Source: Duganella sp. CF458 (GTDB lineage: Bacteria > Pseudomonadota > Gammaproteobacteria > Burkholderiales > Burkholderiaceae_D). Taken from it: a stretch of 64,000 nucleotides of DNA. The stretch's first letter is position 1; every line of letters starts with the position of its first letter. The position numbers and the translations under genes are program-made. The notes beneath the pieces were generated by a model. It was not told the DNA's origin, did no database searches, and saw only the letters and a program-made list of their open reading frames with translations. The stretch lies in NCBI RefSeq assembly GCF_900113115.1, contig NZ_FOOF01000014.1, positions 62,001 to 126,000 on the forward strand. The letters are read 5' to 3'. Shown in pieces: positions 1 through 64,000 of the stretch.

Positions 1-615
1 CAGGTTCAGCTCTTCCTCGTAGTAAAGGCCCATCAGCATTTTCTCACGTGGGGGCAGCGCATCAATCGCATCGATCACAGCCTGGCGGAAGTCGGTGTCG
101 AGCAGCGCGCGCAGCGGATCGGCATCTTCATCATGGGCGTAGCGGTCGAGGAAGCTGTCGTTGCCGTCCTCGTCATGAAAATCTTCGTAATACACCAGTT
201 GGTGGCCGCCGCCCTCGGACAGCATTTCCTGGTAATCGGCCAGCGACAGCTTGAGCGATTTCGCCACTTCCGATTCGGTCGGCGGGCGGCCCAGGCGCTG
301 CTGCAGCGTGGCCATGGCGCTTTCAATCTTGCGCATATCCTGCCGCATCGAACGCGGCATCCAGTCGGAAGAGCGCAATTCATCGAGCATGGCGCCGCGG
401 ATGCGCATCACCGCATACGTCTCGAACTGGGCGCCGTGGGTTTCCTCATATCGATTGATAGCGTCCAGCAAGCCGATCATGCCGGCCTGTACCAGGTCAT
501 CCACTTCCACGCTGGGCGGCAATTTTGCCTTCATATGGTGAGCCAGACGCTTCACCAACGGCATGTGCTCCGTCAGCAAGGAATCCTTGTCCACCTTCCC
601 TTTGACCGTGTACAT
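1..615 (-). CDS. fliA: RNA polymerase sigma factor FliA (sigma-28), C-terminus off window
   Basis: This gene encodes the flagellar sigma factor that directs RNA polymerase to late flagellar and chemotaxis promoters. The first 205 residues are present. Region 2 spans about residues 20-90 and includes VDDLVQAGMIGLLDAINRYE and FETYAVMRIRGAMLDELR. Region 3 follows at about 95-150. Region 4 begins with ALPPREKMLMGLYYEEELNL at 186-205, where the window ends. The start is the ATG at 615, giving MYTVKGKV. It lies 17 bases downstream of flhG on the same strand and is the last visible gene of the flhB-flhA-flhF-flhG-fliA run, the usual betaproteobacterial order. Confidence 0.95.
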   Translation of the reverse strand, partial: MYTVKGKVDKDSLLTEHMPLVKRLAHHMKAKLPPSVEVDDLVQAGMIGLLDAINRYEETHGAQFETYAVMRIRGAMLDELRSSDWMPRSMRQDMRKIESAMATLQQRLGRPPTESEVAKSLKLSLADYQEMLSEGGGHQLVYYEDFHDEDGNDSFLDRYAHDEDADPLRALLDTDFRQAVIDAIDALPPREKMLMGLYYEEELNL

Positions 616-632
616 AAAGGTTCTAGTTCTTT

Positions 633-1433
633 TCAGGCTCTAAAATGGTTGCAGCTCCCCATCGCAAAACGCCCGGCCAACTGGCGGAAGGCCACAGAAG
701 CCCCGGCCAATGGGAAGGCGTCCACCACCGCACGACCCAGGCGGGCTGCACGCTGCAGGTATTCGTCGGCCGGCACAGACCCCATGGAAACGAGGTTGAC
801 TGCCAGGTAACGGCTTGCCGCATGCGCCATATTATCGTAAACCACCCTTGCTTCGGCCTCCGAAGCGCCGGTGACCAGGATGCCGAACGGCCGGCGGCCC
901 AGTTCATGGCTGAGCCGCTTGATCATCATATAGGCATTCTTGATCGAAGTTGCACTGTTGGACACTTGCACCACGATCTCGGAACTGGCCATCAGGGGCA
1001 CCGGGAAGGCTTCGCCGTCGAATTCCCCATCCACCAGCACGATGCCGCTCTGGCTGGCCAGCACGCCGAAGGCCTTGGCCAGGCGGCGCCCTTCGTCCGG
1101 GCCGCGGCGCGACTCGCCGCGCGTCATCGACACCACGTTGAAGCCCTGCGGTGCAGCATGCAGGACCTGGTTCAGGCCGCAGCGCTGGCGTGCCACGTCG
1201 AGCAGGCTGGCGCCGTGGTCCAGTCCGAGGCGGGAGACCACGCCGTGGGCGCTGGCGCAGGCATCGACCAGCAGCACGTCGTTGCCGGCCTGCGATAACG
1301 ACGCGCCCAGGTTAACCAGCATGGCGCCCTTGTCGTCCTGCGGCGTGGCCGACAGGAAGGTGATGATGCGTGGCCGGGGGCCGGCCAGCATCCGGCGCAG
1401 GCCTTCGGCCTGGTCGAAGTCGAAATTAGCCAA
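633..1433 (-). CDS. flhG: FlhG/YlxH-type MinD-like flagellar number regulator with degenerate P-loop
   Basis: FlhG is a MinD/ParA-type ATPase that works with FlhF to control flagellar number and position. The N-terminal FDFDQAEGLRRML (residues 4-16) is the DQA-GLR motif through which FlhG stimulates FlhF GTPase activity. I chose the TTG at 1433 because GAGG lies six bases before it and because the motif then sits at the extreme N-terminus; an ATG at 1460 would add nine residues. The gene overlaps the flhF stop by 8 bp, suggesting translational coupling. The P-loop is abnormal: where MinD proteins have SGKGGVGKT, this one reads SATPQDDKG (28-36), keeping only one lysine (K35). About 266 residues, normal for the family. 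Confidence 0.85.
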   Translation of the reverse strand: MANFDFDQAEGLRRMLAGPRPRIITFLSATPQDDKGAMLVNLGASLSQAGNDVLLVDACASAHGVVSRLGLDHGASLLDVARQRCGLNQVLHAAPQGFNVVSMTRGESRRGPDEGRRLAKAFGVLASQSGIVLVDGEFDGEAFPVPLMASSEIVVQVSNSATSIKNAYMMIKRLSHELGRRPFGILVTGASEAEARVVYDNMAHAASRYLAVNLVSMGSVPADEYLQRAARLGRAVVDAFPLAGASVAFRQLAGRFAMGSCNHFRA

Positions 1434-2811
1434 AGCGTACCTCGCGCAGCATCGGGTCATGGGCGGCGCCGGCCATTAGCAGCGGCAGTTCGGCGTCGCC
1501 GTATTTCGAGGCGGCCAGGCCGCCAAAGGCACGCTCTACCAGCGCCGCCGGATCGGCCAGGTGCAGGTCTTCCGGCACGCGCTGGCCGTTGGACGCATAG
1601 AACAGGCGCAGCTTGTGGCGGATCACCACGTCCAGCGCGGAGCCGATCGAGGCGGCTTCGTCCAGTTTGGTGACGATGGCGCCGGCCAGGCCGCTGCCCT
1701 GGTAGGCGCGCACCACTTCGGACAGGGTTTCCTGGGTCGAGGTGGCGTTCATGCACAGGATGCGCTGTACGTCGGTGCCGACACCCTGCAGCATAGCAAC
1801 CTGCTCGGCCACCATCTGGTCGCGCTGGCTGACACCGACGGTATCGATCAGCACGGTGTGCTTGTTGCGCAACTCATTCAGGGCGATGCGCAGGTCTGCT
1901 TCGTCTTTCACCGAATGCACCATCACGCCCAGGATCTTGCCGTAGATGCGCAGTTGCTCGTGGGCGCCGATACGGTAGGCGTCGGTGGTGATCAGGGCCA
2001 GCTTTTCCGGACCGTGGCGCATCACGCAGCGCGCCGCCAGCTTGGCGGTGGTGGTGGTCTTGCCGACGCCGGTCGGGCCGACCAGGGCAAATACGCCGCC
2101 CTTTTCCAGCAGCGCATCTTCATTGTTCATGGCGTTGATGTTACGGGCCAGGACGGTGCGCATCCATTGCAGGGCCTCGGCGCTGTCGCGGGTGCTGGGC
2201 AGCTTGTCGGTCATGTAGCGCGCCAGGCTGGCGGAGAAGCCGGCGGCCAGCAGTTCGCGCAGCACCACGGTCTTGTGCGGTTCGCGTTGCTGGGTGTTGG
2301 CGAAAGCCAGTTCGTTGAGCTGGGTCTCCATCATGCCGCGCATGGCGCGCAGTTCGCTCATCATGCTGGTCATTTCGGCAGCAGCCGTGGCTTTGGCGCT
2401 GGCGACGGCTTCGGCGACCAGGGACGAAATGCGGTCCATGTCGACTGCCGGTGCGGCCGGGGCCGGAACGATCGGGACCGCAGCGATCGGGCGGGCCGCT
2501 GCGCGCGGGGCCGCCGGCGCCGGGCGGGCGCTGGCACGTACCACCGGCGCGGCCGGCTGGGACACCAGGGCCGGCGCGTAATCTGCAGCCGGCGCGGCTG
2601 GCGCCAGGTCCAGCTGCGGCGCCGGCGCGGACATCGGGGAATCCGGGGAGTGCGGGGCCAGGGCAGCGGCATCGTCGCCGGCCAAGGCCAGGATTTCCAC
2701 CGCGCCGTCAACGGCGCGATTGGAAAGGATCACCGCATCCGGGCCGAGCGTTTCGCGTACCTTGCGCAGCGCTTCACGGGATGTTGGGGCGGTAAATTTT
2801 TTGACGTTCAT
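1426..2811 (-). CDS. flhF: Flagellar SRP-type GTPase FlhF
   Basis: FlhF is an SRP-family GTPase that recruits early flagellar parts to the assembly site. Of 461 residues, the first 45 form the basic N-terminal B domain (MNVKKFTAPTSREALRKVRE). Residues 50-125 are an Ala/Pro-rich linker and the NG domain runs from about 165 to 435. The P-loop GPTGVGKTT is at 245-253. G3 is DTVG at 323-326 rather than the usual DTAG, and G4 is TKLD at 381-384. A hairpin at 2913-2940 separates it from flhA, so it may be transcribed partly on its own. It overlaps flhG by 8 bp. Confidence 0.96.
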   Translation of the reverse strand: MNVKKFTAPTSREALRKVRETLGPDAVILSNRAVDGAVEILALAGDDAAALAPHSPDSPMSAPAPQLDLAPAAPAADYAPALVSQPAAPVVRASARPAPAAPRAAARPIAAVPIVPAPAAPAVDMDRISSLVAEAVASAKATAAAEMTSMMSELRAMRGMMETQLNELAFANTQQREPHKTVVLRELLAAGFSASLARYMTDKLPSTRDSAEALQWMRTVLARNINAMNNEDALLEKGGVFALVGPTGVGKTTTTAKLAARCVMRHGPEKLALITTDAYRIGAHEQLRIYGKILGVMVHSVKDEADLRIALNELRNKHTVLIDTVGVSQRDQMVAEQVAMLQGVGTDVQRILCMNATSTQETLSEVVRAYQGSGLAGAIVTKLDEAASIGSALDVVIRHKLRLFYASNGQRVPEDLHLADPAALVERAFGGLAASKYGDAELPLLMAGAAHDPMLREVRFG

Positions 2812-2912
2812 TTGCTGCTACTCCGACAGATTCGCACATGGTCAAATTATTGACGATGCATCGAGGTAACAATCGGTGGAATAGCTTGGGAAATGCAGCC
2901 CAATTCAAAACC

Positions 2913-2940
2913 GGTAACCAGGGCCTGGCCCTGGCTTACC
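2913..2940 (-). terminator. Hairpin just after flhA (possible terminator or attenuator)
   Basis: A near-perfect inverted repeat begins three bases after the flhA stop codon on the minus strand. The inner stem pairs CCAGGGC with GCCCTGG and the outer arms pair GGTAA with TTACC, with one unpaired base. It is followed by GGTTTTG, a weak U-run. This may reduce read-through from flhBA into flhF. Without a long U-tract it could instead be a processing or stability element. Confidence 0.45.
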
Positions 2941-2943
2941 GGC

Positions 2944-5073
2944 TTACTGCGCGCCCACCAGAGCGGTGACCCGAATAGTCTTCGTCTCCGGAATCTCCGA
3001 ATGCGACAGCACCTTCAACTGCGGCAGCGCGCGGCGCAGGAACTTGGACAGCAGCGGACGCAAGACCCCCGGCACCAGGAGCACCGGCGTCACACCCAGC
3101 GCCTCCTGTTGCTGCGTCGCTGTCGCAGCCTGCTGCGCAATGGTATCGGCCAGCCCCGGCTCGATGCCTGCCGCATCGCCGCCGCCGCTGGTCATGGCCT
3201 GCATCAGCAAGCGTTCCAGGCGGTTATCCAGCGTCATGACCGACAATTCGCCGCCAGCCGGGAACAACTGCTGCACGATCGCCCGGCCCAGTGCCACGCG
3301 CACCTGCGCCGTGAGATCATTCGGATCCTGGGTATGCGGAGTGAATTCGGCCAGCGTCTCAATAATGGTGCGCATATCGCGGATGTGCACGCCTTCCGCC
3401 AACAGGTTCTGCAGCACCTTCTGCAAGGTCGACAGCGAGAGCATCTTCGGCACCAGGTCTTCCACCAGTTTCGGCGCATCCTTGCCCAGGTGATCCAGCA
3501 GCGACTGCACTTCCGCGCGGCCAAGCAGTTCCGAGGCATGCGACGTAATCAGGTGGTTCAAGTGCGTCGCCACCACTGTGCCGGCATCGACCACGGTGTA
3601 ACCCATGCCGGTCGCCTGGTCGCGCAGCGAAGCGTCGATCCAGATGGCAGGCAGGCCAAAGGCCGGATCGGTGGTGACCATGCCAGGCAGCGTACCGCTT
3701 GCCATGCCCGGATTGATCGCCAGGTACTGGCCGTTGAAGGCCTCGCCGGTGCCGACTTCCACGCCTTTCAAGGTGATGCGGTAGGCGGAAGGCTTCAGTT
3801 CCAGGTTGTCGCGGATATGCACCGGCGGCGCCAGGAAGCCGACCTCCTGGGCAAACTTCTTGCGGATGCCCTTGATCCGTTTCAGCAGTTCGCCGCCCTG
3901 GGTCTTGTCGACCAGCGGGATCAGGCGATAGCCCACTTCCAGGCCGAGGGTATCGACCGCCAGCACGTCCTGCCAGGTCGCCTCTTCCTGCTCGGTTGCC
4001 GCCTGCGCACCGCCCGCCGCACCGGCAGCGGCGCCGCCACCTGCTCCGCCGGCTTCCTGGGCCGCCACCGTTTCCCCCTTTTCCCTGGCCTTCTTCTGCA
4101 GCATGTAGCCGGAGCCGATCAGGGTCGCCGCCAGCAGGATGAACACCAGGTTCGGCATGCCTGGAATCAGGCCCAGGCCGCCGATGATGGCGCCGGTGAT
4201 GAACAGCACTTGCGGCTTGCCGAACAGCTGGCTGATCAGCTGGGTTCCGATGTCGGTCTCGGAGGCCACGCGCGACACCACGATACCGGCTGCAATCGAG
4301 ATGATCAGCGAAGGGATCTGCGCCACCAGGCCGTCACCGATCGCCAGCAGCACATAGTTTTTCAACGCATCGGCAAAGCCCATATCGTGCTGGATCATGC
4401 CCACCAGCAGGCCGCCCACCACGTTGATGACGGTTACCAGGATGCCGGCCACGGCGTCGCCGCGCACGTATTTCGATGCACCATCCATGGCGCCGTAAAA
4501 TTCGGCCTCCTGCGACACCTCGTTGCGGCGCCGCTTCGCCTCAGGCTCGCCGATCAGGCCAGCATTCAGGTCGGCGTCAATCGCCATCTGCTTGCCAGGC
4601 ATTGCATCGAGAGCGAATCGCGCGCCCACTTCAGCGATACGGCCAGCGCCCTTGGTCACCACCACGAAGTTGATGATGGTCAGGATCACGAACACCACGA
4701 TACCGACGGTGTAATTGCCGCCGATCAGGAAGTGGCCGAAGGCCTCGATCACCTTGCCTGCCGCATCCGGGCCGGTGTGGCCTTCGGTCAGCACAACACG
4801 GGTCGATGCCACGTTCAACGAAAGGCGCAGCATGGTCGATACCAGCAGCACGGTCGGGAACGCCATGAAGTCGAGCGGCTTGACCGTGTACAGGCTGGTC
4901 AGCAGCACGATGATCGACAGGGCGATATTGAAGCTGAAGAACAGGTCGAGCACGAATGCCGGCAACGGCAGGATCATCATTGCCAGCAGCATGATGATCA
5001 GGATTGGCGCAGCCAAGGCTTGGCCGTTACCGGCAATGCCTTTCAGCCACGGCGGCATGTTCAGGGCGTTCAT
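2944..5073 (-). CDS. flhA: Flagellar biosynthesis protein FlhA
   Basis: FlhA is the large inner-membrane component of the flagellar type III export gate and docks export substrates and chaperones. It has 709 residues, the usual size. The N-terminal half carries about eight membrane helices (roughly residues 20-320). It contains the FHIPEP signature region, with LRLSLNVASTRVVLTEG and the cytoplasmic loop GRIAEVGARFALDAMPGKQM. A Gly/Ala-rich linker at about 335-365 leads to the cytoplasmic substrate-binding domain. It starts 34 bp downstream of flhB and is co-directional with it. Confidence 0.98.
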   Translation of the reverse strand: MNALNMPPWLKGIAGNGQALAAPILIIMLLAMMILPLPAFVLDLFFSFNIALSIIVLLTSLYTVKPLDFMAFPTVLLVSTMLRLSLNVASTRVVLTEGHTGPDAAGKVIEAFGHFLIGGNYTVGIVVFVILTIINFVVVTKGAGRIAEVGARFALDAMPGKQMAIDADLNAGLIGEPEAKRRRNEVSQEAEFYGAMDGASKYVRGDAVAGILVTVINVVGGLLVGMIQHDMGFADALKNYVLLAIGDGLVAQIPSLIISIAAGIVVSRVASETDIGTQLISQLFGKPQVLFITGAIIGGLGLIPGMPNLVFILLAATLIGSGYMLQKKAREKGETVAAQEAGGAGGGAAAGAAGGAQAATEQEEATWQDVLAVDTLGLEVGYRLIPLVDKTQGGELLKRIKGIRKKFAQEVGFLAPPVHIRDNLELKPSAYRITLKGVEVGTGEAFNGQYLAINPGMASGTLPGMVTTDPAFGLPAIWIDASLRDQATGMGYTVVDAGTVVATHLNHLITSHASELLGRAEVQSLLDHLGKDAPKLVEDLVPKMLSLSTLQKVLQNLLAEGVHIRDMRTIIETLAEFTPHTQDPNDLTAQVRVALGRAIVQQLFPAGGELSVMTLDNRLERLLMQAMTSGGGDAAGIEPGLADTIAQQAATATQQQEALGVTPVLLVPGVLRPLLSKFLRRALPQLKVLSHSEIPETKTIRVTALVGAQ

Positions 5074-5107
5074 TCTCGCTTACTCCGTTGGTTATTGCTT
5101 TATTGCT

Positions 5108-6247
5108 TTACTGCGTCTGGTGCAGTGGGTCCATATCATCCGGCACATCGAGCTTGGCCGGACGATCCGGGTAACGCAAGCCTGGACGATAAGCCTTGAT
5201 CTGGTACACATACGCCAATACTTCCGCCACGGCGGCGTACAGGCGCGGCGGGATCTCATCGCCGATTTCGGTATGCTTGTGCAGCGCACGCGCCAGCGGC
5301 GGCGCTTCCAGGATGGCGACGCGATGCTCTTTCGCCAATTCGCGGATCTTGGCCGCCACTTCGTCGGTGCCCTTGGCCACCACGCGCGGCGCGCCCTGCC
5401 CGCCCTCGGCGTATTTCAGCGCCACCGCATAGTGGGTCGGGTTGGTCACCACGACGTCGGCTGTCGGCACTTCCTGCATCATGCGTTTCTTCGCCATGTC
5501 GCGCTGCAGCTGGCGGATTTTGCCCTTGATTTGCGGGTTGCCGTCCGACTCCTTGGATTCCTGGATCAGTTCCTGGCGGGTCATTTTCAGCTTGTTCGCG
5601 TAATGCCATATCTGGTACGGCGCATCGATCAAGGCGATGAAACCCAGTGCGCCAACGATTACGATGAAGCTGAAGCCCAGCATATTCATCACGTGCGTGC
5701 TGCCGGTATGCAGCGGTTCGACCATCAGGCCGATCGCCTCCTGCTGCTGGCGCGAGATGACCATATAGGCCACCACGCCCACCACGATGGACTTGATGAT
5801 GGCCTTGATCAGTTCCACCAGCGAGTTGGTGGAGAACATATTGCCGATGCCCGTGATGGGATTCAGCTTCATGAAATTCGGTGTAAAGGCCTTGGCCGAA
5901 AACAGCCAGCCGCCGACCAGCAGCGGCGATGCCAGGGCCACCACCATCACGGCGACGGCGATCGGCAGGCAGGCCAGCATCACCTGCACCACATCGACCA
6001 GGATGCGGGTAGTCAGGACATCGGGATTGAAGACCTGCTCGCGCGTCAGCGACAGCCCCGAGGTGAGGCTGCGGCTCAATTCGCGCACCAGGCCGGAACC
6101 GGTCATCCACAGGCCGGCGCCCGCTGCCATGAGAACAGTAAAGGTCGCGACTTCGCGCGACCTGGGCACGTCCCCTTCTTCACGCGCCTGCTCGAGGCGC
6201 CTCTGTGACGCGGGTTCTGTTTTCTCGGCTTCGCTGTCTTCAGCCAT
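5108..6247 (-). CDS. flhB: Flagellar export switch protein FlhB
   Basis: FlhB is the export-gate protein whose autocleavage switches secretion from rod/hook to filament substrates. It has 379 residues: a charged N-terminus (MAEDSEAEKTEPASQRRLEQAREEG is typical of the family), four membrane helices between about 35 and 215, and a cytoplasmic domain. The autocleavage motif NPTH is at 269-272. The ribosome-binding site is AGGAG six bases before the ATG at 6247. It is the first flagellar gene of the visible run. I could not identify a convincing FliA or sigma-54 promoter in the 80 bp upstream. Confidence 0.98.
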   Translation of the reverse strand: MAEDSEAEKTEPASQRRLEQAREEGDVPRSREVATFTVLMAAGAGLWMTGSGLVRELSRSLTSGLSLTREQVFNPDVLTTRILVDVVQVMLACLPIAVAVMVVALASPLLVGGWLFSAKAFTPNFMKLNPITGIGNMFSTNSLVELIKAIIKSIVVGVVAYMVISRQQQEAIGLMVEPLHTGSTHVMNMLGFSFIVIVGALGFIALIDAPYQIWHYANKLKMTRQELIQESKESDGNPQIKGKIRQLQRDMAKKRMMQEVPTADVVVTNPTHYAVALKYAEGGQGAPRVVAKGTDEVAAKIRELAKEHRVAILEAPPLARALHKHTEIGDEIPPRLYAAVAEVLAYVYQIKAYRPGLRYPDRPAKLDVPDDMDPLHQTQ

Positions 6248-6328
6248 TGACCGCTCCTGTTATCGACCGTGCCATTATCGCTGCGGCCGGGCAAGAGCTA
6301 TCGCTGGAAAAGGGAGGTAAATCGGGCT

Positions 6329-7360
6329 TTACTCGGCGGGGGCCGCCTCCGGAGCCTGCACCGGCGTAGCTTTCGGACGGCCCAATTGCCAGACTTGCTG
6401 GTCGATGGCGCCGAAGATGGACTTGCCGTCGGCGTCCAGCATGTCGATCTTGATGGTATCGCCGAAGGACATGAAGGGAGTTGTCGGTTTGCCATCGGCG
6501 ATCATCTCCAGGCAGCGCTTTTCGGCGATGCAGGAATAGCCCTTTTTCGCATCCTTGTTGGAGACGGTGCCGGAGCCGACGATGGTCCCGGCGCGGGCAT
6601 TGCGGGTTTTTACCAGGTGCGAGATCAACTGCGCGAAGTTGAAGACCATGTCCACGCCGGCATTGGGCTGGCCTACCAGCTTGCCATTCCAGGTCGAGCG
6701 CAGCGGCAGGTGGACCTTGGCATCCTTCCAGGCATCGCCCAGTTCGTCCGGCGTAACGGCCACCGGCGAGAAGCTGCTGGCCGGCTTGGACTGGAAAAAG
6801 CCGAAGCCTTTGGCCAGTTCCTCGGGGATCAGGTTGCGCAGGGATACGTCGTTGACCAGCATCAGCAGGCGAATCTGCTGGAAGGCCAGGTCGGGCGTGG
6901 CGCCCATTGGCACATCGTCGGTAATCACGGCGATTTCCGATTCGAAATCGATGCCCCATTCCTCGTGTTTCAGCGCGATGTCGTCGCAAGGACCGATGAA
7001 ATCATCGCTGCCACCCTGGTACATCAACGGGTCTTCCCAGAACGACGCCGGCATTTCCGCGTTGCGTGCCTTGCGTACCAGTTCAACGTGATTGACGTAG
7101 GTGGAGCCGTCGGCCCATTGATAGGCGCGTGGCAGCGGCGCCATGCAATGCTTCGGTTCGAAGTCGAAGCTGCGGCGGGCCTTGCCCTCGTTGAGTTGGC
7201 GGTACAAGTCGTCGAGCTGGGCCGAGATGAAACTCCAGTCATCCAGCGCGCGCTGCAAATTGCGGGCAATGCCATCGGCGACCACGGCGGTCTTCAGGTC
7301 GCGGGAAACGACGAGCAACTGGCCGTCGCGGGTGCCGTCTTTGAGGGTGGCTAGTTTCAT
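6329..7360 (-). CDS. Fumarylacetoacetate hydrolase family protein
   Basis: This is a member of the FAH superfamily of metal-dependent hydrolases that split C-C bonds in beta-diketo acids, such as products of aromatic catabolism. It has 343 residues with an N-terminal FAH-type cap domain and the catalytic fold from about 100 onward. The metal-binding segment is GIDFESEIAVI, with acidic residues E140 and E142, and GTIVGSGTVSNKD lies in the later catalytic loop. It is monocistronic, convergent with nothing upstream, and shares no pathway neighbours here, so the substrate cannot be assigned. It may be a true fumarylacetoacetase or a paralogue of unknown substrate. Confidence 0.85.
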   Translation of the reverse strand: MKLATLKDGTRDGQLLVVSRDLKTAVVADGIARNLQRALDDWSFISAQLDDLYRQLNEGKARRSFDFEPKHCMAPLPRAYQWADGSTYVNHVELVRKARNAEMPASFWEDPLMYQGGSDDFIGPCDDIALKHEEWGIDFESEIAVITDDVPMGATPDLAFQQIRLLMLVNDVSLRNLIPEELAKGFGFFQSKPASSFSPVAVTPDELGDAWKDAKVHLPLRSTWNGKLVGQPNAGVDMVFNFAQLISHLVKTRNARAGTIVGSGTVSNKDAKKGYSCIAEKRCLEMIADGKPTTPFMSFGDTIKIDMLDADGKSIFGAIDQQVWQLGRPKATPVQAPEAAPAE

Positions 7361-7407
7361 TTTAGGAATGCTATCGAATCGGTAGAGATAATCAATTTTA
7401 CCTCTTA

Positions 7408-7426
7408 GATGCGAATCATTACCATT
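7408..7426. promoter_or_regulatory. Fur-box-like site upstream of the DUF2061 gene
   Basis: The 19 bases starting at 7408 read GATGCGAATCATTACCATT. Against the Fur-box form AATGATAATNATTATCATT they match at 14 of the 18 fixed positions. The site lies 26 bp upstream of the chosen ATG of the DUF2061 gene and 47 bp from the divergent FAH-family gene. It could repress either gene when iron is plentiful. This is a motif match only. Confidence 0.4.
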
Positions 7427-7452
7427 TGACTCAACCGGAAAGGATTTCGATC

Positions 7453-7851
7453 ATGGCAACCGCAGCGAAGAAAATGAGCCAAGTCACTGCCCATATGGGT
7501 ATCGCCTTCGGCCTGATGTACGTCCTGACCGGCTCGTTGGCATTCGGCGGCCTGGCTGCGCTGCTCGAGCCGGTGATCAATGTCGTGCTGCTGCCCTTCC
7601 ATGAACGGGCCTGGCATGCCTTGCGCACGCGCCATAGCGGACGCCGGTTGGCGCTTGTCGCGGCAGAAAAGGTGTCGCAAACGCTGCTGCACGCCCTGGT
7701 TGCCTTCGCCACGCTGTACGCCGCCACCGGCTCATTCGCCTTCGGCGGGCTGGCAGCCGTATTGGAGCCGATCATCAATGTGATCGCCCTGCCCTTCCAC
7801 GACCGCCTGTTTGACCGCCATGTGCTCCGGACCGTTTCAATGGCAGCGTAA
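7453..7851 (+). CDS. Small membrane protein with two tandem DUF2061 units
   Basis: This 132-residue protein has two homologous halves. Residues 6-56 and 72-122 each read KxxSQ, a hydrophobic helix, TGSxAFGGLAA, LEPxINVxxLPFHxR. DUF2061 is a family of small predicted membrane proteins of unknown function, usually with one unit of about 50-60 residues. The ATG at 7453 is preferred over an in-frame TTG at 7426 because GGAAAGGA precedes it at good spacing. A Fur-like box lies just upstream. The protein presumably spans the inner membrane two to four times. No function can be given. Confidence 0.8.
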   Translation: MATAAKKMSQVTAHMGIAFGLMYVLTGSLAFGGLAALLEPVINVVLLPFHERAWHALRTRHSGRRLALVAAEKVSQTLLHALVAFATLYAATGSFAFGGLAAVLEPIINVIALPFHDRLFDRHVLRTVSMAA

Positions 7852-7870
7852 TCATCGGTGCCGCGCCAAT

Positions 7871-8230
7871 TCAAGCAGGCGATAGTTCAGGTGGCAGCTT
7901 CCCGGCCTCGATAACCATATGAATCCAGTCAAGCAACTGGTCTGGTGTGGCATTCTCCAACGCTCGCGTTCCAGCCTCCGATAACGACATTCCAGCATGC
8001 TTGAGCAGTAGCGCCAAAGTGTTTCGCCGCTCAGCTAAAAGGGCTTTCGTCGCTCCTTCTCGCAACCCCTCTTGCTGTCCCTCTTGCCGTCCTTCTTGCC
8101 GTCCTTCTTGCCGTCCTTCCTGACGCCCCATCTCTAATCCCTCGCGCCGTCCACGGAGCAGGGTTCGGTACTCAAGTACCTCGGTATAGTTGCGAAAATC
8201 ATGTTCAAACATCATGGCAATTTTCTCCAT
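7871..8230 (-). CDS. Possible nested Rpn C-terminal product (RpnS-like) from an internal start
   Basis: Within the Rpn gene, codon 226 is an ATG (8230-8228) preceded by a perfect AGGAG at 8241-8237 with six bases between. Translation from here would give a 119-residue protein starting MEKIAMMFEHDFRNYTEVLE, containing the RQEG repeats and C-terminal tail but lacking the nuclease core. E. coli rpn genes are reported to make such intragenic C-terminal products that restrain the full-length nuclease. By analogy this may be a nested antitoxin. The ribosome-binding site is seen directly; the function is inference. Confidence 0.45.
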   Translation of the reverse strand: MEKIAMMFEHDFRNYTEVLEYRTLLRGRREGLEMGRQEGRQEGRQEGRQEGQQEGLREGATKALLAERRNTLALLLKHAGMSLSEAGTRALENATPDQLLDWIHMVIEAGKLPPELSPA

Positions 8231-8905
8231 CGTTAACTCCTGTACCAGCGTCGCATCAGGAAACTGATCTTGGAGTCGCATCTGTAGCCAAGCGGTTAGC
8301 GTCCTCGACAGCACAGCATTATTTTGACGCTTAAGCCAGGCCGACAATTTCCGTATCAGCGCTGGTATATCTGTGCGCTCATCGTCTGCCTGGTTTAGCT
8401 CCAGCAAGGCGCCGATTACGCCTGGTCCGATGCTTCGACTAACCAGCACATAATTTAGTTCCGGTTGCAGATGTTCAAGCCCCGGAGGGGACAGCGGGCG
8501 CAATGCCCCGAGGCAAGGACGATACGGCCAGGCGTCACGTCCACTATAGACAACAATCGGCAGCAACAACGGCTCCCGACCGTGCGTTGCCCTGCGCTGT
8601 TTGGTGAGGTCTTCGGACAACAGCGCCGCATACCCTTGCATGCGTGTTGCCATCCAGCGGTCCGGGGCCGATTGGAATTCAACAAGCATGTAAATGCAGG
8701 GGCGACGATCCCGATGGAGGCACCACACCACGTCGTCATGGCGGTGGGTGCCGTTGGGGGACACATAGCTGGCGTTGATGCGCGCAAAATCGCCCGGGCG
8801 AGTCCTGGCCGTCCATCGCTGTGGCACGGCAGTGCGCAACAGCTCCCGTGCCAGTTCGGGAAACGAGAACAATTGTTTAAAGGCGGTATCGCTGGGAAAA
8901 GCCAT
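7871..8905 (-). CDS. Rpn family recombination-promoting nuclease / putative transposase-like protein
   Basis: This 344-residue protein belongs to the Rpn (COG5464, PD-(D/E)XK) family: RecA-independent recombination-promoting nucleases, some linked to phage defence. The nuclease core is near the N-terminus: DTAFKQLFSFPELARELL (6-23), then HDDVVW (56-61) and YMLVEFQSAPDRWMATRM (72-89), giving the D...E-x-Q catalytic pattern. Residues 253-284 are a low-complexity run of RQEG/REG repeats typical of the family. An internal AGGAG and ATG lie at codon 226 (see the nested entry). It stands alone between convergent and divergent housekeeping genes, as expected of a horizontally acquired cassette, though I see no flanking repeats. 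Confidence 0.85.
   Translation of the reverse strand: MAFPSDTAFKQLFSFPELARELLRTAVPQRWTARTRPGDFARINASYVSPNGTHRHDDVVWCLHRDRRPCIYMLVEFQSAPDRWMATRMQGYAALLSEDLTKQRRATHGREPLLLPIVVYSGRDAWPYRPCLGALRPLSPPGLEHLQPELNYVLVSRSIGPGVIGALLELNQADDERTDIPALIRKLSAWLKRQNNAVLSRTLTAWLQMRLQDQFPDATLVQELTMEKIAMMFEHDFRNYTEVLEYRTLLRGRREGLEMGRQEGRQEGRQEGRQEGQQEGLREGATKALLAERRNTLALLLKHAGMSLSEAGTRALENATPDQLLDWIHMVIEAGKLPPELSPA
8066..8150 (-). repeat. 12-bp tandem repeats coding for RQEG in the Rpn gene
   Basis: Five consecutive near-identical 12-base units, with CGTCCTTCTTGC as the plus-strand form, encode RQEG-RQEG-RQEG-RQEG-QQEG (residues 261-280) and are flanked by related REG units. Because each unit is four codons, expansion or contraction keeps the frame and only changes the length of the linker. 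Confidence 0.8.
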
Positions 8906-9055
8906 GCACCCAGTCTAAATGTCCGCAGTCTGAGGCAACTTGGCTGTACGCAAGGCTCGGCGATAAATCAGCCAGGCCGGTGTGCGACATCTAACTGACA
9001 TCGTTCGTCAAGTGACTTAGCCTCCACAAATCAATCAACGGCCCGGAGATGAACC

Positions 9056-9433
9056 ATGCTTGCCGATATAGATGCGATTGCCATGATTGCGGTAAAGGAC
9101 CTGGCGGCCGCTGCGAAATTTTATGGCGAAGTGCTCGGGCTGGAAAAGCTCGGCAGCCCGGAGCAGGAAGTCCTGATTTTCCGTAGTGGGGCAAGCAAGA
9201 TCAACGTCTATCGCTCGGCATTCGCCGGCACCAACAAGGCCACTTGCGTCATGTGGAATACAGGCGGTGAATTGGAAGCGGTTGCGGCGCGCCTGAAGGC
9301 GCAAGGCGTGCAGTTCGAGCATTACGACACGCCGGGCCTGACACGCGAGGGCGACATCCACGTCGGCGGCCAGATGAAGGTAGCGTGGTTCAAGGACGTC
9401 GACGGCAATATTCTCAGCATCGTGAGCGGCTAG
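9056..9433 (+). CDS. VOC family (glyoxalase/bleomycin-resistance fold) protein
   Basis: This is a small 125-residue vicinal-oxygen-chelate protein. Its paired beta-alpha-beta modules begin with DAIAMIAVKDLAAAAKFYGEVLGL (about residues 5-28) and end with MKVAWFKDVDGNILSIVSG. The family covers metal-dependent lyases, dioxygenases and drug-binding proteins, so no substrate can be assigned. GGAG precedes the ATG. It ends 9 bp before the EF-hand gene, and the two probably form an operon. A plausible sigma-70 promoter, CTGACA with 17 bp to TAGCCT, lies near 8994-9022. Confidence 0.85.
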   Translation: MLADIDAIAMIAVKDLAAAAKFYGEVLGLEKLGSPEQEVLIFRSGASKINVYRSAFAGTNKATCVMWNTGGELEAVAARLKAQGVQFEHYDTPGLTREGDIHVGGQMKVAWFKDVDGNILSIVSG

Positions 9434-9442
9434 GAGGCCAAT

Positions 9443-9865
9443 ATGAAAGCACTCAGCTTGATCGCAGGCGCCCTGCTTTCGGCCCAGGCAATCGCCGGGC
9501 CGGACATCGACAAGGAGTTTACTGCAATGGATGCGGACCGGGACGGGAAGGTATCCGCAGCCGAGCATGCCGCCGGGGCGAAGCTGATGTTCGCCAAGAT
9601 GGACGCCAATCATGACGGCAAAGTGAGCGCTGCAGAAATGACGGCGGCGCACCAGGCCGTCACGGGCCAGGCGGCCAAGAAGACGGACATGTCGGCAGCC
9701 GACAAAATCAAGGCCGTCGATTCCGACGGCGATGGCGTGCTCACTGCCGAGGAGCACGCCAAGGCATCGACATCGATGTTCACGAAAATGGAAGCCAACA
9801 AGGATGGCTTCCTCAGCAAGGAAGAGATGACCGCAGGGCATGCGGCCATGATGAAGAAGCAGTGA
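9443..9865 (+). CDS. Exported EF-hand calcium-binding protein
   Basis: This 140-residue protein has a signal peptide (MKALSLIAGALLSAQAIAG, about 1-19) and four EF-hand loops. These are at 30-41 (DADRDGKVSAAE), 54-65 (DANHDGKVSAAE), 93-104 (DSDGDGVLTAEE) and 117-128 (EANKDGFLSKEE). The first three have the canonical Asp at position 1 and Glu at 12; the fourth starts with Glu and may bind calcium weakly. The two pairs look like an internal duplication. It is probably a periplasmic calmodulin-like calcium sensor or buffer. Its stop codon directly abuts the convergent pseudouridine synthase stop (9865/9866). Confidence 0.88.
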   Translation: MKALSLIAGALLSAQAIAGPDIDKEFTAMDADRDGKVSAAEHAAGAKLMFAKMDANHDGKVSAAEMTAAHQAVTGQAAKKTDMSAADKIKAVDSDGDGVLTAEEHAKASTSMFTKMEANKDGFLSKEEMTAGHAAMMKKQ

Positions 9866-10582
9866 TTAGGTCGGCGCCAGCAGCGCGAGCTGTTCGGGAG
9901 TGAGGTAGCACCACTCGCCTTCCTGCAGGCCGAGCGAGTCAAGCTGCAGTTGGCCGATGGCGGACCGATGCAGTGCCGAGCAATGATTGCCGGCGGCGGC
10001 CAGCATGCGTTTGACCTGGTGGTATTTGCCCTGCTCGAGCACGATCTCGAGCTGGTTCTCGCCGCGCTTGATGCAGGTAACAGCCGCCAGCGGAGCAGGC
10101 TCATCGTGCAACTGGACGCCAGCCAGCATCTGCGCAACCAGCTCGCCGGTCACCGGTTCAGCCGTCGTGGCCAGGTAGACCTTCGGCACGTGGCGCTTTG
10201 GCGAAGACTGGGCATGGATGAATGGCCCATCGTCGGACATCAGCAGCATGCCGGTGGTGTCATGATCGAGACGGCCGACCGGCTGGACTTCGCGCCAGGT
10301 GAATTGCTCAGGGAGCAAGGTCAGCACGCCAGGGTGATGGCTGGGCTTGCGGGAGCATTCGTAGTCGGATGGCTTGTACAGTGCAATATAGAGGTGTTCG
10401 CGATAGACCCACTCTTCGCCAAACACTTCCAGCACCAGGCCGTCGGTTTCGATCGTCGCTTTATAGTTGTCCTGCACTGCGCCGCCGATGGAAACGTCAC
10501 CGTCTTCGATCAGGGCGCGGCAGTATTTACGGGTGCCGAAGCCTTGCGACTGCAGGATTCGGTCCAGGGATAATTTACTCAT
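9866..10582 (-). CDS. RsuA/RluB/E/F family pseudouridine synthase
   Basis: This 238-residue rRNA pseudouridine synthase isomerises uridine to pseudouridine in ribosomal RNA. An N-terminal S4-like RNA-binding domain (SLDRILQSQGFGTRKYCRAL, about 5-24) is followed by the catalytic domain with GRLDHDTTGMLLM (103-115), where D106 is the expected catalytic aspartate. The start at 10582 (MSKLSLDRIL) fits family N-termini; an upstream ATG at 10639 would add 19 poorly fitting residues. It resembles the 16S U516 enzyme RsuA most, but RluE- or RluF-type specificity is not excluded. An FNR-type site lies 44 bp upstream on the divergent side. Confidence 0.88.
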   Translation of the reverse strand: MSKLSLDRILQSQGFGTRKYCRALIEDGDVSIGGAVQDNYKATIETDGLVLEVFGEEWVYREHLYIALYKPSDYECSRKPSHHPGVLTLLPEQFTWREVQPVGRLDHDTTGMLLMSDDGPFIHAQSSPKRHVPKVYLATTAEPVTGELVAQMLAGVQLHDEPAPLAAVTCIKRGENQLEIVLEQGKYHQVKRMLAAAGNHCSALHRSAIGQLQLDSLGLQEGEWCYLTPEQLALLAPT

Positions 10583-10625
10583 GGGGCGGGATTTTACCGG
10601 ATTTACGTTACCGCAAGCTTCCCTA

Positions 10626-10639
10626 TTGATGCAGATCAA
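10626..10639. promoter_or_regulatory. Perfect FNR/ANR-type binding site TTGAT-N4-ATCAA
   Basis: The sequence TTGATGCAGATCAA is an exact match to the FNR/ANR/CRP-FNR-family consensus. A possible -10 element TACACT starts at 10661, which would place the site centre at about -41 of the rightward transcript. That is the classical class II activator position. The rightward target would be the small ORF at 10726. The leftward gene is the pseudouridine synthase. Confidence 0.6.
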
Positions 10640-10725
10640 AGGGCGTGACAGTCGAGTTGGTACACTTAAATAGCATTAGGAATCCGCTGACTGGGCTATA
10701 GGAATTTCTTTGGGAGATCTCAGCA

Positions 10726-11019
10726 ATGAAGCTCTATATCAACCGTAAATCGTTGGCACAGGCCCATGCCGCTTCGTTGGAAACCAAGTTGGCAGTGGCG
10801 CGCTGGAGTGGCCAGGCAGGGGCAATGCCGCAAGCGTTGTGGCGGCGTCAACAGGGAACCGAGTTGCTGGAATGGCTGGTGCATGGTGGCTTTTCGAGCG
10901 AGGACCAGAATCCAGAAACGAAAACAGCGGCCAAGGGCCGCCGTTCTCTTGCCTCCCAAAGAGACAGTGACGAGGAATGTGAATTCACTCAAGTCCGCAT
11001 CCGTAATGCGGCTGCGTAG
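10726..11019 (+). CDS. Small hypothetical protein behind an FNR-type promoter
   Basis: This 97-residue basic ORF (MKLYINRKSLAQAHAASLETKLAVARW at the N-terminus) has no family I recognise. GGGAG lies at good spacing before the ATG, and the FNR-type site and -10-like element upstream give it a plausible promoter. Against it, a stable hairpin at 10923-10945 lies inside the second half of the frame. Codons after it (SASQRDSDEECEFTQ) look random, so the true product may be shorter or the transcript non-coding. No signal peptide or membrane segment is visible. Confidence 0.4.
   Translation: MKLYINRKSLAQAHAASLETKLAVARWSGQAGAMPQALWRRQQGTELLEWLVHGGFSSEDQNPETKTAAKGRRSLASQRDSDEECEFTQVRIRNAAA
10923..10945 (+). 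terminator. Hairpin inside the small ORF, possible terminator
   Basis: AACAGCGGCC pairs with GGCCGCCGTT around a three-base loop AAG, with one mismatch in ten pairs. It is followed by CTCTTG, which is only weakly U-rich. If it terminates transcripts from the FNR-type promoter, the RNA would be about 270 nt. Confidence 0.35.
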
Positions 11020-11158
11020 TCTGCCTCAAGTATTGATTGCTAATCGCCCTCCCCTTGAATCGAACTACACCGTCAATATAGTCCACGTCGGGGAAATGGC
11101 AAGGCAAAATCTAGGCAAAAATGCCAAGGTTAACTGCTGAGCCACTTCCGCGCACGGT

Positions 11159-12157
11159 CTAGTGCAGGCTCGGCTTGGCGGCATCGGCAGCAGCCTTGAT
11201 CGCACCATAACCGACTGCCGCGCCAAACTTCTTCAGCACGCGCTCCGGCAGGTTTTCATGCTGGGTGTAGTCGACGATATCCTCGGCTTTCACCACCTCG
11301 CGCGCCACGCTGTCGACACTGCCCAGGTCGTCGGCCAGGCCCATCTCGATGGCGCGTGCCCCCGTCCAGTACAGGCCGGAGAACATGTCGGGCGTTTCCC
11401 TCAGGCGCTTGCCGCGGCCGGTCCGCACCACGTCGATGAATTGCCCGTGGATTTCCTTCAGCATGGTCTGGGCATGCTGCTTCTGCTTGTCGGATTGCGG
11501 GCTGAACGGGTCCATGAAGCCCTTGTTCTCGCCGGCGGTCAGCAAGCGCCGCTCGACGCCCAGCTTTTCCATGGTGCCGGTAAAACCGAAGCCATCCATC
11601 AGCACACCGATCGAGCCAATGATGCTGGCCTTGTTGACGTAGATGCGGTCGGCGGCCGACGCGATGTAATAGCCACCCGACGCGCAGATTTCATCGACCA
11701 CGACGTACAGCGGTTTTTGCGGGTAGCCAAGGCGCAGCCGGCGGATCTCGTCCACGATCATGCCCGCCTGGACGGCACTGCCGCCGGGGCTGTTGATGTG
11801 CAGGACGATGGCCACCGAGCCCGTGTCCGAGAAGGCCTTGTTCAATGCCGGGATCACCACATCCGCCGCGCCGCTGCCTTCGGCCTCGATGCTGCCCTCG
11901 ATTTCGATCAGGGCCGTGTGGCGGCCCAGTGCTTCGGCATCGCCGCCCATCAGGTTGACCCCAAAGTAGCTGGCCAGGGCGAAGAAAATGATGGCCAGGG
12001 TCGATACCTTGAAGAAGATGCTCCAGCGGCGATTGGCACGCTGTTCCTTCAACGTGGCGAACACCAGCTTTTCAAGGACTTCACGTTCCCACTTGATCGG
12101 TGGATTCTCGGCCGGTGCGGCCGGCTGGCTGGTATTGTTTTCGTTGTTATCACTCAT
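11159..12157 (-). CDS. sppA: S49 family signal peptide peptidase (SppA-like)
   Basis: SppA-type proteases degrade cleaved signal peptides in the cytoplasmic membrane. This 332-residue short form has one N-terminal membrane helix (about 46-70) and a single S49 domain. The oxyanion segment SPGGS is at 123-127. The nucleophile motif CASGGYY (158-164) gives Ser160, and Lys212 in GENKGFMDPF fits the general base. The start at 12157 (MSDNNENN) creates an ATGA overlap with the Rieske gene and is preferred over an ATG at 12190. It is the last gene of the rluC-HAD-Rieske-sppA run. Confidence 0.93.
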   Translation of the reverse strand: MSDNNENNTSQPAAPAENPPIKWEREVLEKLVFATLKEQRANRRWSIFFKVSTLAIIFFALASYFGVNLMGGDAEALGRHTALIEIEGSIEAEGSGAADVVIPALNKAFSDTGSVAIVLHINSPGGSAVQAGMIVDEIRRLRLGYPQKPLYVVVDEICASGGYYIASAADRIYVNKASIIGSIGVLMDGFGFTGTMEKLGVERRLLTAGENKGFMDPFSPQSDKQKQHAQTMLKEIHGQFIDVVRTGRGKRLRETPDMFSGLYWTGARAIEMGLADDLGSVDSVAREVVKAEDIVDYTQHENLPERVLKKFGAAVGYGAIKAAADAAKPSLH

Positions 12158-12522
12158 GGTCGTGGGCGCACATAGTCGTCGGGCTGCCAATAAATGTTTT
12201 CATCGCGCTCAGTCACGGCAATCGGGCGCAGGCGGCCGCCGCGGCAGGGACCGCCGGCACATTGGCCATTCTCAGGCATATAAATGGCGCCGTGGGTGGA
12301 ACACATAATATAGAGGCCGCTCGATTCGAAGAACTCGCCCTCGGCCCAATCCAGCTCGATCGGGACATGGGCGCAGCGGTTCAGGTAGCCATACACCTTG
12401 CCGCCATAGCGCAGCACGAAGCCGGTCGTGTCTTCACCGCCGGCGCGCAACGGGAAACGGATACCCTTGCCGCCCTCCAGCAGCGCCTCGGCGGCGCAAA
12501 CCAGGATTTCAGCATCCATCAC
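12154..12522 (-). CDS. Rieske [2Fe-2S] ferredoxin-type protein
   Basis: This is a stand-alone Rieske protein of 122 residues. The cluster ligands are visible as C50-x-H52 (CAHVPIELDW) and C74-x-x-H77 (CSTHGAIY), and QCAGGPCRGGRL is the loop that follows. It resembles ferredoxin components of ring-hydroxylating dioxygenases and the NirD-like small Rieske proteins. No oxygenase lies nearby and the partner is unknown. It overlaps the HAD gene upstream and sppA downstream by ATGA, so it is translated as part of that operon. Confidence 0.9.
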   Translation of the reverse strand: MMDAEILVCAAEALLEGGKGIRFPLRAGGEDTTGFVLRYGGKVYGYLNRCAHVPIELDWAEGEFFESSGLYIMCSTHGAIYMPENGQCAGGPCRGGRLRPIAVTERDENIYWQPDDYVRPRP

Positions 12523-13178
12523 GCATACTCATTCAGCCACTGGTGCAACTGCGGCACCGTACGCGCGGAATATACCGGGTTGCACGCGGCCAGTTGATCG
12601 AGGGGGTGGGCACCGTATTCGACGGCAATGCCGGACGAACCCGCATTTTGCGCCATCATCAGGTCATGCGTGGTGTCGCCGATCATGACGGTGCGGCGCA
12701 GGTCCTGGCCCAGCTCGCGGGTCAGTTCCTGCAGCATGGCCGGGTGCGGCTTGGAGAAGGTTTCGTCGGCGCAGCGCGTGGCATCAAAAGTCGACAGCAG
12801 GCCGGCCGCGTTCAGCGCCCGATTCAGGCCGACGCGGCTCTTGCCGGTCGCAACCGCCAGGAAGAAGCCTTGCTGCGACAAATCATGCAGCATCTCCGGC
12901 ACGCCCTCAAACAGCGTCAATTCATGGTCTTTTGCCAGGTAATGGTAGCGATAGCGCTCGATCATGCGCGGATACACCTTGGGGTCAAGACCCGGCATGG
13001 CCACTTGCATGGCTTCCCCCAGGCCCAGGCCGATGACGTGGGCGGCCTGTTCCCGGCTGGGGATCGGCAGGGCCAGGTCCTTGGCGGCAGCCTGGATGCA
13101 TTTCACGATGGTGGCGGTGCTATCCATGAGCGTGCCATCCCAATCGAAGACGATCAGGTCAAATTGCTTGCGCGGCAT
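12519..13178 (-). CDS. HAD-IA family hydrolase (phosphoglycolate phosphatase-like)
   Basis: This is a 219-residue haloacid dehalogenase-type phosphatase. Motif I is FDWDGTLMDS (11-20) with D12 as nucleophile and D14 as acid. Motif II is VATGKSR, motif III the lysine in KPHPAMLQEL, and motif IV MIGDTTHDLMMA. The cap between motifs I and II is the helical type. It resembles Gph and YigB-like enzymes, but the genomic position between rluC and a Rieske gene gives no substrate. It starts 10 bp after rluC and overlaps the Rieske gene by ATGA. Confidence 0.9.
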   Translation of the reverse strand: MPRKQFDLIVFDWDGTLMDSTATIVKCIQAAAKDLALPIPSREQAAHVIGLGLGEAMQVAMPGLDPKVYPRMIERYRYHYLAKDHELTLFEGVPEMLHDLSQQGFFLAVATGKSRVGLNRALNAAGLLSTFDATRCADETFSKPHPAMLQELTRELGQDLRRTVMIGDTTHDLMMAQNAGSSGIAVEYGAHPLDQLAACNPVYSARTVPQLHQWLNEYA

Positions 13179-13188
13179 TATTTTTTTC

Positions 13189-14208
13189 TCAATTCAATGG
13201 TTTCCCCAAGCTTACCAAGAATCGCTGGCATTCGGCGGCCAAAGGCGCATTCAAGGTCATCGGCTTGCCCGTTTCCGGGTGGGTAAACGTAATCTGGTGG
13301 GCATGCAGGAACATGCGCTTCAGCGCGCCGCGGCTTTCGTTGGCTTTCTGCAGCGCCTTGTTCAAGGCGAAATCGCCGTATTTATCGTCACCTGCGATGG
13401 GGAAGCCGGACGATTGCAGGTGAACCCGAATCTGGTGGGTGCGGCCGGTTTTCAGCTCGGCTTCCAGCAGCGCAAAACCGTCGAACTTCTGCAGCAGGCT
13501 GAACACGGTGTGCGAGGCCTGGCCATCGGCCTGCACGCGCACCCGCCGTTCGCCGTCCGGCAGCGTGAATTTATGCAATGCCAACTTGACGTGCTGGCGC
13601 TTGTTTTTCCAGTCGCCCACGGCCAGGGCCAGGTAGCGCTTGTCGGTCAGGCCGTCGCGCATCTGGTCGTGCAGGTTGGTCAAGGCGGTGCGTTTCTTGG
13701 CAATCAACAGCAGGCCGGAGGTTTCACGGTCCAGTCGGTGCACCAGTTCCAGGAACTTGGCGTCCGGGCGGGCAGCGCGCAACTGCTCGATCACCCCAAA
13801 CGAGACGCCGGAACCGCCATGCACGGCCACGCCACAGGGTTTGTTAATCACCAGCAGGTTGGCGTCTTCGAAAATGACCTCGAATTCGGCCGCCGGCACA
13901 GTGACCTCTTGCTTTTCAGCAATACGAATCGGCGGAATACGCACCAGGTCGCCGGCATTCAGGCGGTACAACTGGTCGATACGGCCCTTGTTGACCCGTA
14001 CTTCGCCCGAGCGCAGGATACGATAGACGTGGCTCTTCGGCACACCTTTGCAAACACGCAACAGGTAGTTATCGATGCGCTGACCGGCCTCTTCCTCAGT
14101 GATTGTGACGAATTGTGCTTGCGGCAGGACCTGTTGGGGGGCGGCGGAATCGGCCTGTTGCGGCTTGTTTTGGCCCGGCTTCCCAGAATTTCTCTCTAAG
14201 TCCTTCAT
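13189..14208 (-). CDS. rluC: 23S rRNA pseudouridine synthase RluC
   Basis: RluC converts uridines 955, 2504 and 2580 (E. coli numbering) of 23S rRNA to pseudouridine. The 339-residue protein has a variable N-terminal tail, an S4 domain (about 40-100, RIDNYLLRVCKGVPKSHVYR) and the RluA-type catalytic domain. The motif HRLDRETSGLLL (157-168) supplies D160. RluC is commonly encoded divergently from rne, as here, which supports RluC over RluD. It probably heads the rluC-HAD-Rieske-sppA operon. Confidence 0.95.
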   Translation of the reverse strand: MKDLERNSGKPGQNKPQQADSAAPQQVLPQAQFVTITEEEAGQRIDNYLLRVCKGVPKSHVYRILRSGEVRVNKGRIDQLYRLNAGDLVRIPPIRIAEKQEVTVPAAEFEVIFEDANLLVINKPCGVAVHGGSGVSFGVIEQLRAARPDAKFLELVHRLDRETSGLLLIAKKRTALTNLHDQMRDGLTDKRYLALAVGDWKNKRQHVKLALHKFTLPDGERRVRVQADGQASHTVFSLLQKFDGFALLEAELKTGRTHQIRVHLQSSGFPIAGDDKYGDFALNKALQKANESRGALKRMFLHAHQITFTHPETGKPMTLNAPLAAECQRFLVSLGKPLN

Positions 14209-14780
14209 TTTGAATATATAATCGTTTTGCCGCAGTTTTTAAATTGCTGCATGTGTAAAGAATTAAACGTACATTTTACACAGGGGCGTATCCACTGGCC
14301 CCGCCAAACGCACTACGGTGGTAAAAAAGAATTGTATACGCACATTCGTGCGCCGATCAGGGTCGCAACCACTGTTGCCATCGGCTCGAGCGCTCGTGTG
14401 CTGAATTAGACTGGCTGGATTGTTAGGATAAGTCCGGCGAGCAAGCACTACAGTCGTTGCTCGCTGGTTGATGAAGTGGATAACGCTTGCCGTTTCGCTA
14501 AGGCACCATACAAGATGCCCTGGCCCGACGATGTGCGCACGCCTGCATTCTCCCGCCACCCGGCAACGCTCGGGCCGTTGGATGATGTTGCACGCTGTGC
14601 GCAAACTCGGCATGACGATCGGCTTCATGCGCCCAATGCGGCGGCAGCGCTTAGCGCAGCTGCGCCGCATGACGTGGCATTTCCCCCTACAGCCTCCTTA
14701 ATTCACGCGTATATCCTTGTACTTCGCCGTCTCCCCGGAGGCGGCTTTGACATGGCCCAAGGGTCGCGGAGTTAATAAAA
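14209..14780 (+). promoter_or_regulatory. Long rne leader / rluC-rne divergent intergenic region
   Basis: This 572-bp stretch has no convincing gene; short ORFs on either strand have poor codon use and no ribosome-binding sites. It should hold the rluC promoter (an AT-rich ATTATATATTC lies just before the rluC start on the minus strand) and the rne promoter plus a long 5' leader. Long rne leaders in other proteobacteria let RNase E control its own mRNA. A perfect 7-bp inverted repeat GTGTAAA-N15-TTTACAC at 14253-14281 is a candidate operator. The rne ribosome-binding site is GGAG ending nine bases before the ATG. Confidence 0.5.
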
Positions 14781-17700
14781 ATGAAACGCATGTTGTTTAA
14801 TGCTACGCAGCAAGAGGAGTTGCGCGTAGCAATTGTCGACGGTCAAAAATTGATCGATATCGACATCGAGACCGCCGGACGAGAGCAGCGCAAGTCCAAT
14901 ATCTACAAAGGCGTCATCACCCGTATCGAACCCTCCCTCGAAGCTTGCTTCGTCAGCTACGGCGAAGACCGCCACGGCTTCCTCCCCTTTAAAGAAGTTG
15001 CCCGTTCCTATTTCCGCGAAGGCGTCGACGTGCGCAATGCCTCCGTCAAGGAAGCGCTGCGCGAAGGCCAGGAAATCATGGTGCAGGTGGAGAAGGAAGA
15101 ACGCGGCAATAAAGGCGCGGCACTGACCTCCTTTATTTCGCTGGCTGGCCGTTACCTGGTGCTGATGCCGAACAATCCGCGCGGTGGCGGTGTATCGCGC
15201 CGTGTGGAAGGCGAAGAGCGCCAGGAACTGCGCGAAACCATGGACAAGCTGGACCTGCCGCAAGGCATGTCGGTGATCGCGCGTACCGCCGGCATCGGCC
15301 GTACCGTGGAAGAGCTGCAGTGGGACTTGAACTACCTGATGCAACTGTGGCGTGCGATCGAAGGCGCCTCCAAGGCAGCTAATGGCGCGTTCCTGATCTA
15401 CCAGGAATCGTCCCTGGTGATCCGCGCCATTCGCGACTACTTCCAGCCGGATATCGGCGAGATCCTGATCGACACCGACGAGATCTACGAACAGGCGCAC
15501 CAGTTCATGTCGCACGTGATGCCGGACATGGTGCACCGCGTGAAGCGCTACAGCGACGACGTGCCGCTGTTCTCGCGCTTCCAGATCGAACACCAGATCG
15601 AAACCGCCTACTCGCGCACCGTGCCGCTGCCATCCGGCGGCGCCATCGTGATCGACCATACCGAAGCGCTGGTCTCGATCGACGTCAACTCGGCCCGCGC
15701 CACCCGCGGTTCGGACATCGAAACCACCGCCTTCCACACCAACTGCGAAGCCGCCGACGAAGTGGCCCGCCAGCTGCGCCTGCGCGACCTGGGCGGCCTG
15801 ATCGTCATCGACTTCATCGACATGGAAGTGTCGAAGAACCAGCGCGAAGTCGAACAGCGCCTGAAAGACGCCCTGCACCACGACCGTGCGCGCGTCCAGA
15901 TGGGCAAGATTTCCCGCTTCGGCCTGATGGAACTGTCGCGCCAGCGCCTGCGCCCTTCCCTGTCGGAAGGCTCGCACGTGACCTGCCCGCGCTGCTCCGG
16001 CACCGGCCACATCCGCGATACCGAATCGTCCGCCCTGCAGGTGCTGCGCATCATCCAGGAAGAGGCGATGAAGGAAAATTCCGCCGCCATCCACGTGCAG
16101 GTGCCAGTTGACGTGGCTGCCTTCCTGCTCAACGAGAAGCGCGGCGAAGTGCTGAAGATCGAGACCCGTCACCGCATTACCGTGATCCTGATCCCGAACA
16201 AGCACCTGGAAACCCCGCACTACAAGCTGGAACGCATCAAGCACGACGACCCACGCCTGGAAGACCACGCCGCTTCCTACACCATGGCAGAAGCTGCCGA
16301 GACCGACATGTCGTTCTCCAAGCGCCACAAGGAAGAAGCCAAGCCGCGCCAGGAAGCCGTCGTCAAGACCATTACCCCAGAGCAACCAGCTCCGGTGGTG
16401 GAACATAAGCCGGAAGCTGCCAAGCCAGCCGCTGCCGCGCCACGCGCAGCAGCAGTAGCGGCGCCAGCGGAAAAAGGCTTCTTCGCCAAGCTGATCTCCT
16501 TCTTCAGCGGTGGCGACAAGGAACAACCGGTGCAGCCGAAAGCTCCTGTCATCGTCACCAAGGCGCCAGCCAACGCTGAACGCGGCGACCGCAAGGATCG
16601 CGGCCAGCGCGGCCGGAACCGTGGCGGCAAAGGCGGCCGTGGCGAGCGTGAAGACCGCGAACCAGGTGCCCGTCCAGGCGCCGAGGAAGCCAAGCCGGCA
16701 GCGGAGGCGCGCAAGCCACGCGAACAGCGTGAACCGCGTGAGCCACGCCAGCCGCGTGAAGCACGCGAGCCGCGCGAAGCTGCTGAAGCAGTCCAGGCGC
16801 AAGGCCAGCGCACCGAGCGTGAACCGCGCGAGCAGCGTGAGCCACGCGAACCGCGCCAGCCACGCCAGCCGCGTGAGCCACGCGCCGAGAAGCCGGTTGC
16901 AGCAGAAGCCAAGGCCGAGGAATTGGCCCTGGCAGCGGCCGGCGTCGGTCCGGTGGGTACCGGCACCGGCGCGCCTGAAACGCCTGTGCTGGTGAAAGCG
17001 GTCGGCAACACCGGTCCAGAGAGTGAAGAGCAGGACGGCGCGGAAGGTGGCGACGAGCCACGCCGCCGCCGCCGCCGCGGTGGTCGCAACCGTAATCGTC
17101 GTGAACGCGATGGCGCTGAGGGCGCGGAAGGTGCGGAAGGCGCCGAGGGCGCAACCGAAGCAACGTTCACGGTTGCCCCAGCCGAAGGCGAAGTTGCCCC
17201 GGCCGCCGGCGACGCGGTGCCTGCCGTCCCGACAGTAGCCGCGGCTCCTGCCGCTGTTGCCGTTGAACCGGCATCCGCCGAGGCTGCCGGCACTCCGGTT
17301 GCCGAAGATGCTGCGGCGCACACTGTCGCTACTGCTGCTGTCGAGGCGCCTGCGGTTGCCGAGCCAGTCGCAGCCACCCCAGCCGCAGCCCCGGCCGCCC
17401 CGGCGCCAGCCGCAGCCGCCCCGGTTGCTCCGGCTCCAGTGGCGCCAGCCGCTGTGGAGCTGCCGGTCGCCGCGCCAGCAGCCGACGCGCCAATCGCCGC
17501 TGAGCCGGTTGCTGCTGAGCCGGTTGCTGCTGAGCCGGTCGACACCGCCCCGGCGTCGCCACAAGGCGTGCTGCCGTTCGCTGAAGCCACTCCAGTTGCC
17601 GTCGAGCCGGCAACGGCGGAAGAAGTTGCCGCCGAGGTGATCGAGCCTGCCGCTGCCGCCCCGGTAGCAGCGCCAGCACCGGCCGCTCCGGTTGTGGCCG

Positions 17701-17963
17701 CTGCGGCACCAGCCCCGGTGGCACCAGCGCCCGCACCGGCCGCTGCGCCAGCGCCGGCCGCCGCCAAGGTTGACGTCGACACCATGCTGGCCGCCGCCGG
17801 CCTGTCGATGGCGGTGACCGACCCGGCCAAGGTGCGCGCTGCACAGGAAGCTGCTGCCGCTGCCGCCACCGCCCAGCCGATCCGCGTGCCACGCGAGCGC
17901 AAGCCGCAGCCGCCGGTCGCCAGCGAGCCGCTGGTGCAGGTTGAAACCAAGGCGAATGGCTGA
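14781..17963 (+). CDS. rne: Ribonuclease E
   Basis: RNase E is the essential endonuclease for mRNA decay and rRNA/tRNA processing and the scaffold of the degradosome. The catalytic half has an S1 domain (about 35-120), catalytic D301 (SIDVNSARAT) and D344 (VIDFIDM), and the zinc-link CPRCSGTG with C402 and C405, two residues offset from E. coli. The 1060-residue length is typical of full RNase E. An amphipathic segment FFAKLISFF near 566 may anchor it to the membrane. An Arg-rich RNA-binding region (about 595-705, REPRE/RQPRE repeats) is followed by Ala/Pro/Glu-rich disorder and a conserved tail near DVDTMLAAAGLSM. A strong terminator follows the stop. Confidence 0.97.
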   Translation: MKRMLFNATQQEELRVAIVDGQKLIDIDIETAGREQRKSNIYKGVITRIEPSLEACFVSYGEDRHGFLPFKEVARSYFREGVDVRNASVKEALREGQEIMVQVEKEERGNKGAALTSFISLAGRYLVLMPNNPRGGGVSRRVEGEERQELRETMDKLDLPQGMSVIARTAGIGRTVEELQWDLNYLMQLWRAIEGASKAANGAFLIYQESSLVIRAIRDYFQPDIGEILIDTDEIYEQAHQFMSHVMPDMVHRVKRYSDDVPLFSRFQIEHQIETAYSRTVPLPSGGAIVIDHTEALVSIDVNSARATRGSDIETTAFHTNCEAADEVARQLRLRDLGGLIVIDFIDMEVSKNQREVEQRLKDALHHDRARVQMGKISRFGLMELSRQRLRPSLSEGSHVTCPRCSGTGHIRDTESSALQVLRIIQEEAMKENSAAIHVQVPVDVAAFLLNEKRGEVLKIETRHRITVILIPNKHLETPHYKLERIKHDDPRLEDHAASYTMAEAAETDMSFSKRHKEEAKPRQEAVVKTITPEQPAPVVEHKPEAAKPAAAAPRAAAVAAPAEKGFFAKLISFFSGGDKEQPVQPKAPVIVTKAPANAERGDRKDRGQRGRNRGGKGGRGEREDREPGARPGAEEAKPAAEARKPREQREPREPRQPREAREPREAAEAVQAQGQRTEREPREQREPREPRQPRQPREPRAEKPVAAEAKAEELALAAAGVGPVGTGTGAPETPVLVKAVGNTGPESEEQDGAEGGDEPRRRRRRGGRNRNRRERDGAEGAEGAEGAEGATEATFTVAPAEGEVAPAAGDAVPAVPTVAAAPAAVAVEPASAEAAGTPVAEDAAAHTVATAAVEAPAVAEPVAATPAAAPAAPAPAAAAPVAPAPVAPAAVELPVAAPAADAPIAAEPVAAEPVAAEPVDTAPASPQGVLPFAEATPVAVEPATAEEVAAEVIEPAAAAPVAAPAPAAPVVAAAAPAPVAPAPAPAAAPAPAAAKVDVDTMLAAAGLSMAVTDPAKVRAAQEAAAAAATAQPIRVPRERKPQPPVASEPLVQVETKANG
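16700..16895 (+). repeat. Degenerate REPRE/RQPRE coding repeats in rne
   Basis: This stretch of rne repeats units such as GAGCCACGCCAGCCGCGTGA, coding for alternating Arg, Glu, Pro and Gln. Such repeats form the Arg-rich RNA-binding and scaffold region in the non-catalytic half. They are prone to length change by slippage. Confidence 0.7.
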
Positions 17964-19317
17964 CCAGTCGATCGCTGACGAAAAAGGGAAGCCGAGTGCT
18001 TCCCTTTTTTATGTCCCATTGCGGGAAGCCGTCCTGTACTGGCTCAAGCTAGGCTTCATCAGCTTCGGCGGCCCGGCCGGCCAGATCGCCATGATGCACG
18101 CCGAGCTGGTTGAGCGCCGGCGCTGGATTTCCGAACACCGCTTCCTGCACGCCCTGAATTACTGCATGCTGCTGCCCGGCCCCGAGGCCACGCAGCTTGC
18201 CGTCTACATCGGCTGGCTGATGCACCGCACCCTGGGCGGCATCCTGGCCGGCGTATTGTTTGTCCTCCCATCGCTGCTGCTGCTGATCGGCCTGTCCTGG
18301 GCCTATTTGGCGTATGGCAGCCTGCCCGCCGTCGCCGGCATCCTGTACGGCATGAAGCCCGCCGTCGTCGCCATTGTGCTGGCCGCCGCCTGGCGCATCG
18401 GCCAGCGCACCCTGCGCAATCGCCCACTGATGGCGATCGCGCTGCTGGCCTTCATCGCCATCAGTTTCATCAAACTGCCCTTCCCCGCCATCGTCGCCAC
18501 AGCTGCCCTGCTGGGCTGGGCCGGCGGTCGCCTGCGCCCGGACCTGTTTACATTGAGCGCCGCCGCGCATGGCCCGGCAGCGTTGCAAGGCGCACACGGC
18601 CCGGCCCTGATCGACGACGACACGCCGCCCCCGCCGCACGCGCGCTTCACTTGGGCCGGGCTGGCGCGCGTTGCCGCCGCCGGCATTCTGCTGATGGCAG
18701 GCGCCTGGCTGCTGCTGGCCTGGTGTTGCGGCATCGACCAGCCGCTGGCGCAAATGGGCTGGTTCTTTACCAAGGCCGCCATGATGACGTTTGGCGGAGC
18801 CTACGCCGTCCTGCCCTACGTCTACCAGGGTGGGGTCGAGCATTTTCACTGGCTGACCGCGGCCCAGATGGTGGACGGCCTGGCGCTGGGCGAAACCACG
18901 CCCGGCCCGCTCATCATGGTGGTCGCCTTCGTCGGCTTCGTCGGCGCCTGGACGCACGAAGCCATCGCCGGCAACCCGGCGCTGGCTGGCGTCGCCGGTG
19001 CCGCGGTCGCGGCCTGGTTTACCTTCGTGCCTTCCTTCATCTTCATCCTGGCAGGCGGCCCCCTGGTCGAATCGACACGCGGCAATATCCGCATGACTGC
19101 CCCGCTGACCGCGATTTCCGCCGCCGTGGTCGGGGTCATTGCCAGCCTGGCACTATTTTTCGGCATGCACGTGTTCCATCCAGCCGGACGCTGGGAATGG
19201 CCGGCCGTGGCCATCGCCGCCGTCGCCGCCGTCGCCTTAATGCAGTACAAGCAAGGAACCATCCGCGTATTACTGGCCTGTGCAATTGCTGGCATCGTGC
19301 TATCGTACCGGGTGTAA
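17956..19317 (+). CDS. chrA: Chromate transporter family protein (ChrA-like, two CHR domains)
   Basis: This is a long-form CHR-family transporter, proposed to expel chromate by proton-linked transport. Two homologous halves are visible: [19 protein letters not shown] with [16 protein letters not shown] in the first, and [18 protein letters not shown] with [17 protein letters not shown] in the second. About 11 membrane helices are predicted over 453 residues. The ATG at 17956 overlaps the rne stop by 8 bp, yet a perfect rho-independent terminator (17981-18010) lies inside codons 9-19. The real start may instead be the in-frame TTG near 18020, which gives [13 protein letters not shown]. Chromate specificity is not proven by sequence. 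Confidence 0.85.
17981..18010 (+). terminator. Rho-independent terminator of rne, inside the chrA frame
   Basis: A perfect 12-bp stem AAAAAGGGAAGC / GCTTCCCTTTTT with loop CGAGT is followed by a U-run. It lies 18 bp after the rne stop codon. Confidence 0.9.
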
Positions 19318-19330
19318 CCGACCACCCAGC

Positions 19331-20443
19331 ATGACCGAAAAAATCATCCTCCTGAATGATGGCCGCAGCCAGGCGCCGGCCATCCCGGCAATACTAGAGG
19401 CGCCGACTGGCAGCCTTCTGGACCGTTTCGCCCGTCCACTGCACGACCTGCGTATTTCCATCACCGACCGCTGCAACTTCCGCTGCGTCTACTGCATGCC
19501 GAAGGAAGTGTTCGACAAGGACTACCAGTACCTGCCGCACAATGCCCTGCTGACGTTTGAAGAGATCACGCGCATCGCGCGCCTGTTCGTCGCACACGGC
19601 GTCGAGAAGATCCGCCTCACCGGCGGCGAACCGCTGCTGCGCAAGGACCTGGAGCGGCTGGTGGCCATGCTGGCGGCACTGCGCACGGTGAGCGGCAAGC
19701 CGCTCGACCTGACACTGACCACCAATGGCTCGCTGCTGGCCCGCAAGGCCCAGTCCCTGAAAGACGCGGGCCTTCAGCGCATCACTGTCTCCCTCGATGC
19801 GCTGGACGATGCCACCTTCAAGCGCATGAACGACGTCGACTTCGCGGTTGAAGACGTGCTGCATGGGATCGACGTCGCGCACAACGTCGGCCTGGGCCCG
19901 GTCAAAGTGAACATGGTGGTCAAGCGCGGCATGAACGAGCAGGAGATCTTGCCGATGGCGCGCCATTTCAAAGGCTCTGCCGCCATCCTGCGCTTCATCG
20001 AATTCATGGACGTGGGCACGTCCAACGGCTGGAACATGCACGACGTGGTGCCTTCGGCGGAAGTGGTGCGCATGATCGGCGCTGAGATGCCGCTGGTACC
20101 GGTCGACCCGAACTACACCGGCGAAACGGCCGAACGCTGGCGCTATGCCGATGGCGGCGGCGAAATCGGCGTGATCTCCAGTGTGACGCACGCCTTCTGC
20201 AAGGATTGCTCGCGCGCCCGACTGTCGACCGAGGGCAAGCTGTACACCTGCCTGTTCGCCTCGCGCGGCCACGACCTGCGCGCACTGCTGCGCGACGGCC
20301 GCGGCGACGAGGAAATCTCGTCCGCCATCGGCGCGCTGTGGCGCGTGCGCGGCGACCGCTATTCCGAACTGCGCACCATCAATACCGAAGGCCTGGCGCT
20401 GGGCGCCGACCGCAAAGTCGAAATGTCATATATCGGGGGCTAA
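19331..20443 (+). CDS. moaA: GTP 3',8-cyclase MoaA
   Basis: MoaA is the radical-SAM enzyme that, with MoaC, converts GTP to cyclic pyranopterin monophosphate, the first step of molybdenum cofactor synthesis. The 370-residue protein has the SAM cluster motif C48-x3-C52-x2-C55 ([10 protein letters not shown]), the GGEP motif ([12 protein letters not shown]) and a second C-terminal cluster ([12 protein letters not shown] with a later C in YTCLFA). It ends in the conserved di-glycine. It starts 13 bp after chrA and is followed 7 bp later by the mobA-moeA fusion, forming a molybdopterin operon. Confidence 0.97.
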
Positions 20444-20450
20444 CCTGGCG

Positions 20451-22340
20451 ATGGAACAGAACATCAGTGCATTGATCCTGGCAGGCGGCCGCGGCACCCG
20501 CATGGGCCGCGTAGACAAAGGCTTGCAGCCATTTCGCGGCGGCACGCTGGCTTCGCATGTGCTGCAGCGGCTTGCGCCGCAGGTGGCCAGCGTCACCATC
20601 AACGCCAACCGCAACATCGGCGCATATAGCGCGCTCGGTGTGGCGGTGCTGCCCGATGAACTGGAAGGCTACGAAGGCCCGTTGGCCGGACTGCAAACCG
20701 GGCTGCGTCATTGCGCCACTGACCTGCTGCTAACCGCACCCTGCGACTCTCCCTTCCTGCCGCCCGATCTGGCGCAGCGCCTGTACGATGCGCTGAACGC
20801 CCAAGGCGCCGACCTCGCCGTGGCGGCCACGCTGGAAACCGGCGAAGACGGCAAGGCCCGCACGCAACTGCATCCCGTATTCTGCCTGGTGCGCAAGAGC
20901 GCCCTGCCCGTGCTGGACGACTACCTGCAAACCGGTTCGCGCAAGATGGATGGCTGGTACAAGTCGGTCAAGGTGGCCGAAGTGCTGTTCAACGACGCGG
21001 CCGCCTTCCGCAACATCAATACGCTGAGCGAGTTGCAGAACGAGGAAGATGCCGCCGCCAATCCTTCGCTGAAAGATGTGGCGAGCTGCCTGTCCGGCTA
21101 CGATCCGGACGCGCTGCCGGTGCGTCATGCGCAGCGCATCATCCGCGACTTCATCCAGCCGGTGCGCGGCATAGAAAAAGTCGCCCTGCGCAGCGCCCTG
21201 GACCGCGTGCTGGCGGCCGATGTGATTTCGCCGATCAACGTTCCCGCGCATGACAATTCCGCCATGGACGGTTTTGCCTTTGCGGGCGCCCAGCTCAAGG
21301 CCGAGGGCAATACCACGCTGAAGGTGATCGGCACCGTCTACGCCGGCCGCCCCTCCGCATTGAAACCGGGTCCTGGTGAATCCGTACGCATCATGACCGG
21401 CGGCGTCATGCCCGATGGCTGCGACACCGTGCTGCCGCAGGAGCTGGCCGCAGACCTGAGCGAGGTCGCCGTGACGATCGCGCCGAATTCCGTGCGCACC
21501 GGCGACAACCGCCGCTTCAAGGGCGAGGACCTGGCCGCCGGCACGCCCGCCCTGCGGCAAGGCAAGGTGTTGCGTCCGGCCGACCTGGGCCTGCTCGCCT
21601 CGCTCGGCCTGGCCGAAGTGCCGGTACAACGCCGCCTGCGGGTAGCCTTCTTCTCCACCGGCGACGAGTTGCGCTCGATCGGCGAGCCGCTGGCCGAAGG
21701 CTGCGTCTACGACAGCAACCGCTACACCCTGTTCGGCATGCTGCAGCGGCTTGGCTGCGATATCGTCGACATGGGCATCGTGAAGGATGACGCGGCATCG
21801 CTCGAAGAAGCCTTGCGTACAGCCTGCGAGTGCGCCGACGCCGTGATCACGTCCGGCGGCGTCTCAGTCGGTGCGGCGGATTACACCAGGCAGGTCATGG
21901 CCACGCTGGGCGACGTGCACTTCTGGAAGATCGGCATGCGCCCCGGCCGCCCGATGGCGTTCGGCCGCATCCGCTCCAACGGCCACAGCGCCTACCTGTT
22001 TGGCTTGCCGGGCAACCCGGTGGCCGTGATGGTTACCTTTTACTTCTTCGCCCGCCATGCGCTGTTGCGCATGATGGGCGCCGACGCGCCCGGCGACCAG
22101 TTGCTGCGGGCCCGGTCCGCCCAGGCTATCCGCAAGAAGCCCGGCCGCACCGAATACCAGCGCGGCATCCTGTCCACCTCAATGGATGGCACCTGCGAAG
22201 TCCGCATCACCGGCTCGCAAGGCTCCGGCATCCTGCGCTCGATGTCGGAAGCGAACTGCATGGTGGTGCTTCATGACGAACAAGGCAATGTCGCCGAGGG
22301 CGACCCGGTTGAGGTCATCGTCTTCGAAGGGCTCACCTAA
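20451..22340 (+). CDS. mobA-moeA: Fused MobA-MoeA: molybdenum cofactor guanylyltransferase and molybdopterin molybdenumtransferase
   Basis: This single 629-residue frame joins two consecutive enzymes. Residues 1-195 are MobA (LAGGRGTRMGRVDKG at 10-24, PCDSPF at 97-102), which attaches GMP to molybdenum cofactor. Residues 207-628 are MoeA, which inserts molybdate into adenylated molybdopterin (DNSAMDGFAF at 268-277, FSTGDEL at 401-407, SGGVSVGAADY at 468-478, GLPGNP at 518-523). The junction NEEDAAANPSLKDV is short and shows no stop or restart codon. I know these mostly as separate genes. It is presumably cytoplasmic and may channel cofactor, but that is inference. Confidence 0.93.
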   Translation: MEQNISALILAGGRGTRMGRVDKGLQPFRGGTLASHVLQRLAPQVASVTINANRNIGAYSALGVAVLPDELEGYEGPLAGLQTGLRHCATDLLLTAPCDSPFLPPDLAQRLYDALNAQGADLAVAATLETGEDGKARTQLHPVFCLVRKSALPVLDDYLQTGSRKMDGWYKSVKVAEVLFNDAAAFRNINTLSELQNEEDAAANPSLKDVASCLSGYDPDALPVRHAQRIIRDFIQPVRGIEKVALRSALDRVLAADVISPINVPAHDNSAMDGFAFAGAQLKAEGNTTLKVIGTVYAGRPSALKPGPGESVRIMTGGVMPDGCDTVLPQELAADLSEVAVTIAPNSVRTGDNRRFKGEDLAAGTPALRQGKVLRPADLGLLASLGLAEVPVQRRLRVAFFSTGDELRSIGEPLAEGCVYDSNRYTLFGMLQRLGCDIVDMGIVKDDAASLEEALRTACECADAVITSGGVSVGAADYTRQVMATLGDVHFWKIGMRPGRPMAFGRIRSNGHSAYLFGLPGNPVAVMVTFYFFARHALLRMMGADAPGDQLLRARSAQAIRKKPGRTEYQRGILSTSMDGTCEVRITGSQGSGILRSMSEANCMVVLHDEQGNVAEGDPVEVIVFEGLT

Positions 22341-22364
22341 TCTTGCTCGCGGCGGTTCCAGGGT

Positions 22365-23420
22365 TCATCCTTTCGCGCACATGATGTTGAGATAGGTCAC
22401 GGCATACAGTACCCGCTCGCGCATGCCCGCCGCGTCAGGCAGCACGAGATGGACATTCCATTCAGCCACGCTGTACTTGGCGGGATCGAACCTGGTGGCG
22501 TTGGCGGTAAGGATGTCCGGGCTCCAGCCGCTGATGTAAGCCAGCCCCTGGTCCTGGAATGCGCCGGCATAGCTGCCATGCATGAACACGCCGTCGTTGT
22601 CGATCTTGACCTGGACGCGGCGCCAGTCGATGGGCTGCTGCCAGCGGTATACCGCCTCGAAAGTGACCGTATCCGAGGCCCAGAAGTCGTGATTGTAATG
22701 CAGCACGGTGCGTGCAGCGGAACTGGCAAGGGTGGAACACCGCTGCGTCGTTTTGAAGCTGACCCGGTCGCCCTCATTCTTCCAGTTATTGCCCGTCGAG
22801 CCGAGCGACGGCGCTTGCGGCCATGTGCTGCGGAAGGGCGTGCCTTGCGCCGTCACCGCCTCAAGAAACGCCTGGGCGTTCTCCACGGTTTCATATTCGC
22901 CGCCCCACTCGAACGGATGGCGTTGCCGGGCAAGATTCAACTGCGGCCCCGGCTGCCGGCTGGCCATTTGGCTCCGCAGCGCCGCCTGGCTCACTGCGTT
23001 CGACTTCCCGATCCGCGCGGCGGCATCGGCTTCCACCGCCTGCCACAGGTCGGTACCCGATCGCGCCACCAGCGCGGGCGCCACGTCCCCCGGGCCGGCA
23101 CAGTACAACTGCTTATCCTTGAAGTAGCAATTCACCCGCTTGCCATTGCCCTCTGGCTGCGTCCCCGCGCCGGGGTCGACCTGGTACAGCACAATCTGTT
23201 CGGCGCCCTGGCTGGCGAGCAGCAACAGGCGTTTCTTGGGCGTCTCCCAGGCGAACTGCAGTTGCACGGGGCCCGGCCTGCTGGCATTGGCATCGGCGGC
23301 GGCAGCGAATTGCTTCCAGCCTTCCTGCTCGGTATCGAAGTTCAGCGTGGCGCAGGACGCCAGCAGCTGGCAGATGGCGCCGGCAACGGACAGCTTGAAG
23401 AGTGGCTTTACTGTATTCAT
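22365..23420 (-). CDS. Predicted lipoprotein of unknown function
   Basis: I do not recognise this 351-residue protein. A signal peptide ends in the lipobox LASC with Cys23, so it should be a lipoprotein. The rest is a globular domain rich in Trp and aromatic residues (ETPKKRLLLLASQGAEQIVL, HYNHDFWASDTVTFEAVYRW, WNVHLVLPDAAGMRERVLY). The start at 23420 (MNTVKPLF) is preferred over an ATG at 23459 because the signal peptide then begins correctly. It is downstream of, and nearly touching, another exported unknown (23435-24256), so the two may form a unit. Confidence 0.7.
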   Translation of the reverse strand: MNTVKPLFKLSVAGAICQLLASCATLNFDTEQEGWKQFAAAADANASRPGPVQLQFAWETPKKRLLLLASQGAEQIVLYQVDPGAGTQPEGNGKRVNCYFKDKQLYCAGPGDVAPALVARSGTDLWQAVEADAAARIGKSNAVSQAALRSQMASRQPGPQLNLARQRHPFEWGGEYETVENAQAFLEAVTAQGTPFRSTWPQAPSLGSTGNNWKNEGDRVSFKTTQRCSTLASSAARTVLHYNHDFWASDTVTFEAVYRWQQPIDWRRVQVKIDNDGVFMHGSYAGAFQDQGLAYISGWSPDILTANATRFDPAKYSVAEWNVHLVLPDAAGMRERVLYAVTYLNIMCAKG

Positions 23421-23434
23421 GGAGGCGCTCTCGA

Positions 23435-24256
23435 TCATTGGGCACTGGCGCGGGCGCACGCCTTGGTTTCCTGGCGTGCAGGGCAGCGCATGACTGCCGC
23501 GCAGGAACCGATCCGGGCGCCAAAGAAGTCGGCCGGTTTATCGCATTGCAGCGGGTCGAGCACGCCGGGATGGCCATTGCAGATCTTGCTGCGGTCAAGC
23601 GCCGCGTAATCCTTCTCCGCCCGGGCTTGCAGCATGATGATGGGCGTGAAATCGAGCTTTTGCGTATAGGCCGGGTAATCAAGCGTGCACTTTTCGGGCT
23701 GGGCCGGCATCTTCCTGCGCGCATCTTCGCGTGCTGTTACCAGCCGCTGCGCCTCTTGGGCGGAAAGCTGCAAGCGCTGCGCCTCCGCCGCGGCCAGCTT
23801 TTCCCGCCGCGTTTTCTCCGCCAGGGCAGCGGCTTCCTTCCGCTTGCGCTCGGCCTCCGCGTTCTGGCGCTCACGTTCGCGCTCGCGTGCCGCCTGGGCC
23901 GCCTTGGCTTGCCGCTCGCGCTGCAGGCGCGCCTCTTCGGCAGCGAGTTCCCGCTTCAGTTTGTCGGCAGCCGCCTGTTCCTGCGGCGACGCGGCCTTGC
24001 AGTAGCCCAGCGCGACGCATTTCACCTGGGTGACACAGTAGAGGTCTTCGATGTCATTGATCTGCATGCCGTTCGTATTCACTCTCAGGTGCGACCGGAT
24101 ATCGATGCTGCGCTTCTCTGCCTTGGCTTTGGCCCCCGTGCAAGGGAACCAGAAGCTTAGCTGGGCGTGGGCCAGGGAAGGCAGCATGCCCATGCATACC
24201 AACAGCACCAACGCGCGTAGCAGACGTCGAATGCAATCAGGTTTCGGATAATTCAT
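23435..24256 (-). CDS. Exported coiled-coil protein of unknown function
   Basis: This 273-residue protein has a signal peptide (RRLLRALVLLVCMGMLPSLAHA, cleaved before QLSFWF). A short Cys-containing domain (YCVTQVKCVALGYC) follows. A long charged Ala/Glu/Arg-rich helix spans about residues 90-180 (ADKLKRELAAEEARLQRER and similar), likely a coiled coil. The C-terminal domain has several Cys (EKCTLDY, KICNGH, LQCDKP, SCAAVMRC), which suggests periplasmic disulfides. The start at 24256 gives MNYPKPDC. I cannot assign a family. Confidence 0.65.
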   Translation of the reverse strand: MNYPKPDCIRRLLRALVLLVCMGMLPSLAHAQLSFWFPCTGAKAKAEKRSIDIRSHLRVNTNGMQINDIEDLYCVTQVKCVALGYCKAASPQEQAAADKLKRELAAEEARLQRERQAKAAQAARERERERQNAEAERKRKEAAALAEKTRREKLAAAEAQRLQLSAQEAQRLVTAREDARRKMPAQPEKCTLDYPAYTQKLDFTPIIMLQARAEKDYAALDRSKICNGHPGVLDPLQCDKPADFFGARIGSCAAVMRCPARQETKACARASAQ

Positions 24257-24387
24257 TGGAGGATAGGGGCGTTTGTTAAAATCGCAGTTACACAATCTTA
24301 CAATTACGCGAAGCGGTAAGCAAACTTAAGCGCTTACCAGGCCACTTCCCTGCCGCTTCTTTGCAACAACGGCCACCGCCGAGTCTT

Positions 24388-24726
24388 CTAATAGCGGTAG
24401 CAATGGGCCTGTTGCGGCTCGCTGCGCACCAGCGCGGTGGTCCAGGCGGGGTTGGTCGCCTGCTGGCATTTGACCAGGACTTCCGACCAGGCTTTCAGAT
24501 TCGCTTCAGAGGCGTCCTTCTTCCACGCTTCATCCACGGCGCGGGCAAAGGGCGTTTGGCGGCGCGGGGCACTGAGCGGGCGGCCAAAGCTGTCGCGTGG
24601 CGGACTGACATCAAGCGCCGGGCGCACGCCAGGCTGGGCGGAGGGCAATTCAAGTTCGCCGCCCCACGCGCTGGCCAAGGCCGGCAGCAGCAATGCCAGC
24701 GTGAGGTGGGCGGCTGATTTCATCAT
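24388..24726 (-). CDS. Small exported protein of unknown function
   Basis: This 112-residue protein begins MMKSAAHLTLALLLPALASAWGG, a clear signal peptide with probable cleavage after ASA. The mature part is Pro-rich and then helical (ARAVDEAWKKDASEANLKAW) with two Cys (KCQQ, HCYRY). The second Met (24723) is an equally good start. It directly follows the rmuC stop codon on the same strand, so it belongs to the haemoglobin-rmuC operon. No family recognised. Confidence 0.65.
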   Translation of the reverse strand: MMKSAAHLTLALLLPALASAWGGELELPSAQPGVRPALDVSPPRDSFGRPLSAPRRQTPFARAVDEAWKKDASEANLKAWSEVLVKCQQATNPAWTTALVRSEPQQAHCYRY

Positions 24727-25977
24727 TCAGGCGGGACTGTCGCCGTCGGCGTCAGCGCCATCGGCCGCCCCCAGCATGAGCAAGGCCTCGTCGGATGGCA
24801 GCGCTTCGACGGACTTGAGCTTGCGCGCCATCTGGCGGCTGCGGACCTCAGCGTTTTCAATATTGCGGGCGGCGCGTTCCAGCGTGGTCTTGGTGGCGGC
24901 CAGGACGTCGCCGAATTTGGCGAACTCGGTCTTCACGGCGCCCAGCACTTGCCATACTTCGGACGAGCGCTTTTCCAGCGCCAGCGTGCGGAAGCCCATT
25001 TGCAGGCTGTTCAACAGTGCGGTCAATGTCGAAGGACCGGCGATGCTGACCCGGTTCACGCGCTGCAGTTCGTCGGCCAGGCCGGGCCGGCGCATCACTT
25101 CCGCGTACAAGCCCTCGGTTGGCAGGAACAGGATCGCGAAGTCGGTCGTCAGCGGCGGCGCGAGGTATTTCTCCGCGATCGTCCTGGCCTCGCCGCGCAC
25201 GGCGCGTTCCAGTTCCCGCCCGGCTGCGGCCACGGCGTCGGCGTCGGCACGGTCGGCGGCTTCCAGCAGGCGTTCGTATTGCTCTTTCGGGAATTTGGCG
25301 TCGATCGGCATCCACACCGGCGCCCCGCCCTCTTTCTGGCCCGGCAGTTTCAGCGCAAATTCCACGCGCGCATTGCTACCCGGGATGGTCTCGACGTTCT
25401 TGGCGTATTGGTCCGGCGTGAGGATTTGCTCGAGCAGCATTTCCAGCTGCACCTCGCCCCAGGTGCCGCGGGTCTTCACATTGGTCAGCACGCGCTTCAA
25501 ATCGCCGACACCCAGCGCCAGTTGCTGCATTTCGCCCAGCCCCTGGTGCACGCGCTCCAGGCGTTCGGACACCTGGCGGAACGATTCCGTCAGGCGCGTT
25601 TCCAGCGTTTCGTGCAGCTTTTCATCGACCGTCTTGCGCATTTCCTCCAGCCGCGCGCCGTTGTCGGACTGCAGCTCGCGCATCTTGGTTTCCAGCGCCA
25701 CGCGCACTTCCAGCAGGCGGCGCGTGTTCGATTCGGTCAACACTTCGATCTGGCGGCGCATGGTTTCGAGCTGCTGCACGGTGGCCGCATGCGACTGCGC
25801 GAGCATATTTCCCATCTCCTGGCGCTGCGCCTGCGCGGTGGCCTGCAATTGCAGGCGCACTTCGCGTTCGACACGGTCAAGTTGATCGGCCACGTCGCCG
25901 CCGCGGCTGCGCAGCAGCGAAACAATTTGCAGGACGATGATGACGGCGGCCAGCGCCAGCAGGATGGTCAACTCCAT
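24727..25977 (-). CDS. rmuC: DNA recombination protein RmuC
   Basis: RmuC limits inversion at short inverted repeats and is thought to act at structured DNA. The 416-residue protein has an N-terminal membrane helix (MELTILLALAAVIIVLQIVSL), a long coiled coil (about 30-140) and the RmuC nuclease-like domain. The domain includes GTWGEVQLEMLLEQ, PIDAKFPKEQYERLL and FLPTEGLYAEVMRRPGL. The start at 25977 overlaps the haemoglobin stop by one base (TGATG), indicating coupling. A longer ORF upstream is rejected because it runs through the haemoglobin gene. Confidence 0.95.
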   Translation of the reverse strand: MELTILLALAAVIIVLQIVSLLRSRGGDVADQLDRVEREVRLQLQATAQAQRQEMGNMLAQSHAATVQQLETMRRQIEVLTESNTRRLLEVRVALETKMRELQSDNGARLEEMRKTVDEKLHETLETRLTESFRQVSERLERVHQGLGEMQQLALGVGDLKRVLTNVKTRGTWGEVQLEMLLEQILTPDQYAKNVETIPGSNARVEFALKLPGQKEGGAPVWMPIDAKFPKEQYERLLEAADRADADAVAAAGRELERAVRGEARTIAEKYLAPPLTTDFAILFLPTEGLYAEVMRRPGLADELQRVNRVSIAGPSTLTALLNSLQMGFRTLALEKRSSEVWQVLGAVKTEFAKFGDVLAATKTTLERAARNIENAEVRSRQMARKLKSVEALPSDEALLMLGAADGADADGDSPA

Positions 25978-26369
25978 CAATCGGCCTTGTTCCGCATCCA
26001 GTCGGCGGTCTGGTAGAACGATTCCATCAGCCTGAGGCGCAGGTCTTCTGCGATGCCGACATCCTGCATCGCCCATGCCATGCAGCGCAGCCATTGGTCG
26101 CGCTCAGTCGAACCGACCGCGAAAGGCAGGTGGCGCGCCCGCAGGCGCGGGTGGCCGAAGCGTTCAATAAACAGGTCCGGACCGCCCATCCAGCCGCTCA
26201 GGAACCAGAACAGCTTGTCGCGCGAGCCGTCGGTGCTCGGCGGGTGCATGGCGCGGATGCCGGCGAATTCCGGCTCCAGCTCCATCAGGTCGTAAAAACG
26301 GTCAACCATCTGGCGCAGCTTGCTTTCGCCGCCGATGACTTCGTAAAGGGTGCGTGCTTCATCATTCAT
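25977..26369 (-). CDS. Group II truncated haemoglobin (TrHbO-like)
   Basis: This is a 130-residue globin with the compact 2-on-2 fold. Tyr26 (FYDLM, B10), the proximal His80 in RARHLPF and Trp93 (QWLRCM, G8) are the features of group II truncated haemoglobins. Such proteins bind oxygen and can detoxify nitric oxide or peroxide. The start at 26369 gives MNDEARTL. A perfect FNR-type site lies 26 bp upstream. The nearest -10-like TATCAT (26381-26376) would start transcription almost at the ATG, so leaderless or repressed expression is possible. Confidence 0.93.
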   Translation of the reverse strand: MNDEARTLYEVIGGESKLRQMVDRFYDLMELEPEFAGIRAMHPPSTDGSRDKLFWFLSGWMGGPDLFIERFGHPRLRARHLPFAVGSTERDQWLRCMAWAMQDVGIAEDLRLRLMESFYQTADWMRNKAD

Positions 26370-26394
26370 AAGGCAATGATAGCGCATGGACGTA

Positions 26395-26408
26395 TTGATG
26401 TGGATCAA
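26395..26408. promoter_or_regulatory. Perfect FNR/ANR-type site between haemoglobin and sensor kinase genes
   Basis: TTGATGTGGATCAA matches TTGAT-N4-ATCAA exactly. It lies in the 91-bp divergent gap between the truncated haemoglobin and the CqsS/LqsS-like kinase. It does not sit at an obvious class II distance for either, so it could act as a repressor site or control both. Confidence 0.6.
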
Positions 26409-26460
26409 GCATAGTGCTGATTCTGCGCAAAATGCGCCCACAAACCGCCATGATTGCCAG

Positions 26461-27690
26461 ATGATCCGACGCCTCATCCGAACCCGCCTGCGCGCCCGCA
26501 GTGTCGAGGAAATCGCCGACCTGCGCCTGGCCGCCTTAAGCTGGCTCGGAATCACCTGCTTTCCCCTGTATTACGCCATTTTCGGCTGGCTGGTGCCGCA
26601 ACCTTACGAAAGCCTGGCGGCGCGCGCGATCGGCACCGCGCTCGGTATTGGCGGCCTGCTGGCACGCCGGCTGTCGCCGCGCCTGCGCAACCGCTACACC
26701 CTGCTGCTGGTGACCTATGAGCTGCCGTTCTTCTGCACCTTCATGTTCCTGATGAACCACGCCAACGTCACCTGGGCCCAGGTGATGCTCGTGATGCTGG
26801 TGGCACTGTTCCATTTCGAACCCCGCCTGGCGTTGCGCGCGGGCGCGATCGGCATCAGTGCGGCCACGCTGCTGGCGATCGCACTCGGCGCCGGCGGCGT
26901 CCTGTTCTCTGCTTCGGTGTTGCAACTGCTGCCCGTGCAATTGTTCCTGGTCGGCTGGATGTGGGTGTTTTCGCAAAGCCGCAAGGCGCTGGAAGAAGAA
27001 AAGCTGGACGGCCTGGGCGACGGCCTGGGCGCCGTGGCGCACGAAATGCGCACCCCGCTGGCCAGCCTGGATGCCAATGTGCGCGGCCTGTCGCGCATTC
27101 AGCAGCGCGCCGGACAGGACAATCCCGCGGTGCGCCAGGCACTGGGCCGCATGCAATACGAGGTGCGCCACATGAACCATATGATCGACCTGTTCCTGCT
27201 CAGCGCGCAGGCGGTGCGGCAGAAGCTCGATCCGCACGAAACCGTGTCCATGCTCGATACGGTCGAATCGGCGCTGCGCCGCTATCCTTTCACCGGAGAG
27301 GCCCAGCGCCAGCTCGTTGCGCTGCAAGTGCGCAGCGACTTCCGCTTCGGCGGCCAGAACGAGCTGGCCATCATGCTGCTGTTGAATCTCCTGCGCAATG
27401 CGATGCAGGCGGTGCAGCGCGCCGGCAAGGGACGGGTCAGGATCGTGATCGACGGCTGCCGGCCGGTGCCGCGCGTCCTGGTGATCGATACCGGCTGCGG
27501 TATTTCGCCGCAACACCTGCCAATGATTTTCCAGCGCTTCTTCACTTATCCAGAGCATAATGGCGCCGGTATCGGCCTGGCTTTGTGCCGCCAGGTGATG
27601 CAAGCGTGGCAAGCGAAACTACATTGTGTCTCCCGCGAGCACGCATATGCTATCTTTGTGCTTGAATTCCCCTTAAAAGCAAGCCGTTGA
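26461..27690 (+). CDS. CqsS/LqsS/JqsS-like sensor histidine kinase
   Basis: The 409-residue kinase has a six-helix sensor (about 23-172) whose FPLYYAIFGWLVPQPYESL (34-52) and LPFFCTFMFLMN (88-99) closely resemble the CqsS family. That family senses alpha-hydroxyketone autoinducers (CAI-1, LAI-1). The kinase core follows: phospho-acceptor His194 in AHEMRTPL, N box NLLRNAMQA (309-317), G1 DTGCGI (343-348) and G2 GAGIGLAL (368-375). There is no fused receiver, as in LqsS and unlike Vibrio CqsS. The response regulator starts 3 bp downstream. No autoinducer synthase gene is in the window. The ligand is inferred by family. Confidence 0.75.
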   Translation: MIRRLIRTRLRARSVEEIADLRLAALSWLGITCFPLYYAIFGWLVPQPYESLAARAIGTALGIGGLLARRLSPRLRNRYTLLLVTYELPFFCTFMFLMNHANVTWAQVMLVMLVALFHFEPRLALRAGAIGISAATLLAIALGAGGVLFSASVLQLLPVQLFLVGWMWVFSQSRKALEEEKLDGLGDGLGAVAHEMRTPLASLDANVRGLSRIQQRAGQDNPAVRQALGRMQYEVRHMNHMIDLFLLSAQAVRQKLDPHETVSMLDTVESALRRYPFTGEAQRQLVALQVRSDFRFGGQNELAIMLLLNLLRNAMQAVQRAGKGRVRIVIDGCRPVPRVLVIDTGCGISPQHLPMIFQRFFTYPEHNGAGIGLALCRQVMQAWQAKLHCVSREHAYAIFVLEFPLKASR

Positions 27691-27693
27691 ACC

Positions 27694-28689
27694 ATGAAAC
27701 TGCCCGTTTACGCCCACCCAACCATGACCGTCCTGGTGGACGACAGCGATACCTTCCTGCATAGCCTGGTATTCCAGCTCGATCCCATGCAGGCCAGCGT
27801 GTGCTTCCATGACCCCCTGCAGGCACTGGAATGGTTCAAGACCAATGCCCAGAGCAGCGAATTGCCGCTGCAGGTGGATTTCGACAATCCGAACCAGTCG
27901 GCCGAGCAGCGCAATGTGGCGGTGGACCTGGAGCAGATCTACCGGATTTCCGGCCAGCGCCAGCGTTTTTCCATTCCCTCAGTGCTGGTGGTCGATTACT
28001 CGATGCCGCAAATGAACGGCGTGGCGTTCTGCCAGGCGATCCAGCATCTGCCCTGCAAGAAGATCCTGTTCACCGGCCAGGCCGATGAAAAGATCGCGGT
28101 GGATGCGTTCAACCGCGGCCTGATCGACCGCTATATCAAGAAAAGCGCGGACGACGCCCTTGACCGGCTGGAAGAGGAAGTGGCGGCGCTGCAGAAGGCG
28201 TTCTTCCAGGAACAGTCGGAAACCCTGCTCGATATGCTGGTACTGCACGAGTTCAGCTTCCTGCGCTGCGGTGCGCTGGCCAAGGTCGTGCAGCAGTTAT
28301 ACCAGGAACACGGCTTCGTCGAGCACTACCCTTTCCCTAGCCCGAGCGGCATCCTGTTCTTCAAGGCCGACGGCTCGGCGCAACTGATGGTGGTGGAAAC
28401 CCAGCGCGGTTACGAGTCGCAGGTGGAAATGGCGCGCGACAGCGGCGCCCCGCAATCGCTGGTGGAAGCGCTGGAAGAAAAGCGCATGCTGCCTTTCTTC
28501 CCGCCGGACGGCATGTATTCGGATGAAGTGGGCCAGCACTGGCACCGCTACTGCAAGGCGCCGCAGGTGTGCAAGGGGCTGGAAACCTATTACTGGGCCC
28601 TGTTCGAGGTCGACCCGGCCCTGCTCGATATCCAGCCTACCCCTTACGCGGAATTCCTGCGCCAGCATACGCCGCCGCTGGCCGCGTAA
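27694..28689 (+). CDS. LqsR-like response regulator with atypical receiver
   Basis: The 331-residue regulator has an N-terminal receiver: acidic pair D16-D17 (VLVDDSD), phospho-acceptor D101 (VLVVDYSMPQMNG), T127 (LFTGQ) and K149/K150. Compared with CheY, about 40 extra residues (48-92) separate the second and third strands. The C-terminal half (about 180-331) has no DNA-binding motif I recognise and contains HEFSFLRCGALAKVVQQLY and GYESQVEMARDSG. Layout and length match LqsR of Legionella, whose output domain is nuclease/nucleotide-binding-like. It is co-transcribed with the kinase. Confidence 0.65.
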   Translation: MKLPVYAHPTMTVLVDDSDTFLHSLVFQLDPMQASVCFHDPLQALEWFKTNAQSSELPLQVDFDNPNQSAEQRNVAVDLEQIYRISGQRQRFSIPSVLVVDYSMPQMNGVAFCQAIQHLPCKKILFTGQADEKIAVDAFNRGLIDRYIKKSADDALDRLEEEVAALQKAFFQEQSETLLDMLVLHEFSFLRCGALAKVVQQLYQEHGFVEHYPFPSPSGILFFKADGSAQLMVVETQRGYESQVEMARDSGAPQSLVEALEEKRMLPFFPPDGMYSDEVGQHWHRYCKAPQVCKGLETYYWALFEVDPALLDIQPTPYAEFLRQHTPPLAA

Positions 28690-28694
28690 TCCCC

Positions 28695-31220
28695 TCAAGC
28701 CTCCCGCAGCGTTTGCAGCGGGGGGTGGTTCAGCACATTGCGCAGGCCGAGCCAACCGCCGATCACGGCGCACAGCGCGCCCGCCAGCAAGCCTGCCAGC
28801 CAGACCCAGGGGCTGAAGCTCCAGGCGAACTTGAACTGGTAGGTTGCCAATCCCCATCCCATCAGGCCGGCTCCGGTGGCGGCCAGCAGGCCGCCCAGGC
28901 CGCCGACCAGCATGAACTCGATCAACTGCGCCCGAGCGAGCTGGCGGCGGGTGGCGCCAAGGGCGCGCAGCAGGCCCGCTTCGCGGCGCCGCTCGTCCTG
29001 GGAGCCCATCAAGGCCGCGTACAGCACCAGCACGCCGGACGCCAACGTGAAGGCAAACAGGAATTCCACTGCCTGGATCACCTGGTCCAGCACCGCTTGC
29101 ACCTGGCGCAGAATGCCGCCCACGTCGATGATGGTCAGGTTGGGAAATTCGCGCGATACAGCATTGCCGGCAAGCAGGGCGTGTTTCGGCAGGTGGTAGG
29201 AGGTGATCCAGGTTTGCGGCGTATCGGCCATTACCGCCGGATTGATGATGACGAAGAAATTCACCCGCATCGAGCCCCATTCAAGCTTGCGCAGGCTGGT
29301 AATCTTCGCCTCCACCGGCGAACCGGCGATATCGAAGCGCATGCTGTCGCCCAGCTTCAGGCCCAGCGTCTTGGCAATGCCCTCCTCAACCGAGGCTACG
29401 CCCGCGGCGCCGTCCATCGCCCATGAGCCGGCAGTGACCTGGTTCTGCGCCGGCAGCGCGGTCATCGTCGACAGGTTGAATTCGCGTTCGGCCAGGCCTT
29501 TCGCGCGCTCGTCGGTATAGGTTTCGCTGGTGATGGCCTTGTCGTTCACCGCCACCAGGCGGCCGCGGATCATCGGGAACATCGGGATTTCCTTCACGCC
29601 GGCTTCTTTCAGGCGGGCGGCGATGGCATCCTTCTGGTCCGGCTGGATGTTGATGACGAAGCGGTTCGGCGCATCCGGCGGCATGGTATTGCGCCAGGCC
29701 GCCATCAGGTCGCCGCGCACCACGGTCAGCAGCAGCAAGGCCATCAGGCCGAGCGACAGCGACACCACCTGCACCACGGTGGCACCGGGCCGGCGCCGCA
29801 GCGAGGTCACCGCGAAACGCCATGACTGGTGCGGGAAGGCGTTGCGCAGTGGCCGTAATGCCTGCAGGCCAAGCCAGCCGATCAGGGCAAACACCGCGAA
29901 GCCAAGCAGGAAGCCGCCACCGGTCACGCCCGCCAGCTTGACGTCATTCGATTGCCACAGCAGCAGCGCGCCGAAAGCGGCGATGCCAAGGCCGTAGGTC
30001 GCCAGCGCGGCCGGCTTGGGCGCCGCGGCCTCGCGGCGGATGACGCGGTTATGCGCCACGTTGCGCAGCTGCAGGATCGGCGGCAGCGCAAAGCCGGCCA
30101 GCAGGACCATGCCGGTGGCCAGTCCCTGCAGCGCCGGCAGGATGGTCGGCGCCGGGATATCGGCGGCCACCAGGCTGCCAAGCAGTTGCAGCAGCACGTA
30201 GTGGGCGCCAAAGCCGGCCAGCACGCCGAGCAGGCTGCCGGCCAGGCCGACCAGCAGGAATTCGACCAGGTAAATCGCCGTCACCTGGTTTTGCGTCAGC
30301 CCCAGGCAGCGCAGCATGGCGCAGGAATCCAGGTGGCGCTGCATGAAGCGGCGCGCGGCCATCGCCACCGCCACTGCTGCCAGCATGGCCGACAGCAGGC
30401 CGACCAGCGACAGGAAGCGGTCGGCACGGTCGAGGGTGGCGCTCATTTCCGGGCGCCCTTCTTCCAGCGACTCGATGCGCACGCCGCGCACATTGTCCTT
30501 CTTGATCAAGGCTTTCAGCCAGTCGCCGTATTCCTGGGTCGGCTTGGCGCTGGCGCCGGGACCTGCCACCAGCAAGCGATAGCCAACGCGCGAGCCTTCC
30601 TGGACCAAGTTGGTGGCCGGCATGTCGCCTAGTGCGAGGAAGACGCGCGGCGCAAAGTTGATGAAACCGCCGCCCCGGTCCGGCTCCGCCGCAATCAGCT
30701 GCATCACGCGGAACTGCTTGTCGCCCAGTTGCAGCGTACCGCCTACGGCCACGTCCAGCGCAGTGGCCAGCGCCGGGTCGATCCACACCGTGCCCGGCTG
30801 CGGTGCCGCAGGCGCCGGCTGGCCGATGCTGTCATTGGCTTGTGCGAGATCGGTGTTGACCTTGACACGGCCGCGCAGCGGATAGCCCGGGCTGACCGCT
30901 TTCAGCGTCACCAGCACCGAGCGGGCGGCATCGCCCTGCCCTGCCTGCGCCATGCTGGGAAAGGCCAGCGTGTCGGCCACCAGCAAGCCGCGCTGCTGCG
31001 CTTCCGCGCGCCAGGCGGCAGGCACCGGGTTGTCGGCCACCACCACCAGATCGGCGCCCAGCAACTGGTGCGCATCGCGATTCAGCCCGCTGCGCAGGCG
31101 ATCGATGAAGAAACCGGCGGCCGACAGCGCCGCCACTGCCACCACCAGCGCTACCAGCAGGAAGCGCAACTGCCCGGCGCGCCAGTCGCGCGCCGTCATC
31201 CTCAGGGCTTGTCGAAACAT
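28695..31220 (-). CDS. FtsX-family ABC transporter permease (YbbP-like)
   Basis: This 841-residue protein has two FtsX modules. It has a first membrane helix (about 18-40), a large periplasmic domain, a three-helix block near 265-380, further helices, a second periplasmic domain, and a C-terminal block with SQDERRREAGLLRALGATRRQL. YbbP works with the ATPase YbbA and the esterase TesA in E. coli. Its ATPase gene would normally lie just upstream, but adenosine deaminase is there instead. It probably acts in lipid or lipoprotein handling at the inner membrane; substrate unknown. Confidence 0.85.
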   Translation of the reverse strand: MFRQALRMTARDWRAGQLRFLLVALVVAVAALSAAGFFIDRLRSGLNRDAHQLLGADLVVVADNPVPAAWRAEAQQRGLLVADTLAFPSMAQAGQGDAARSVLVTLKAVSPGYPLRGRVKVNTDLAQANDSIGQPAPAAPQPGTVWIDPALATALDVAVGGTLQLGDKQFRVMQLIAAEPDRGGGFINFAPRVFLALGDMPATNLVQEGSRVGYRLLVAGPGASAKPTQEYGDWLKALIKKDNVRGVRIESLEEGRPEMSATLDRADRFLSLVGLLSAMLAAVAVAMAARRFMQRHLDSCAMLRCLGLTQNQVTAIYLVEFLLVGLAGSLLGVLAGFGAHYVLLQLLGSLVAADIPAPTILPALQGLATGMVLLAGFALPPILQLRNVAHNRVIRREAAAPKPAALATYGLGIAAFGALLLWQSNDVKLAGVTGGGFLLGFAVFALIGWLGLQALRPLRNAFPHQSWRFAVTSLRRRPGATVVQVVSLSLGLMALLLLTVVRGDLMAAWRNTMPPDAPNRFVINIQPDQKDAIAARLKEAGVKEIPMFPMIRGRLVAVNDKAITSETYTDERAKGLAEREFNLSTMTALPAQNQVTAGSWAMDGAAGVASVEEGIAKTLGLKLGDSMRFDIAGSPVEAKITSLRKLEWGSMRVNFFVIINPAVMADTPQTWITSYHLPKHALLAGNAVSREFPNLTIIDVGGILRQVQAVLDQVIQAVEFLFAFTLASGVLVLYAALMGSQDERRREAGLLRALGATRRQLARAQLIEFMLVGGLGGLLAATGAGLMGWGLATYQFKFAWSFSPWVWLAGLLAGALCAVIGGWLGLRNVLNHPPLQTLREA

Positions 31221-31236
31221 TGATTGTCAGACCACG

Positions 31237-32578
<1,342 letters not shown>

Positions 32579-34501
32579 ATGACCATTTTTGACAACTACG
32601 CAGCACGCTACGAGCGCACCAAGGAAGAGGAGATGTCGCTCTCCGAGTATCTCGCGCTTTGCAAGAAGGACCGCCTGACCTATGCTTCGGCGGCGGAACG
32701 CATGCTGGCTGCGATTGGCGAACCGACCCTGGTTGATACGCGCAACGATACGCGCCTGTCCCGCATCTTCGCCAACAAGGTCATCAAGATTTATCCGGCT
32801 TTCCGCGAGTTCTACGGCATGGAAGACGTCATCGAACAGGTGGTCGCCTATTTCCGCCATGCCGCGCAAGGGCTGGAAGAGCGCAAGCAGATCCTCTACC
32901 TGCTGGGCCCGGTCGGTGGCGGCAAGTCCTCGATTGCGGAAAAGCTCAAGCAATTGATGGAGGAAGTGCCGTTCTACTGCCTGAAAGGCTCGCCGGTGAA
33001 TGAGTCGCCACTCGGCCTGTTCAGCGAAGCCGAGGACGGCACCATCCTGGAAGAAGATTACGGCATCCCGCGCCGCTACCTGCGCAATATCCCGTCGCCG
33101 TGGGCGGTCAAGCGCCTGCATGAATTCAATGGCGATATCAACCAGTTCCGCGTGGTCAAGCGCTATCCTTCGGTGCTGAAGCAGACCGCCATTTCCAAGA
33201 CCGAGCCGGGCGACGAGAATAACCAGGACATTTCCTCCCTGGTCGGCAAGGTCGATATCCGCAAGCTGGAAGACTATGCCCAGGACGATCCGGACGCCTA
33301 CAGCTATTCCGGCGGCCTGTGCCTGGCCAACCAGGGCTTGATGGAATTCGTCGAGATGTTCAAGGCGCCGATCAAGGTGCTGCACCCGCTGCTGACCGCC
33401 ACCCAGGAAGGCAACTACAAGGGCACCGAAGGCTTCGGCGCCATCCCCTTCGAAGGCATCATCCTGGCGCACTCGAACGAATCGGAATGGAAGAGCTTCA
33501 AGAACAACCGCAACAACGAGGCATTCCTCGACCGTATCTATATAGTGAAGGTGCCGTACTGCCTGCGCGTCACCGACGAAATCAAGATTTACGAGAAGCT
33601 GCTGCACAATTCCTCGCTCGACAAGGCGCCGTGCGCCCCCGGCACGCTGCGCATGATGTCGCAGTTTGCCATCCTGTCGCGCCTGAAAGAGCCGGAAAAC
33701 TCGAGTATTTTCAGCAAGATGCTGGTGTACGACGGTGAAAACCTGAAGGATACCGACCCGAAAGCCAAGTCCATCCACGAATACGTCGACTATGCCGGGG
33801 TCGACGAGGGCATGAGCGGGCTGTCGACCCGGTTCGCCTTCAAGATCCTGTCCAAGGTGTTCAACTTCGACTCGACCGAGGTGGCGGCCAATCCGGTGCA
33901 CCTGCTGTATGTGCTGGAACAGCAGGTCGAACGCGAACAGTTCCCGCCGGAGACCGAGCAAAAATACTTCTCCTATATAAAAGAGCACCTGGCCCAGCGC
34001 TATGTCGAATTCATCGGCAAGGAAATCCAGACTGCCTACCTAGAGAGCTACTCCGAATACGGCCAGAACATCTTCGACCGCTACGTGACCTTTGCCGACT
34101 TCTGGATCCAGGACCAGGAATACCGCGACCCGGATACCGGCGAAAGCTTCGACCGCGAATCGCTGAACAACGAACTGGAAAAAATCGAGAAGCCGGCCGG
34201 CATCTCGAATCCGAAAGACTTCCGTAATGAGATCGTCAACTTCGGGTTGCGCGCGCGCGCCAATAACGGCGGCAAGAACCCGGCCTGGACCAGTTACGAG
34301 AAATTCCGCACCGTGATCGAGAAGAAAATGTTCTCCAATACCGAAGAACTGCTGCCGGTGATCTCCTTCAACGCCAAGGCCAGCGCCGAGGACGCCAACA
34401 AGCACGCCGACTTCGTGGCGCGCATGGTGGAAAAGGGCTACACGGCCAAGCAGGTCCGGCTGCTGTGCGAATGGTATCTGCGCGTGAGGAAGTCGTCCTG
34501 A
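32579..34501 (+). CDS. prkA: PrkA/YeaG family serine protein kinase (AAA+)
   Basis: PrkA-family proteins are AAA+ proteins with a distant C-terminal kinase-like domain. They occur with YeaH and SpoVR proteins in stress, starvation and sporulation responses. Of 640 residues, the N-terminal AAA module carries Walker A GPVGGGKSS (110-118), and the rest is well conserved (FREFYGMEDVIEQ, PSPWAVKRLHEFNGD, YAGVDEGMSGLSTRFAFK). It is the first gene of prkA-yeaH-spoVR. The exact role of the module is not settled in any organism. Recent views favour either protein phosphorylation or AAA+ protease activity. Confidence 0.95.
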   Translation: MTIFDNYAARYERTKEEEMSLSEYLALCKKDRLTYASAAERMLAAIGEPTLVDTRNDTRLSRIFANKVIKIYPAFREFYGMEDVIEQVVAYFRHAAQGLEERKQILYLLGPVGGGKSSIAEKLKQLMEEVPFYCLKGSPVNESPLGLFSEAEDGTILEEDYGIPRRYLRNIPSPWAVKRLHEFNGDINQFRVVKRYPSVLKQTAISKTEPGDENNQDISSLVGKVDIRKLEDYAQDDPDAYSYSGGLCLANQGLMEFVEMFKAPIKVLHPLLTATQEGNYKGTEGFGAIPFEGIILAHSNESEWKSFKNNRNNEAFLDRIYIVKVPYCLRVTDEIKIYEKLLHNSSLDKAPCAPGTLRMMSQFAILSRLKEPENSSIFSKMLVYDGENLKDTDPKAKSIHEYVDYAGVDEGMSGLSTRFAFKILSKVFNFDSTEVAANPVHLLYVLEQQVEREQFPPETEQKYFSYIKEHLAQRYVEFIGKEIQTAYLESYSEYGQNIFDRYVTFADFWIQDQEYRDPDTGESFDRESLNNELEKIEKPAGISNPKDFRNEIVNFGLRARANNGGKNPAWTSYEKFRTVIEKKMFSNTEELLPVISFNAKASAEDANKHADFVARMVEKGYTAKQVRLLCEWYLRVRKSS

Positions 34502-34550
34502 TAGAGAAGTGGGATAATCAGGGCGCGCCAATCAAGCAGGCAGGAGGCAC

Positions 34551-35819
34551 ATGACTTACCTCATCGACCGTCGTTTGCAGGGCAAGAACAAGTCCGCGGT
34601 CAACCGCGAACGGTTTTTGCGGCGTTACAAAGGCCAGATCAAGGATGCCGTCGGGCGCGCCATCAAGGGGCGCTCGATCACCGACATCGAGAATGGCGAA
34701 AAAGTATCGATTCCCGTCAAGGACGTGAACGAGCCCTCGTTCGGCCACGCCCACGGCGGGGTCTGGGAAGTGGTCAATCCCGGCAACGAGGAATACCAGA
34801 AAGGCGACCAGATCAACCGTCCCAAGGGCGGCGGGGGCAGCGGCCGCGGCCGTGCAGGCAATAGCGACCAGACCAGCGAGGATGATTTCATCTTCGAACT
34901 GTCGCGCGAAGAATTCATGAACTACTTCTTCGAAGACCTGGAACTGCCGCACATGATCAAGACCCAGCTCACGGCGACCACCGAATTCAAGCCGCAACGG
35001 GCCGGTTACACGGTGTCGGGCACGCCGTCCAATATCCACGTGCTGCGCTCGCTGCGCGGCGCCCTGGGCCGCCGCATCGCGGTCGGCGGCAGTTCCCGCA
35101 AGCGCCTGATCGAGGCCGAGCGCGAACTGGAGGAACTGCTGGTGGCCGGCGCCCCGCTCGACGACCCGCAAGTGATCGAGCTGAAGAAACTGATCCACCA
35201 CCTGCACACCCGGCTGCTGGCGATTCCATACATCGATCCTTTCGACCTGCGCTATTCCAACCGCATCAAGGTGCCGAAGCCGATGACCCAGGCCGTGATG
35301 TTCTGCATCATGGACGTGTCGGGTTCGATGGACGAGCAGCGCAAGGATACCGCCAAGCGCTTCTTCATCCTGCTTTACCTGTTCCTCAAACGCGTGTACG
35401 ACAAGATCGAAGTGGTGTTCATCCGCCACCATACGGCCGCCTCGGAAGTGGACGAGAACGAATTCTTCCACTCGCGCGAATCGGGCGGCACCGTGGTGTC
35501 TTCCGCGCTGCACCTGCTGAACAAGATCATCGACGAGCGCTTTGGCAGCGGCAGCTGGAATGCCTATGTGGCGCAAGCGTCCGACGGCGACAACTGGGAC
35601 AACGATTCCGTGCTGTGCCGGCAACTGCTGGTCAACACCATCATGCCCAAGGTGCAGTACTACACGTATGTCGAAATCACCGACGGCCCGCCACAGAACC
35701 TGTGGGAGCAATACGCCCAGATCCCTGAATACCACCAGCACTTCGCCATGCAGAAGATAGTCACGCCGGCCGATATCTATCCGGTGTTCCGCGAACTGTT
35801 CAAGAAGCAACCAAAATGA
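34551..35819 (+). CDS. yeaH: YeaH/YhbH family protein (DUF444)
   Basis: This 422-residue partner of PrkA has a basic N-terminus (DRRLQGKNKSAVNRERFLRR) and a Gly/Arg-rich stretch near 85-105. A von Willebrand A-like domain with MIDAS motif DVSGS (255-259, in FCIMDVSGSMDEQRKDTAKR) follows. The family co-occurs strictly with PrkA and SpoVR. It is 49 bp downstream of prkA with ribosome-binding site AGGAGG and overlaps spoVR by ATGA. It is presumably a metal-dependent protein-interaction subunit. Confidence 0.95.
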   Translation: MTYLIDRRLQGKNKSAVNRERFLRRYKGQIKDAVGRAIKGRSITDIENGEKVSIPVKDVNEPSFGHAHGGVWEVVNPGNEEYQKGDQINRPKGGGGSGRGRAGNSDQTSEDDFIFELSREEFMNYFFEDLELPHMIKTQLTATTEFKPQRAGYTVSGTPSNIHVLRSLRGALGRRIAVGGSSRKRLIEAERELEELLVAGAPLDDPQVIELKKLIHHLHTRLLAIPYIDPFDLRYSNRIKVPKPMTQAVMFCIMDVSGSMDEQRKDTAKRFFILLYLFLKRVYDKIEVVFIRHHTAASEVDENEFFHSRESGGTVVSSALHLLNKIIDERFGSGSWNAYVAQASDGDNWDNDSVLCRQLLVNTIMPKVQYYTYVEITDGPPQNLWEQYAQIPEYHQHFAMQKIVTPADIYPVFRELFKKQPK

Positions 35820-37354
35820 ACCAGATGACCAAGCGCCCACCCCATCCCCGGGCCCTGCCGGAGCAATCCGAATGGACGTTTGAATTGATCGAGCAAGCGC
35901 ACGAGGAAATCCGCCGCGTGGCCCACAACTTCGGGCTGGATACCTATCCCAACCAGCTGGAGATCATTACTGCCGAGCAAATGATGGATGCCTACACCTC
36001 CGTGGGCATGCCGGTATCGTATGCGCACTGGTCGTTCGGCAAGCATTTCCTCGCCACCGAGAAAGGCTACAAGCGCGGGCAGATGGGGTTGGCTTATGAG
36101 ATCGTCATCAACTCCAACCCCTGCATCGCCTATTTAATGGAGGAGAACAGCCTGACCATGCAGGCGCTGGTGATTGCGCACGCGGCCTATGGCCACAATT
36201 CTTTCTTCAAGGGCAACTACCTGTTCAAGACCTGGACCGATGCCGACGCCATCATCGATTACATGGTGTTCGCCAAGAATTACATCACCGAGTGCGAACA
36301 GCGGCATGGCATCGATGCCATCGAATTGCTGCTCGATTCCTGCCACGCGATCCAGCACTATGGCGTCGACCGCTACAAGCGGCCGGCCAAGCTGTCGCTG
36401 GCGCAGGAAGCGATGAAGCAGAAAGAGCGCGAAGCCTACCTGCAATCGCAGATCAACGAATTGTGGCGCACCGTGCCGCGGCGCGAGGAAGAAGCGGTCG
36501 ACAAGCCGGCGCCGCGCTTCCCGCCCGAGCCGGAAGAAAACCTGCTGTACTTTATAGAGAAGTACGCGCCGCTGCTGGAACCGTGGCAGCGCGAGATCGT
36601 GCGCATCGTGCGCAAGATCAGCCAGTATTTCTACCCGCAGCGCCAGACCCAGGTGATGAACGAGGGCTGGGCCACCTTCTGGCATTACACCATCCTCAAC
36701 CAGTTGTACGACGAGGGCGTGATCAGCGATGGCTTCATGATGGAATTCCTGAAGAGCCATACCAATGTGGTGTACCAGCCGCCGGTGCATAGCCCCTATT
36801 ACAACGGGATCAATCCCTATGCGCTGGGCTTCGCGATGATGTCAGACATCCGACGAATCTGCGAGAACCCCACGCAGGAAGACCGCGAATGGTTCCCCGA
36901 TATCGCCGGCAGCGACTGGAAGAAGACGCTCGACTTCGCGATGCGCAATTTCAAGGACGAAAGTTTCATTGCCCAATACCTGTCGCCGCGCCTGATCCGC
37001 GAGTTCCACTTCTTTGCGGTATTAGATGACGACAAGAACGACAAGCTGGCGGTTTCGGCCATCCACGACGAGCTGGGCTACCGCTATGTGCGGCAAATGC
37101 TGGCCGACCAGTACAACCTGGGCAACCGCGAGCCCAATATACAGGTGTGGTCGGTCAATACCCGCGACGACCGCGCCCTGACACTGCGCCACACGCAGTA
37201 CAACCGCCGCCCCCTCAACCAACAGGCCAATGAAGTCCTGAAGCACGTGGCCCGCCTCTGGGGATTCGACGTTCACCTGGATACGGTCGCGCCGGATGGC
37301 CAGGTGATCAGCACCATCGAGTGCAAGCGCGAGAAGCGCAACCGGGTGATCTGA
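35816..37354 (+). CDS. SpoVR family protein
   Basis: SpoVR proteins (YcgB in E. coli) accompany PrkA and YeaH. In Bacillus, SpoVR is needed for proper spore cortex formation, but the biochemical role is unknown. The 512-residue product shows family blocks such as SYAHWSFGKHFLATEKGYKRG, EENSLTMQALVIAHAAYGHNSFF and MNEGWATFWHYTILNQLYDEG. The His and Glu residues suggest metal binding. It ends the prkA operon; I see no clear terminator after it. Confidence 0.95.
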   Translation: MNQMTKRPPHPRALPEQSEWTFELIEQAHEEIRRVAHNFGLDTYPNQLEIITAEQMMDAYTSVGMPVSYAHWSFGKHFLATEKGYKRGQMGLAYEIVINSNPCIAYLMEENSLTMQALVIAHAAYGHNSFFKGNYLFKTWTDADAIIDYMVFAKNYITECEQRHGIDAIELLLDSCHAIQHYGVDRYKRPAKLSLAQEAMKQKEREAYLQSQINELWRTVPRREEEAVDKPAPRFPPEPEENLLYFIEKYAPLLEPWQREIVRIVRKISQYFYPQRQTQVMNEGWATFWHYTILNQLYDEGVISDGFMMEFLKSHTNVVYQPPVHSPYYNGINPYALGFAMMSDIRRICENPTQEDREWFPDIAGSDWKKTLDFAMRNFKDESFIAQYLSPRLIREFHFFAVLDDDKNDKLAVSAIHDELGYRYVRQMLADQYNLGNREPNIQVWSVNTRDDRALTLRHTQYNRRPLNQQANEVLKHVARLWGFDVHLDTVAPDGQVISTIECKREKRNRVI

Positions 37355-37720
37355 GCGCCGCTTTTGACAGAGTTACGTCGAAGCAACAGACTTCACCAAA
37401 TTTCCTTAGCCTGGCCGACGCTGTTGGCAAGCAATCTTTTGTCTTAAAGAAAAAGTGATGAAGATCAATCGCAGGGGCGAAAGATTGGTCAATTTTCTCT
37501 TGCTTTTTCTGCCAGACCACTTTGCAGTCGTCCGGTAACAGCCTGCCAATATGGGGCTAAGGGCATGAAATTTAAACGGTTTTCGGGACAAAATTCTATG
37601 CAAAAATCCAAAATTCGTATGTATAATTCGCCGACGTCCCGGATGCGGCTGTAGCTTTGTGTCGCCATTTTGGGGGTTTAAAAGGTAGCAACACAAGAGT
37701 TGGTATTGGAGAAAGCAGGC
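37355..37720 (+). promoter_or_regulatory. tonB upstream region with TATAAT and an FNR-like site
   Basis: This 366-bp AT-richer gap has no convincing gene. A consensus -10 TATAAT is at 37622-37627, about 95 bp before tonB, with a weak -35 (TGCAAA at 37599). A near-match FNR-type site GTGATGAAGATCAA (37455-37468) lies far upstream of it, so its role is doubtful. No Fur-box match was found here. Confidence 0.4.
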
Positions 37721-38383
37721 ATGAATTTCAGTGATAACGAGAAAATTGCCGGGAAGAAGAACTATACGGGCATCGCGTTCGTCGTAGTCCTGCACCTTGT
37801 AGCTGGTTACGGCATCGTATCCGGCCTGGGCAAGAAAATGATTAGCAAGATGATCGAACCGGTGGAGACCAAGATCATCGAGGAGGTAGCCCCGCCTCCG
37901 CCAAAAGAACTGCCGCCACCGCCACCTCCACCAGAGATGAAGGCACCACCACCGCCATTCATTCCTCCGGTTGAAGTGAACGTGCAGCAACCGCCGCCAG
38001 CGCAGAACGTGATCGCTAACGCGACCAACGTGAAGCCAGCCACCACCGATATTCGCCCAGCCCCTCCAGCGGCACCAGCACCTGCAGCCCCTCCGGCAAC
38101 TGGTGTACGTACCCCGGCTGTGGTCGACTTTGGTACCTGCGCCAAGCCAGAATGGCCAAAATCGTCGCTGCGTAACGAAGAAACCGGTACCGTGACCCTG
38201 TCGTTCCTGATCAGTGCGGACGGCCGTGTCGGCGATTCGAAAGTAGTGAAATCTAGTGGTTTCCGTGATTTGGACAAGGCGGCCGTGGTCGGTATCGCCA
38301 AGTGCAAATTCAAGCCAGCCACCGTGGATGGCCATCCACAAGAAACCTGGCAACAGATGCAATACGTCTGGACGCTGGAATAA
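37721..38383 (+). CDS. tonB: TonB family energy transducer
   Basis: TonB transmits proton-motive force from ExbB/ExbD to outer-membrane receptors. This 220-residue protein has one N-terminal membrane helix (about 16-35) with His25 in VVLHLVAGY, the position of the functional TonB histidine. A Pro-rich periplasmic span (58-125, with runs of Pro) and a C-terminal TonB domain (about 135-220) follow. Two Cys, C140 and C195, could form a disulfide in the C-terminal domain. The start at 37721 gives MNFSDN. It heads tonB-exbB-exbD-exbD. Codon choice (more GCT, CCA, CGT) differs from neighbours and hints at high expression. Confidence 0.96.
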   Translation: MNFSDNEKIAGKKNYTGIAFVVVLHLVAGYGIVSGLGKKMISKMIEPVETKIIEEVAPPPPKELPPPPPPPEMKAPPPPFIPPVEVNVQQPPPAQNVIANATNVKPATTDIRPAPPAAPAPAAPPATGVRTPAVVDFGTCAKPEWPKSSLRNEETGTVTLSFLISADGRVGDSKVVKSSGFRDLDKAAVVGIAKCKFKPATVDGHPQETWQQMQYVWTLE

Positions 38384-38470
38384 ACCTGAGGCAGAACACC
38401 GTCTCGCAACTAAGTAAGTCCGTTGTCGTTTAAGCCAGCGAACTGATTATTTTTCAAATTTGGAGGAAGC

Positions 38471-39391
38471 ATGTTTAAGAATACCCGTTTGTCCGCTGTA
38501 CTGGCCGCTGTGCTGTTCTCGGTGACCGCAGCTACCGCCCTGGTAAGCGCCCCAGCCATGGCTGACGCGCCTGCCCCGGCAGCCGCTACGGCTCCAGCCG
38601 CTGACGCACCTGCAGCGCCAGCAGCCGACGCGGCAGCCGCTCCAGCAGAAGCCGCAGCCGCTCCAGCTGCCGCCGCTGCTCCAGCTGCTAAAGAAGAAGT
38701 CGAAAACCCATTCGGTATCGCCGCTGTGTGGGAAGCCGGCTTCGTTGCTCGTGCTACCCTGATCATCCTGTCGATCATGTCGATCGGTTCCTGGTACATC
38801 ATCGTGACCAAGATCTTCGACCAACAGAAGATCTTCAAACAGCAGAAAGAAACCGCTGCCAAGTTCTGGAAAGCATCCTCGATCGCTGCCGGCACCGCGA
38901 CCCTGACCGAAGGTTCCCCATTCCGCTTCATCGCTGAATCCGGCACCAAGGCAACCGCTCACCACGACGGCGCCCTGCTGGAACAAATCGACCTGTCGAC
39001 CTGGGTCACCATGTCCATCCAGCGCGCTGTTGACAAAGTGCAGTCCCGTCTGTCCGACGGCCTGTCCTTCCTGGCAACCGTTGGTTCGACCGCTCCGTTC
39101 ATCGGCCTGTTCGGTACCGTGTGGGGTATTTACGGCGCGCTGACCAACATCGGCATGACCGGTAACGCATCGATCGACAAAGTGGCTGGCCCAGTGGGTG
39201 AAGCGCTGATCATGACCGCGTTCGGTCTGCTGGTCGCAGTTCCTGCAGTTCTGGGTTACAACTGGCTGCTGCGTCGTAACAAGACCGCCATGGAAGATGT
39301 ACGTTCGTTCTCCGCTGACGTGCACTCCGTGCTGATCTCCGGCGCAATGTCCACCTCGAACGCTGCTGCTTCGTCGAAAAAAGTAGGTTAA
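38471..39391 (+). CDS. exbB: ExbB-type MotA/TolQ/ExbB proton channel protein with exported Ala-rich N-terminus
   Basis: This 306-residue ExbB forms the pentameric stator of the TonB complex. It carries a signal peptide (cleavage after AMA at 31) and an Ala/Pro-rich periplasmic extension (32-75). Three membrane helices follow, the first near 92-115 (ARATLIILSIMSIGSWYIIV) and the last two framing LATVGSTAPFIGLFGTVWG and EALIMTAFGLLVAVPAVLGY. Ribosome-binding site GGAGG. Extended ExbBs of this type are known in proteobacteria. Confidence 0.95.
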   Translation: MFKNTRLSAVLAAVLFSVTAATALVSAPAMADAPAPAAATAPAADAPAAPAADAAAAPAEAAAAPAAAAAPAAKEEVENPFGIAAVWEAGFVARATLIILSIMSIGSWYIIVTKIFDQQKIFKQQKETAAKFWKASSIAAGTATLTEGSPFRFIAESGTKATAHHDGALLEQIDLSTWVTMSIQRAVDKVQSRLSDGLSFLATVGSTAPFIGLFGTVWGIYGALTNIGMTGNASIDKVAGPVGEALIMTAFGLLVAVPAVLGYNWLLRRNKTAMEDVRSFSADVHSVLISGAMSTSNAAASSKKVG

Positions 39392-39395
39392 TACC

Positions 39396-39821
39396 ATGTC
39401 GATGTCCGTAGGCTCCGAAGGCGGAGACGACAGCTTCAACAGTGAGATCAACACGACGCCGCTCGTGGACATCATGCTGGTGCTGCTGATCATCTTCCTG
39501 ATCACGAGCCCGGTCGTTCTCAAACTGCAGAAGATCAACCTGCCGGAAGAGATCAACCAGGCAATCCAGACCAAGCCAGAGAACGTCAACATCGTTGTTA
39601 ACAAGGATGGCGACATCTACTGGAACCAGAAGAAAATGCGCGACGCCAATGAGCTGTTCGATTTTCTGAAAGAGGAAGCTGTGAAGGTGCCTCAGCCTGA
39701 AGTTCATGTCCGCGGCGACAAAGACGCGAAGTATGAATCGATCGGCCGTGTGATCTACACCACCCAGCGCGCTGGCATCCAGAAGGTCGGTTTCATTACC
39801 GAACCACCTGATAAGATGTAA
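39396..39821 (+). CDS. exbD: ExbD-type transport protein, first copy
   Basis: ExbD is the single-span partner of ExbB. The 141-residue protein has the membrane helix TTPLVDIMLVLLIIFLITSP with the essential proton-carrying Asp25, followed by a periplasmic domain (about 48-141). It starts 4 bp after exbB. It has the same opening MSMSVGS as the second copy but a different periplasmic domain. Confidence 0.95.
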   Translation: MSMSVGSEGGDDSFNSEINTTPLVDIMLVLLIIFLITSPVVLKLQKINLPEEINQAIQTKPENVNIVVNKDGDIYWNQKKMRDANELFDFLKEEAVKVPQPEVHVRGDKDAKYESIGRVIYTTQRAGIQKVGFITEPPDKM

Positions 39822-39827
39822 GAACAA

Positions 39828-39854
39828 GCCGCCCCTGGCTGTCACGGGGGCGGC
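39828..39854 (+). other. GC-rich hairpin between the two exbD genes
   Basis: GCCGCCCC pairs with GGGGCGGC around an 11-base loop in the 54-bp gap. No U-run follows, so it is more likely an mRNA-processing or differential-stability element than a terminator. Confidence 0.5.
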
Positions 39855-39875
39855 CTTCTGAAAAGGAAACAATTC

Positions 39876-40298
39876 ATGAGTATGAGCGTAGGTAGCTCCA
39901 GCGGCGAAGCAGAACCGATGATGGAAATGAACATGACGCCGATGATCGACGTCATGCTGGTTCTGATTATTCTGCTGATCATTACCATTCCAAAAGCGAA
40001 CCACTCGGTCAACCTGAACATGCCGGTCGGCACCCCGCCACCGCCAACCAAGGAACCTGTGGTCGTGACCATCGACGTTGACTTCGACGGCACCATCCTG
40101 TGGGACAACGTGGTCGTACCTGACCGCCCTGCCCTGGAAAACAAGCTGATCGCCGTAGCGGCACAGGCTGACCAGCCTGAAGTGCACCTGCGCCCGAACA
40201 AGCTGGTTAACTACAGCGTGGTGGCAGGCGTGATGGCGTCGGCCCAGCGTCTGGGCGTCACCAAGATTGGTCTGGTCGGCAACGAGCAGTTCCAGTAA
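39876..40298 (+). CDS. exbD: ExbD-type transport protein, second copy
   Basis: This second ExbD of 140 residues has Asp25 in TPMIDVMLVLIILLIITIP and a periplasmic domain rich in Pro at its start (GTPPPPTKEPVVVTIDV). Paired exbD genes occur in several proteobacteria where TonB systems serve many receptors; the two copies may form heteromers. Followed after 31 bp by a terminator. Confidence 0.94.
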   Translation: MSMSVGSSSGEAEPMMEMNMTPMIDVMLVLIILLIITIPKANHSVNLNMPVGTPPPPTKEPVVVTIDVDFDGTILWDNVVVPDRPALENKLIAVAAQADQPEVHLRPNKLVNYSVVAGVMASAQRLGVTKIGLVGNEQFQ

Positions 40299-40329
40299 AT
40301 AATTGGGCCAACACACCCTTTATTTTCCC

Positions 40330-40355
40330 AAATAGGCAGGTTATCCTGCCTATTT
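40330..40355 (+). terminator. Terminator after the tonB-exbBD operon
   Basis: A perfect 11-bp stem AAATAGGCAGG / CCTGCCTATTT with loop TTAT is followed by CGCATTTT. It separates exbD from the TPR gene, though some read-through is likely because the U-run is weak. Confidence 0.75.
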
Positions 40356-40382
40356 CGCATTTTGAAGAAAGAAAATCACCCC

Positions 40383-41594
40383 ATGATTAAGTTTCGTCTC
40401 GCACATTTTGGCCTGGTAATGGCCGCAATCGGTTTCAATGCTGCCGTTCCAATGATGGGTGTTTCGTCCATCGCCTATGCCGAGAACGTGCGCGCTGAAG
40501 TGGGTAAGCCACTGCAGGAAGCGCAGAAGCTGGCCTCCTCCGGCCGTTACAAGGAAGCCCTCGCGAAACTGAAGGAAGCCGATGCAGTCGGCGGCAAGTC
40601 GGAACTGGAAAAATTCCAGATCGAATACACCCGTGGCTCGGCCGCGACCGCTGCCGGCGAGAACGAAACCGCGGCCCGCGCATTCGAACAAGTGCTGGCT
40701 TCCCCTAAGCTGTCGTCGGCACAAGCACCCAAGATTACCGAAGCCCTGGCCAGCATCTACCTGCGCGCCCGCGACTATCCAAAGGCGATCACCTACATCC
40801 AGAAGGTGCTGAAGGATAATCCGAACAACTCGCAGATGCGCGAGCAGCTGATCCAGACTTACTACCAGAGCGGCAAGCTGAACGAAGCGGCCAAGGAACT
40901 GCAAGGCGCCAAGTCCGAAGGCAGCCTGCAGATGCTGGCCAACATCCAGCTGAAGCAGAACGACAAGGCCGGCTACGTGCAGACCCTGGAAAAGCTGGCG
41001 GCGTCCTATCCGAAGGCATCCTACTGGGCTGACCTGCTGAACCGCGTGGTGGGCAAGCCAGGCTTCTCCTCGTCCCTGAACCTGGACGTGATGCGCCTCA
41101 AGCTGGCCCTGAAGCAGATCGCCAAGCCGGCTGAATTCATGGAAATGGGCCAGTTGTCCCTGCAAGCGGGCAATGCCGCTGAAGCGCTGAAGATCGTCGA
41201 CGAAGGCTACAAGAAAGGTGCCCTGGGCACCGGCGCCGACGCCGGCCGCCACCAGCGCCTGAAAGACCTGGCCGCCAAGACCCTGGCCGACCAGCAGAAG
41301 AACGCCGCCACCCAGGAAGCCAACTTCCGCAAGGAAAAGGATGCCGACGGCCTGGCCAACCTGGGCTACGCCATGGTTTCCGACGGCAAGGCCGATGGCC
41401 TGAAGCTGATGGAAGAAGCGATCAAGCTGGGCACCGGCCGCAAGCCGGAAGAAATGAAGCTGCACTACGGCGTGGCGCAGTACATCGCCGGCAAGAAGGC
41501 TGCTGCAGTCAGCACCCTGAAGTCGGTGAAAGGCAGCGCCGGCGAGCCGGAACTGGCCCGCTACTGGACCATGTACATTAACAACCCGGTCTAA
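40383..41594 (+). CDS. Exported tetratricopeptide-repeat protein
   Basis: This 403-residue protein has a signal peptide (cleavage after SIAYA near 33) and helical TPR-like repeats throughout (LQEAQKLASSGRYKEALAKL, AARAFEQVLASPKLSSAQAP, YPKAITYIQKVLKDNPNNSQ). It probably acts as a periplasmic scaffold. It follows tonB-exbBD closely, so a link to TonB-dependent uptake is reasonable but unproven. The ATG at 40383 is preferred to an in-frame TTG at 40362. Confidence 0.85.
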   Translation: MIKFRLAHFGLVMAAIGFNAAVPMMGVSSIAYAENVRAEVGKPLQEAQKLASSGRYKEALAKLKEADAVGGKSELEKFQIEYTRGSAATAAGENETAARAFEQVLASPKLSSAQAPKITEALASIYLRARDYPKAITYIQKVLKDNPNNSQMREQLIQTYYQSGKLNEAAKELQGAKSEGSLQMLANIQLKQNDKAGYVQTLEKLAASYPKASYWADLLNRVVGKPGFSSSLNLDVMRLKLALKQIAKPAEFMEMGQLSLQAGNAAEALKIVDEGYKKGALGTGADAGRHQRLKDLAAKTLADQQKNAATQEANFRKEKDADGLANLGYAMVSDGKADGLKLMEEAIKLGTGRKPEEMKLHYGVAQYIAGKKAAAVSTLKSVKGSAGEPELARYWTMYINNPV

Positions 41595-41615
41595 GCAAAG
41601 CCGGGCTGAGCCAAG

Positions 41616-41649
41616 AAAAGCGCTGCCTGCACCCGCAGGCAGCGCTTTT
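41616..41649 (+). terminator. Strong rho-independent terminator after the TPR gene
   Basis: A perfect 15-bp stem AAAAGCGCTGCCTGC / GCAGGCAGCGCTTTT with loop ACCC is followed by a U-run. Confidence 0.93.
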
Positions 41650-41695
41650 TGTCTTTCAGCACGTATAATCAAGCATTTACGCCAAGCAAACCAGC

Positions 41696-42646
41696 ATGAA
41701 GGTATTTCGCGGACTCCCCAATGCAGCGGCGCGTGCGCCCTGCGCCCTGACGATCGGCAACTTCGACGGTGTCCACCGCGGCCACCAGGCGTTGCTGGCG
41801 CGCGTGCGCGCGGCCGCCGATCGCCTCGGGCTGGAATCGGCCGTGATGACCTTCGAGCCGCATCCGCGCGAATTCTTTGCCCGCAAGATGGGCGATCTGT
41901 CGAAAGCCCCGCCGCGCATCGCCAACCTGCGCGACAAGCTGCAGGCGTTGGAAAACAATGGCGTGGACCGCGTGATCGTCGAACACTTCTGCGACGCTTT
42001 CGCCGGCCAGTCGCCGCAAAGCTTCGTGGAGAAGGTGCTGGTGGAAGGCCTGCACGTGAAATGGCTGATGGTGGGCGACGATTTCTGCTATGGCGCCAGG
42101 CGCGCCGGCAATGTCGCCATGCTGGCCGAAGCGGGCCGGCAATACGGCTTTGAGGTCGAAGTGCTGCCGACGGTGCGCAATGGCGAGAACCGCATCTCCT
42201 CCTCCGCCGTGCGCAGCGCGCTTTCCGAGGGCGATTTCCCGCATGCGCAGGCGCTGCTGGGCCACCCTTACTCGATTTCCGGCCACGTGATCCACGGCGC
42301 CAAACTGGGACGCGATATCGGCTTCCCGACGCTGAACCTGCGCGTGCCGCACCGCCCTGCCCTGTCCGGCATCTTCATCGTGCAAGTGCACGGCCTGGAC
42401 GGAAAGCCGCTGCCGGCCGTGGCCAGCCTGGGCGTACGCCCGACGGTGGAAGACGCCGGCCGCGTGCTGCTGGAAGTCCACGTTTTCGATTTCGCCCGGA
42501 ATTGCTACGGCAAGGTGGTGCGCGTCGAATTCCTGCAGAAGATACGTGACGAAGAAAAGTTCGTTGACCTGCCAACCCTGGTCAAAGCCATCGAGCGCGA
42601 CGCCGACCAAGCGCGCGCCTTCTTCGCCACCCGAAACAAAAACTAA
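41696..42646 (+). CDS. ribF: Bifunctional riboflavin kinase / FAD synthetase RibF
   Basis: RibF phosphorylates riboflavin to FMN and then adenylates FMN to FAD. The 316-residue protein has the N-terminal nucleotidyltransferase domain with [13 protein letters not shown] (19-31) and the C-terminal kinase domain beginning near 200 ([20 protein letters not shown]). It sits just ahead of ileS and lspA, the common proteobacterial order. No FMN riboswitch-like conserved sequence is visible in the short leader. Confidence 0.97.
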
Positions 42647-42657
42647 CGTTATTTATC

Positions 42658-45522
42658 ATGTCCGACAACAAAGCAAAGAAGCCTGAAAGCAAATACCCGG
42701 TCAATATGACCGAAACCCCATTCCCTATGCGCGGCGACCTGGCCAAGCGCGAACCGGGCTGGGTCAAGCAATGGCAGGACAAGAAGATCTACGAACGCGT
42801 GCGCAAGGCTTCCGCCGGGCGCCCGAAGTTCGTGCTGCATGACGGTCCCCCGTACGCCAACGGCGACATCCACATCGGCCACGCCGTCAACAAGATCCTG
42901 AAGGACATCGTGGTCAAGTCGCGCACCCTGTCCGGCTTCGACGCGCCGTATGTGCCGGGCTGGGACTGCCACGGCATGCCGATCGAGATCCAGATCGAAA
43001 AACTGCACGGCAAGAACCTGCCGACCGCCGACGTGCTGGCCAAGGCCCGCGCCTACGCGCACGAGCAGGTCGAGCGCCAGAAGAAGGACTTCATCCGCCT
43101 GGGCGTGCTGGGCGAATGGGACAATCCTTACCTGACCATGAACTACGGTAACGAGGCCGACGAGCTGCGCGCCCTGGGCAAGCTGCTGGAAAAAGGCTAC
43201 GTCTACCGCGGCCTGAAGCCGGTGAACTGGTGCTTCGATTGCGGCTCCGCGCTGGCGGAAGCGGAAGTGGAATACCAGAACAAGCGCGACCCGGCCATCG
43301 ACGTCGGTTTCGCCTTCCATGAACACGACAAGCTGGCAGCCGCCTTCGGCCTGCCCGCCCTGCCGGCCGGCGACGGCTTCGTGGTGATCTGGACCACCAC
43401 CCCCTGGACCATCCCGTCCAACCAGGCCCTGAACATGCACCACGAGGTGACCTACGCGCTGGTGCAGACCGAGCGCGAAGGCAAGCCCCTGCTGCTGATC
43501 CTGGCCAAGGACCTGGTGGCATCCTGCCTCGAACGCTACAAGCTCGAAGGCAGCGTCATCGCCACCGCCACCGGCGACAAGCTGGCCGGCATCTCCTTCA
43601 AGCACCCGCTGCACGCGCGCGACGCCTTCTACGACCGCCTGTCGCCGGTGTACATCGCCGACTACGTGACCACCGAGAGCGGTACCGGCGTGGTGCACTC
43701 GGCGCCGGCCTACGGCCAGGACGACTTTGTCTCCTGCAAATCGCACGGCATGAAGGATGACGACATCCTGAAGCCGGTGATGGGCGACGGCAAATACATC
43801 CCTTCCCTGCCGCTGTTCGGCGGCATGGGCATCTGGGAAGCCTCCAAGCCGATCTGCGAAGCGCTGCGCGAAGCGGGCGCCCTGTTCGAACTGAAGATGT
43901 TCGACCACAGCTACATGCACTGCTGGCGCCACAAGACCCCGATCGTCTACCGCGCCACTTCGCAGTGGTTCGCCGGCATGGACATCCAGCCGCTGGACGG
44001 CGGTTCCACCCTGCGCGAAACCGCGCTGGAAGGCATCGAAGCCACTGAATTCTTCCCTGACTGGGGCAAGGCGCGCCTGCACGGCATGATCGCCAACCGT
44101 CCTGACTGGACCCTGTCGCGCCAGCGCCAGTGGGGCGTGCCGATGGCCGTGTTCGTGCACAAGGAGAGCGGCGAGCTGCACCCGCGCACCGCGCAATTGC
44201 TGGAGCAGGTGGCCAAGCTGATCGAGCAAGGCGGCATCGAAGCCTGGCAGGCGCTGGATCCGGCTACCCTGCTGGGCGCGGAAGCCGAGCACTATGTGAA
44301 AAACAAGGACACCCTGGACGTGTGGTTCGACTCCGGCTGCACTCACCAGACCGTGCTGCGCGGCTCGCACCCCGAGCAGTCGCACTTCCCGGCCGACCTG
44401 TACCTGGAAGGCTCGGACCAGCACCGCGGCTGGTTCCACTCCTCGCTGCTGACCTCCTCGATGCTGAACGGCCGCCCGCCGTACAAGGCGCTGCTGACCC
44501 ACGGCTTCGTGGTCGACGGCGAAGGCAAGAAGATGTCCAAGTCGATCGGCAACACTGTCGCGCCGCAGAAGGTGTCCGACACCCTGGGCGCCGACATCCT
44601 GCGCCTGTGGGTGGCCGCCACCGACTACACCTCCGAGCTGTCGATCTCCGACGAGATCCTGAAGCGCGTGACCGAATCGTACCGCCGCATCCGCAACACC
44701 CTGCGCTTCCTGCTGGCCAACACCTCGGACTTCGATCCGAAGGCGAACGCCGTGCCGGTCGCCGAACTGCTGGAGATCGACCGCTACGCGCTGGCCAATA
44801 TGGCGGCGCTGCAAGCCGACCTGTCGCGCCACTACGAGCGCTACGAGTTCCACCCTGTGGTGTCCAAACTGCAGAACTTCTGCTCCGAAGACCTGGGCGG
44901 CTTCTACCTGGACATCCTGAAGGACCGCCTGTACACCACCGCGGTGGATTCCAGGGCGCGCCGTTCGGCGCAGACCGCACTGTGGCACATCACCCAGTCG
45001 TTGCTGCGCCTGATGGCCCCGATCCTGTGCTTCACCGCCGAAGAGGCGTGGGCCTCGTTCGCCGGCGAAGAAAGCTTCAAGGCCAGCGACGAAACCATCT
45101 ACACCCAGACCTGGTGGCAGTTGCCTGAACTGGCGGACGCGCAAGCCCTGATGGCCAAGTACGCGACCATCATCGCGGTGCGCGCCGACGTCACCAAGCA
45201 GCTGGAAGAACTGCGCGGCTCCGGCGCGATCGGCTCCTCGCTGCAGGCGGAACTGGAGATCAAGGCCTCGGGTGACAAATTCAAGGTGCTGTCCTCGCTG
45301 GACGACGACCTGAAGTTCATCTTCATCACCTCGCTGGCCAAGGCCGTCGAAGTGGCAGCCGAAGCCGATGAAGCGGTCAACGTGGCCGCATCGACCGCGC
45401 AGAAGTGCGAGCGCTGCTGGCACTACCGCGCCGATGTGGGTGCGCACGCCGATCATCCGGGCCTGTGCGGCCGTTGCCACTCCAACCTGTTCGGCGCCGG
45501 CGAGTCCCGCAAGTTCGCCTGA
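42658..45522 (+). CDS. ileS: Isoleucyl-tRNA synthetase
   Basis: IleRS charges tRNA-Ile with isoleucine. The 954-residue class I enzyme has HIGH at 72-75 ([11 protein letters not shown]), the editing CP1 domain, KMSKS at 625-629 and a C-terminal zinc finger with C917, C920, C937 and C940. This is the bacterial type with the C-terminal zinc, the mupirocin-sensitive class in general. It starts 11 bp after ribF. Confidence 0.98.
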
Positions 45523-45531
45523 TAAGGCTTT

Positions 45532-45555
45532 GCCGCCGCGCTGCTGCGCGGCGGC
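45532..45555 (+). other. GC-rich hairpin between ileS and lspA
   Basis: GCCGCCGCGC pairs with GCGCGGCGGC around loop TGCT. No U-run follows, so full termination is unlikely. It may tune lspA expression or protect the ileS mRNA end. Confidence 0.55.
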
Positions 45556-45572
45556 CCTCACCTCGAATCTAC

Positions 45573-46085
45573 ATGGCCACCAAAAAGACTACCACCTTCA
45601 GCAGCAAACCCGCTTCCGGCAGCATGGCCCCATGGCTGGGCATCGCCTTCTTCATCATCCTGCTGGACCAGCTTTCCAAGATCACGATCAACAAGCTGTT
45701 CGTGTACGGCGAAGAAAAGGTCATCACCAGCTTCTTCAACCTGGTCCTGGCCTACAACAAGGGCGCCGCATTCAGCTTCCTGGCCAATGAAGGCGGCTGG
45801 CAGCGCCACCTGTTCACCGCGATCGGCGTCTTCGCAGCGCTGTACATCATCTACCTGCTGATGCGCCACAGCGGCCAGCGCATGTTCTGCTGGGCCCTGT
45901 CGCTGATCCTGGGCGGCGCCGTGGGCAACGTGATCGACCGCATCTGGCACGGCCATGTGATCGACTTCCTGGATTTCCACTGGAGCGGCTTCGGCCACTT
46001 CCCGGCCTTTAACATTGCCGACACCGCCATCTGCATTGGCGCCGCACTGTTCGTACTGGACGAACTGCGCCGCGTGAACAAGTAG
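45573..46085 (+). CDS. lspA: Lipoprotein signal peptidase
   Basis: LspA cleaves the signal peptide from diacylated prolipoproteins in the inner membrane. The 170-residue protein has four membrane helices and the catalytic Asp pair D122 ([10 protein letters not shown]) and D150 ([11 protein letters not shown]). [10 protein letters not shown] (61-70) is the conserved substrate-gate motif. A longer ORF starting at 45405 overlaps ileS and is rejected. Confidence 0.97.
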
Positions 46086-46095
46086 GAGCCGTATC

Positions 46096-47316
46096 ATGGA
46101 ACTGACTGGCAAGAAAATCGTCCTGGGCCTGTCCGGCGGGGTGGCCTGCTACAAGGCCGCTGAACTGTGCCGCGCGCTGGCCAAGGAGGGCGCTTCGGTG
46201 CAGGTCGTGATGACCGACGCCGCCACCCATTTCATCACCCCGGTGACGATGCAGGCGCTGTCCGGCAAGCCGGTGTTCAGCAGCCAGTGGGATCCGCGCG
46301 TGAACAACAATATGGCCCACATCGACGTCACGCGCGACGCCGATGCCATCCTGATCGCGCCCTGCTCCGCCGACTTCATCTACAAGCTGGCGCACGGCGT
46401 GTGCGACGACCTGCTGTCGACCATGTGCCTGGCCCGGCCGAGCCGCGTGCCGCTGCTGATCGCCCCCGCCATGAACGTTGAGATGTGGTCCAACCCGGCC
46501 ACCCAGCGCAACGTCGAGCAGGTGCGGGCGGACGGCATCACCGTGTTCGGCCCGGCAGCCGGCGACCAGGCCTGCGGCGAAGTTGGCCTGGGCCGCATGC
46601 TGGAACCGGAACAACTGCTGGCGGAAATGATCGCCGCCTTCCAGCCGAAAGTCCTGGCGGGCAAGCGCATCCTGGTGACCGCCGGCCCGACCTTCGAAGC
46701 CATCGACCCGGTGCGCGGCATCACCAATCTCTCTTCCGGCAAGATGGGCTATGCCGTGGCGCGCGCCGCGCGCGAAGCCGGCGCGGAAGTGACCCTGGTG
46801 TCCGGCCCGACCGCGCTGGCAACGCCATTCGGCGTCGAGCGCCGCGACGTCAAAAGCGCGCAGCAGATGTTCGACGCCGTGATGGACCATATCGGCGGCC
46901 AGCACGTGTTCATCTCCGTCGCCGCCGTGGCCGACTGGAAGGTGGTGAACCCGAGCGTGCAGAAGGTCAAGAAAACCGGCGACGGCAGCGTACCGGAACT
47001 GAAATTCGAACAGAACCCGGACATCCTGGCCAGCGTGGCCACCCGCACCAGCCTGGCCGGCTGGCCTTATTGCGTCGGCTTCGCCGCCGAATCGGAAAAC
47101 CTGATCGAATACGGCGCCAGCAAACGCGAACGCAAAGGCATCCCCCTCCTGGTCGGCAACATCGGCCACAACACTTTCGGCCAGGACGACAACACCATCA
47201 TCCTGTTTGACGAAAACGGACACACCATCCTGCCGCGCGCCGACAAGCTCACGCTGGCGCGCCAACTGATTTCCGAAATCGCCAAACGCATCGACAAGAA
47301 CTCGCTATTCCAATGA
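46096..47316 (+). CDS. coaBC: Bifunctional phosphopantothenoylcysteine decarboxylase / phosphopantothenate-cysteine ligase CoaBC
   Basis: CoaBC performs two consecutive steps of coenzyme A synthesis. The N-terminal CoaC half is a flavoprotein with [27 protein letters not shown] and PAMNVEMW. The C-terminal CoaB half from about 190 has [18 protein letters not shown] and the AAVADWKV motif. It has 406 residues, a standard fused form. It starts 10 bp after lspA and overlaps dut by ATGA, the conserved coaBC-dut pairing. Confidence 0.97.
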
Positions 47317-47762
47317 AAACTGTAGACGTCAAAATCCTCGACCCGCGCATGAAAGACCAGATGCCGGCGTATGCCACTGCTGGTAGCGCAGGCCTCGACC
47401 TGCGCGCCTGCATCGAGGCGCCGCTGGTGATCGAGCCCGGCCAGACCGTGCTGGTGCCGACCGGCCTCGCCATCCACATTGCCGATCCAGGCTACGCCGC
47501 CATGATCCTGCCGCGCTCCGGCATGGGCCACAAGAACGGCATTGTTTTGGGGAATCTGGTAGGCTTGATTGACTCCGATTACCAGGGACAATTGATGGTG
47601 TCTACCTGGAACCGGGGCTTCAACACGTTTACGCTGAATCCCATGGAGCGCCTGGCGCAATTGATCATCGTGCCCGTGCTGCAGGTTGGCTTCAATGTTG
47701 TCGAAGACTTCGAAGCGAGCGACCGCGGCGCCGGAGGTTTCGGCAGCACTGGCAAGCACTGA
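47313..47762 (+). CDS. dut: Deoxyuridine 5'-triphosphate nucleotidohydrolase
   Basis: dUTPase hydrolyses dUTP to dUMP, keeping uracil out of DNA and feeding dTMP synthesis. All five motifs are present in 149 residues: AGSAGLDL (23-30), [10 protein letters not shown] (67-76), [12 protein letters not shown] (81-92), ERLAQLII (112-119) and [10 protein letters not shown] (138-147). It is the trimeric type. Confidence 0.98.
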
Positions 47763-47772
47763 GGAAAAATTT

Positions 47773-48882
47773 ATGGCAGTAGAGCAACGCAATCACATCC
47801 CTTCGCCGGCCCGCCGGCTGACCTGGCCCGCGATTGCGGCCACGCTCCTGCTCTCTGCCTGTTCCACCCTCCAACCCGGCAGCGAGCCTGCCGCACCGGC
47901 GCAGCCGATGCCGCCGAGCGCGCCTGCCGCGCCGGTGGTGACGCCGCAAATGCAGGCCGCGCGCGACAACCTGAAAGTGATTGCCGGCCTGCAGGAACGG
48001 CTGTATCGCATCGCCGCCCCGCTGTTGATCAATAACGCCGACCTGTGCAAGGCGCAAGCGCGCAACCTGCTCGGCTTCACTGCCAAGAACAAATACTCCT
48101 ACCCGGGCGAATACGCCGACGCTTCAAGCGCCGTGCTGGGCTACGATGAAGTGCTGCAAGTGTCCAGCGTGCTGGCCGGCAGCGGCGCCGCCAAAGCCGG
48201 CCTGCGCAAGGGCGACGACCTGGTAGCCGCCGGCGGCAAGCCGCTGCCGCGCGGCCGCGATGCCGAAAGCAAGGCCGCTGCCGTCTTTGGCCCGCTGACT
48301 GCCAACAGCGCCATGCTGAACATGACCATCGCCCGCAATGGCGCCAACCAGACCCTGAACGTGCCCGTCACCCGTGCCTGCGCCTTCCGCGTGGACCTGG
48401 GCAACTCGGACAATGTGAACGCCTACAACGACGGCAGCCGCGTCATGCTGACGCGCGGCATGATCAACTTCGCGCAAAACGATGAAGCGGTGGCTTACGT
48501 GCTGGCGAAAGAACTGGCGCATAACATCCTGGGCCATGCCGGCACCATGCGCAGCACGGCCACCATGGCCAGCATCATCGACAACCTGGCGTCCGTGCGG
48601 CCCGACCTGACCATGCTGGTCGGGACTGCCGGCGTGCGGCCGATGCCGGCCGATTACGACATTGCAGCCGACAACCTGGCGCTGTACATGCTGGCGCGTG
48701 CCGGCTACAACATCGGCAACGCGCATAGCTTCTGGCAACGCCTGTCCGGCCAGTATCCCGCCACCGCGCTGAACGGCTACACCGCGATCCATCCCAGCGT
48801 CACCGCACGCCTGGCCGCGATGGACCGCAGCGTTTCCGAAATCAAGGCCAAGCAGGCCGCCAAGCGCCCGCTGCTGCCATGA
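47773..48882 (+). CDS. M48-like lipoprotein with PDZ domain and altered zinc motif (KExxH)
   Basis: This 369-residue predicted lipoprotein has lipobox LSAC with Cys30. A Pro-rich stretch, a helical N-domain, a PDZ-like domain (about 110-200, SSVLAGSGAAKAGLRKGDDLVAAG) and an M48-type protease domain (about 205-355) follow. The zinc motif should be HExxH but reads K246-E247-L-A-H250 (VLAKELAHNILGH), and the downstream ExxAD reads DIAAD (296-300). Losing the first His ligand predicts loss of, or greatly changed, zinc catalysis. It starts 10 bp after dut, and its stop overlaps the next gene. Confidence 0.85.
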   Translation: MAVEQRNHIPSPARRLTWPAIAATLLLSACSTLQPGSEPAAPAQPMPPSAPAAPVVTPQMQAARDNLKVIAGLQERLYRIAAPLLINNADLCKAQARNLLGFTAKNKYSYPGEYADASSAVLGYDEVLQVSSVLAGSGAAKAGLRKGDDLVAAGGKPLPRGRDAESKAAAVFGPLTANSAMLNMTIARNGANQTLNVPVTRACAFRVDLGNSDNVNAYNDGSRVMLTRGMINFAQNDEAVAYVLAKELAHNILGHAGTMRSTATMASIIDNLASVRPDLTMLVGTAGVRPMPADYDIAADNLALYMLARAGYNIGNAHSFWQRLSGQYPATALNGYTAIHPSVTARLAAMDRSVSEIKAKQAAKRPLLP

Positions 48883-49268
48883 AAACGGCAGTCCTGCTGC
48901 TCGCCCTGGCGCCGGCCGTGGCGCTGGCGGGACCCTGGACCACCATTGCCAAGGAGCAGGACAGCACCCTCCTGCTCGACCGCAAATCGGTGCGCAGCGT
49001 TGCGGAAGGCCGCCAGGCCTGGACCATGGAAACCTTGCGCAAGCCGCAGACTGCGCCCGACGGCAAGATGTATCTTTCAGTGCGCTCGCTGCACCTGTAC
49101 GCCTGCGACGCCGGCACCCGCACCCTGCTCAGCCAGACCTTCCACGCCGATGTCCTGGGCAAGGGCGAACCGGTCGGCACCTTCAAGTACGAAGCCTACG
49201 ATCCCGAAACGATCGCACCCGACAGCCTGCCCGGCAAGGCCATGCAGGCCGTCTGCAAAAAGCGCTGA
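48879..49268 (+). CDS. Small exported protein, surface-adhesin-E/CNP1-like
   Basis: This 129-residue protein has a signal peptide (MKTAVLLLALAPAVALAGP). A compact domain follows with LLLDRKSVRSVAEGRQAWTM, YACDAGTRTLL and a closing Cys in MQAVCKKR. The pattern Trp, LDxxS, two Cys and a terminal PxSxxGKAMQAVC resembles small secreted proteins related to surface-adhesin E or CNP1 of betaproteobacteria. Function unknown. It overlaps the M48-like gene by ATGA. Confidence 0.6.
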   Translation: MKTAVLLLALAPAVALAGPWTTIAKEQDSTLLLDRKSVRSVAEGRQAWTMETLRKPQTAPDGKMYLSVRSLHLYACDAGTRTLLSQTFHADVLGKGEPVGTFKYEAYDPETIAPDSLPGKAMQAVCKKR

Positions 49269-49288
49269 CCCTTGCTATAGTTCGGTGC

Positions 49289-50296
49289 ATGGACAGCATC
49301 GACCTCGAAGTACTCAAGACTTGCTCCGCCTGGCTGGCAGCGGGACACCGCTGCCAGCTGGTCACAGTCATCCGCACCTGGGGCTCCAGCCCGCGCCCGG
49401 TCGGCGCCACCCTGGCCATCTGCGACGATGGGCGCGTGGTCGGCTCAGTCTCCGGCGGCTGTATCGAGGACGACCTGATCGAGCGCGTGCGCGAGGAAGG
49501 CATTGTGCGCGAATTGCCCGAGGTGGTCAGCTACGGCATCACCGCCGACGAAGCCCACCGCTTCGGCCTGCCCTGCGGCGGTACCATCGAACTGGCACTC
49601 GAGCCCCTCGGCCCGCACAGCCGCATCGACGACTTGCTGGGACGGCTGGCCGCGCACGAACTGGTGGCGCGCACGCTCAACCTGGGCAATGGGACGGTCA
49701 CCTTGGAACGCGCCCGCCCCGGAGCGGTGCTCGAGCACGGCGGCGAGCTGCTGGTTACCCAGCACGGCCCGCGCTGGCGCTTGCTGATCATCGGCGCAGG
49801 CCAGTTATCGCGCATGCTGGCGCAGATTGCCGCAGCAATGGATTACCACGTCACCGTGTGCGACCCGCGCGAAGAATACCGCGCCGGCTGGGCCCTGCCC
49901 GAGGTGCCGCTGGTGCACGCCATGCCGGACGACCTGGTGCTCGAGATGCAGCTGGACTCCCGCAGCGCGGTGGTCGCGCTGACCCACGACCCCAAGCTGG
50001 ACGACATGGCCCTGATGGAAGCGCTCAAGTCCGACGCCTTCTACATCGGCGCGATCGGCTCGCGCGCCAACAATACGAAACGGCGCGAACGGTTGCTGCA
50101 ATTCGACCTGACGGAAGCGCAGATTGCGCGCCTGCACGGCCCGATCGGCCTGTACATCGGCAGCAAGACGCCACCGGAAATCGCCATCTCCATCCTGGCC
50201 GAAATGACAGCGGTCAAGAACGGCGTCCCCGACGTCCTGCAGATCAACCACGCCGCCGCCCTGGCCACCGCCCCCGGCCCCGCCTGCCCGACATGA
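49289..50296 (+). CDS. XdhC/CoxI family protein
   Basis: XdhC-type proteins bind molybdenum cofactor and fit the sulfurated form into xanthine dehydrogenase-like enzymes. The 335-residue protein has the N-terminal XdhC module (TWGSSPRPVGATLA, VSGGCIEDDL) and a C-terminal Rossmann domain (LLIIGAGQLSRMLAQI, VCDPREEY). No xanthine dehydrogenase genes are in the window. The link to moaA and the mobA-moeA fusion at 19-22 kb is functional rather than local. A TATAGT sits about 10 bp before the ATG. Confidence 0.88.
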   Translation: MDSIDLEVLKTCSAWLAAGHRCQLVTVIRTWGSSPRPVGATLAICDDGRVVGSVSGGCIEDDLIERVREEGIVRELPEVVSYGITADEAHRFGLPCGGTIELALEPLGPHSRIDDLLGRLAAHELVARTLNLGNGTVTLERARPGAVLEHGGELLVTQHGPRWRLLIIGAGQLSRMLAQIAAAMDYHVTVCDPREEYRAGWALPEVPLVHAMPDDLVLEMQLDSRSAVVALTHDPKLDDMALMEALKSDAFYIGAIGSRANNTKRRERLLQFDLTEAQIARLHGPIGLYIGSKTPPEIAISILAEMTAVKNGVPDVLQINHAAALATAPGPACPT

Positions 50297-50365
50297 ATTC
50301 AACAGCAAGAACCGGCTTGCCACAGCCCAGCCCGTGTCCCATCATGGGGACACAAACTGAACAGT

Positions 50366-51265
50366 ATGAATACTTCAAACCTTCTCAAATTGATTTTTCT
50401 GGCTGCCATCTGGGGCGGCTCTTTCCTGTTCATGCGGATTGCCGCGCCGGTGCTGGGGCCGGGGGTGCTGATCGAGTATCGCGTGACGTTTGCGGCGCTG
50501 TTCCTGGCCGTGGTGGCGCTGGTGCTGCGCAAGCGGCTGGACCTGGGTAAGCACTGGAAGCATTACCTGGTGCTGGGCTTCTTTAACTCCGCCCTGCCCT
50601 TCCTGCTGTTCGCGTTTGCGGCCAAGACGCTGACGGCGTCCGTGCTGTCGGTGCTGAATGCGACCGCGCCGATCTGGGGTGCCATCGTCGGTGCTGTGTG
50701 GCATCGCCATATGGTGTCCGGGCGCGTGATGCTTGGCTTGGTGTTGGGCACGGCGGGCGTTGCGATGCTGGTCGGTTTCGACCACGTCAGCAGCAAGGAG
50801 GGCGCCGGACTGGCCATCGCGGCCGCTACCCTGGCCGCCTTCAGCTACAGCATCGCCACGACCTACACCAAGGTGTCCCCATCGGCACAGGGCGTGGAGC
50901 CGTTCGCCAACGCCCACGGCAGCATGTGGGCGGCGGCCTTGCTGACCCTCCCTTCCCTGGCCATTTTCCCGCAGCCGGGCGAGCCGACCATCGGCATCAT
51001 GGGCGCGGCATTGGCGCTGGGGGTTCTGTGCAGCGGCATCGCTTACCTGCTGTACTTTGGTCTGGTGCGCGATGTGGGCCCGACTTCTGCGTTGACCGTT
51101 ACATTCCTCAATCCCTTGTTCGGCATCCTGTGGGGCGCGTTGTTCCTGCATGAAGTGGTGGGCTGGTATACCGTGGCCGGCGCGGCCATCGTCATCACCG
51201 GCACCATGCTGGTTACCGGCTACAAGGTCAAGCTGCCGTGGATGCAAAAGACCGAAGCCGCATGA
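50366..51265 (+). CDS. EamA/DMT superfamily transporter
   Basis: This inner-membrane exporter of the drug/metabolite transporter superfamily has 299 residues, ten predicted helices and two EamA repeats (FLAAIWGGSFLFMRI near the N-terminus and SYSIATTYTKVSPSAQG opening the second). Substrates in the family include amino acids and metabolites; none can be assigned here. A 7-bp hairpin (50334-50353) lies just upstream. The stop overlaps alkA by ATGA. Confidence 0.88.
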   Translation: MNTSNLLKLIFLAAIWGGSFLFMRIAAPVLGPGVLIEYRVTFAALFLAVVALVLRKRLDLGKHWKHYLVLGFFNSALPFLLFAFAAKTLTASVLSVLNATAPIWGAIVGAVWHRHMVSGRVMLGLVLGTAGVAMLVGFDHVSSKEGAGLAIAAATLAAFSYSIATTYTKVSPSAQGVEPFANAHGSMWAAALLTLPSLAIFPQPGEPTIGIMGAALALGVLCSGIAYLLYFGLVRDVGPTSALTVTFLNPLFGILWGALFLHEVVGWYTVAGAAIVITGTMLVTGYKVKLPWMQKTEAA

Positions 51266-52173
51266 AGCATACTTTTTCGCTTGCCCTGCCCGCCGCGTAT
51301 CGGGTGCAGGATGTGCTGGCCTTTCATGGCCGCGATGCGGAAAGCGTCGCGGAACAGGTAAGTCCCGATTCGATCCGCAAGGGCATGCTGCTGGATGGGG
51401 TGCCGGTGGTGCTGGACGTCACGCTGCCCAAGGGGCGCGCACGCTCCATCGGCTGCGAGGCCGATATTGACCTGCCGCGTGCCCGCAAGGTGCCTCCTGC
51501 GTTAGCGATGCAAATCGAAGCCGCCGCCAGCAACATCCTTGGCCTGCACATCGATCCAGCGCCATTCGTGGCGTTCGCACGCGAGGACGCGCTTCTCGGC
51601 CCCCTGGTTGCCCGCCAGCCCGGCCTGCGCATCGTGCAGTCGGCCACCGTATTCGAGGCCCTGACCTGGGCCATCATCGGCCAGCAAATCAACCTGTCCT
51701 TCGCGATCGCCCTGCGCCGCAGCTTCATTCTGCAGGCGGGTCGTCAGCACAAGGATGGCCTGTGGTGCTATCCGGAAGCTGCGGATGTGGCGAAGCTTGC
51801 CGTCGAAGACCTGACCACGCGCAAGTTTTCGCGCGCCAAGGCTGAAACCCTGATCCGCTTCGCCCAACTGGTCACTGCCGGCGAACTCGATATCGAGGAG
51901 CGCGCGGACAACCCGATCCCAACCATCTGCCGCAACCTGCTGGCGGTCAAAGGCATCGGTCCCTGGACCGTCAACTACGCCCTGCTGCGCGGCTATGGCT
52001 TCGCCGACTGCTCGCTGCACGGCGACGTCGCCATCCGCGCGGCGCTGCAACGCCTGCTGGGCGAGGACAGCAAGCCGGACATGGCCCGCACCGAAGTCCT
52101 GCTGCAGCGCTACTCCCCGCACCGCACGATGGCGGCAGCCCACCTGTGGGCCAGCCTGGCATTCGAGGCCTGA
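51262..52173 (+). CDS. alkA: DNA-3-methyladenine glycosylase II (AlkA family)
   Basis: AlkA removes alkylated bases such as 3-methyladenine to start base-excision repair. The 303-residue protein has the N-terminal AlkA-specific beta domain. The helix-hairpin-helix/GPD segment is LLAVKGIGPWTVNYALLRG (226-244), with catalytic Asp255 in LHGDVAI. Size and domains match E. coli AlkA without an Ada domain. It is translationally coupled to the EamA exporter upstream, a pairing without obvious logic. Confidence 0.9.
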   Translation: MKHTFSLALPAAYRVQDVLAFHGRDAESVAEQVSPDSIRKGMLLDGVPVVLDVTLPKGRARSIGCEADIDLPRARKVPPALAMQIEAAASNILGLHIDPAPFVAFAREDALLGPLVARQPGLRIVQSATVFEALTWAIIGQQINLSFAIALRRSFILQAGRQHKDGLWCYPEAADVAKLAVEDLTTRKFSRAKAETLIRFAQLVTAGELDIEERADNPIPTICRNLLAVKGIGPWTVNYALLRGYGFADCSLHGDVAIRAALQRLLGEDSKPDMARTEVLLQRYSPHRTMAAAHLWASLAFEA

Positions 52174-52175
52174 AC

Positions 52176-52916
52176 TCAATGGGAATGGAGGGCCTGCCAT
52201 TGGGCGGCCGTCCAGGCTTGGGGAGAAAAGTAATAGCCGCGCGGCGCCAGGCGGCGCAGCCGCGGTTCGTCCGTTGCATAGCCAACCGCCTGGCGGCAAT
52301 AGGGCTGGGTGAAACCCTGCCAGCGCAGGCGCTGGCGAAGCGCGTGCTGTTGCCGGCCCATGCGAAACGCCATCGGCACCACCTCGTCCGCCACGCCTTC
52401 GGCCAGCCAGGCGTCGTCCAGGCACCAGGAGGCCAGCGCCGTCACCGACAGCGCCACTTCGGGCGGCAAGACGCGACGGATGGCGGCGACAGTGCGCGCC
52501 AGGAAGGGACGTTGCGAGCGGCGCACTTCGAAATCGAGTTGCACCACCTGCCGGTTGGCGCCCGCGGCAATGCGCAGCAGCTCCTTCACGATGGCTTGCA
52601 TTTGTACCTGGTTCAGTGCCGGCGGCTCGCGCCATGACAGGTCGACGTGCAGCACCGGCACGCGTGCGGTAGCCGGTTCGAGCAGGAGGCGGGCCGTGCG
52701 CGGACGCACCAGCGCTTGCTCGCCTTGCAGCATGATGCTGGACGCCACGAACGCCACCCCGGCATCGCCCGGCAGCCAGCGCAAATCTTCCGGCCGCTCC
52801 CAGGCCCAGGCCATTTTCAGCGGCAGCAGGGCCAGCGCCGTATGCGCATGCGGCAGGCGGCTGCTGTCGGCGCGGGCCAGCAGCAAAAGGGCGGCAAATA
52901 CGAGCAGGCGTTGCAT
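52176..52916 (-). CDS. DUF3142 domain-containing protein
   Basis: This 246-residue protein has an N-terminal signal-like helix (MQRLLVFAALLLLARA). The core has VPVLHVDLSWREPPALN, QVVQLDFEVRRSQRPFLART, LSVTALASWCLDD and EVVPMAFRMG, the pattern I associate with DUF3142, probably a TIM-barrel, glycosidase-like fold. Function unknown. It is convergent with alkA (3 bp apart) and divergent from the MerR/TipAS gene. The start at 52916 is the best signal-peptide start; ATGs at 52952 and 52925 are alternatives. Confidence 0.7.
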   Translation of the reverse strand: MQRLLVFAALLLLARADSSRLPHAHTALALLPLKMAWAWERPEDLRWLPGDAGVAFVASSIMLQGEQALVRPRTARLLLEPATARVPVLHVDLSWREPPALNQVQMQAIVKELLRIAAGANRQVVQLDFEVRRSQRPFLARTVAAIRRVLPPEVALSVTALASWCLDDAWLAEGVADEVVPMAFRMGRQQHALRQRLRWQGFTQPYCRQAVGYATDEPRLRRLAPRGYYFSPQAWTAAQWQALHSH

Positions 52917-52969
52917 GTCCACCATCATAAGGGATGGATCGCTTACCATCACGTTTTTGCACGCGGCGC

Positions 52970-53000
52970 TTGACCCTCACCTTACGTCAGGCTCCAGCAT
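52970..53000 (+). promoter_or_regulatory. MerR-type promoter/operator with 19-bp spacer
   Basis: A -35 element TTGACC (52970-52975) and a -10-like CAGCAT (52995-53000) are separated by 19 bp, the unusual spacing that MerR-family activators correct by twisting DNA. Between them is an imperfect dyad CCTCACCT-T-ACGTCAGG. It lies 33 bp before the MerR/TipAS gene, so autoregulation is likely. Confidence 0.65.
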
Positions 53001-53032
53001 GGTGCCAACGTAACGAAAAGAAGGAGCTCGGC

Positions 53033-54046
53033 ATGATGTTGAAAGTAGGTGAACTGGCGCGCCGTTCGGGCCTGACCGTGCGCACCCTGCACCATTACGA
53101 CAGCATCGGCTTGCTCAAGCCTTCGGGACGTTCCGATGCCGGCTACCGCCTGTATAACCGCGATGACGTGGCCCGCCTGCACCAGGTGCAGGCGCTGCGC
53201 CGTTTCGGCATGGCGCTGGCCGATATCGGTCAATTCCTGGCCAAGCCCGGCACTTCCCTGCCCGACCTGATTGCCCGCCAGATCGACTCGCTCGACCGGC
53301 AAATCGCCGAAGCGGCCAAGCTGCGCGAGCAGCTCGCCGCACTGCGCGGGCAGCTGCTGGCAGGCGAGGAACCGGAATTGGCTACCTGGCTAACCACATT
53401 GGAGCAAATGACCGTGTACGACAAATACTTTAGCAAGGAAGAACTGGCACAACTGCCGATCTACAACGATCCCGCTGCCCCCGAAGAATGGACAGCACTG
53501 ATCGAAGCGGTGGGGCAGAACATGGCGGCAGGCGTGCCTCCGTCGGACCCATCCGTACAAGCGCTGGCCGAGAAATGGATGGCAACCTTCAGCCGCCAGG
53601 CCGGCCACAGTTTCGACATCATGCAACGGCTCGACAACATGTGGTCGCGCGAAGAGGAGTACCGCAAGCAAAGCGGCGTGACGTTCGAGATGCGGAACTA
53701 CATTGCGGCTGCCAGCGGCCAGGGCAAGCTGGCGCTCTATGCCAAATATATGCGGCCGGAAGAAATGGAGACCATGCACAAGCACTTCCGCACCCGCGCC
53801 CACGAATGGCCGGGATTGATCACGGAAATCCGCCAGCAAATGGCCGCCAATCCCTCGCCCTTGGCGCCGGAAGCACGCGTCCTGGCCCAACGCTGGTATG
53901 CACTGTTCACCGATATGGTCGGCAACGCGCCGGACGTGCGGGAGCGCTTCCGCAAAGCGCTGGAGAATGAGCCGGCCCTGAATGCCGGCCGCATGATGAG
54001 CGATGATGTGCTGAACTTCCTGCGCCAGGCACACGCGGCAGCGTAA
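53033..54046 (+). CDS. MerR family regulator with TipAS-type C-terminal domain
   Basis: The 337-residue regulator has an N-terminal MerR winged helix (about 2-72: KVGELARRSGLTVRTLHHYD, then YRLYNRDDVARLHQVQALR) and a helical linker (95-130). A long helical C-terminal region follows (SKEELAQLPIYND and VQALAEKWMATFSRQ, a second similar half with LAPEARVLAQRWYALFTDM) that resembles one or two TipAS antibiotic-recognition domains. Such proteins sense peptide antibiotics or other small molecules. Start at 53033 with AAGGAG six bases upstream. It is followed by a bidirectional terminator. Confidence 0.88.
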   Translation: MMLKVGELARRSGLTVRTLHHYDSIGLLKPSGRSDAGYRLYNRDDVARLHQVQALRRFGMALADIGQFLAKPGTSLPDLIARQIDSLDRQIAEAAKLREQLAALRGQLLAGEEPELATWLTTLEQMTVYDKYFSKEELAQLPIYNDPAAPEEWTALIEAVGQNMAAGVPPSDPSVQALAEKWMATFSRQAGHSFDIMQRLDNMWSREEEYRKQSGVTFEMRNYIAAASGQGKLALYAKYMRPEEMETMHKHFRTRAHEWPGLITEIRQQMAANPSPLAPEARVLAQRWYALFTDMVGNAPDVRERFRKALENEPALNAGRMMSDDVLNFLRQAHAAA

Positions 54047-54053
54047 CAAGGCG

Positions 54054-54094
54054 AAAAAAAACCGTCATCGCAAGCTGCTGATGACGGTTTTTTT
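54054..54094. terminator. Bidirectional rho-independent terminator between MerR gene and tRNA-fMet
   Basis: A stem AAAAAAACCGTCATC / GATGACGGTTTTTTT around a 10-base loop has A- and T-runs on both sides. It can therefore end the rightward MerR/TipAS transcript and the leftward tRNA transcript. Confidence 0.92.
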
Positions 54095-54101
54095 GGAATT
54101 C

Positions 54102-54178
54102 TGGTTGCGGGGACAGGATTTGAACCTGTGACCTTCGGGTTATGAGCCCGACGAGCTGCCAGACTGCTCCACCCCGCG
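54102..54178 (-). tRNA. Initiator tRNA-fMet (anticodon CAU)
   Basis: The minus strand folds into a 77-nt tRNA beginning CGCGGGGTGGAGCAG and ending CCCCGCAACCA with an encoded CCA. The anticodon loop is CTCATAA (CAU) flanked by three G-C pairs (GGG/CCC). The first base C cannot pair with the A at position 72. Both are hallmarks of initiator rather than elongator tRNA-Met. Confidence 0.97.
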
Positions 54179-54302
54179 TCTGATGCGAGTATTATAGGGC
54201 AGCGCGCCGATTTAGGCAATATTTATCCCACTCCTTCTGACGATAGCTCGAATATATTTCACCGCAGCCCGGCAATGGGCGGTTCGGTGTAAAGTAAACC
54301 CC

Positions 54303-54881
54303 ATGAAATTTTGCTCAGAATGCGCCCACCCTGTGGAGTTGATGGTGCCGGCCGGTGACAACCGGCCGCGTTATGTTTGCGTCAACTGTTCCGCAATCCA
54401 TTATCAAAACCCCAAGATGGTGATCGGTACGGTCCCAGTCTGGGAGCGCGACGGCGAATTGCAGGTTTTGCTCTGCAAGCGCGCGATCGAGCCGCGCCGC
54501 GGGTTCTGGACCCTGCCGGCCGGTTTCATGGAAAACAATGAAACCACGGCCGAAGCGGCCCAGCGAGAAACCGAGGAGGAAGCCGGCGCCAATATCGACC
54601 TTGGCAAGCTGTATACCCTGCTCAACGTGCCGCGCGTGCACCAGGTGCATATGTTTTATCTGGCCACCCTGCGCGACCTCGACTTTGCACCGGGCGAAGA
54701 AAGCCTGGACGTCCAAATGTTCACGGAAGCGGACATCCCTTGGGATGACCTGGCCTTTCCGACTATCCGCACCACGCTGGAGTACTTCTTCGCCGACCGC
54801 GCCAAACTGCGCGAAGGCGGCAGCTATGGCTTCCACACGCAGGACATTACCCAGCCAATGCGCCAACCGTCCGACACATGA
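54303..54881 (+). CDS. NUDIX hydrolase with zinc ribbon
   Basis: This 192-residue pyrophosphohydrolase has an N-terminal zinc ribbon (C4-x2-C7 and C26-x2-C29) and a Nudix box at 74-95 ([13 protein letters not shown] then RETEEEAG). Zinc ribbons are found in NudC-like and related Nudix enzymes. The likely substrates are NAD(H), ADP-ribose or similar. It starts an operon with aat (ATGA overlap) and bpt. Confidence 0.9.
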
Positions 54882-55585
54882 TTCCCTGGCTTGACGTCAA
54901 CACGCCCTTTCCCGACGTCTCCGAAGCCCTGACCACGGACGCGCCGGGCTTGCTGGCTGCCGGCGCTGACTTATCGCCGCAGCGCCTGCTGGCCGCTTAC
55001 CAGCGCGGCATCTTCCCCTGGTTTTCGGAGGGCCAGCCGATCCTGTGGTGGAGCACCGATCCGCGCATGGTGTTGCGCACCGCCGACTTCAAGATTTCCG
55101 ACAGCCTGCGCAAAACGCTGAAGAAGATTGCGCGCGACGGCCAGCGTTGGGAAGTGCGCTTCGACAGTGCCTTTGAACAGGTGATGCGCGCCTGCGCCGC
55201 ACCACGGCGCGACGGTCCCGGCACCTGGATTTCGGAAGACATCATCGCCGGCTACAGCGGGCTGCATGAGCAGGGCTTCGCCCATTCCGCCGAGCTATGG
55301 CTGGACGGCGAGCTGGTGGGCGGCGCCTACGGTGTTTCGATCGGCACCATGTTCTACGGCGAATCGATGTTTGCGCGCGTCACCGATGGTTCCAAGGTGG
55401 CGCTGGCTTATCTCGTGCATTTTTTACGACAGCATGGCGTGCAGCTGATCGATTGCCAGCAGGAGACCGGCCATCTGGCGTCGCTCGGTGCGCGCCCGAT
55501 ACCACGCAAGGACTTCATAGCACACTTGCAAAAGTCGATTGTGATGCCACAGATACGCGATTGGTGCCCTATCGCACCGTTCTAA
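54878..55585 (+). CDS. aat: Leucyl/phenylalanyl-tRNA-protein transferase
   Basis: Aat attaches Leu or Phe from tRNA to N-terminal Arg or Lys of proteins, marking them for ClpAP via ClpS. The 235-residue protein has family blocks [65 protein letters not shown] and [15 protein letters not shown]. It is paired with bpt 26 bp downstream, a pairing common in beta- and gammaproteobacteria. Confidence 0.97.
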
Positions 55586-55611
55586 GCCGCGGACGCGTTA
55601 TGATATGACTC

Positions 55612-56364
55612 ATGACGCAGCTTAACGACCTTCCCTTCGCAACGTTGCAGTTTTATACAACGGCGCCTTATCCGTGCAGCTATCTTGATGCACGACAGGC
55701 CCGTTCGCAGGTGGCGACGCCGTCGCACCTGATCAACGCCGATGTGTATTCGGAGCTGGTGAAGAACGGCTTCCGCCGCAGCGGCATCTTTACTTACCGT
55801 CCATATTGCGACGGATGCCAAGCCTGCATCCCGGTGCGCGTCGTGGCCGCCGGGTTCGCGCCGACACGCGGCCAACGCCGGGCGTGGGCGCGTCACGGCA
55901 ACCTGGAAGCAGGCGTGGCCAGCCTGTCGTTCTCGGACGAACATTACGACCTTTACCTGCGCTACCAGAGTACCCGCCACGCGGGCGGCGGCATGGACCA
56001 GGATTCACGCGACCAGTATGCGCAGTTCCTGCTGCAAAGCCGGGTCAATACGCGCCTGGTGGAGTTCCGCGAGCCCGATGGCACGCTGCGCATGGTGTCC
56101 ATCATCGACGTGCTGTCCGATGGCCTGTCCTCGGTCTACACCTTCTTCGACCCGGACGTGCCGGGCGCCTCCTTCGGCACCTATAACGTGATGTGGCAAA
56201 TCGCGCAGGCGCACGAACTGGGCCTGGAATTCGTCTACCTTGGCTACTGGATCGAAGACAGCCCGAAGATGAATTACAAGATCAAGTTCCAGCCCCTGCA
56301 GGCACGCATCAAGGGCGTATGGGGGCCTCTCACTTCTTCATCAGGTCCAGCAGCGCAACCGTAG
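55612..56364 (+). CDS. bpt: Aspartate/glutamate leucyltransferase (Bpt, ATE1-like)
   Basis: Bpt transfers Leu to N-terminal Asp or Glu, extending the bacterial N-degron pathway. It is structurally related to eukaryotic arginyltransferase. The 250-residue protein shows [19 protein letters not shown]-like N-terminal motif ([14 protein letters not shown]), [22 protein letters not shown]-type Cys motif (CDGCQAC) and the C-terminal [20 protein letters not shown]-type block. It overlaps the convergent M20 hydrolase by 35 bp at its 3' end. Confidence 0.95.
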
Positions 56365-57643
56365 TCGCCAGCACGCCGGTCTGGATCGACTTCTCCGCAT
56401 CGGCGCGGAACAGCGGGCTGTGGTTGTAGGCGATCGCGGCTTTGCCGGCGCGCGCTGCCTCGACCTGCGCGGCAGGCGTGCCGCCCACCATGAAATACAG
56501 GCTCGGGATGCCCTGGCCGTAGATGAAATGGGCATAGTCTTCGCCCACCATGCTGCCGCGCTGGTAGCCCTTGTCGAAAATGCCCTCACCCAGTTTGCTT
56601 GACCATACGGTGCGCAGGCGCTGCAGCATGGCTTTGTCGTTCAGGGTCGGCGGCACCGGACGGTCGGTGTGGCGGATCTGCGGCAGCTTGTCTTCGGACA
56701 CGCCGGCAGCGCGCGCGGTGTTCTCGGCCACGCGCTTGATCCCATCCAGCAGCCTGGCGCGCGTCTCGTCGCTTTCCGAGCGCACCGTCAGCTCAAGGCG
56801 CGCCGTATCGCTGATCACATTGCCCTTGGTGCCGGCGTGGAAGGAGCCCACCGTAATCAAGGCCGCTTCGCGTGGGGCGATATCGCGGGTGACAACGGTT
56901 TGCAGTGCCAGCACGATCTGCGACGCGATGACAACCGGGTCCTTGCCGGTGTGCGGGCTGGCGCCGTGGGTGCCAACGCCGTGCACGACGATTTCCATCA
57001 GGTCGGCACCGGAGAACGGCGCTTCGCTGGCCTCGATCTTGCCTGCTTCGATGTCGGCGCCCACGTGCAGCGCCAGCGCGAAATCAGGCTTACCGAAGCG
57101 CTTGTAGATGCCGTCGGCCATCATGTCGAGCGCACCGCCGGTGCGCTCTTCGGCCGGCTGGCCAACCAGCATCAGGGTGCCATTCCAATCGCTCTTGTGC
57201 GCTGCCATCTGGTGGGCGGTGCCGACCAGGCTGGTCATGTGGACGTCGTGGCCGCAGGCGTGCATCACCGGCACCAGGCTGCCGCTCGCATCCTTCATCT
57301 TCACCTTGGAGGCGTTCGGCGCATCCGACTTTTCCTCCACCGGCAGCGCATCCATGTCGGCGCGCACCATCACCATCGGGCCTTTGCCGTTGCGCAGTAC
57401 GGCCACCAGGCCGGTCTTGCCGACGCCTTCCGTAACTTCAAAGCCCGCCGCACGCAGTTCCTTGGCCATGCGCGCCGCCGTCTGCACTTCCATATAAGAC
57501 AGCTCTGGATTGGCGTGCAGGTGGTTGAACAGCGATTCCAGGCTGGCTTTGTAGTCGCGCGCAATGGCGGCGGAAAGCTGGTTTTCGGCGGCGACGGCGG
57601 AGAAGGAAAGGCAGGCCAGCAAGGCAAGTCCAGGCTTGATCAC
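56330..57643 (-). CDS. Exported M20 family amidohydrolase/peptidase
   Basis: This metallo-hydrolase of the M20D/amidohydrolase group, whose members cleave N-acyl amino acids or hippurate-like amides, has 437 residues. A signal peptide ([19 protein letters not shown]) places it in the periplasm. Metal-binding motifs are RADMDALP (94-101), HACGHDVH (128-135) and QPAEE (162-166), with the dimerisation lid after about 220. The start is a GTG at 57643, preceded by GGAGG at seven bases. It is antisense to its neighbours, 60 bp from divergent pyrD and overlapping bpt. Confidence 0.9.
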
Positions 57644-57703
57644 GGAAGGTCCTCCAGGGGGCGCAGTGTAAAATGCTACAAAAATACACCAAAGCTGCCC
57701 ACC

Positions 57704-58744
57704 ATGTCCGATAAATTCCTGTACTCCCTCGCCCGCCCTATCCTGTTCTCGATGGACGCGGAATCCGCCCACCATTTCACCCTTCCGGCACTGAAGCGCC
57801 TGTCCGCACTGGGCCTGACGCGCGCCATGGTGCGCCGCCCGAAAGACGACCCGCGCACCGTCATGGGCTTGACCTTCCGCAATCCGGTCGGCCTGGCCGC
57901 TGGACTGGACAAGGATGGCGCCTTCATCGATGCGCTGGCCGACCTGGGCTTCGGCTCCATCGAAGTGGGCACCGTGACCCCGCGCGCCCAGCCGGGCAAC
58001 CCGAAGCCGCGCATGTTCCGCCTTCCTGCGGCGCACGGCATCATCAACCGCATGGGCTTCAACAACGGCGGCGTCGACGCCTTCGTGGCCAACGTGCAAT
58101 CCTCGCGTTTCTACCAGAACCGCGAAGGCGTGCTGGGCCTGAACATCGGCAAGAACGCCGACACCCCGATCGAGCGCGCGGTCGACGATTACCTGCACTG
58201 CCTGGGCAAGGTTTACCCATACGCCAGCTACGTGACCGTCAACATCTCCTCGCCGAACACCAAGAACCTGCGCCAGCTCCAGGGCGCTTCGGAGCTCGAT
58301 GGCCTGCTGTCGCAATTGAAGGAAGCGCAGCTGCGCCTGGCCGACCAGCATAAGCGCTACGTGCCGATGACGCTGAAGATCGCGCCGGACATGGATGGCG
58401 ACCAGGTGAAGAACATCGCCGACGCCCTGCTGCGCCACAAGATCGACGGCGTGATCGCCACCAACACCACCCTGAGCCGCACCGCGGTGGAAGGCATGCA
58501 GCACGGCGCGGAAGCCGGGGGCCTGTCCGGCGCGCCGGTGTTTGAACTGTCCAACAATGTGATCCGCCTGCTGAAAGCGGAACTGGGCGATGCGCTGCCA
58601 ATCATCGGCGTTGGCGGCATCATGCAGGGCAAGGGTGCCAAAGCCAAGCTGGAAGCAGGCGCACAACTGGTGCAGCTCTACTCCGGCCTGATTTACGCCG
58701 GCCCGGCGCTGGTGCGCGATTGCGCCGACGCGCTGCGGGGCTGA
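57704..58744 (+). CDS. pyrD: Dihydroorotate dehydrogenase (quinone), class 2
   Basis: PyrD oxidises dihydroorotate to orotate in pyrimidine synthesis, passing electrons to quinone. The 346-residue protein has the membrane-associating N-terminal helices of class 2 ([18 protein letters not shown]), FMN-binding AAGLDKDG (65-72) and the catalytic NISSPNT (180-186) with its serine. C-terminal GVGGIMQG also binds FMN. The start at 57704 is chosen over a far-upstream frame that is antisense to the M20 gene. Confidence 0.97.
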
Positions 58745-58746
58745 GC

Positions 58747-59793
58747 ATGCAGAAAATCACCCTCGGCCGCAGCGACCTGAAGGTCAGCAAGATCTGCCTC
58801 GGCACGATGACCTTCGGCCAGCAGAATACCGAAGCGGATGCACACACCCAGCTCGATTACGCACTGGAACGCGGCATCAATTTCATCGACACCGCCGAGC
58901 TGTATCCGGTGATGCCGTCCGCTGCGACCCAGGGTGATACCGAGCGCTTTATCGGCAGCTGGCTGAAAAAATCCGGCCGCCGCGCCGACGTGGTGCTGGC
59001 GACCAAGGTCGCGGGACCCAACCCGTACATGCACTGGATCCGCAAAGGCAAAAGCAACCACAATGCGGCCAATATCCGTGCCGCGGTGGAAGCCAGCCTG
59101 CAGCGCCTGCAAACGGACTACATCGACCTGTACCAATTGCATTGGCCAAGCCGCAACGTGCCGATCTTCGGCGCCAGCCAGTTCGATCCGGAAAAGGAAC
59201 GTCATGCCATCGCCGTCGAAGAAACGCTGGCCGTGCTGGGCCGGTTGATCGAGGAAGGCAAGATCCGCCACATCGGCGTATCGAACGAAAGCAGCTGGGG
59301 CGTATCCGAATTCGTCAAGCAGGCCGAGATGAAAGGCTTGCCGCGCATTGCCACCATCCAGAATCTGTACAACCTGGCGGCGCGCCATTTCGAAACCAGC
59401 TTCCTGGACGAGACCTGCTTCCGCGAGCAAGTAAGCCTGATGGCGTATAGCCCGCTGGCATTCGGCCAGCTTACGGCGAAGTATCACGACGATCCTAAGG
59501 CACATGGCCGCCTGACGATCTTCCCGCCGACCTGGAGCCCGCGCTACCTGCGCCCTGGCGTGCTCGAAGCGGTGGCGCAGTACGCCAAACTGGCGCGCGA
59601 GAACGGCATGACGCCGGCCCAGCTTGCGCTGGCCTGGTGCTATTCGCGCTGGTTCGTCGCCTCCACCATCATCGGCGCCACCACGCTGGCGCAGTTGCGC
59701 GAAAACATCGATGCCTTCGATGTTCGTTTGTCATCGGACGTCGCGGCTGCCGTCGACGCGATCCATGCGTGCCTGCCCAATCCCGGCCAGTAA
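58747..59793 (+). CDS. Aldo/keto reductase (Tas-like)
   Basis: This is a 348-residue NADPH-dependent aldo/keto reductase of the Tas/YghZ type. The catalytic tetrad is visible: D48, Y53 (DTAELYP), K87 (ATKVAG) and H132 (QLHWPS). The cofactor-binding C-terminal STIIGATTLAQLREN is present. It starts 2 bp after pyrD, so the two are co-transcribed, although their functions are not obviously linked. Substrate unknown. Confidence 0.92.
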   Translation: MQKITLGRSDLKVSKICLGTMTFGQQNTEADAHTQLDYALERGINFIDTAELYPVMPSAATQGDTERFIGSWLKKSGRRADVVLATKVAGPNPYMHWIRKGKSNHNAANIRAAVEASLQRLQTDYIDLYQLHWPSRNVPIFGASQFDPEKERHAIAVEETLAVLGRLIEEGKIRHIGVSNESSWGVSEFVKQAEMKGLPRIATIQNLYNLAARHFETSFLDETCFREQVSLMAYSPLAFGQLTAKYHDDPKAHGRLTIFPPTWSPRYLRPGVLEAVAQYAKLARENGMTPAQLALAWCYSRWFVASTIIGATTLAQLRENIDAFDVRLSSDVAAAVDAIHACLPNPGQ

Positions 59794-59796
59794 GGC

Positions 59797-59840
59797 GCCA
59801 AATCGGGGCCAATTCGGGGCCAATCAGGGACCAATAAGCG
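59797..59840 (+). repeat. Four 11-bp tandem repeats after the aldo/keto reductase gene
   Basis: Four consecutive 11-base units follow three bases after the stop codon: GCCAAATCGGG, GCCAATTCGGG, GCCAATCAGGG and a degenerate ACCAATAAGCG. Eleven bases is about one helical turn. They lie about 170 bp upstream of the chemoreceptor gene. Confidence 0.8.
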
Positions 59841-60010
59841 ACATTCTCACGAAATCCCACTTGCTTCGCTGGAGCCTTGTTGCTAGCATCGAGGTTCCAG
59901 GGCGTCCGCCTCGCCGGTCCCAGCCTGCCCTGATCCGCCGCCCCACCCTCGCGGCATGAAAACTCCCCCCTATCAAACTTCCTGCGCTCGCGCGCGGGCC
60001 GGAGCCGTAC

Positions 60011-61726
60011 ATGCTGAATAACGTAACAATCAAAACCCGCCTGGTGGCAGTCCTGGCGATCCTTTCACTGACGATGATGGTGATCGGTGTAGCGGGCATT
60101 GCCAGCCTGTCCAATTCCAACGCCTCGCTGAAGACCGTGTACGAGGATCGCCTCGTGGCACTGGGCCAGCTGCAGGACGTCATCCGCACCATCAACCGCA
60201 ACCAGCTGAACATCGCCAAGGCCGTCAGCGACGATCCGGCCAAGCTGCCCGACATGGTGAAGACGGTGGAAGAAGGCCGCGCCAAGGCCACCAAGGTCTG
60301 GAAAGAATATGCCGCGACTTACCTGACCGATGAAGAAAAAGTACTGGTGGAACGGTTCGCCGCCGCACGCACCGCATTCCTGGATGACGGCTTGAATCCC
60401 GCGCTCGATGCAGCGCGCGCAGGCGATGTCCAGAGAGTCAGCACCCTGCTGCACGGCCGCCTGAACGAGCGCTACGTGGCCATGCGTGAAATCATGAATC
60501 AGTTGATCCAGCTTCAGATGGATGTCGGAAAGAACGAATATGAGAGTTCGCAGGCGAGCTATGCAAAATTCCGCCTGGCCGTCATCGGCCTGCTGCTTGG
60601 CGGCCTGGCGCTGGCGGTTGTTGCCGGCTGGTGGCTGGTACGCAGCATCACGCAACCGCTGAACCGTGCGGTGCGTATCGCCGAGGGCGTCGCGGCGGGC
60701 GACCTGACGCAACAGATCGAAGTTCAATCGCAGGACGAAACCGGCAAGCTGCTGGCAGCGCTGCGTGAAATGAACAACAGCCTGGTCGGCATCGTCGGCG
60801 ATGTACGCCACGCCACCGATTCAATCGCCACGGCTTCGTCGGAAATCGCCAGCGGCAACCTGGACCTGTCGTCGCGCACCGAGGAACAAGCGAGCTCGCT
60901 GGAGGAAACCGCTTCGTCGATGGAGGAGCTGACGTCCACCGTCCGACAGAATGCCGACAATGCCAAGCAGGCCAACCAGCTGGCGGGCAATGCGTCGGAA
61001 GTTGCGCGGCGCGGCGGCGCCGTCGTGTCGCAGGTAGTCGACAAGATGAGCGCGATCAACGAGTCGGCTTACAAAATCGTGGAAATCATCGCCGTCATCG
61101 ACGGCATCGCTTTCCAGACCAATATCCTGGCTTTGAATGCCGCGGTGGAAGCCGCACGCGCCGGTGAACAAGGGCGCGGCTTCGCCGTGGTGGCATCCGA
61201 AGTGCGCAACCTGGCGCAGCGCTCGGCCAGCGCTGCCAAGGAAATCAAGCAGTTGATCGACAACTCGGTGGCGCAAGTGGAAGAAGGCAGCCGCCTGGTC
61301 GACCAGGCCGGCGCAACCATGCAGGAAGTCGTCGACAGCGTGCAGCAGGTGACCGACATCATTGGCGAAATCTCGGCGGCCAGCGGCGAACAAAGCGCCG
61401 GCATCGAGCAAATCAATGAAGCCGTGGTGCAAATGGATAACGTCACGCAGCAGAACGCCGCCCTGGTGGAACAAGCTGCAGCGGCGGCAGGCTCGCTGCA
61501 AGAGCAGGCCGCATCGCTGTCACAGGCTGTCAGTGTGTTCCGCCTGGCCGCATCGGCGCACGCTCCTGCGCCCGGGCCGGGCAAGCCGCGTGCGCAAGTT
61601 GCTGCGCCGCTGCGTAGCCCGGCTTCCGTCACCCGTCTTCAGCCACGCAGCGCTGCCAAGCCGGCCGCCCCGGTAACGAAACGGCCGGCCGCTGCCGCCG
61701 GCAACGACGGCTGGGAAGAGTTCTAG
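60011..61726 (+). CDS. Methyl-accepting chemotaxis protein
   Basis: This 571-residue chemoreceptor has membrane helices near 10-32 and 190-211 flanking a four-helix-bundle periplasmic sensor, then HAMP (about 212-265) and the signalling domain. The hairpin tip is [20 protein letters not shown]. The last five residues GWEEF match the CheR/CheB docking pentapeptide (xWxxF), so this is a high-abundance-type receptor that can be efficiently methylated. The ligand is unknown. Its stop codon overlaps the convergent cysB stop (CTAG). Confidence 0.95.
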
Positions 61727-62655
61727 GCGGCCTCGCCGCCTTGCAGGGCAAGGTCGATGTCGCTGCGCTTCAGGTCCGGGGCGAACTGCGCGATGAATTC
61801 ATACGCATACGAACGCAGGTAAGCGCCCCTGCGCAGCGCCAGGCGGGTTGTGTTCGCGGCAAACAGGTGGGACGCTTCGATGGCGCGCAGGCCCTTGTCG
61901 CGGCCGTGGTCGAAGGCCATCGACGCCACCAGGCCAACGCCCAGGCCCAGCGTCACGTACTGCTTGATCACGTCCGAATCCATGGCGGTGAGCACGATGT
62001 CGGGGCGCACGCCGGCCTTGTCGAAGGCGGCATCGATATGGCCGCGGCCGGTAAAGCCGACGTCGTAGGTGATCAACGGGTATTCGGCCAGGTCTTCCAG
62101 GCGGATCGGGGAACGCGTCAGCAGCGGATGGCCATCCGGCACCACCACCAGGTGGCTCCAGCGGTAGCAAGGGAAAGACACCAGGTCCGGGAATTGCGAC
62201 AGGCCTTCGGTGGCGATGCCGATATCGGCCTTGCCCGACAGCACCCATTCAGCGATATGGTCGGGCGCGCTTTGCTGCAGGGCGATGCGCACGTCCGGGA
62301 ACTCATTGCGGAAATGCGACACCGCTTTGGGCAGCGCATAGCGCGCCTGGGTGTGGGTGGCGGCGATGGTCAGCGTGCCGCTTTTCTGGCCGGTGAACTC
62401 CAGGCTGGCCTGCTGCAGGTTTTCCGCTTCCACCAGCAAGCGGTCGACGATCTTCAGGATGCCCTTGCCAGGCTCGGTCAGGCCGGTCAGGCGCTTGCCG
62501 TTGCGTTCGAAGATGATGACGCCCAGTTCGTCTTCCAGTTCGCGGATCTGGCGGCTTACCCCCGGCTGCGAGGTGAACAGCGCATTCGCCACTTCGGTCA
62601 GGTTGTAGTTGCGGCGCGCCGCTTCGCGCACGGAGCGCAATTGCTGGAAGTTCAT
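61723..62655 (-). CDS. cysB: LysR-type regulator CysB (cysteine regulon)
   Basis: CysB activates sulfate-assimilation genes in response to O- or N-acetylserine and is restrained by sulfide. The 310-residue protein has an N-terminal winged helix ([20 protein letters not shown], 17-36). The effector site TATHTQ includes T100, T102 and Q103, the same positions as in enteric CysB. It overlaps cysA by ATGA, so it ends the cys transport operon. The closely related Cbl is less likely because Cbl regulates sulfonate use and is not usually here. Confidence 0.92.
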
Positions 62656-63716
62656 GCGTGTGCCCCTTCATCGACGAAGACGCGCAGGCGCTTGGGACGC
62701 ACCACCAGGGTTTCGCCGTCTTGCAGGTTAAGTTGGATGTAGCGATCGTTGGACATGGTGGCCTCGATAATCTGGGCGTTGTCGGTGCGTTCCAGGTCGA
62801 GCTGGGCCAGCGGGCCGATCGCATGCGCGCGGCGCAGCTTGACCACGATGCCTTCCGCTCCCGGTACGTAACGCTCGACTTCCAGGTCGTGCGGGCGGAT
62901 GTAGGCCGTGCCCTTGCCGCTGCCATGCCCTGCCACATCGAACTCCACGCCGTCGCTGGCCAGCACGCCTTCATGCACGCGGCCATGGAACACGTTGACG
63001 TTGCCGAGGAAGCCATACACGAACGGCGAGGCAGGATGGTTGTACACCTCGTCCGGAGAACCCAGCTGCTCGACATGGCCTTTGTTCATCAGCACCACGC
63101 GGTCGGCCACTTCCAGCGCCTCTTCCTGGTCATGGGTCACGAAAATCGAGGTGACGTGCAGCTCGTCGTGCAGCCGGCGCAGCCAGCGGCGCAGTTCCTT
63201 GCGCACCTTGGCGTCCAGCGCACCGAACGGTTCGTCCAGCAGCAGCACGCGTGGTTCAACGGCCAAGGCGCGCGCCAGGGCGATACGCTGGCGCTGGCCG
63301 CCGGAGAGCTGGGGCGGATAGCGGTCGGCCAGCCAGTCCAATTGCACCAGCTCCAGCAGTTCCTTCACCTTGCGGCGGATCTGGTCTTCCGACGGACGCT
63401 CCTTGCGCGGCTTGACGCGCAGGCCGAAGGCTACGTTCTCGAACACGGTCATGTGCTTGAACAGCGCATAGTGCTGGAATACGAAACCCACCTGGCGCTC
63501 GCGCACGTGGCGGTCCGAAGCATCCTGCCCGTCCAGCAGCACCTGGCCCGAATCGGGATGTTCCAGGCCGGCGATGCAGCGCAGCAGCGTGGTCTTGCCG
63601 CAGCCCGATGGGCCCAGCAGCGCGGTCAGCTCGCCTTGCGGGAAATCGAGCGATACATTGTCCAGGGCGACGAAGTCGCCGAAACGCTTGTTGATGTTCT
63701 TGACTGCGATCGTCAT
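62652..63716 (-). CDS. cysA: Sulfate/thiosulfate ABC transporter ATP-binding protein CysA
   Basis: CysA powers sulfate and thiosulfate import. The 354-residue ATPase has Walker [10 protein letters not shown] (35-43), the signature LSGGQ (137-141), Walker B LLLDEP (158-163) and a C-terminal TOBE-like domain (about 240-350). It follows cysW by 1 bp and overlaps cysB. Confidence 0.97.
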
Positions 63717-63717
63717 A

Positions 63718-64000
63718 TCAATGCTCCTTGGCGTCGTCGCCGTAGTTTTCGTGCAGGCGCCATTCGATGAAGGTTTTCACTGCCAGGGTCACCAGCGCCA
63801 GCAGGGCCAGCAGCGAGGCCACGGCAAAGGCGGCGGCAAAGTTGTATTCGTTGTAGAGGATCTCGACCTGCAGCGGCATGGTGTTGGTCTCGCCACGGAT
63901 ATGGCCGGACACCACCGACACCGCGCCGAACTCGCCCATGGCGCGGGCGTTGCACAGGATCACGCCGTACAGCAGGCCCCACTTGATGTTCGGCAGGGTC
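63718..64000 (-). CDS. cysW: Sulfate ABC transporter permease CysW, C-terminal part
   Basis: This frame, open to the window edge, gives the C-terminal 93 or so residues of CysW, including [20 protein letters not shown] with the EAA-type coupling loop and the last membrane helix ([21 protein letters not shown]). It ends 1 bp before cysA. CysT and the binding protein presumably lie beyond the window. Confidence 0.93.

Follow-up and report, generated by a model that had tools for sequence, protein, structure and literature searches.

An orphan jqsS-jqsR pair in Duganella sp. CF458, a probable remnant of a synthase-bearing quorum-sensing cluster

The window analyzed here is a 64,000-nt stretch of contig NZ_FOOF01000014.1 from Duganella sp. 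CF458. Near its middle lie a sensor kinase gene and a response regulator gene, facing a truncated haemoglobin across a short gap:

25977 to 26369, minus strand: truncated haemoglobin (PF01152, Bac_globin, E 4.3e-41), directly facing jqsS here
26370 to 26460, no strand: predicted site of the lost jqsA, the gap between haemoglobin and jqsS, where relatives carry a divergent synthase (by synteny)
26395 to 26408, no strand: the box TTGATGTGGATCAA, compatible with the JAI-1 motif TTGA-N6/7-TCAA as well as with an FNR-type box
26461 to 27690, plus strand: jqsS-type orphan sensor kinase, 409 aa from the ATG at 26461, within a longer open reading frame (26386 to 27690)
27694 to 28689, plus strand: jqsR, LqsR-family response regulator, 331 aa, with D101 as predicted phospho-acceptor

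There are two candidate starts for the kinase. We consider the ATG at 26461 likelier, because the upstream ATG adjoins the box and because 8 of the 12 intact orphan kinases from outside the window's clade align to the long form only from residue 21 or later; the remaining 4 begin at residues 2 to 7. The translation contains FPLYYAIF...PQPYESL and LPFFCTFMFLMN, as well as the Pfam domains HisKA (PF00512) and HATPase_c (PF02518). Its phosphorylated histidine is predicted to be H194, in the motif HEMRTPL, which is present in the kinases aligned (the genus set and the named loci described below). An earlier note, made from this DNA alone, recognized a CqsS/LqsS layout in the sensor half, and the profile comparisons bear this out: the sensor aligns with Vibrio CqsS in a profile-profile search (probability 98.6, E 5.9e-16, 29% identity over 166 columns) and with synthase-linked JqsS at E 6.7e-51, matches that rule out an unrelated membrane sensor family. 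The sensor had no match in a sequence-profile search of the PDB, and a fold search of the same database added nothing, its 50 listed matches being, judged by title, kinase cores and a few larger kinases. An AlphaFold2 model of the kinase (mean pLDDT 73.9) has six long helices, the last being the one that leads into the kinase core. We conclude that the sensor is homologous to the sensor domain of CqsS, LqsS, and JqsS, with six putative transmembrane helices, and that the kinase is, by its sequence, an ortholog of JqsS/CqsS.

The regulator begins 3 bp after the kinase stop (27690 and 27694, respectively), and its description in the earlier note as LqsR-like was sound. Residues 3 to 313 match PDB entry 6sy9_A (E 4.7e-41), labelled "Response regulator," which we take to be Legionella LqsR. 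The receiver core recognized by Pfam spans residues 91 to 154, and this near-full-length similarity, together with an aspartate in a late-placed receiver core, marks the protein as a predicted LqsR-type regulator. D101, D16/D17, and K150 are present in all 70 regulators aligned, including those that stand alone at their locus (R-only), of which 3 of 7 have T127 replaced; one genome with a fragmented pair (G050) was excluded from the kinase and regulator alignments.

The closest described relative of this pair is the JqsA/JqsS/JqsR system of Janthinobacterium/Duganella sp. HH01 (PMC3566124, PMC5080296), with which it shares the gene set and order, except for jqsA, and the TTGA-N6/7-TCAA motif; unlike HH01, CF458 has no synthase of this family, and its sensor lacks the serine equivalent to S107 of CqsS. 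The homologous sensor of Vibrio CqsA/CqsS has W104, F162, and the phosphorylated histidine in common with the window kinase, but CqsS, a hybrid kinase, carries a receiver itself and has a cognate synthase, and the position of its S107 is V108 in the window. In the Legionella LqsA/LqsR/LqsS system the phosphorylated aspartate also lies near residue 100 (D108 in LqsR, D101 here), but L. pneumophila has a synthase and a second, unlinked sensor, LqsT (PMC3376566, PMC5289986). That an LqsR-type regulator can outlive its synthase is already known from Ralstonia PhcX, which is reported to have been kept after the loss of lqsA. In the R. solanacearum complex, however, the sensors are gone too and the PhcX gene lies beside phcBSRQ, whereas in the window jqsS and jqsR still adjoin each other in the slot of the original cluster. 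By eye, no obvious phcBSRQ genes lie within 8 kb of one Cupriavidus locus that has a regulator (L094).

The earlier note reported no autoinducer synthase within the window, and the absence extends to the genome. No protein in the 6.34-Mb assembly exceeds the 428-bit cut-off of NF005526, the NCBIfam model for alpha-hydroxyketone-type autoinducer synthases; the best match reaches 186 bits. Six JqsA proteins of relatives, used as positive controls, score between 522.8 and 551.5 bits, and the test therefore works. CF458 thus has no complete alpha-hydroxyketone quorum-sensing system, for want of the synthase. Four alpha-oxoamine-synthase-like proteins do match NF005526 below its cut-off, and one of them might in principle make the ligand for the pair. 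We regard such a synthase of another family as highly improbable, given that the best of the four exceeds the cut-off for Kbl (glycine C-acetyltransferase), the second that for BioF, and the third that for the uncharacterized subfamily PRK07505, that no NCBIfam model matches the fourth at E 1e-20, and that all four lie on contigs other than that of the pair.

Relatives were compared at the best 80 of 95 named loci and, separately, across the genus; the organisms that kept the pair without a synthase are soil bacteria. Among these 80 named loci, 67 have a synthase-like open reading frame (6 of them scored directly with NF005526), divergent to jqsS and often between jqsS and haemoglobin. Ten have the kinase and no synthase (L018 to L024, L029, L030, and L089): they belong to Duganella Root1480D1 and Root336D2, Massilia eburnea, six named Pseudoduganella species, and one Pseudoduganella MAG. 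The loci of two Cupriavidus genomes and "Burkholderiaceae bacterium 16" have neither synthase nor nearby kinase. Whole-genome searches found no synthase over the cut-off in any of the 10 named orphan-locus genomes and found one in all 8 comparison genomes, these Cupriavidus genomes and "Burkholderiaceae bacterium 16" among them. P. danionis (L085) has a synthase, and the clade without one, here called Pseudoduganella-type, is therefore not the same as the named genus.

Within the genus, NF005526 is exceeded in 45 of 74 genomes and the regulator is found in 71, in all of which its surroundings were read. The arrangement is jqsA-jqsS-jqsR in 44, jqsS-jqsR in 19, and jqsR alone at the locus in 7; in one more, G050, both kinase and regulator are in pieces. 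Regulator and synthase are both missing from two genomes (G048 and G081), and one that is 60% complete (G074) has the synthase only. The slot order is rmuC, haemoglobin, [jqsA], [jqsS], jqsR, permease, with stretches inserted before the permease in some genomes and rmuC undetected in one (G063). The exceptions are G039, G055, and G073, which carry jqsA-jqsS-jqsR without the usual flanks; in the other 41 of the 44 synthase-bearing genomes, jqsA sits in the slot between haemoglobin and jqsS. The earlier note had allowed that relatives might always have an adjacent synthase, one overlooked here. It is indeed adjacent in most of them, but in CF458 it appears to have been deleted, not missed. A missed or relocated synthase is ruled out by the whole-genome searches and their positive controls. 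An assembly gap is ruled out as well: 10 of the 27 synthase-less, regulator-bearing genomes are single contigs, and in the window the haemoglobin-jqsS junction is contiguous. On this comparative evidence, the absence of jqsA is a real deletion.

In the phylogeny of the flanking proteins (75 rows including 7 outgroup rows, and without G039, G055, and G073), the 27 synthase-less rows fall on one side of a branch that is well but incompletely supported (94/78, found in 93% of bootstraps and not starred by the program). The 26 synthase-less rows of the jqsR tree (support 81) and the 19 of the jqsS tree (support 99) likewise group together, in agreement with the flank tree. A single clade of the seven R-only genomes is rejected (p-AU 0.0016). 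With the synthase-less rows on one branch and the R-only genomes not forming one clade, the simplest account is that a Pseudoduganella-type ancestor lost jqsA once and that the kinase was lost at least twice. In a family-wide sample of 195 genomes, the synthase exceeds the cut-off in 44 and the regulator was found in 57. In five other genera, seven genomes carry the regulator but nothing that matches the synthase model; an eighth, G112, with a partial match of 412 bits, was left out of this count. No jqsS was recognizable in these seven (tblastn, E 1e-4) in the 1.7 to 4 kb read on the upstream side of the regulator. Within the genomes sampled and the upstream side so read, the retained pair appears special to this clade.

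One published statement differs from these results. PMC5080296 includes P. violaceinigra DSM 15887 among its genomes and says that the cluster occurs in every strain but one. In the assembly of DSM 15887 (L021/G004), nothing exceeds the synthase cut-off, the best match reaching 185.6 bits. The mismatch may be a matter of scope, since the discussion in that paper treats Janthinobacterium and Duganella isolates.

The gap left between haemoglobin and jqsS holds TTGATGTGGATCAA, a perfect FNR-type box (TTGATN4ATCAA). The earlier note had correctly picked out both this box and the neighboring haemoglobin and had suggested from them a junction of low-oxygen or nitric oxide signals with cell-density signaling. 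As something special, such a junction is not supported: the box also fits the JAI-1 motif and, in the loci examined, tracks the jqs genes and not the haemoglobin. PMC5080296 derived the motif from the regions upstream of chiA, jqsA, and vioA and, at vioA, tested it with a 49-bp deletion; the main text of that paper, as far as it was accessible, does not mention FNR. Positions 26395 to 26408 thus provide a candidate JAI-1 promoter motif upstream of jqsS. The looser match, TTGA-N6-TCAA, is weak when taken alone, because 0.55 occurrences are expected per window and 13 of 100 shuffles equal the two found; the full TTGATN4ATCAA, with 0.04 occurrences expected per window, likewise turned up twice.

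Across the genus, 68 of 71 genomes carry the motif in the jqs promoter gap: 41 of 44 synthase-bearing (the misses being the three clusters without the usual flanks), 19 of 19 orphan, the single broken one, and 7 of 7 R-only. In synthase-bearing relatives, synteny places the haemoglobin downstream of jqsA, and in none of the 41 genus genomes whose slot contains jqsA does the motif occur between the two. Nine synthase-bearing loci, 6 with the haemoglobin away from jqsA and 3 with it directly downstream, were checked from 150 bp inside the haemoglobin start to 350 bp upstream, and all nine lack the box there. It is also lacking from the 3.4 kb around the haemoglobin of G048, where the permease adjoins that gene, in an assembly with 6% contamination and at a site from which a deletion could physically have removed the box. 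A haemoglobin element is ruled out by these box-less haemoglobin genes. Since the box goes with the jqs genes, it is most likely an element of the jqs locus, and the loss of jqsA most likely brought the haemoglobin directly under it. Binding of FNR at the predicted box is possible, because the genome encodes FNR (NF008365, 250 bits against a cut-off of 228) and has the same box upstream of nirK, the copper nitrite reductase gene (TIGR02376, 353 against 296 bits), one of 15 TTGATN4ATCAA boxes in the genome against 0 for the reversed control.

The sensor itself has changed in its predicted ligand pocket. In V. cholerae CqsS, W104 and S107 set head-group specificity, F160, F162, and F166 act as gatekeepers, and C170 sets the tail length; LqsS retains the serine as S114 (PMC3376566). 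The substitution C170F confines the Vibrio receptor to C8 tails, and V. harveyi CqsS has F175 (PMC3285556). We mapped these positions by aligning CqsS proteins from three Vibrio records, which gives W105, V108, Q160, F162, W166, and F170 in the window for W104, S107, F160, F162, F166, and C170. Of the specificity set W104/S107/F162, the window sensor keeps the tryptophan and the phenylalanine and has valine for the serine. Within the genus, 43 of 44 synthase-linked sensors have the serine (S108), but none of the 19 orphans does. Among the best 80 of 95 named loci, which overlap the genus set, 66 of 67 synthase-linked sensors have it, as against 0 of 11 orphans, the window included and three loci without a jqsS match (L093 to L095) left out. 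All five further synthase-linked sensors, from 3 Vibrio, 1 Cupriavidus, and 1 Oxalobacteraceae, also have it (8 rows, of which L255, L256, and L258 repeat L096, L097, and L078). Orphans now have V, C, W, or L at this position. F162 is kept in 44 of 44 synthase-linked sensors of the genus and in 11 of 19 orphans. By alignment, the orphan sensor has thus lost a residue that is conserved in the other sensors from Vibrio to Oxalobacteraceae, possibly in one event, as all orphans descend from one ancestor. A second candidate hallmark, E107Q (44 of 44 E against 19 of 19 Q in the genus), was dropped because Q also occurs in 12 of the 67 synthase-linked sensors at the best 80 of 95 named loci.

The absence of the serine from all orphans suggests a changed ligand. 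W105 is kept in 19 of 19 genus orphans, as in every orphan aligned, and F162 is present in the window, such that related hydroxyketones could still bind; this counts against a changed ligand. A ligand made by neighbors, raised in the earlier note, would mean that the orphan sensor still binds the hydroxyketones of jqsA-bearing Duganella, Janthinobacterium, and Massilia, an arrangement that resembles LuxR solos for other signals. The retention of W105, P158, and H118 and the overall homology of the sensor are in keeping with such eavesdropping, as is F170 in the window's clade of 7 genomes, matching the V. harveyi residue that restricts CqsS to C8 tails. The idea is weakened in that all 19 genus orphans lack this CqsS specificity residue, one kept even in Vibrio, Cupriavidus, and LqsS, and 8 of the 19 lack F162 as well. 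We keep eavesdropping as an unlikely alternative; a changed ligand seems the likelier of the two.

Signs of selection bear on whether the pair still signals. We compared hand-picked pairs of genomes on separate tree paths (7 orphan, 16 synthase-bearing, and 3 R-only; p values uncorrected). The median dN/dS of the receiver was 0.03 in orphan, 0.07 in synthase-bearing, and 0.17 in R-only pairs, which shows purifying selection on the receiver of the orphans; the contrast between orphan and R-only pairs fits a kinase that is still of consequence. When set against the flanking permease, the receiver changes less in orphan than in synthase-bearing pairs (p 0.005) and more in the 3 R-only pairs than in either orphan (p 0.017) or synthase-bearing pairs (p 0.023). 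The ratio of amino acid change in the sensor to that in the kinase core is higher in orphans (7 against 16 pairs, p 0.012). Plain dN/dS does not differ significantly between orphan and synthase-bearing pairs for sensor (p 0.41), core (p 0.34), or receiver (p 0.09). The pair might instead be decaying, with a drifting sensor, a kinase that is constitutive or driven by growth state, and a locus eroding gene by gene. The faster change of the sensor relative to the kinase core fits this account, and so do the seven genus genomes in two separate groups in which jqsS was not found at the locus, the fragmented genes of G050, and the state of G048, without regulator and synthase and with permease and haemoglobin adjoining. 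The kinase is dispensable in places, being absent from two R-only groups and broken in one more genome. Yet the pair is intact in 19 genomes, the dN/dS of the sensor is about 0.17 to 0.25, and the receiver is far more constrained beside a kinase than alone. We judge decay or unliganded signaling to be quite improbable; the orphan pair, whose catalytic residues are intact and which is most conserved in the receiver, looks alive.

We propose, at a probability of roughly 60%, that the pair is the remnant of a jqsA-jqsS-jqsR cluster whose synthase was deleted and that, still intact, it now answers another cue. Under this proposal, jqsA would have been deleted, most simply once, in the ancestor of the Pseudoduganella-type clade. 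JqsS would still phosphorylate JqsR at D101, and JqsR would act, directly or through another factor, on genes with TTGA-N6/7-TCAA, its targets being, among others, its own divergent promoter and, by now, the haemoglobin. The orphan sensor would respond to a cue other than the ancestral hydroxyketone. For the clade as a whole, a receptor-regulator pair turned to a different molecule after losing its synthase, with the old box and output kept, is a generalization to which we give slightly less than even odds.

The evolutionary remodeling of a known signaling family is, judged from gene content and alignments, real and well supported, and the function proposed for the pair is inferred. The literature searched, which covers few subscription papers, yielded no description of a sensor-regulator pair that was retained with an altered pocket. 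The published JAI-1 motif is indistinguishable by sequence from an FNR-type box, which matters for reading the JAI-1 regulon. The genus offers a natural experiment, its related genomes lacking the synthase, the sensor, and the regulator in successive steps at a single locus. With candidate residues named, it allows a test of whether a hydroxyketone receptor can change its ligand once freed from its synthase, and it suggests that LqsR-type regulators may have a role that outlives the autoinducer.

The gap between the autoinducer synthase gene jqsA and the sensor kinase gene jqsS carries two TTGA-N6/7-TCAA boxes at a constant distance of 66 bp from each other in 33 of the 44 synthase-bearing genomes of the genus, with a single box in a further 8 and none found in the remaining 3. 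Each of the 19 orphan jqsS-jqsR pairs in genus genomes has one such box. The window also holds a second perfect TTGATN4ATCAA site, which falls at the start of another reading frame:

10626-10639, TTGATN4ATCAA site, perfect match, where the pseudouridine-synthase ORF begins
9866-10639, minus strand, pseudouridine-synthase ORF (TIGR00093, 128.5 bits against a cut-off of 109.3)

Elsewhere in the window, MobA (TIGR02665, 209 bits, cut-off 152) and MoeA (NF007960, 562 bits, cut-off 440) are joined in a single 629-aa ORF at 20451-22340.

Three loci from two other genera (L246, L251 and L252) encode the LqsR-type regulator JqsR, with no jqsS or jqsA recognised at the locus, next to the rmuC and permease genes of the usual slot; the gap contains the box at L251 and L252, and none was found in that of L246. 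LqsR-type regulators also occur on plasmids of Massilia violaceinigra (L224, 5001-5981), adjoining ParA/ParB, and of Legionella lytica (L225, 5001-5849), with ParB, a replication protein and a HAMP kinase nearby; the stretches examined around these two regulators include no annotated synthase.

Within one genome (G050; locus L148, regulator at 5001-5992), the orphan pair is broken, with both its kinase and its regulator gene fragmented. The jqsA region of Duganella aquatilis (G025; locus L068, about 5690-6538) has a single in-frame TGA in the gene and yielded only a short ORF; this possibly represents a recent synthase loss that occurred as a separate event.
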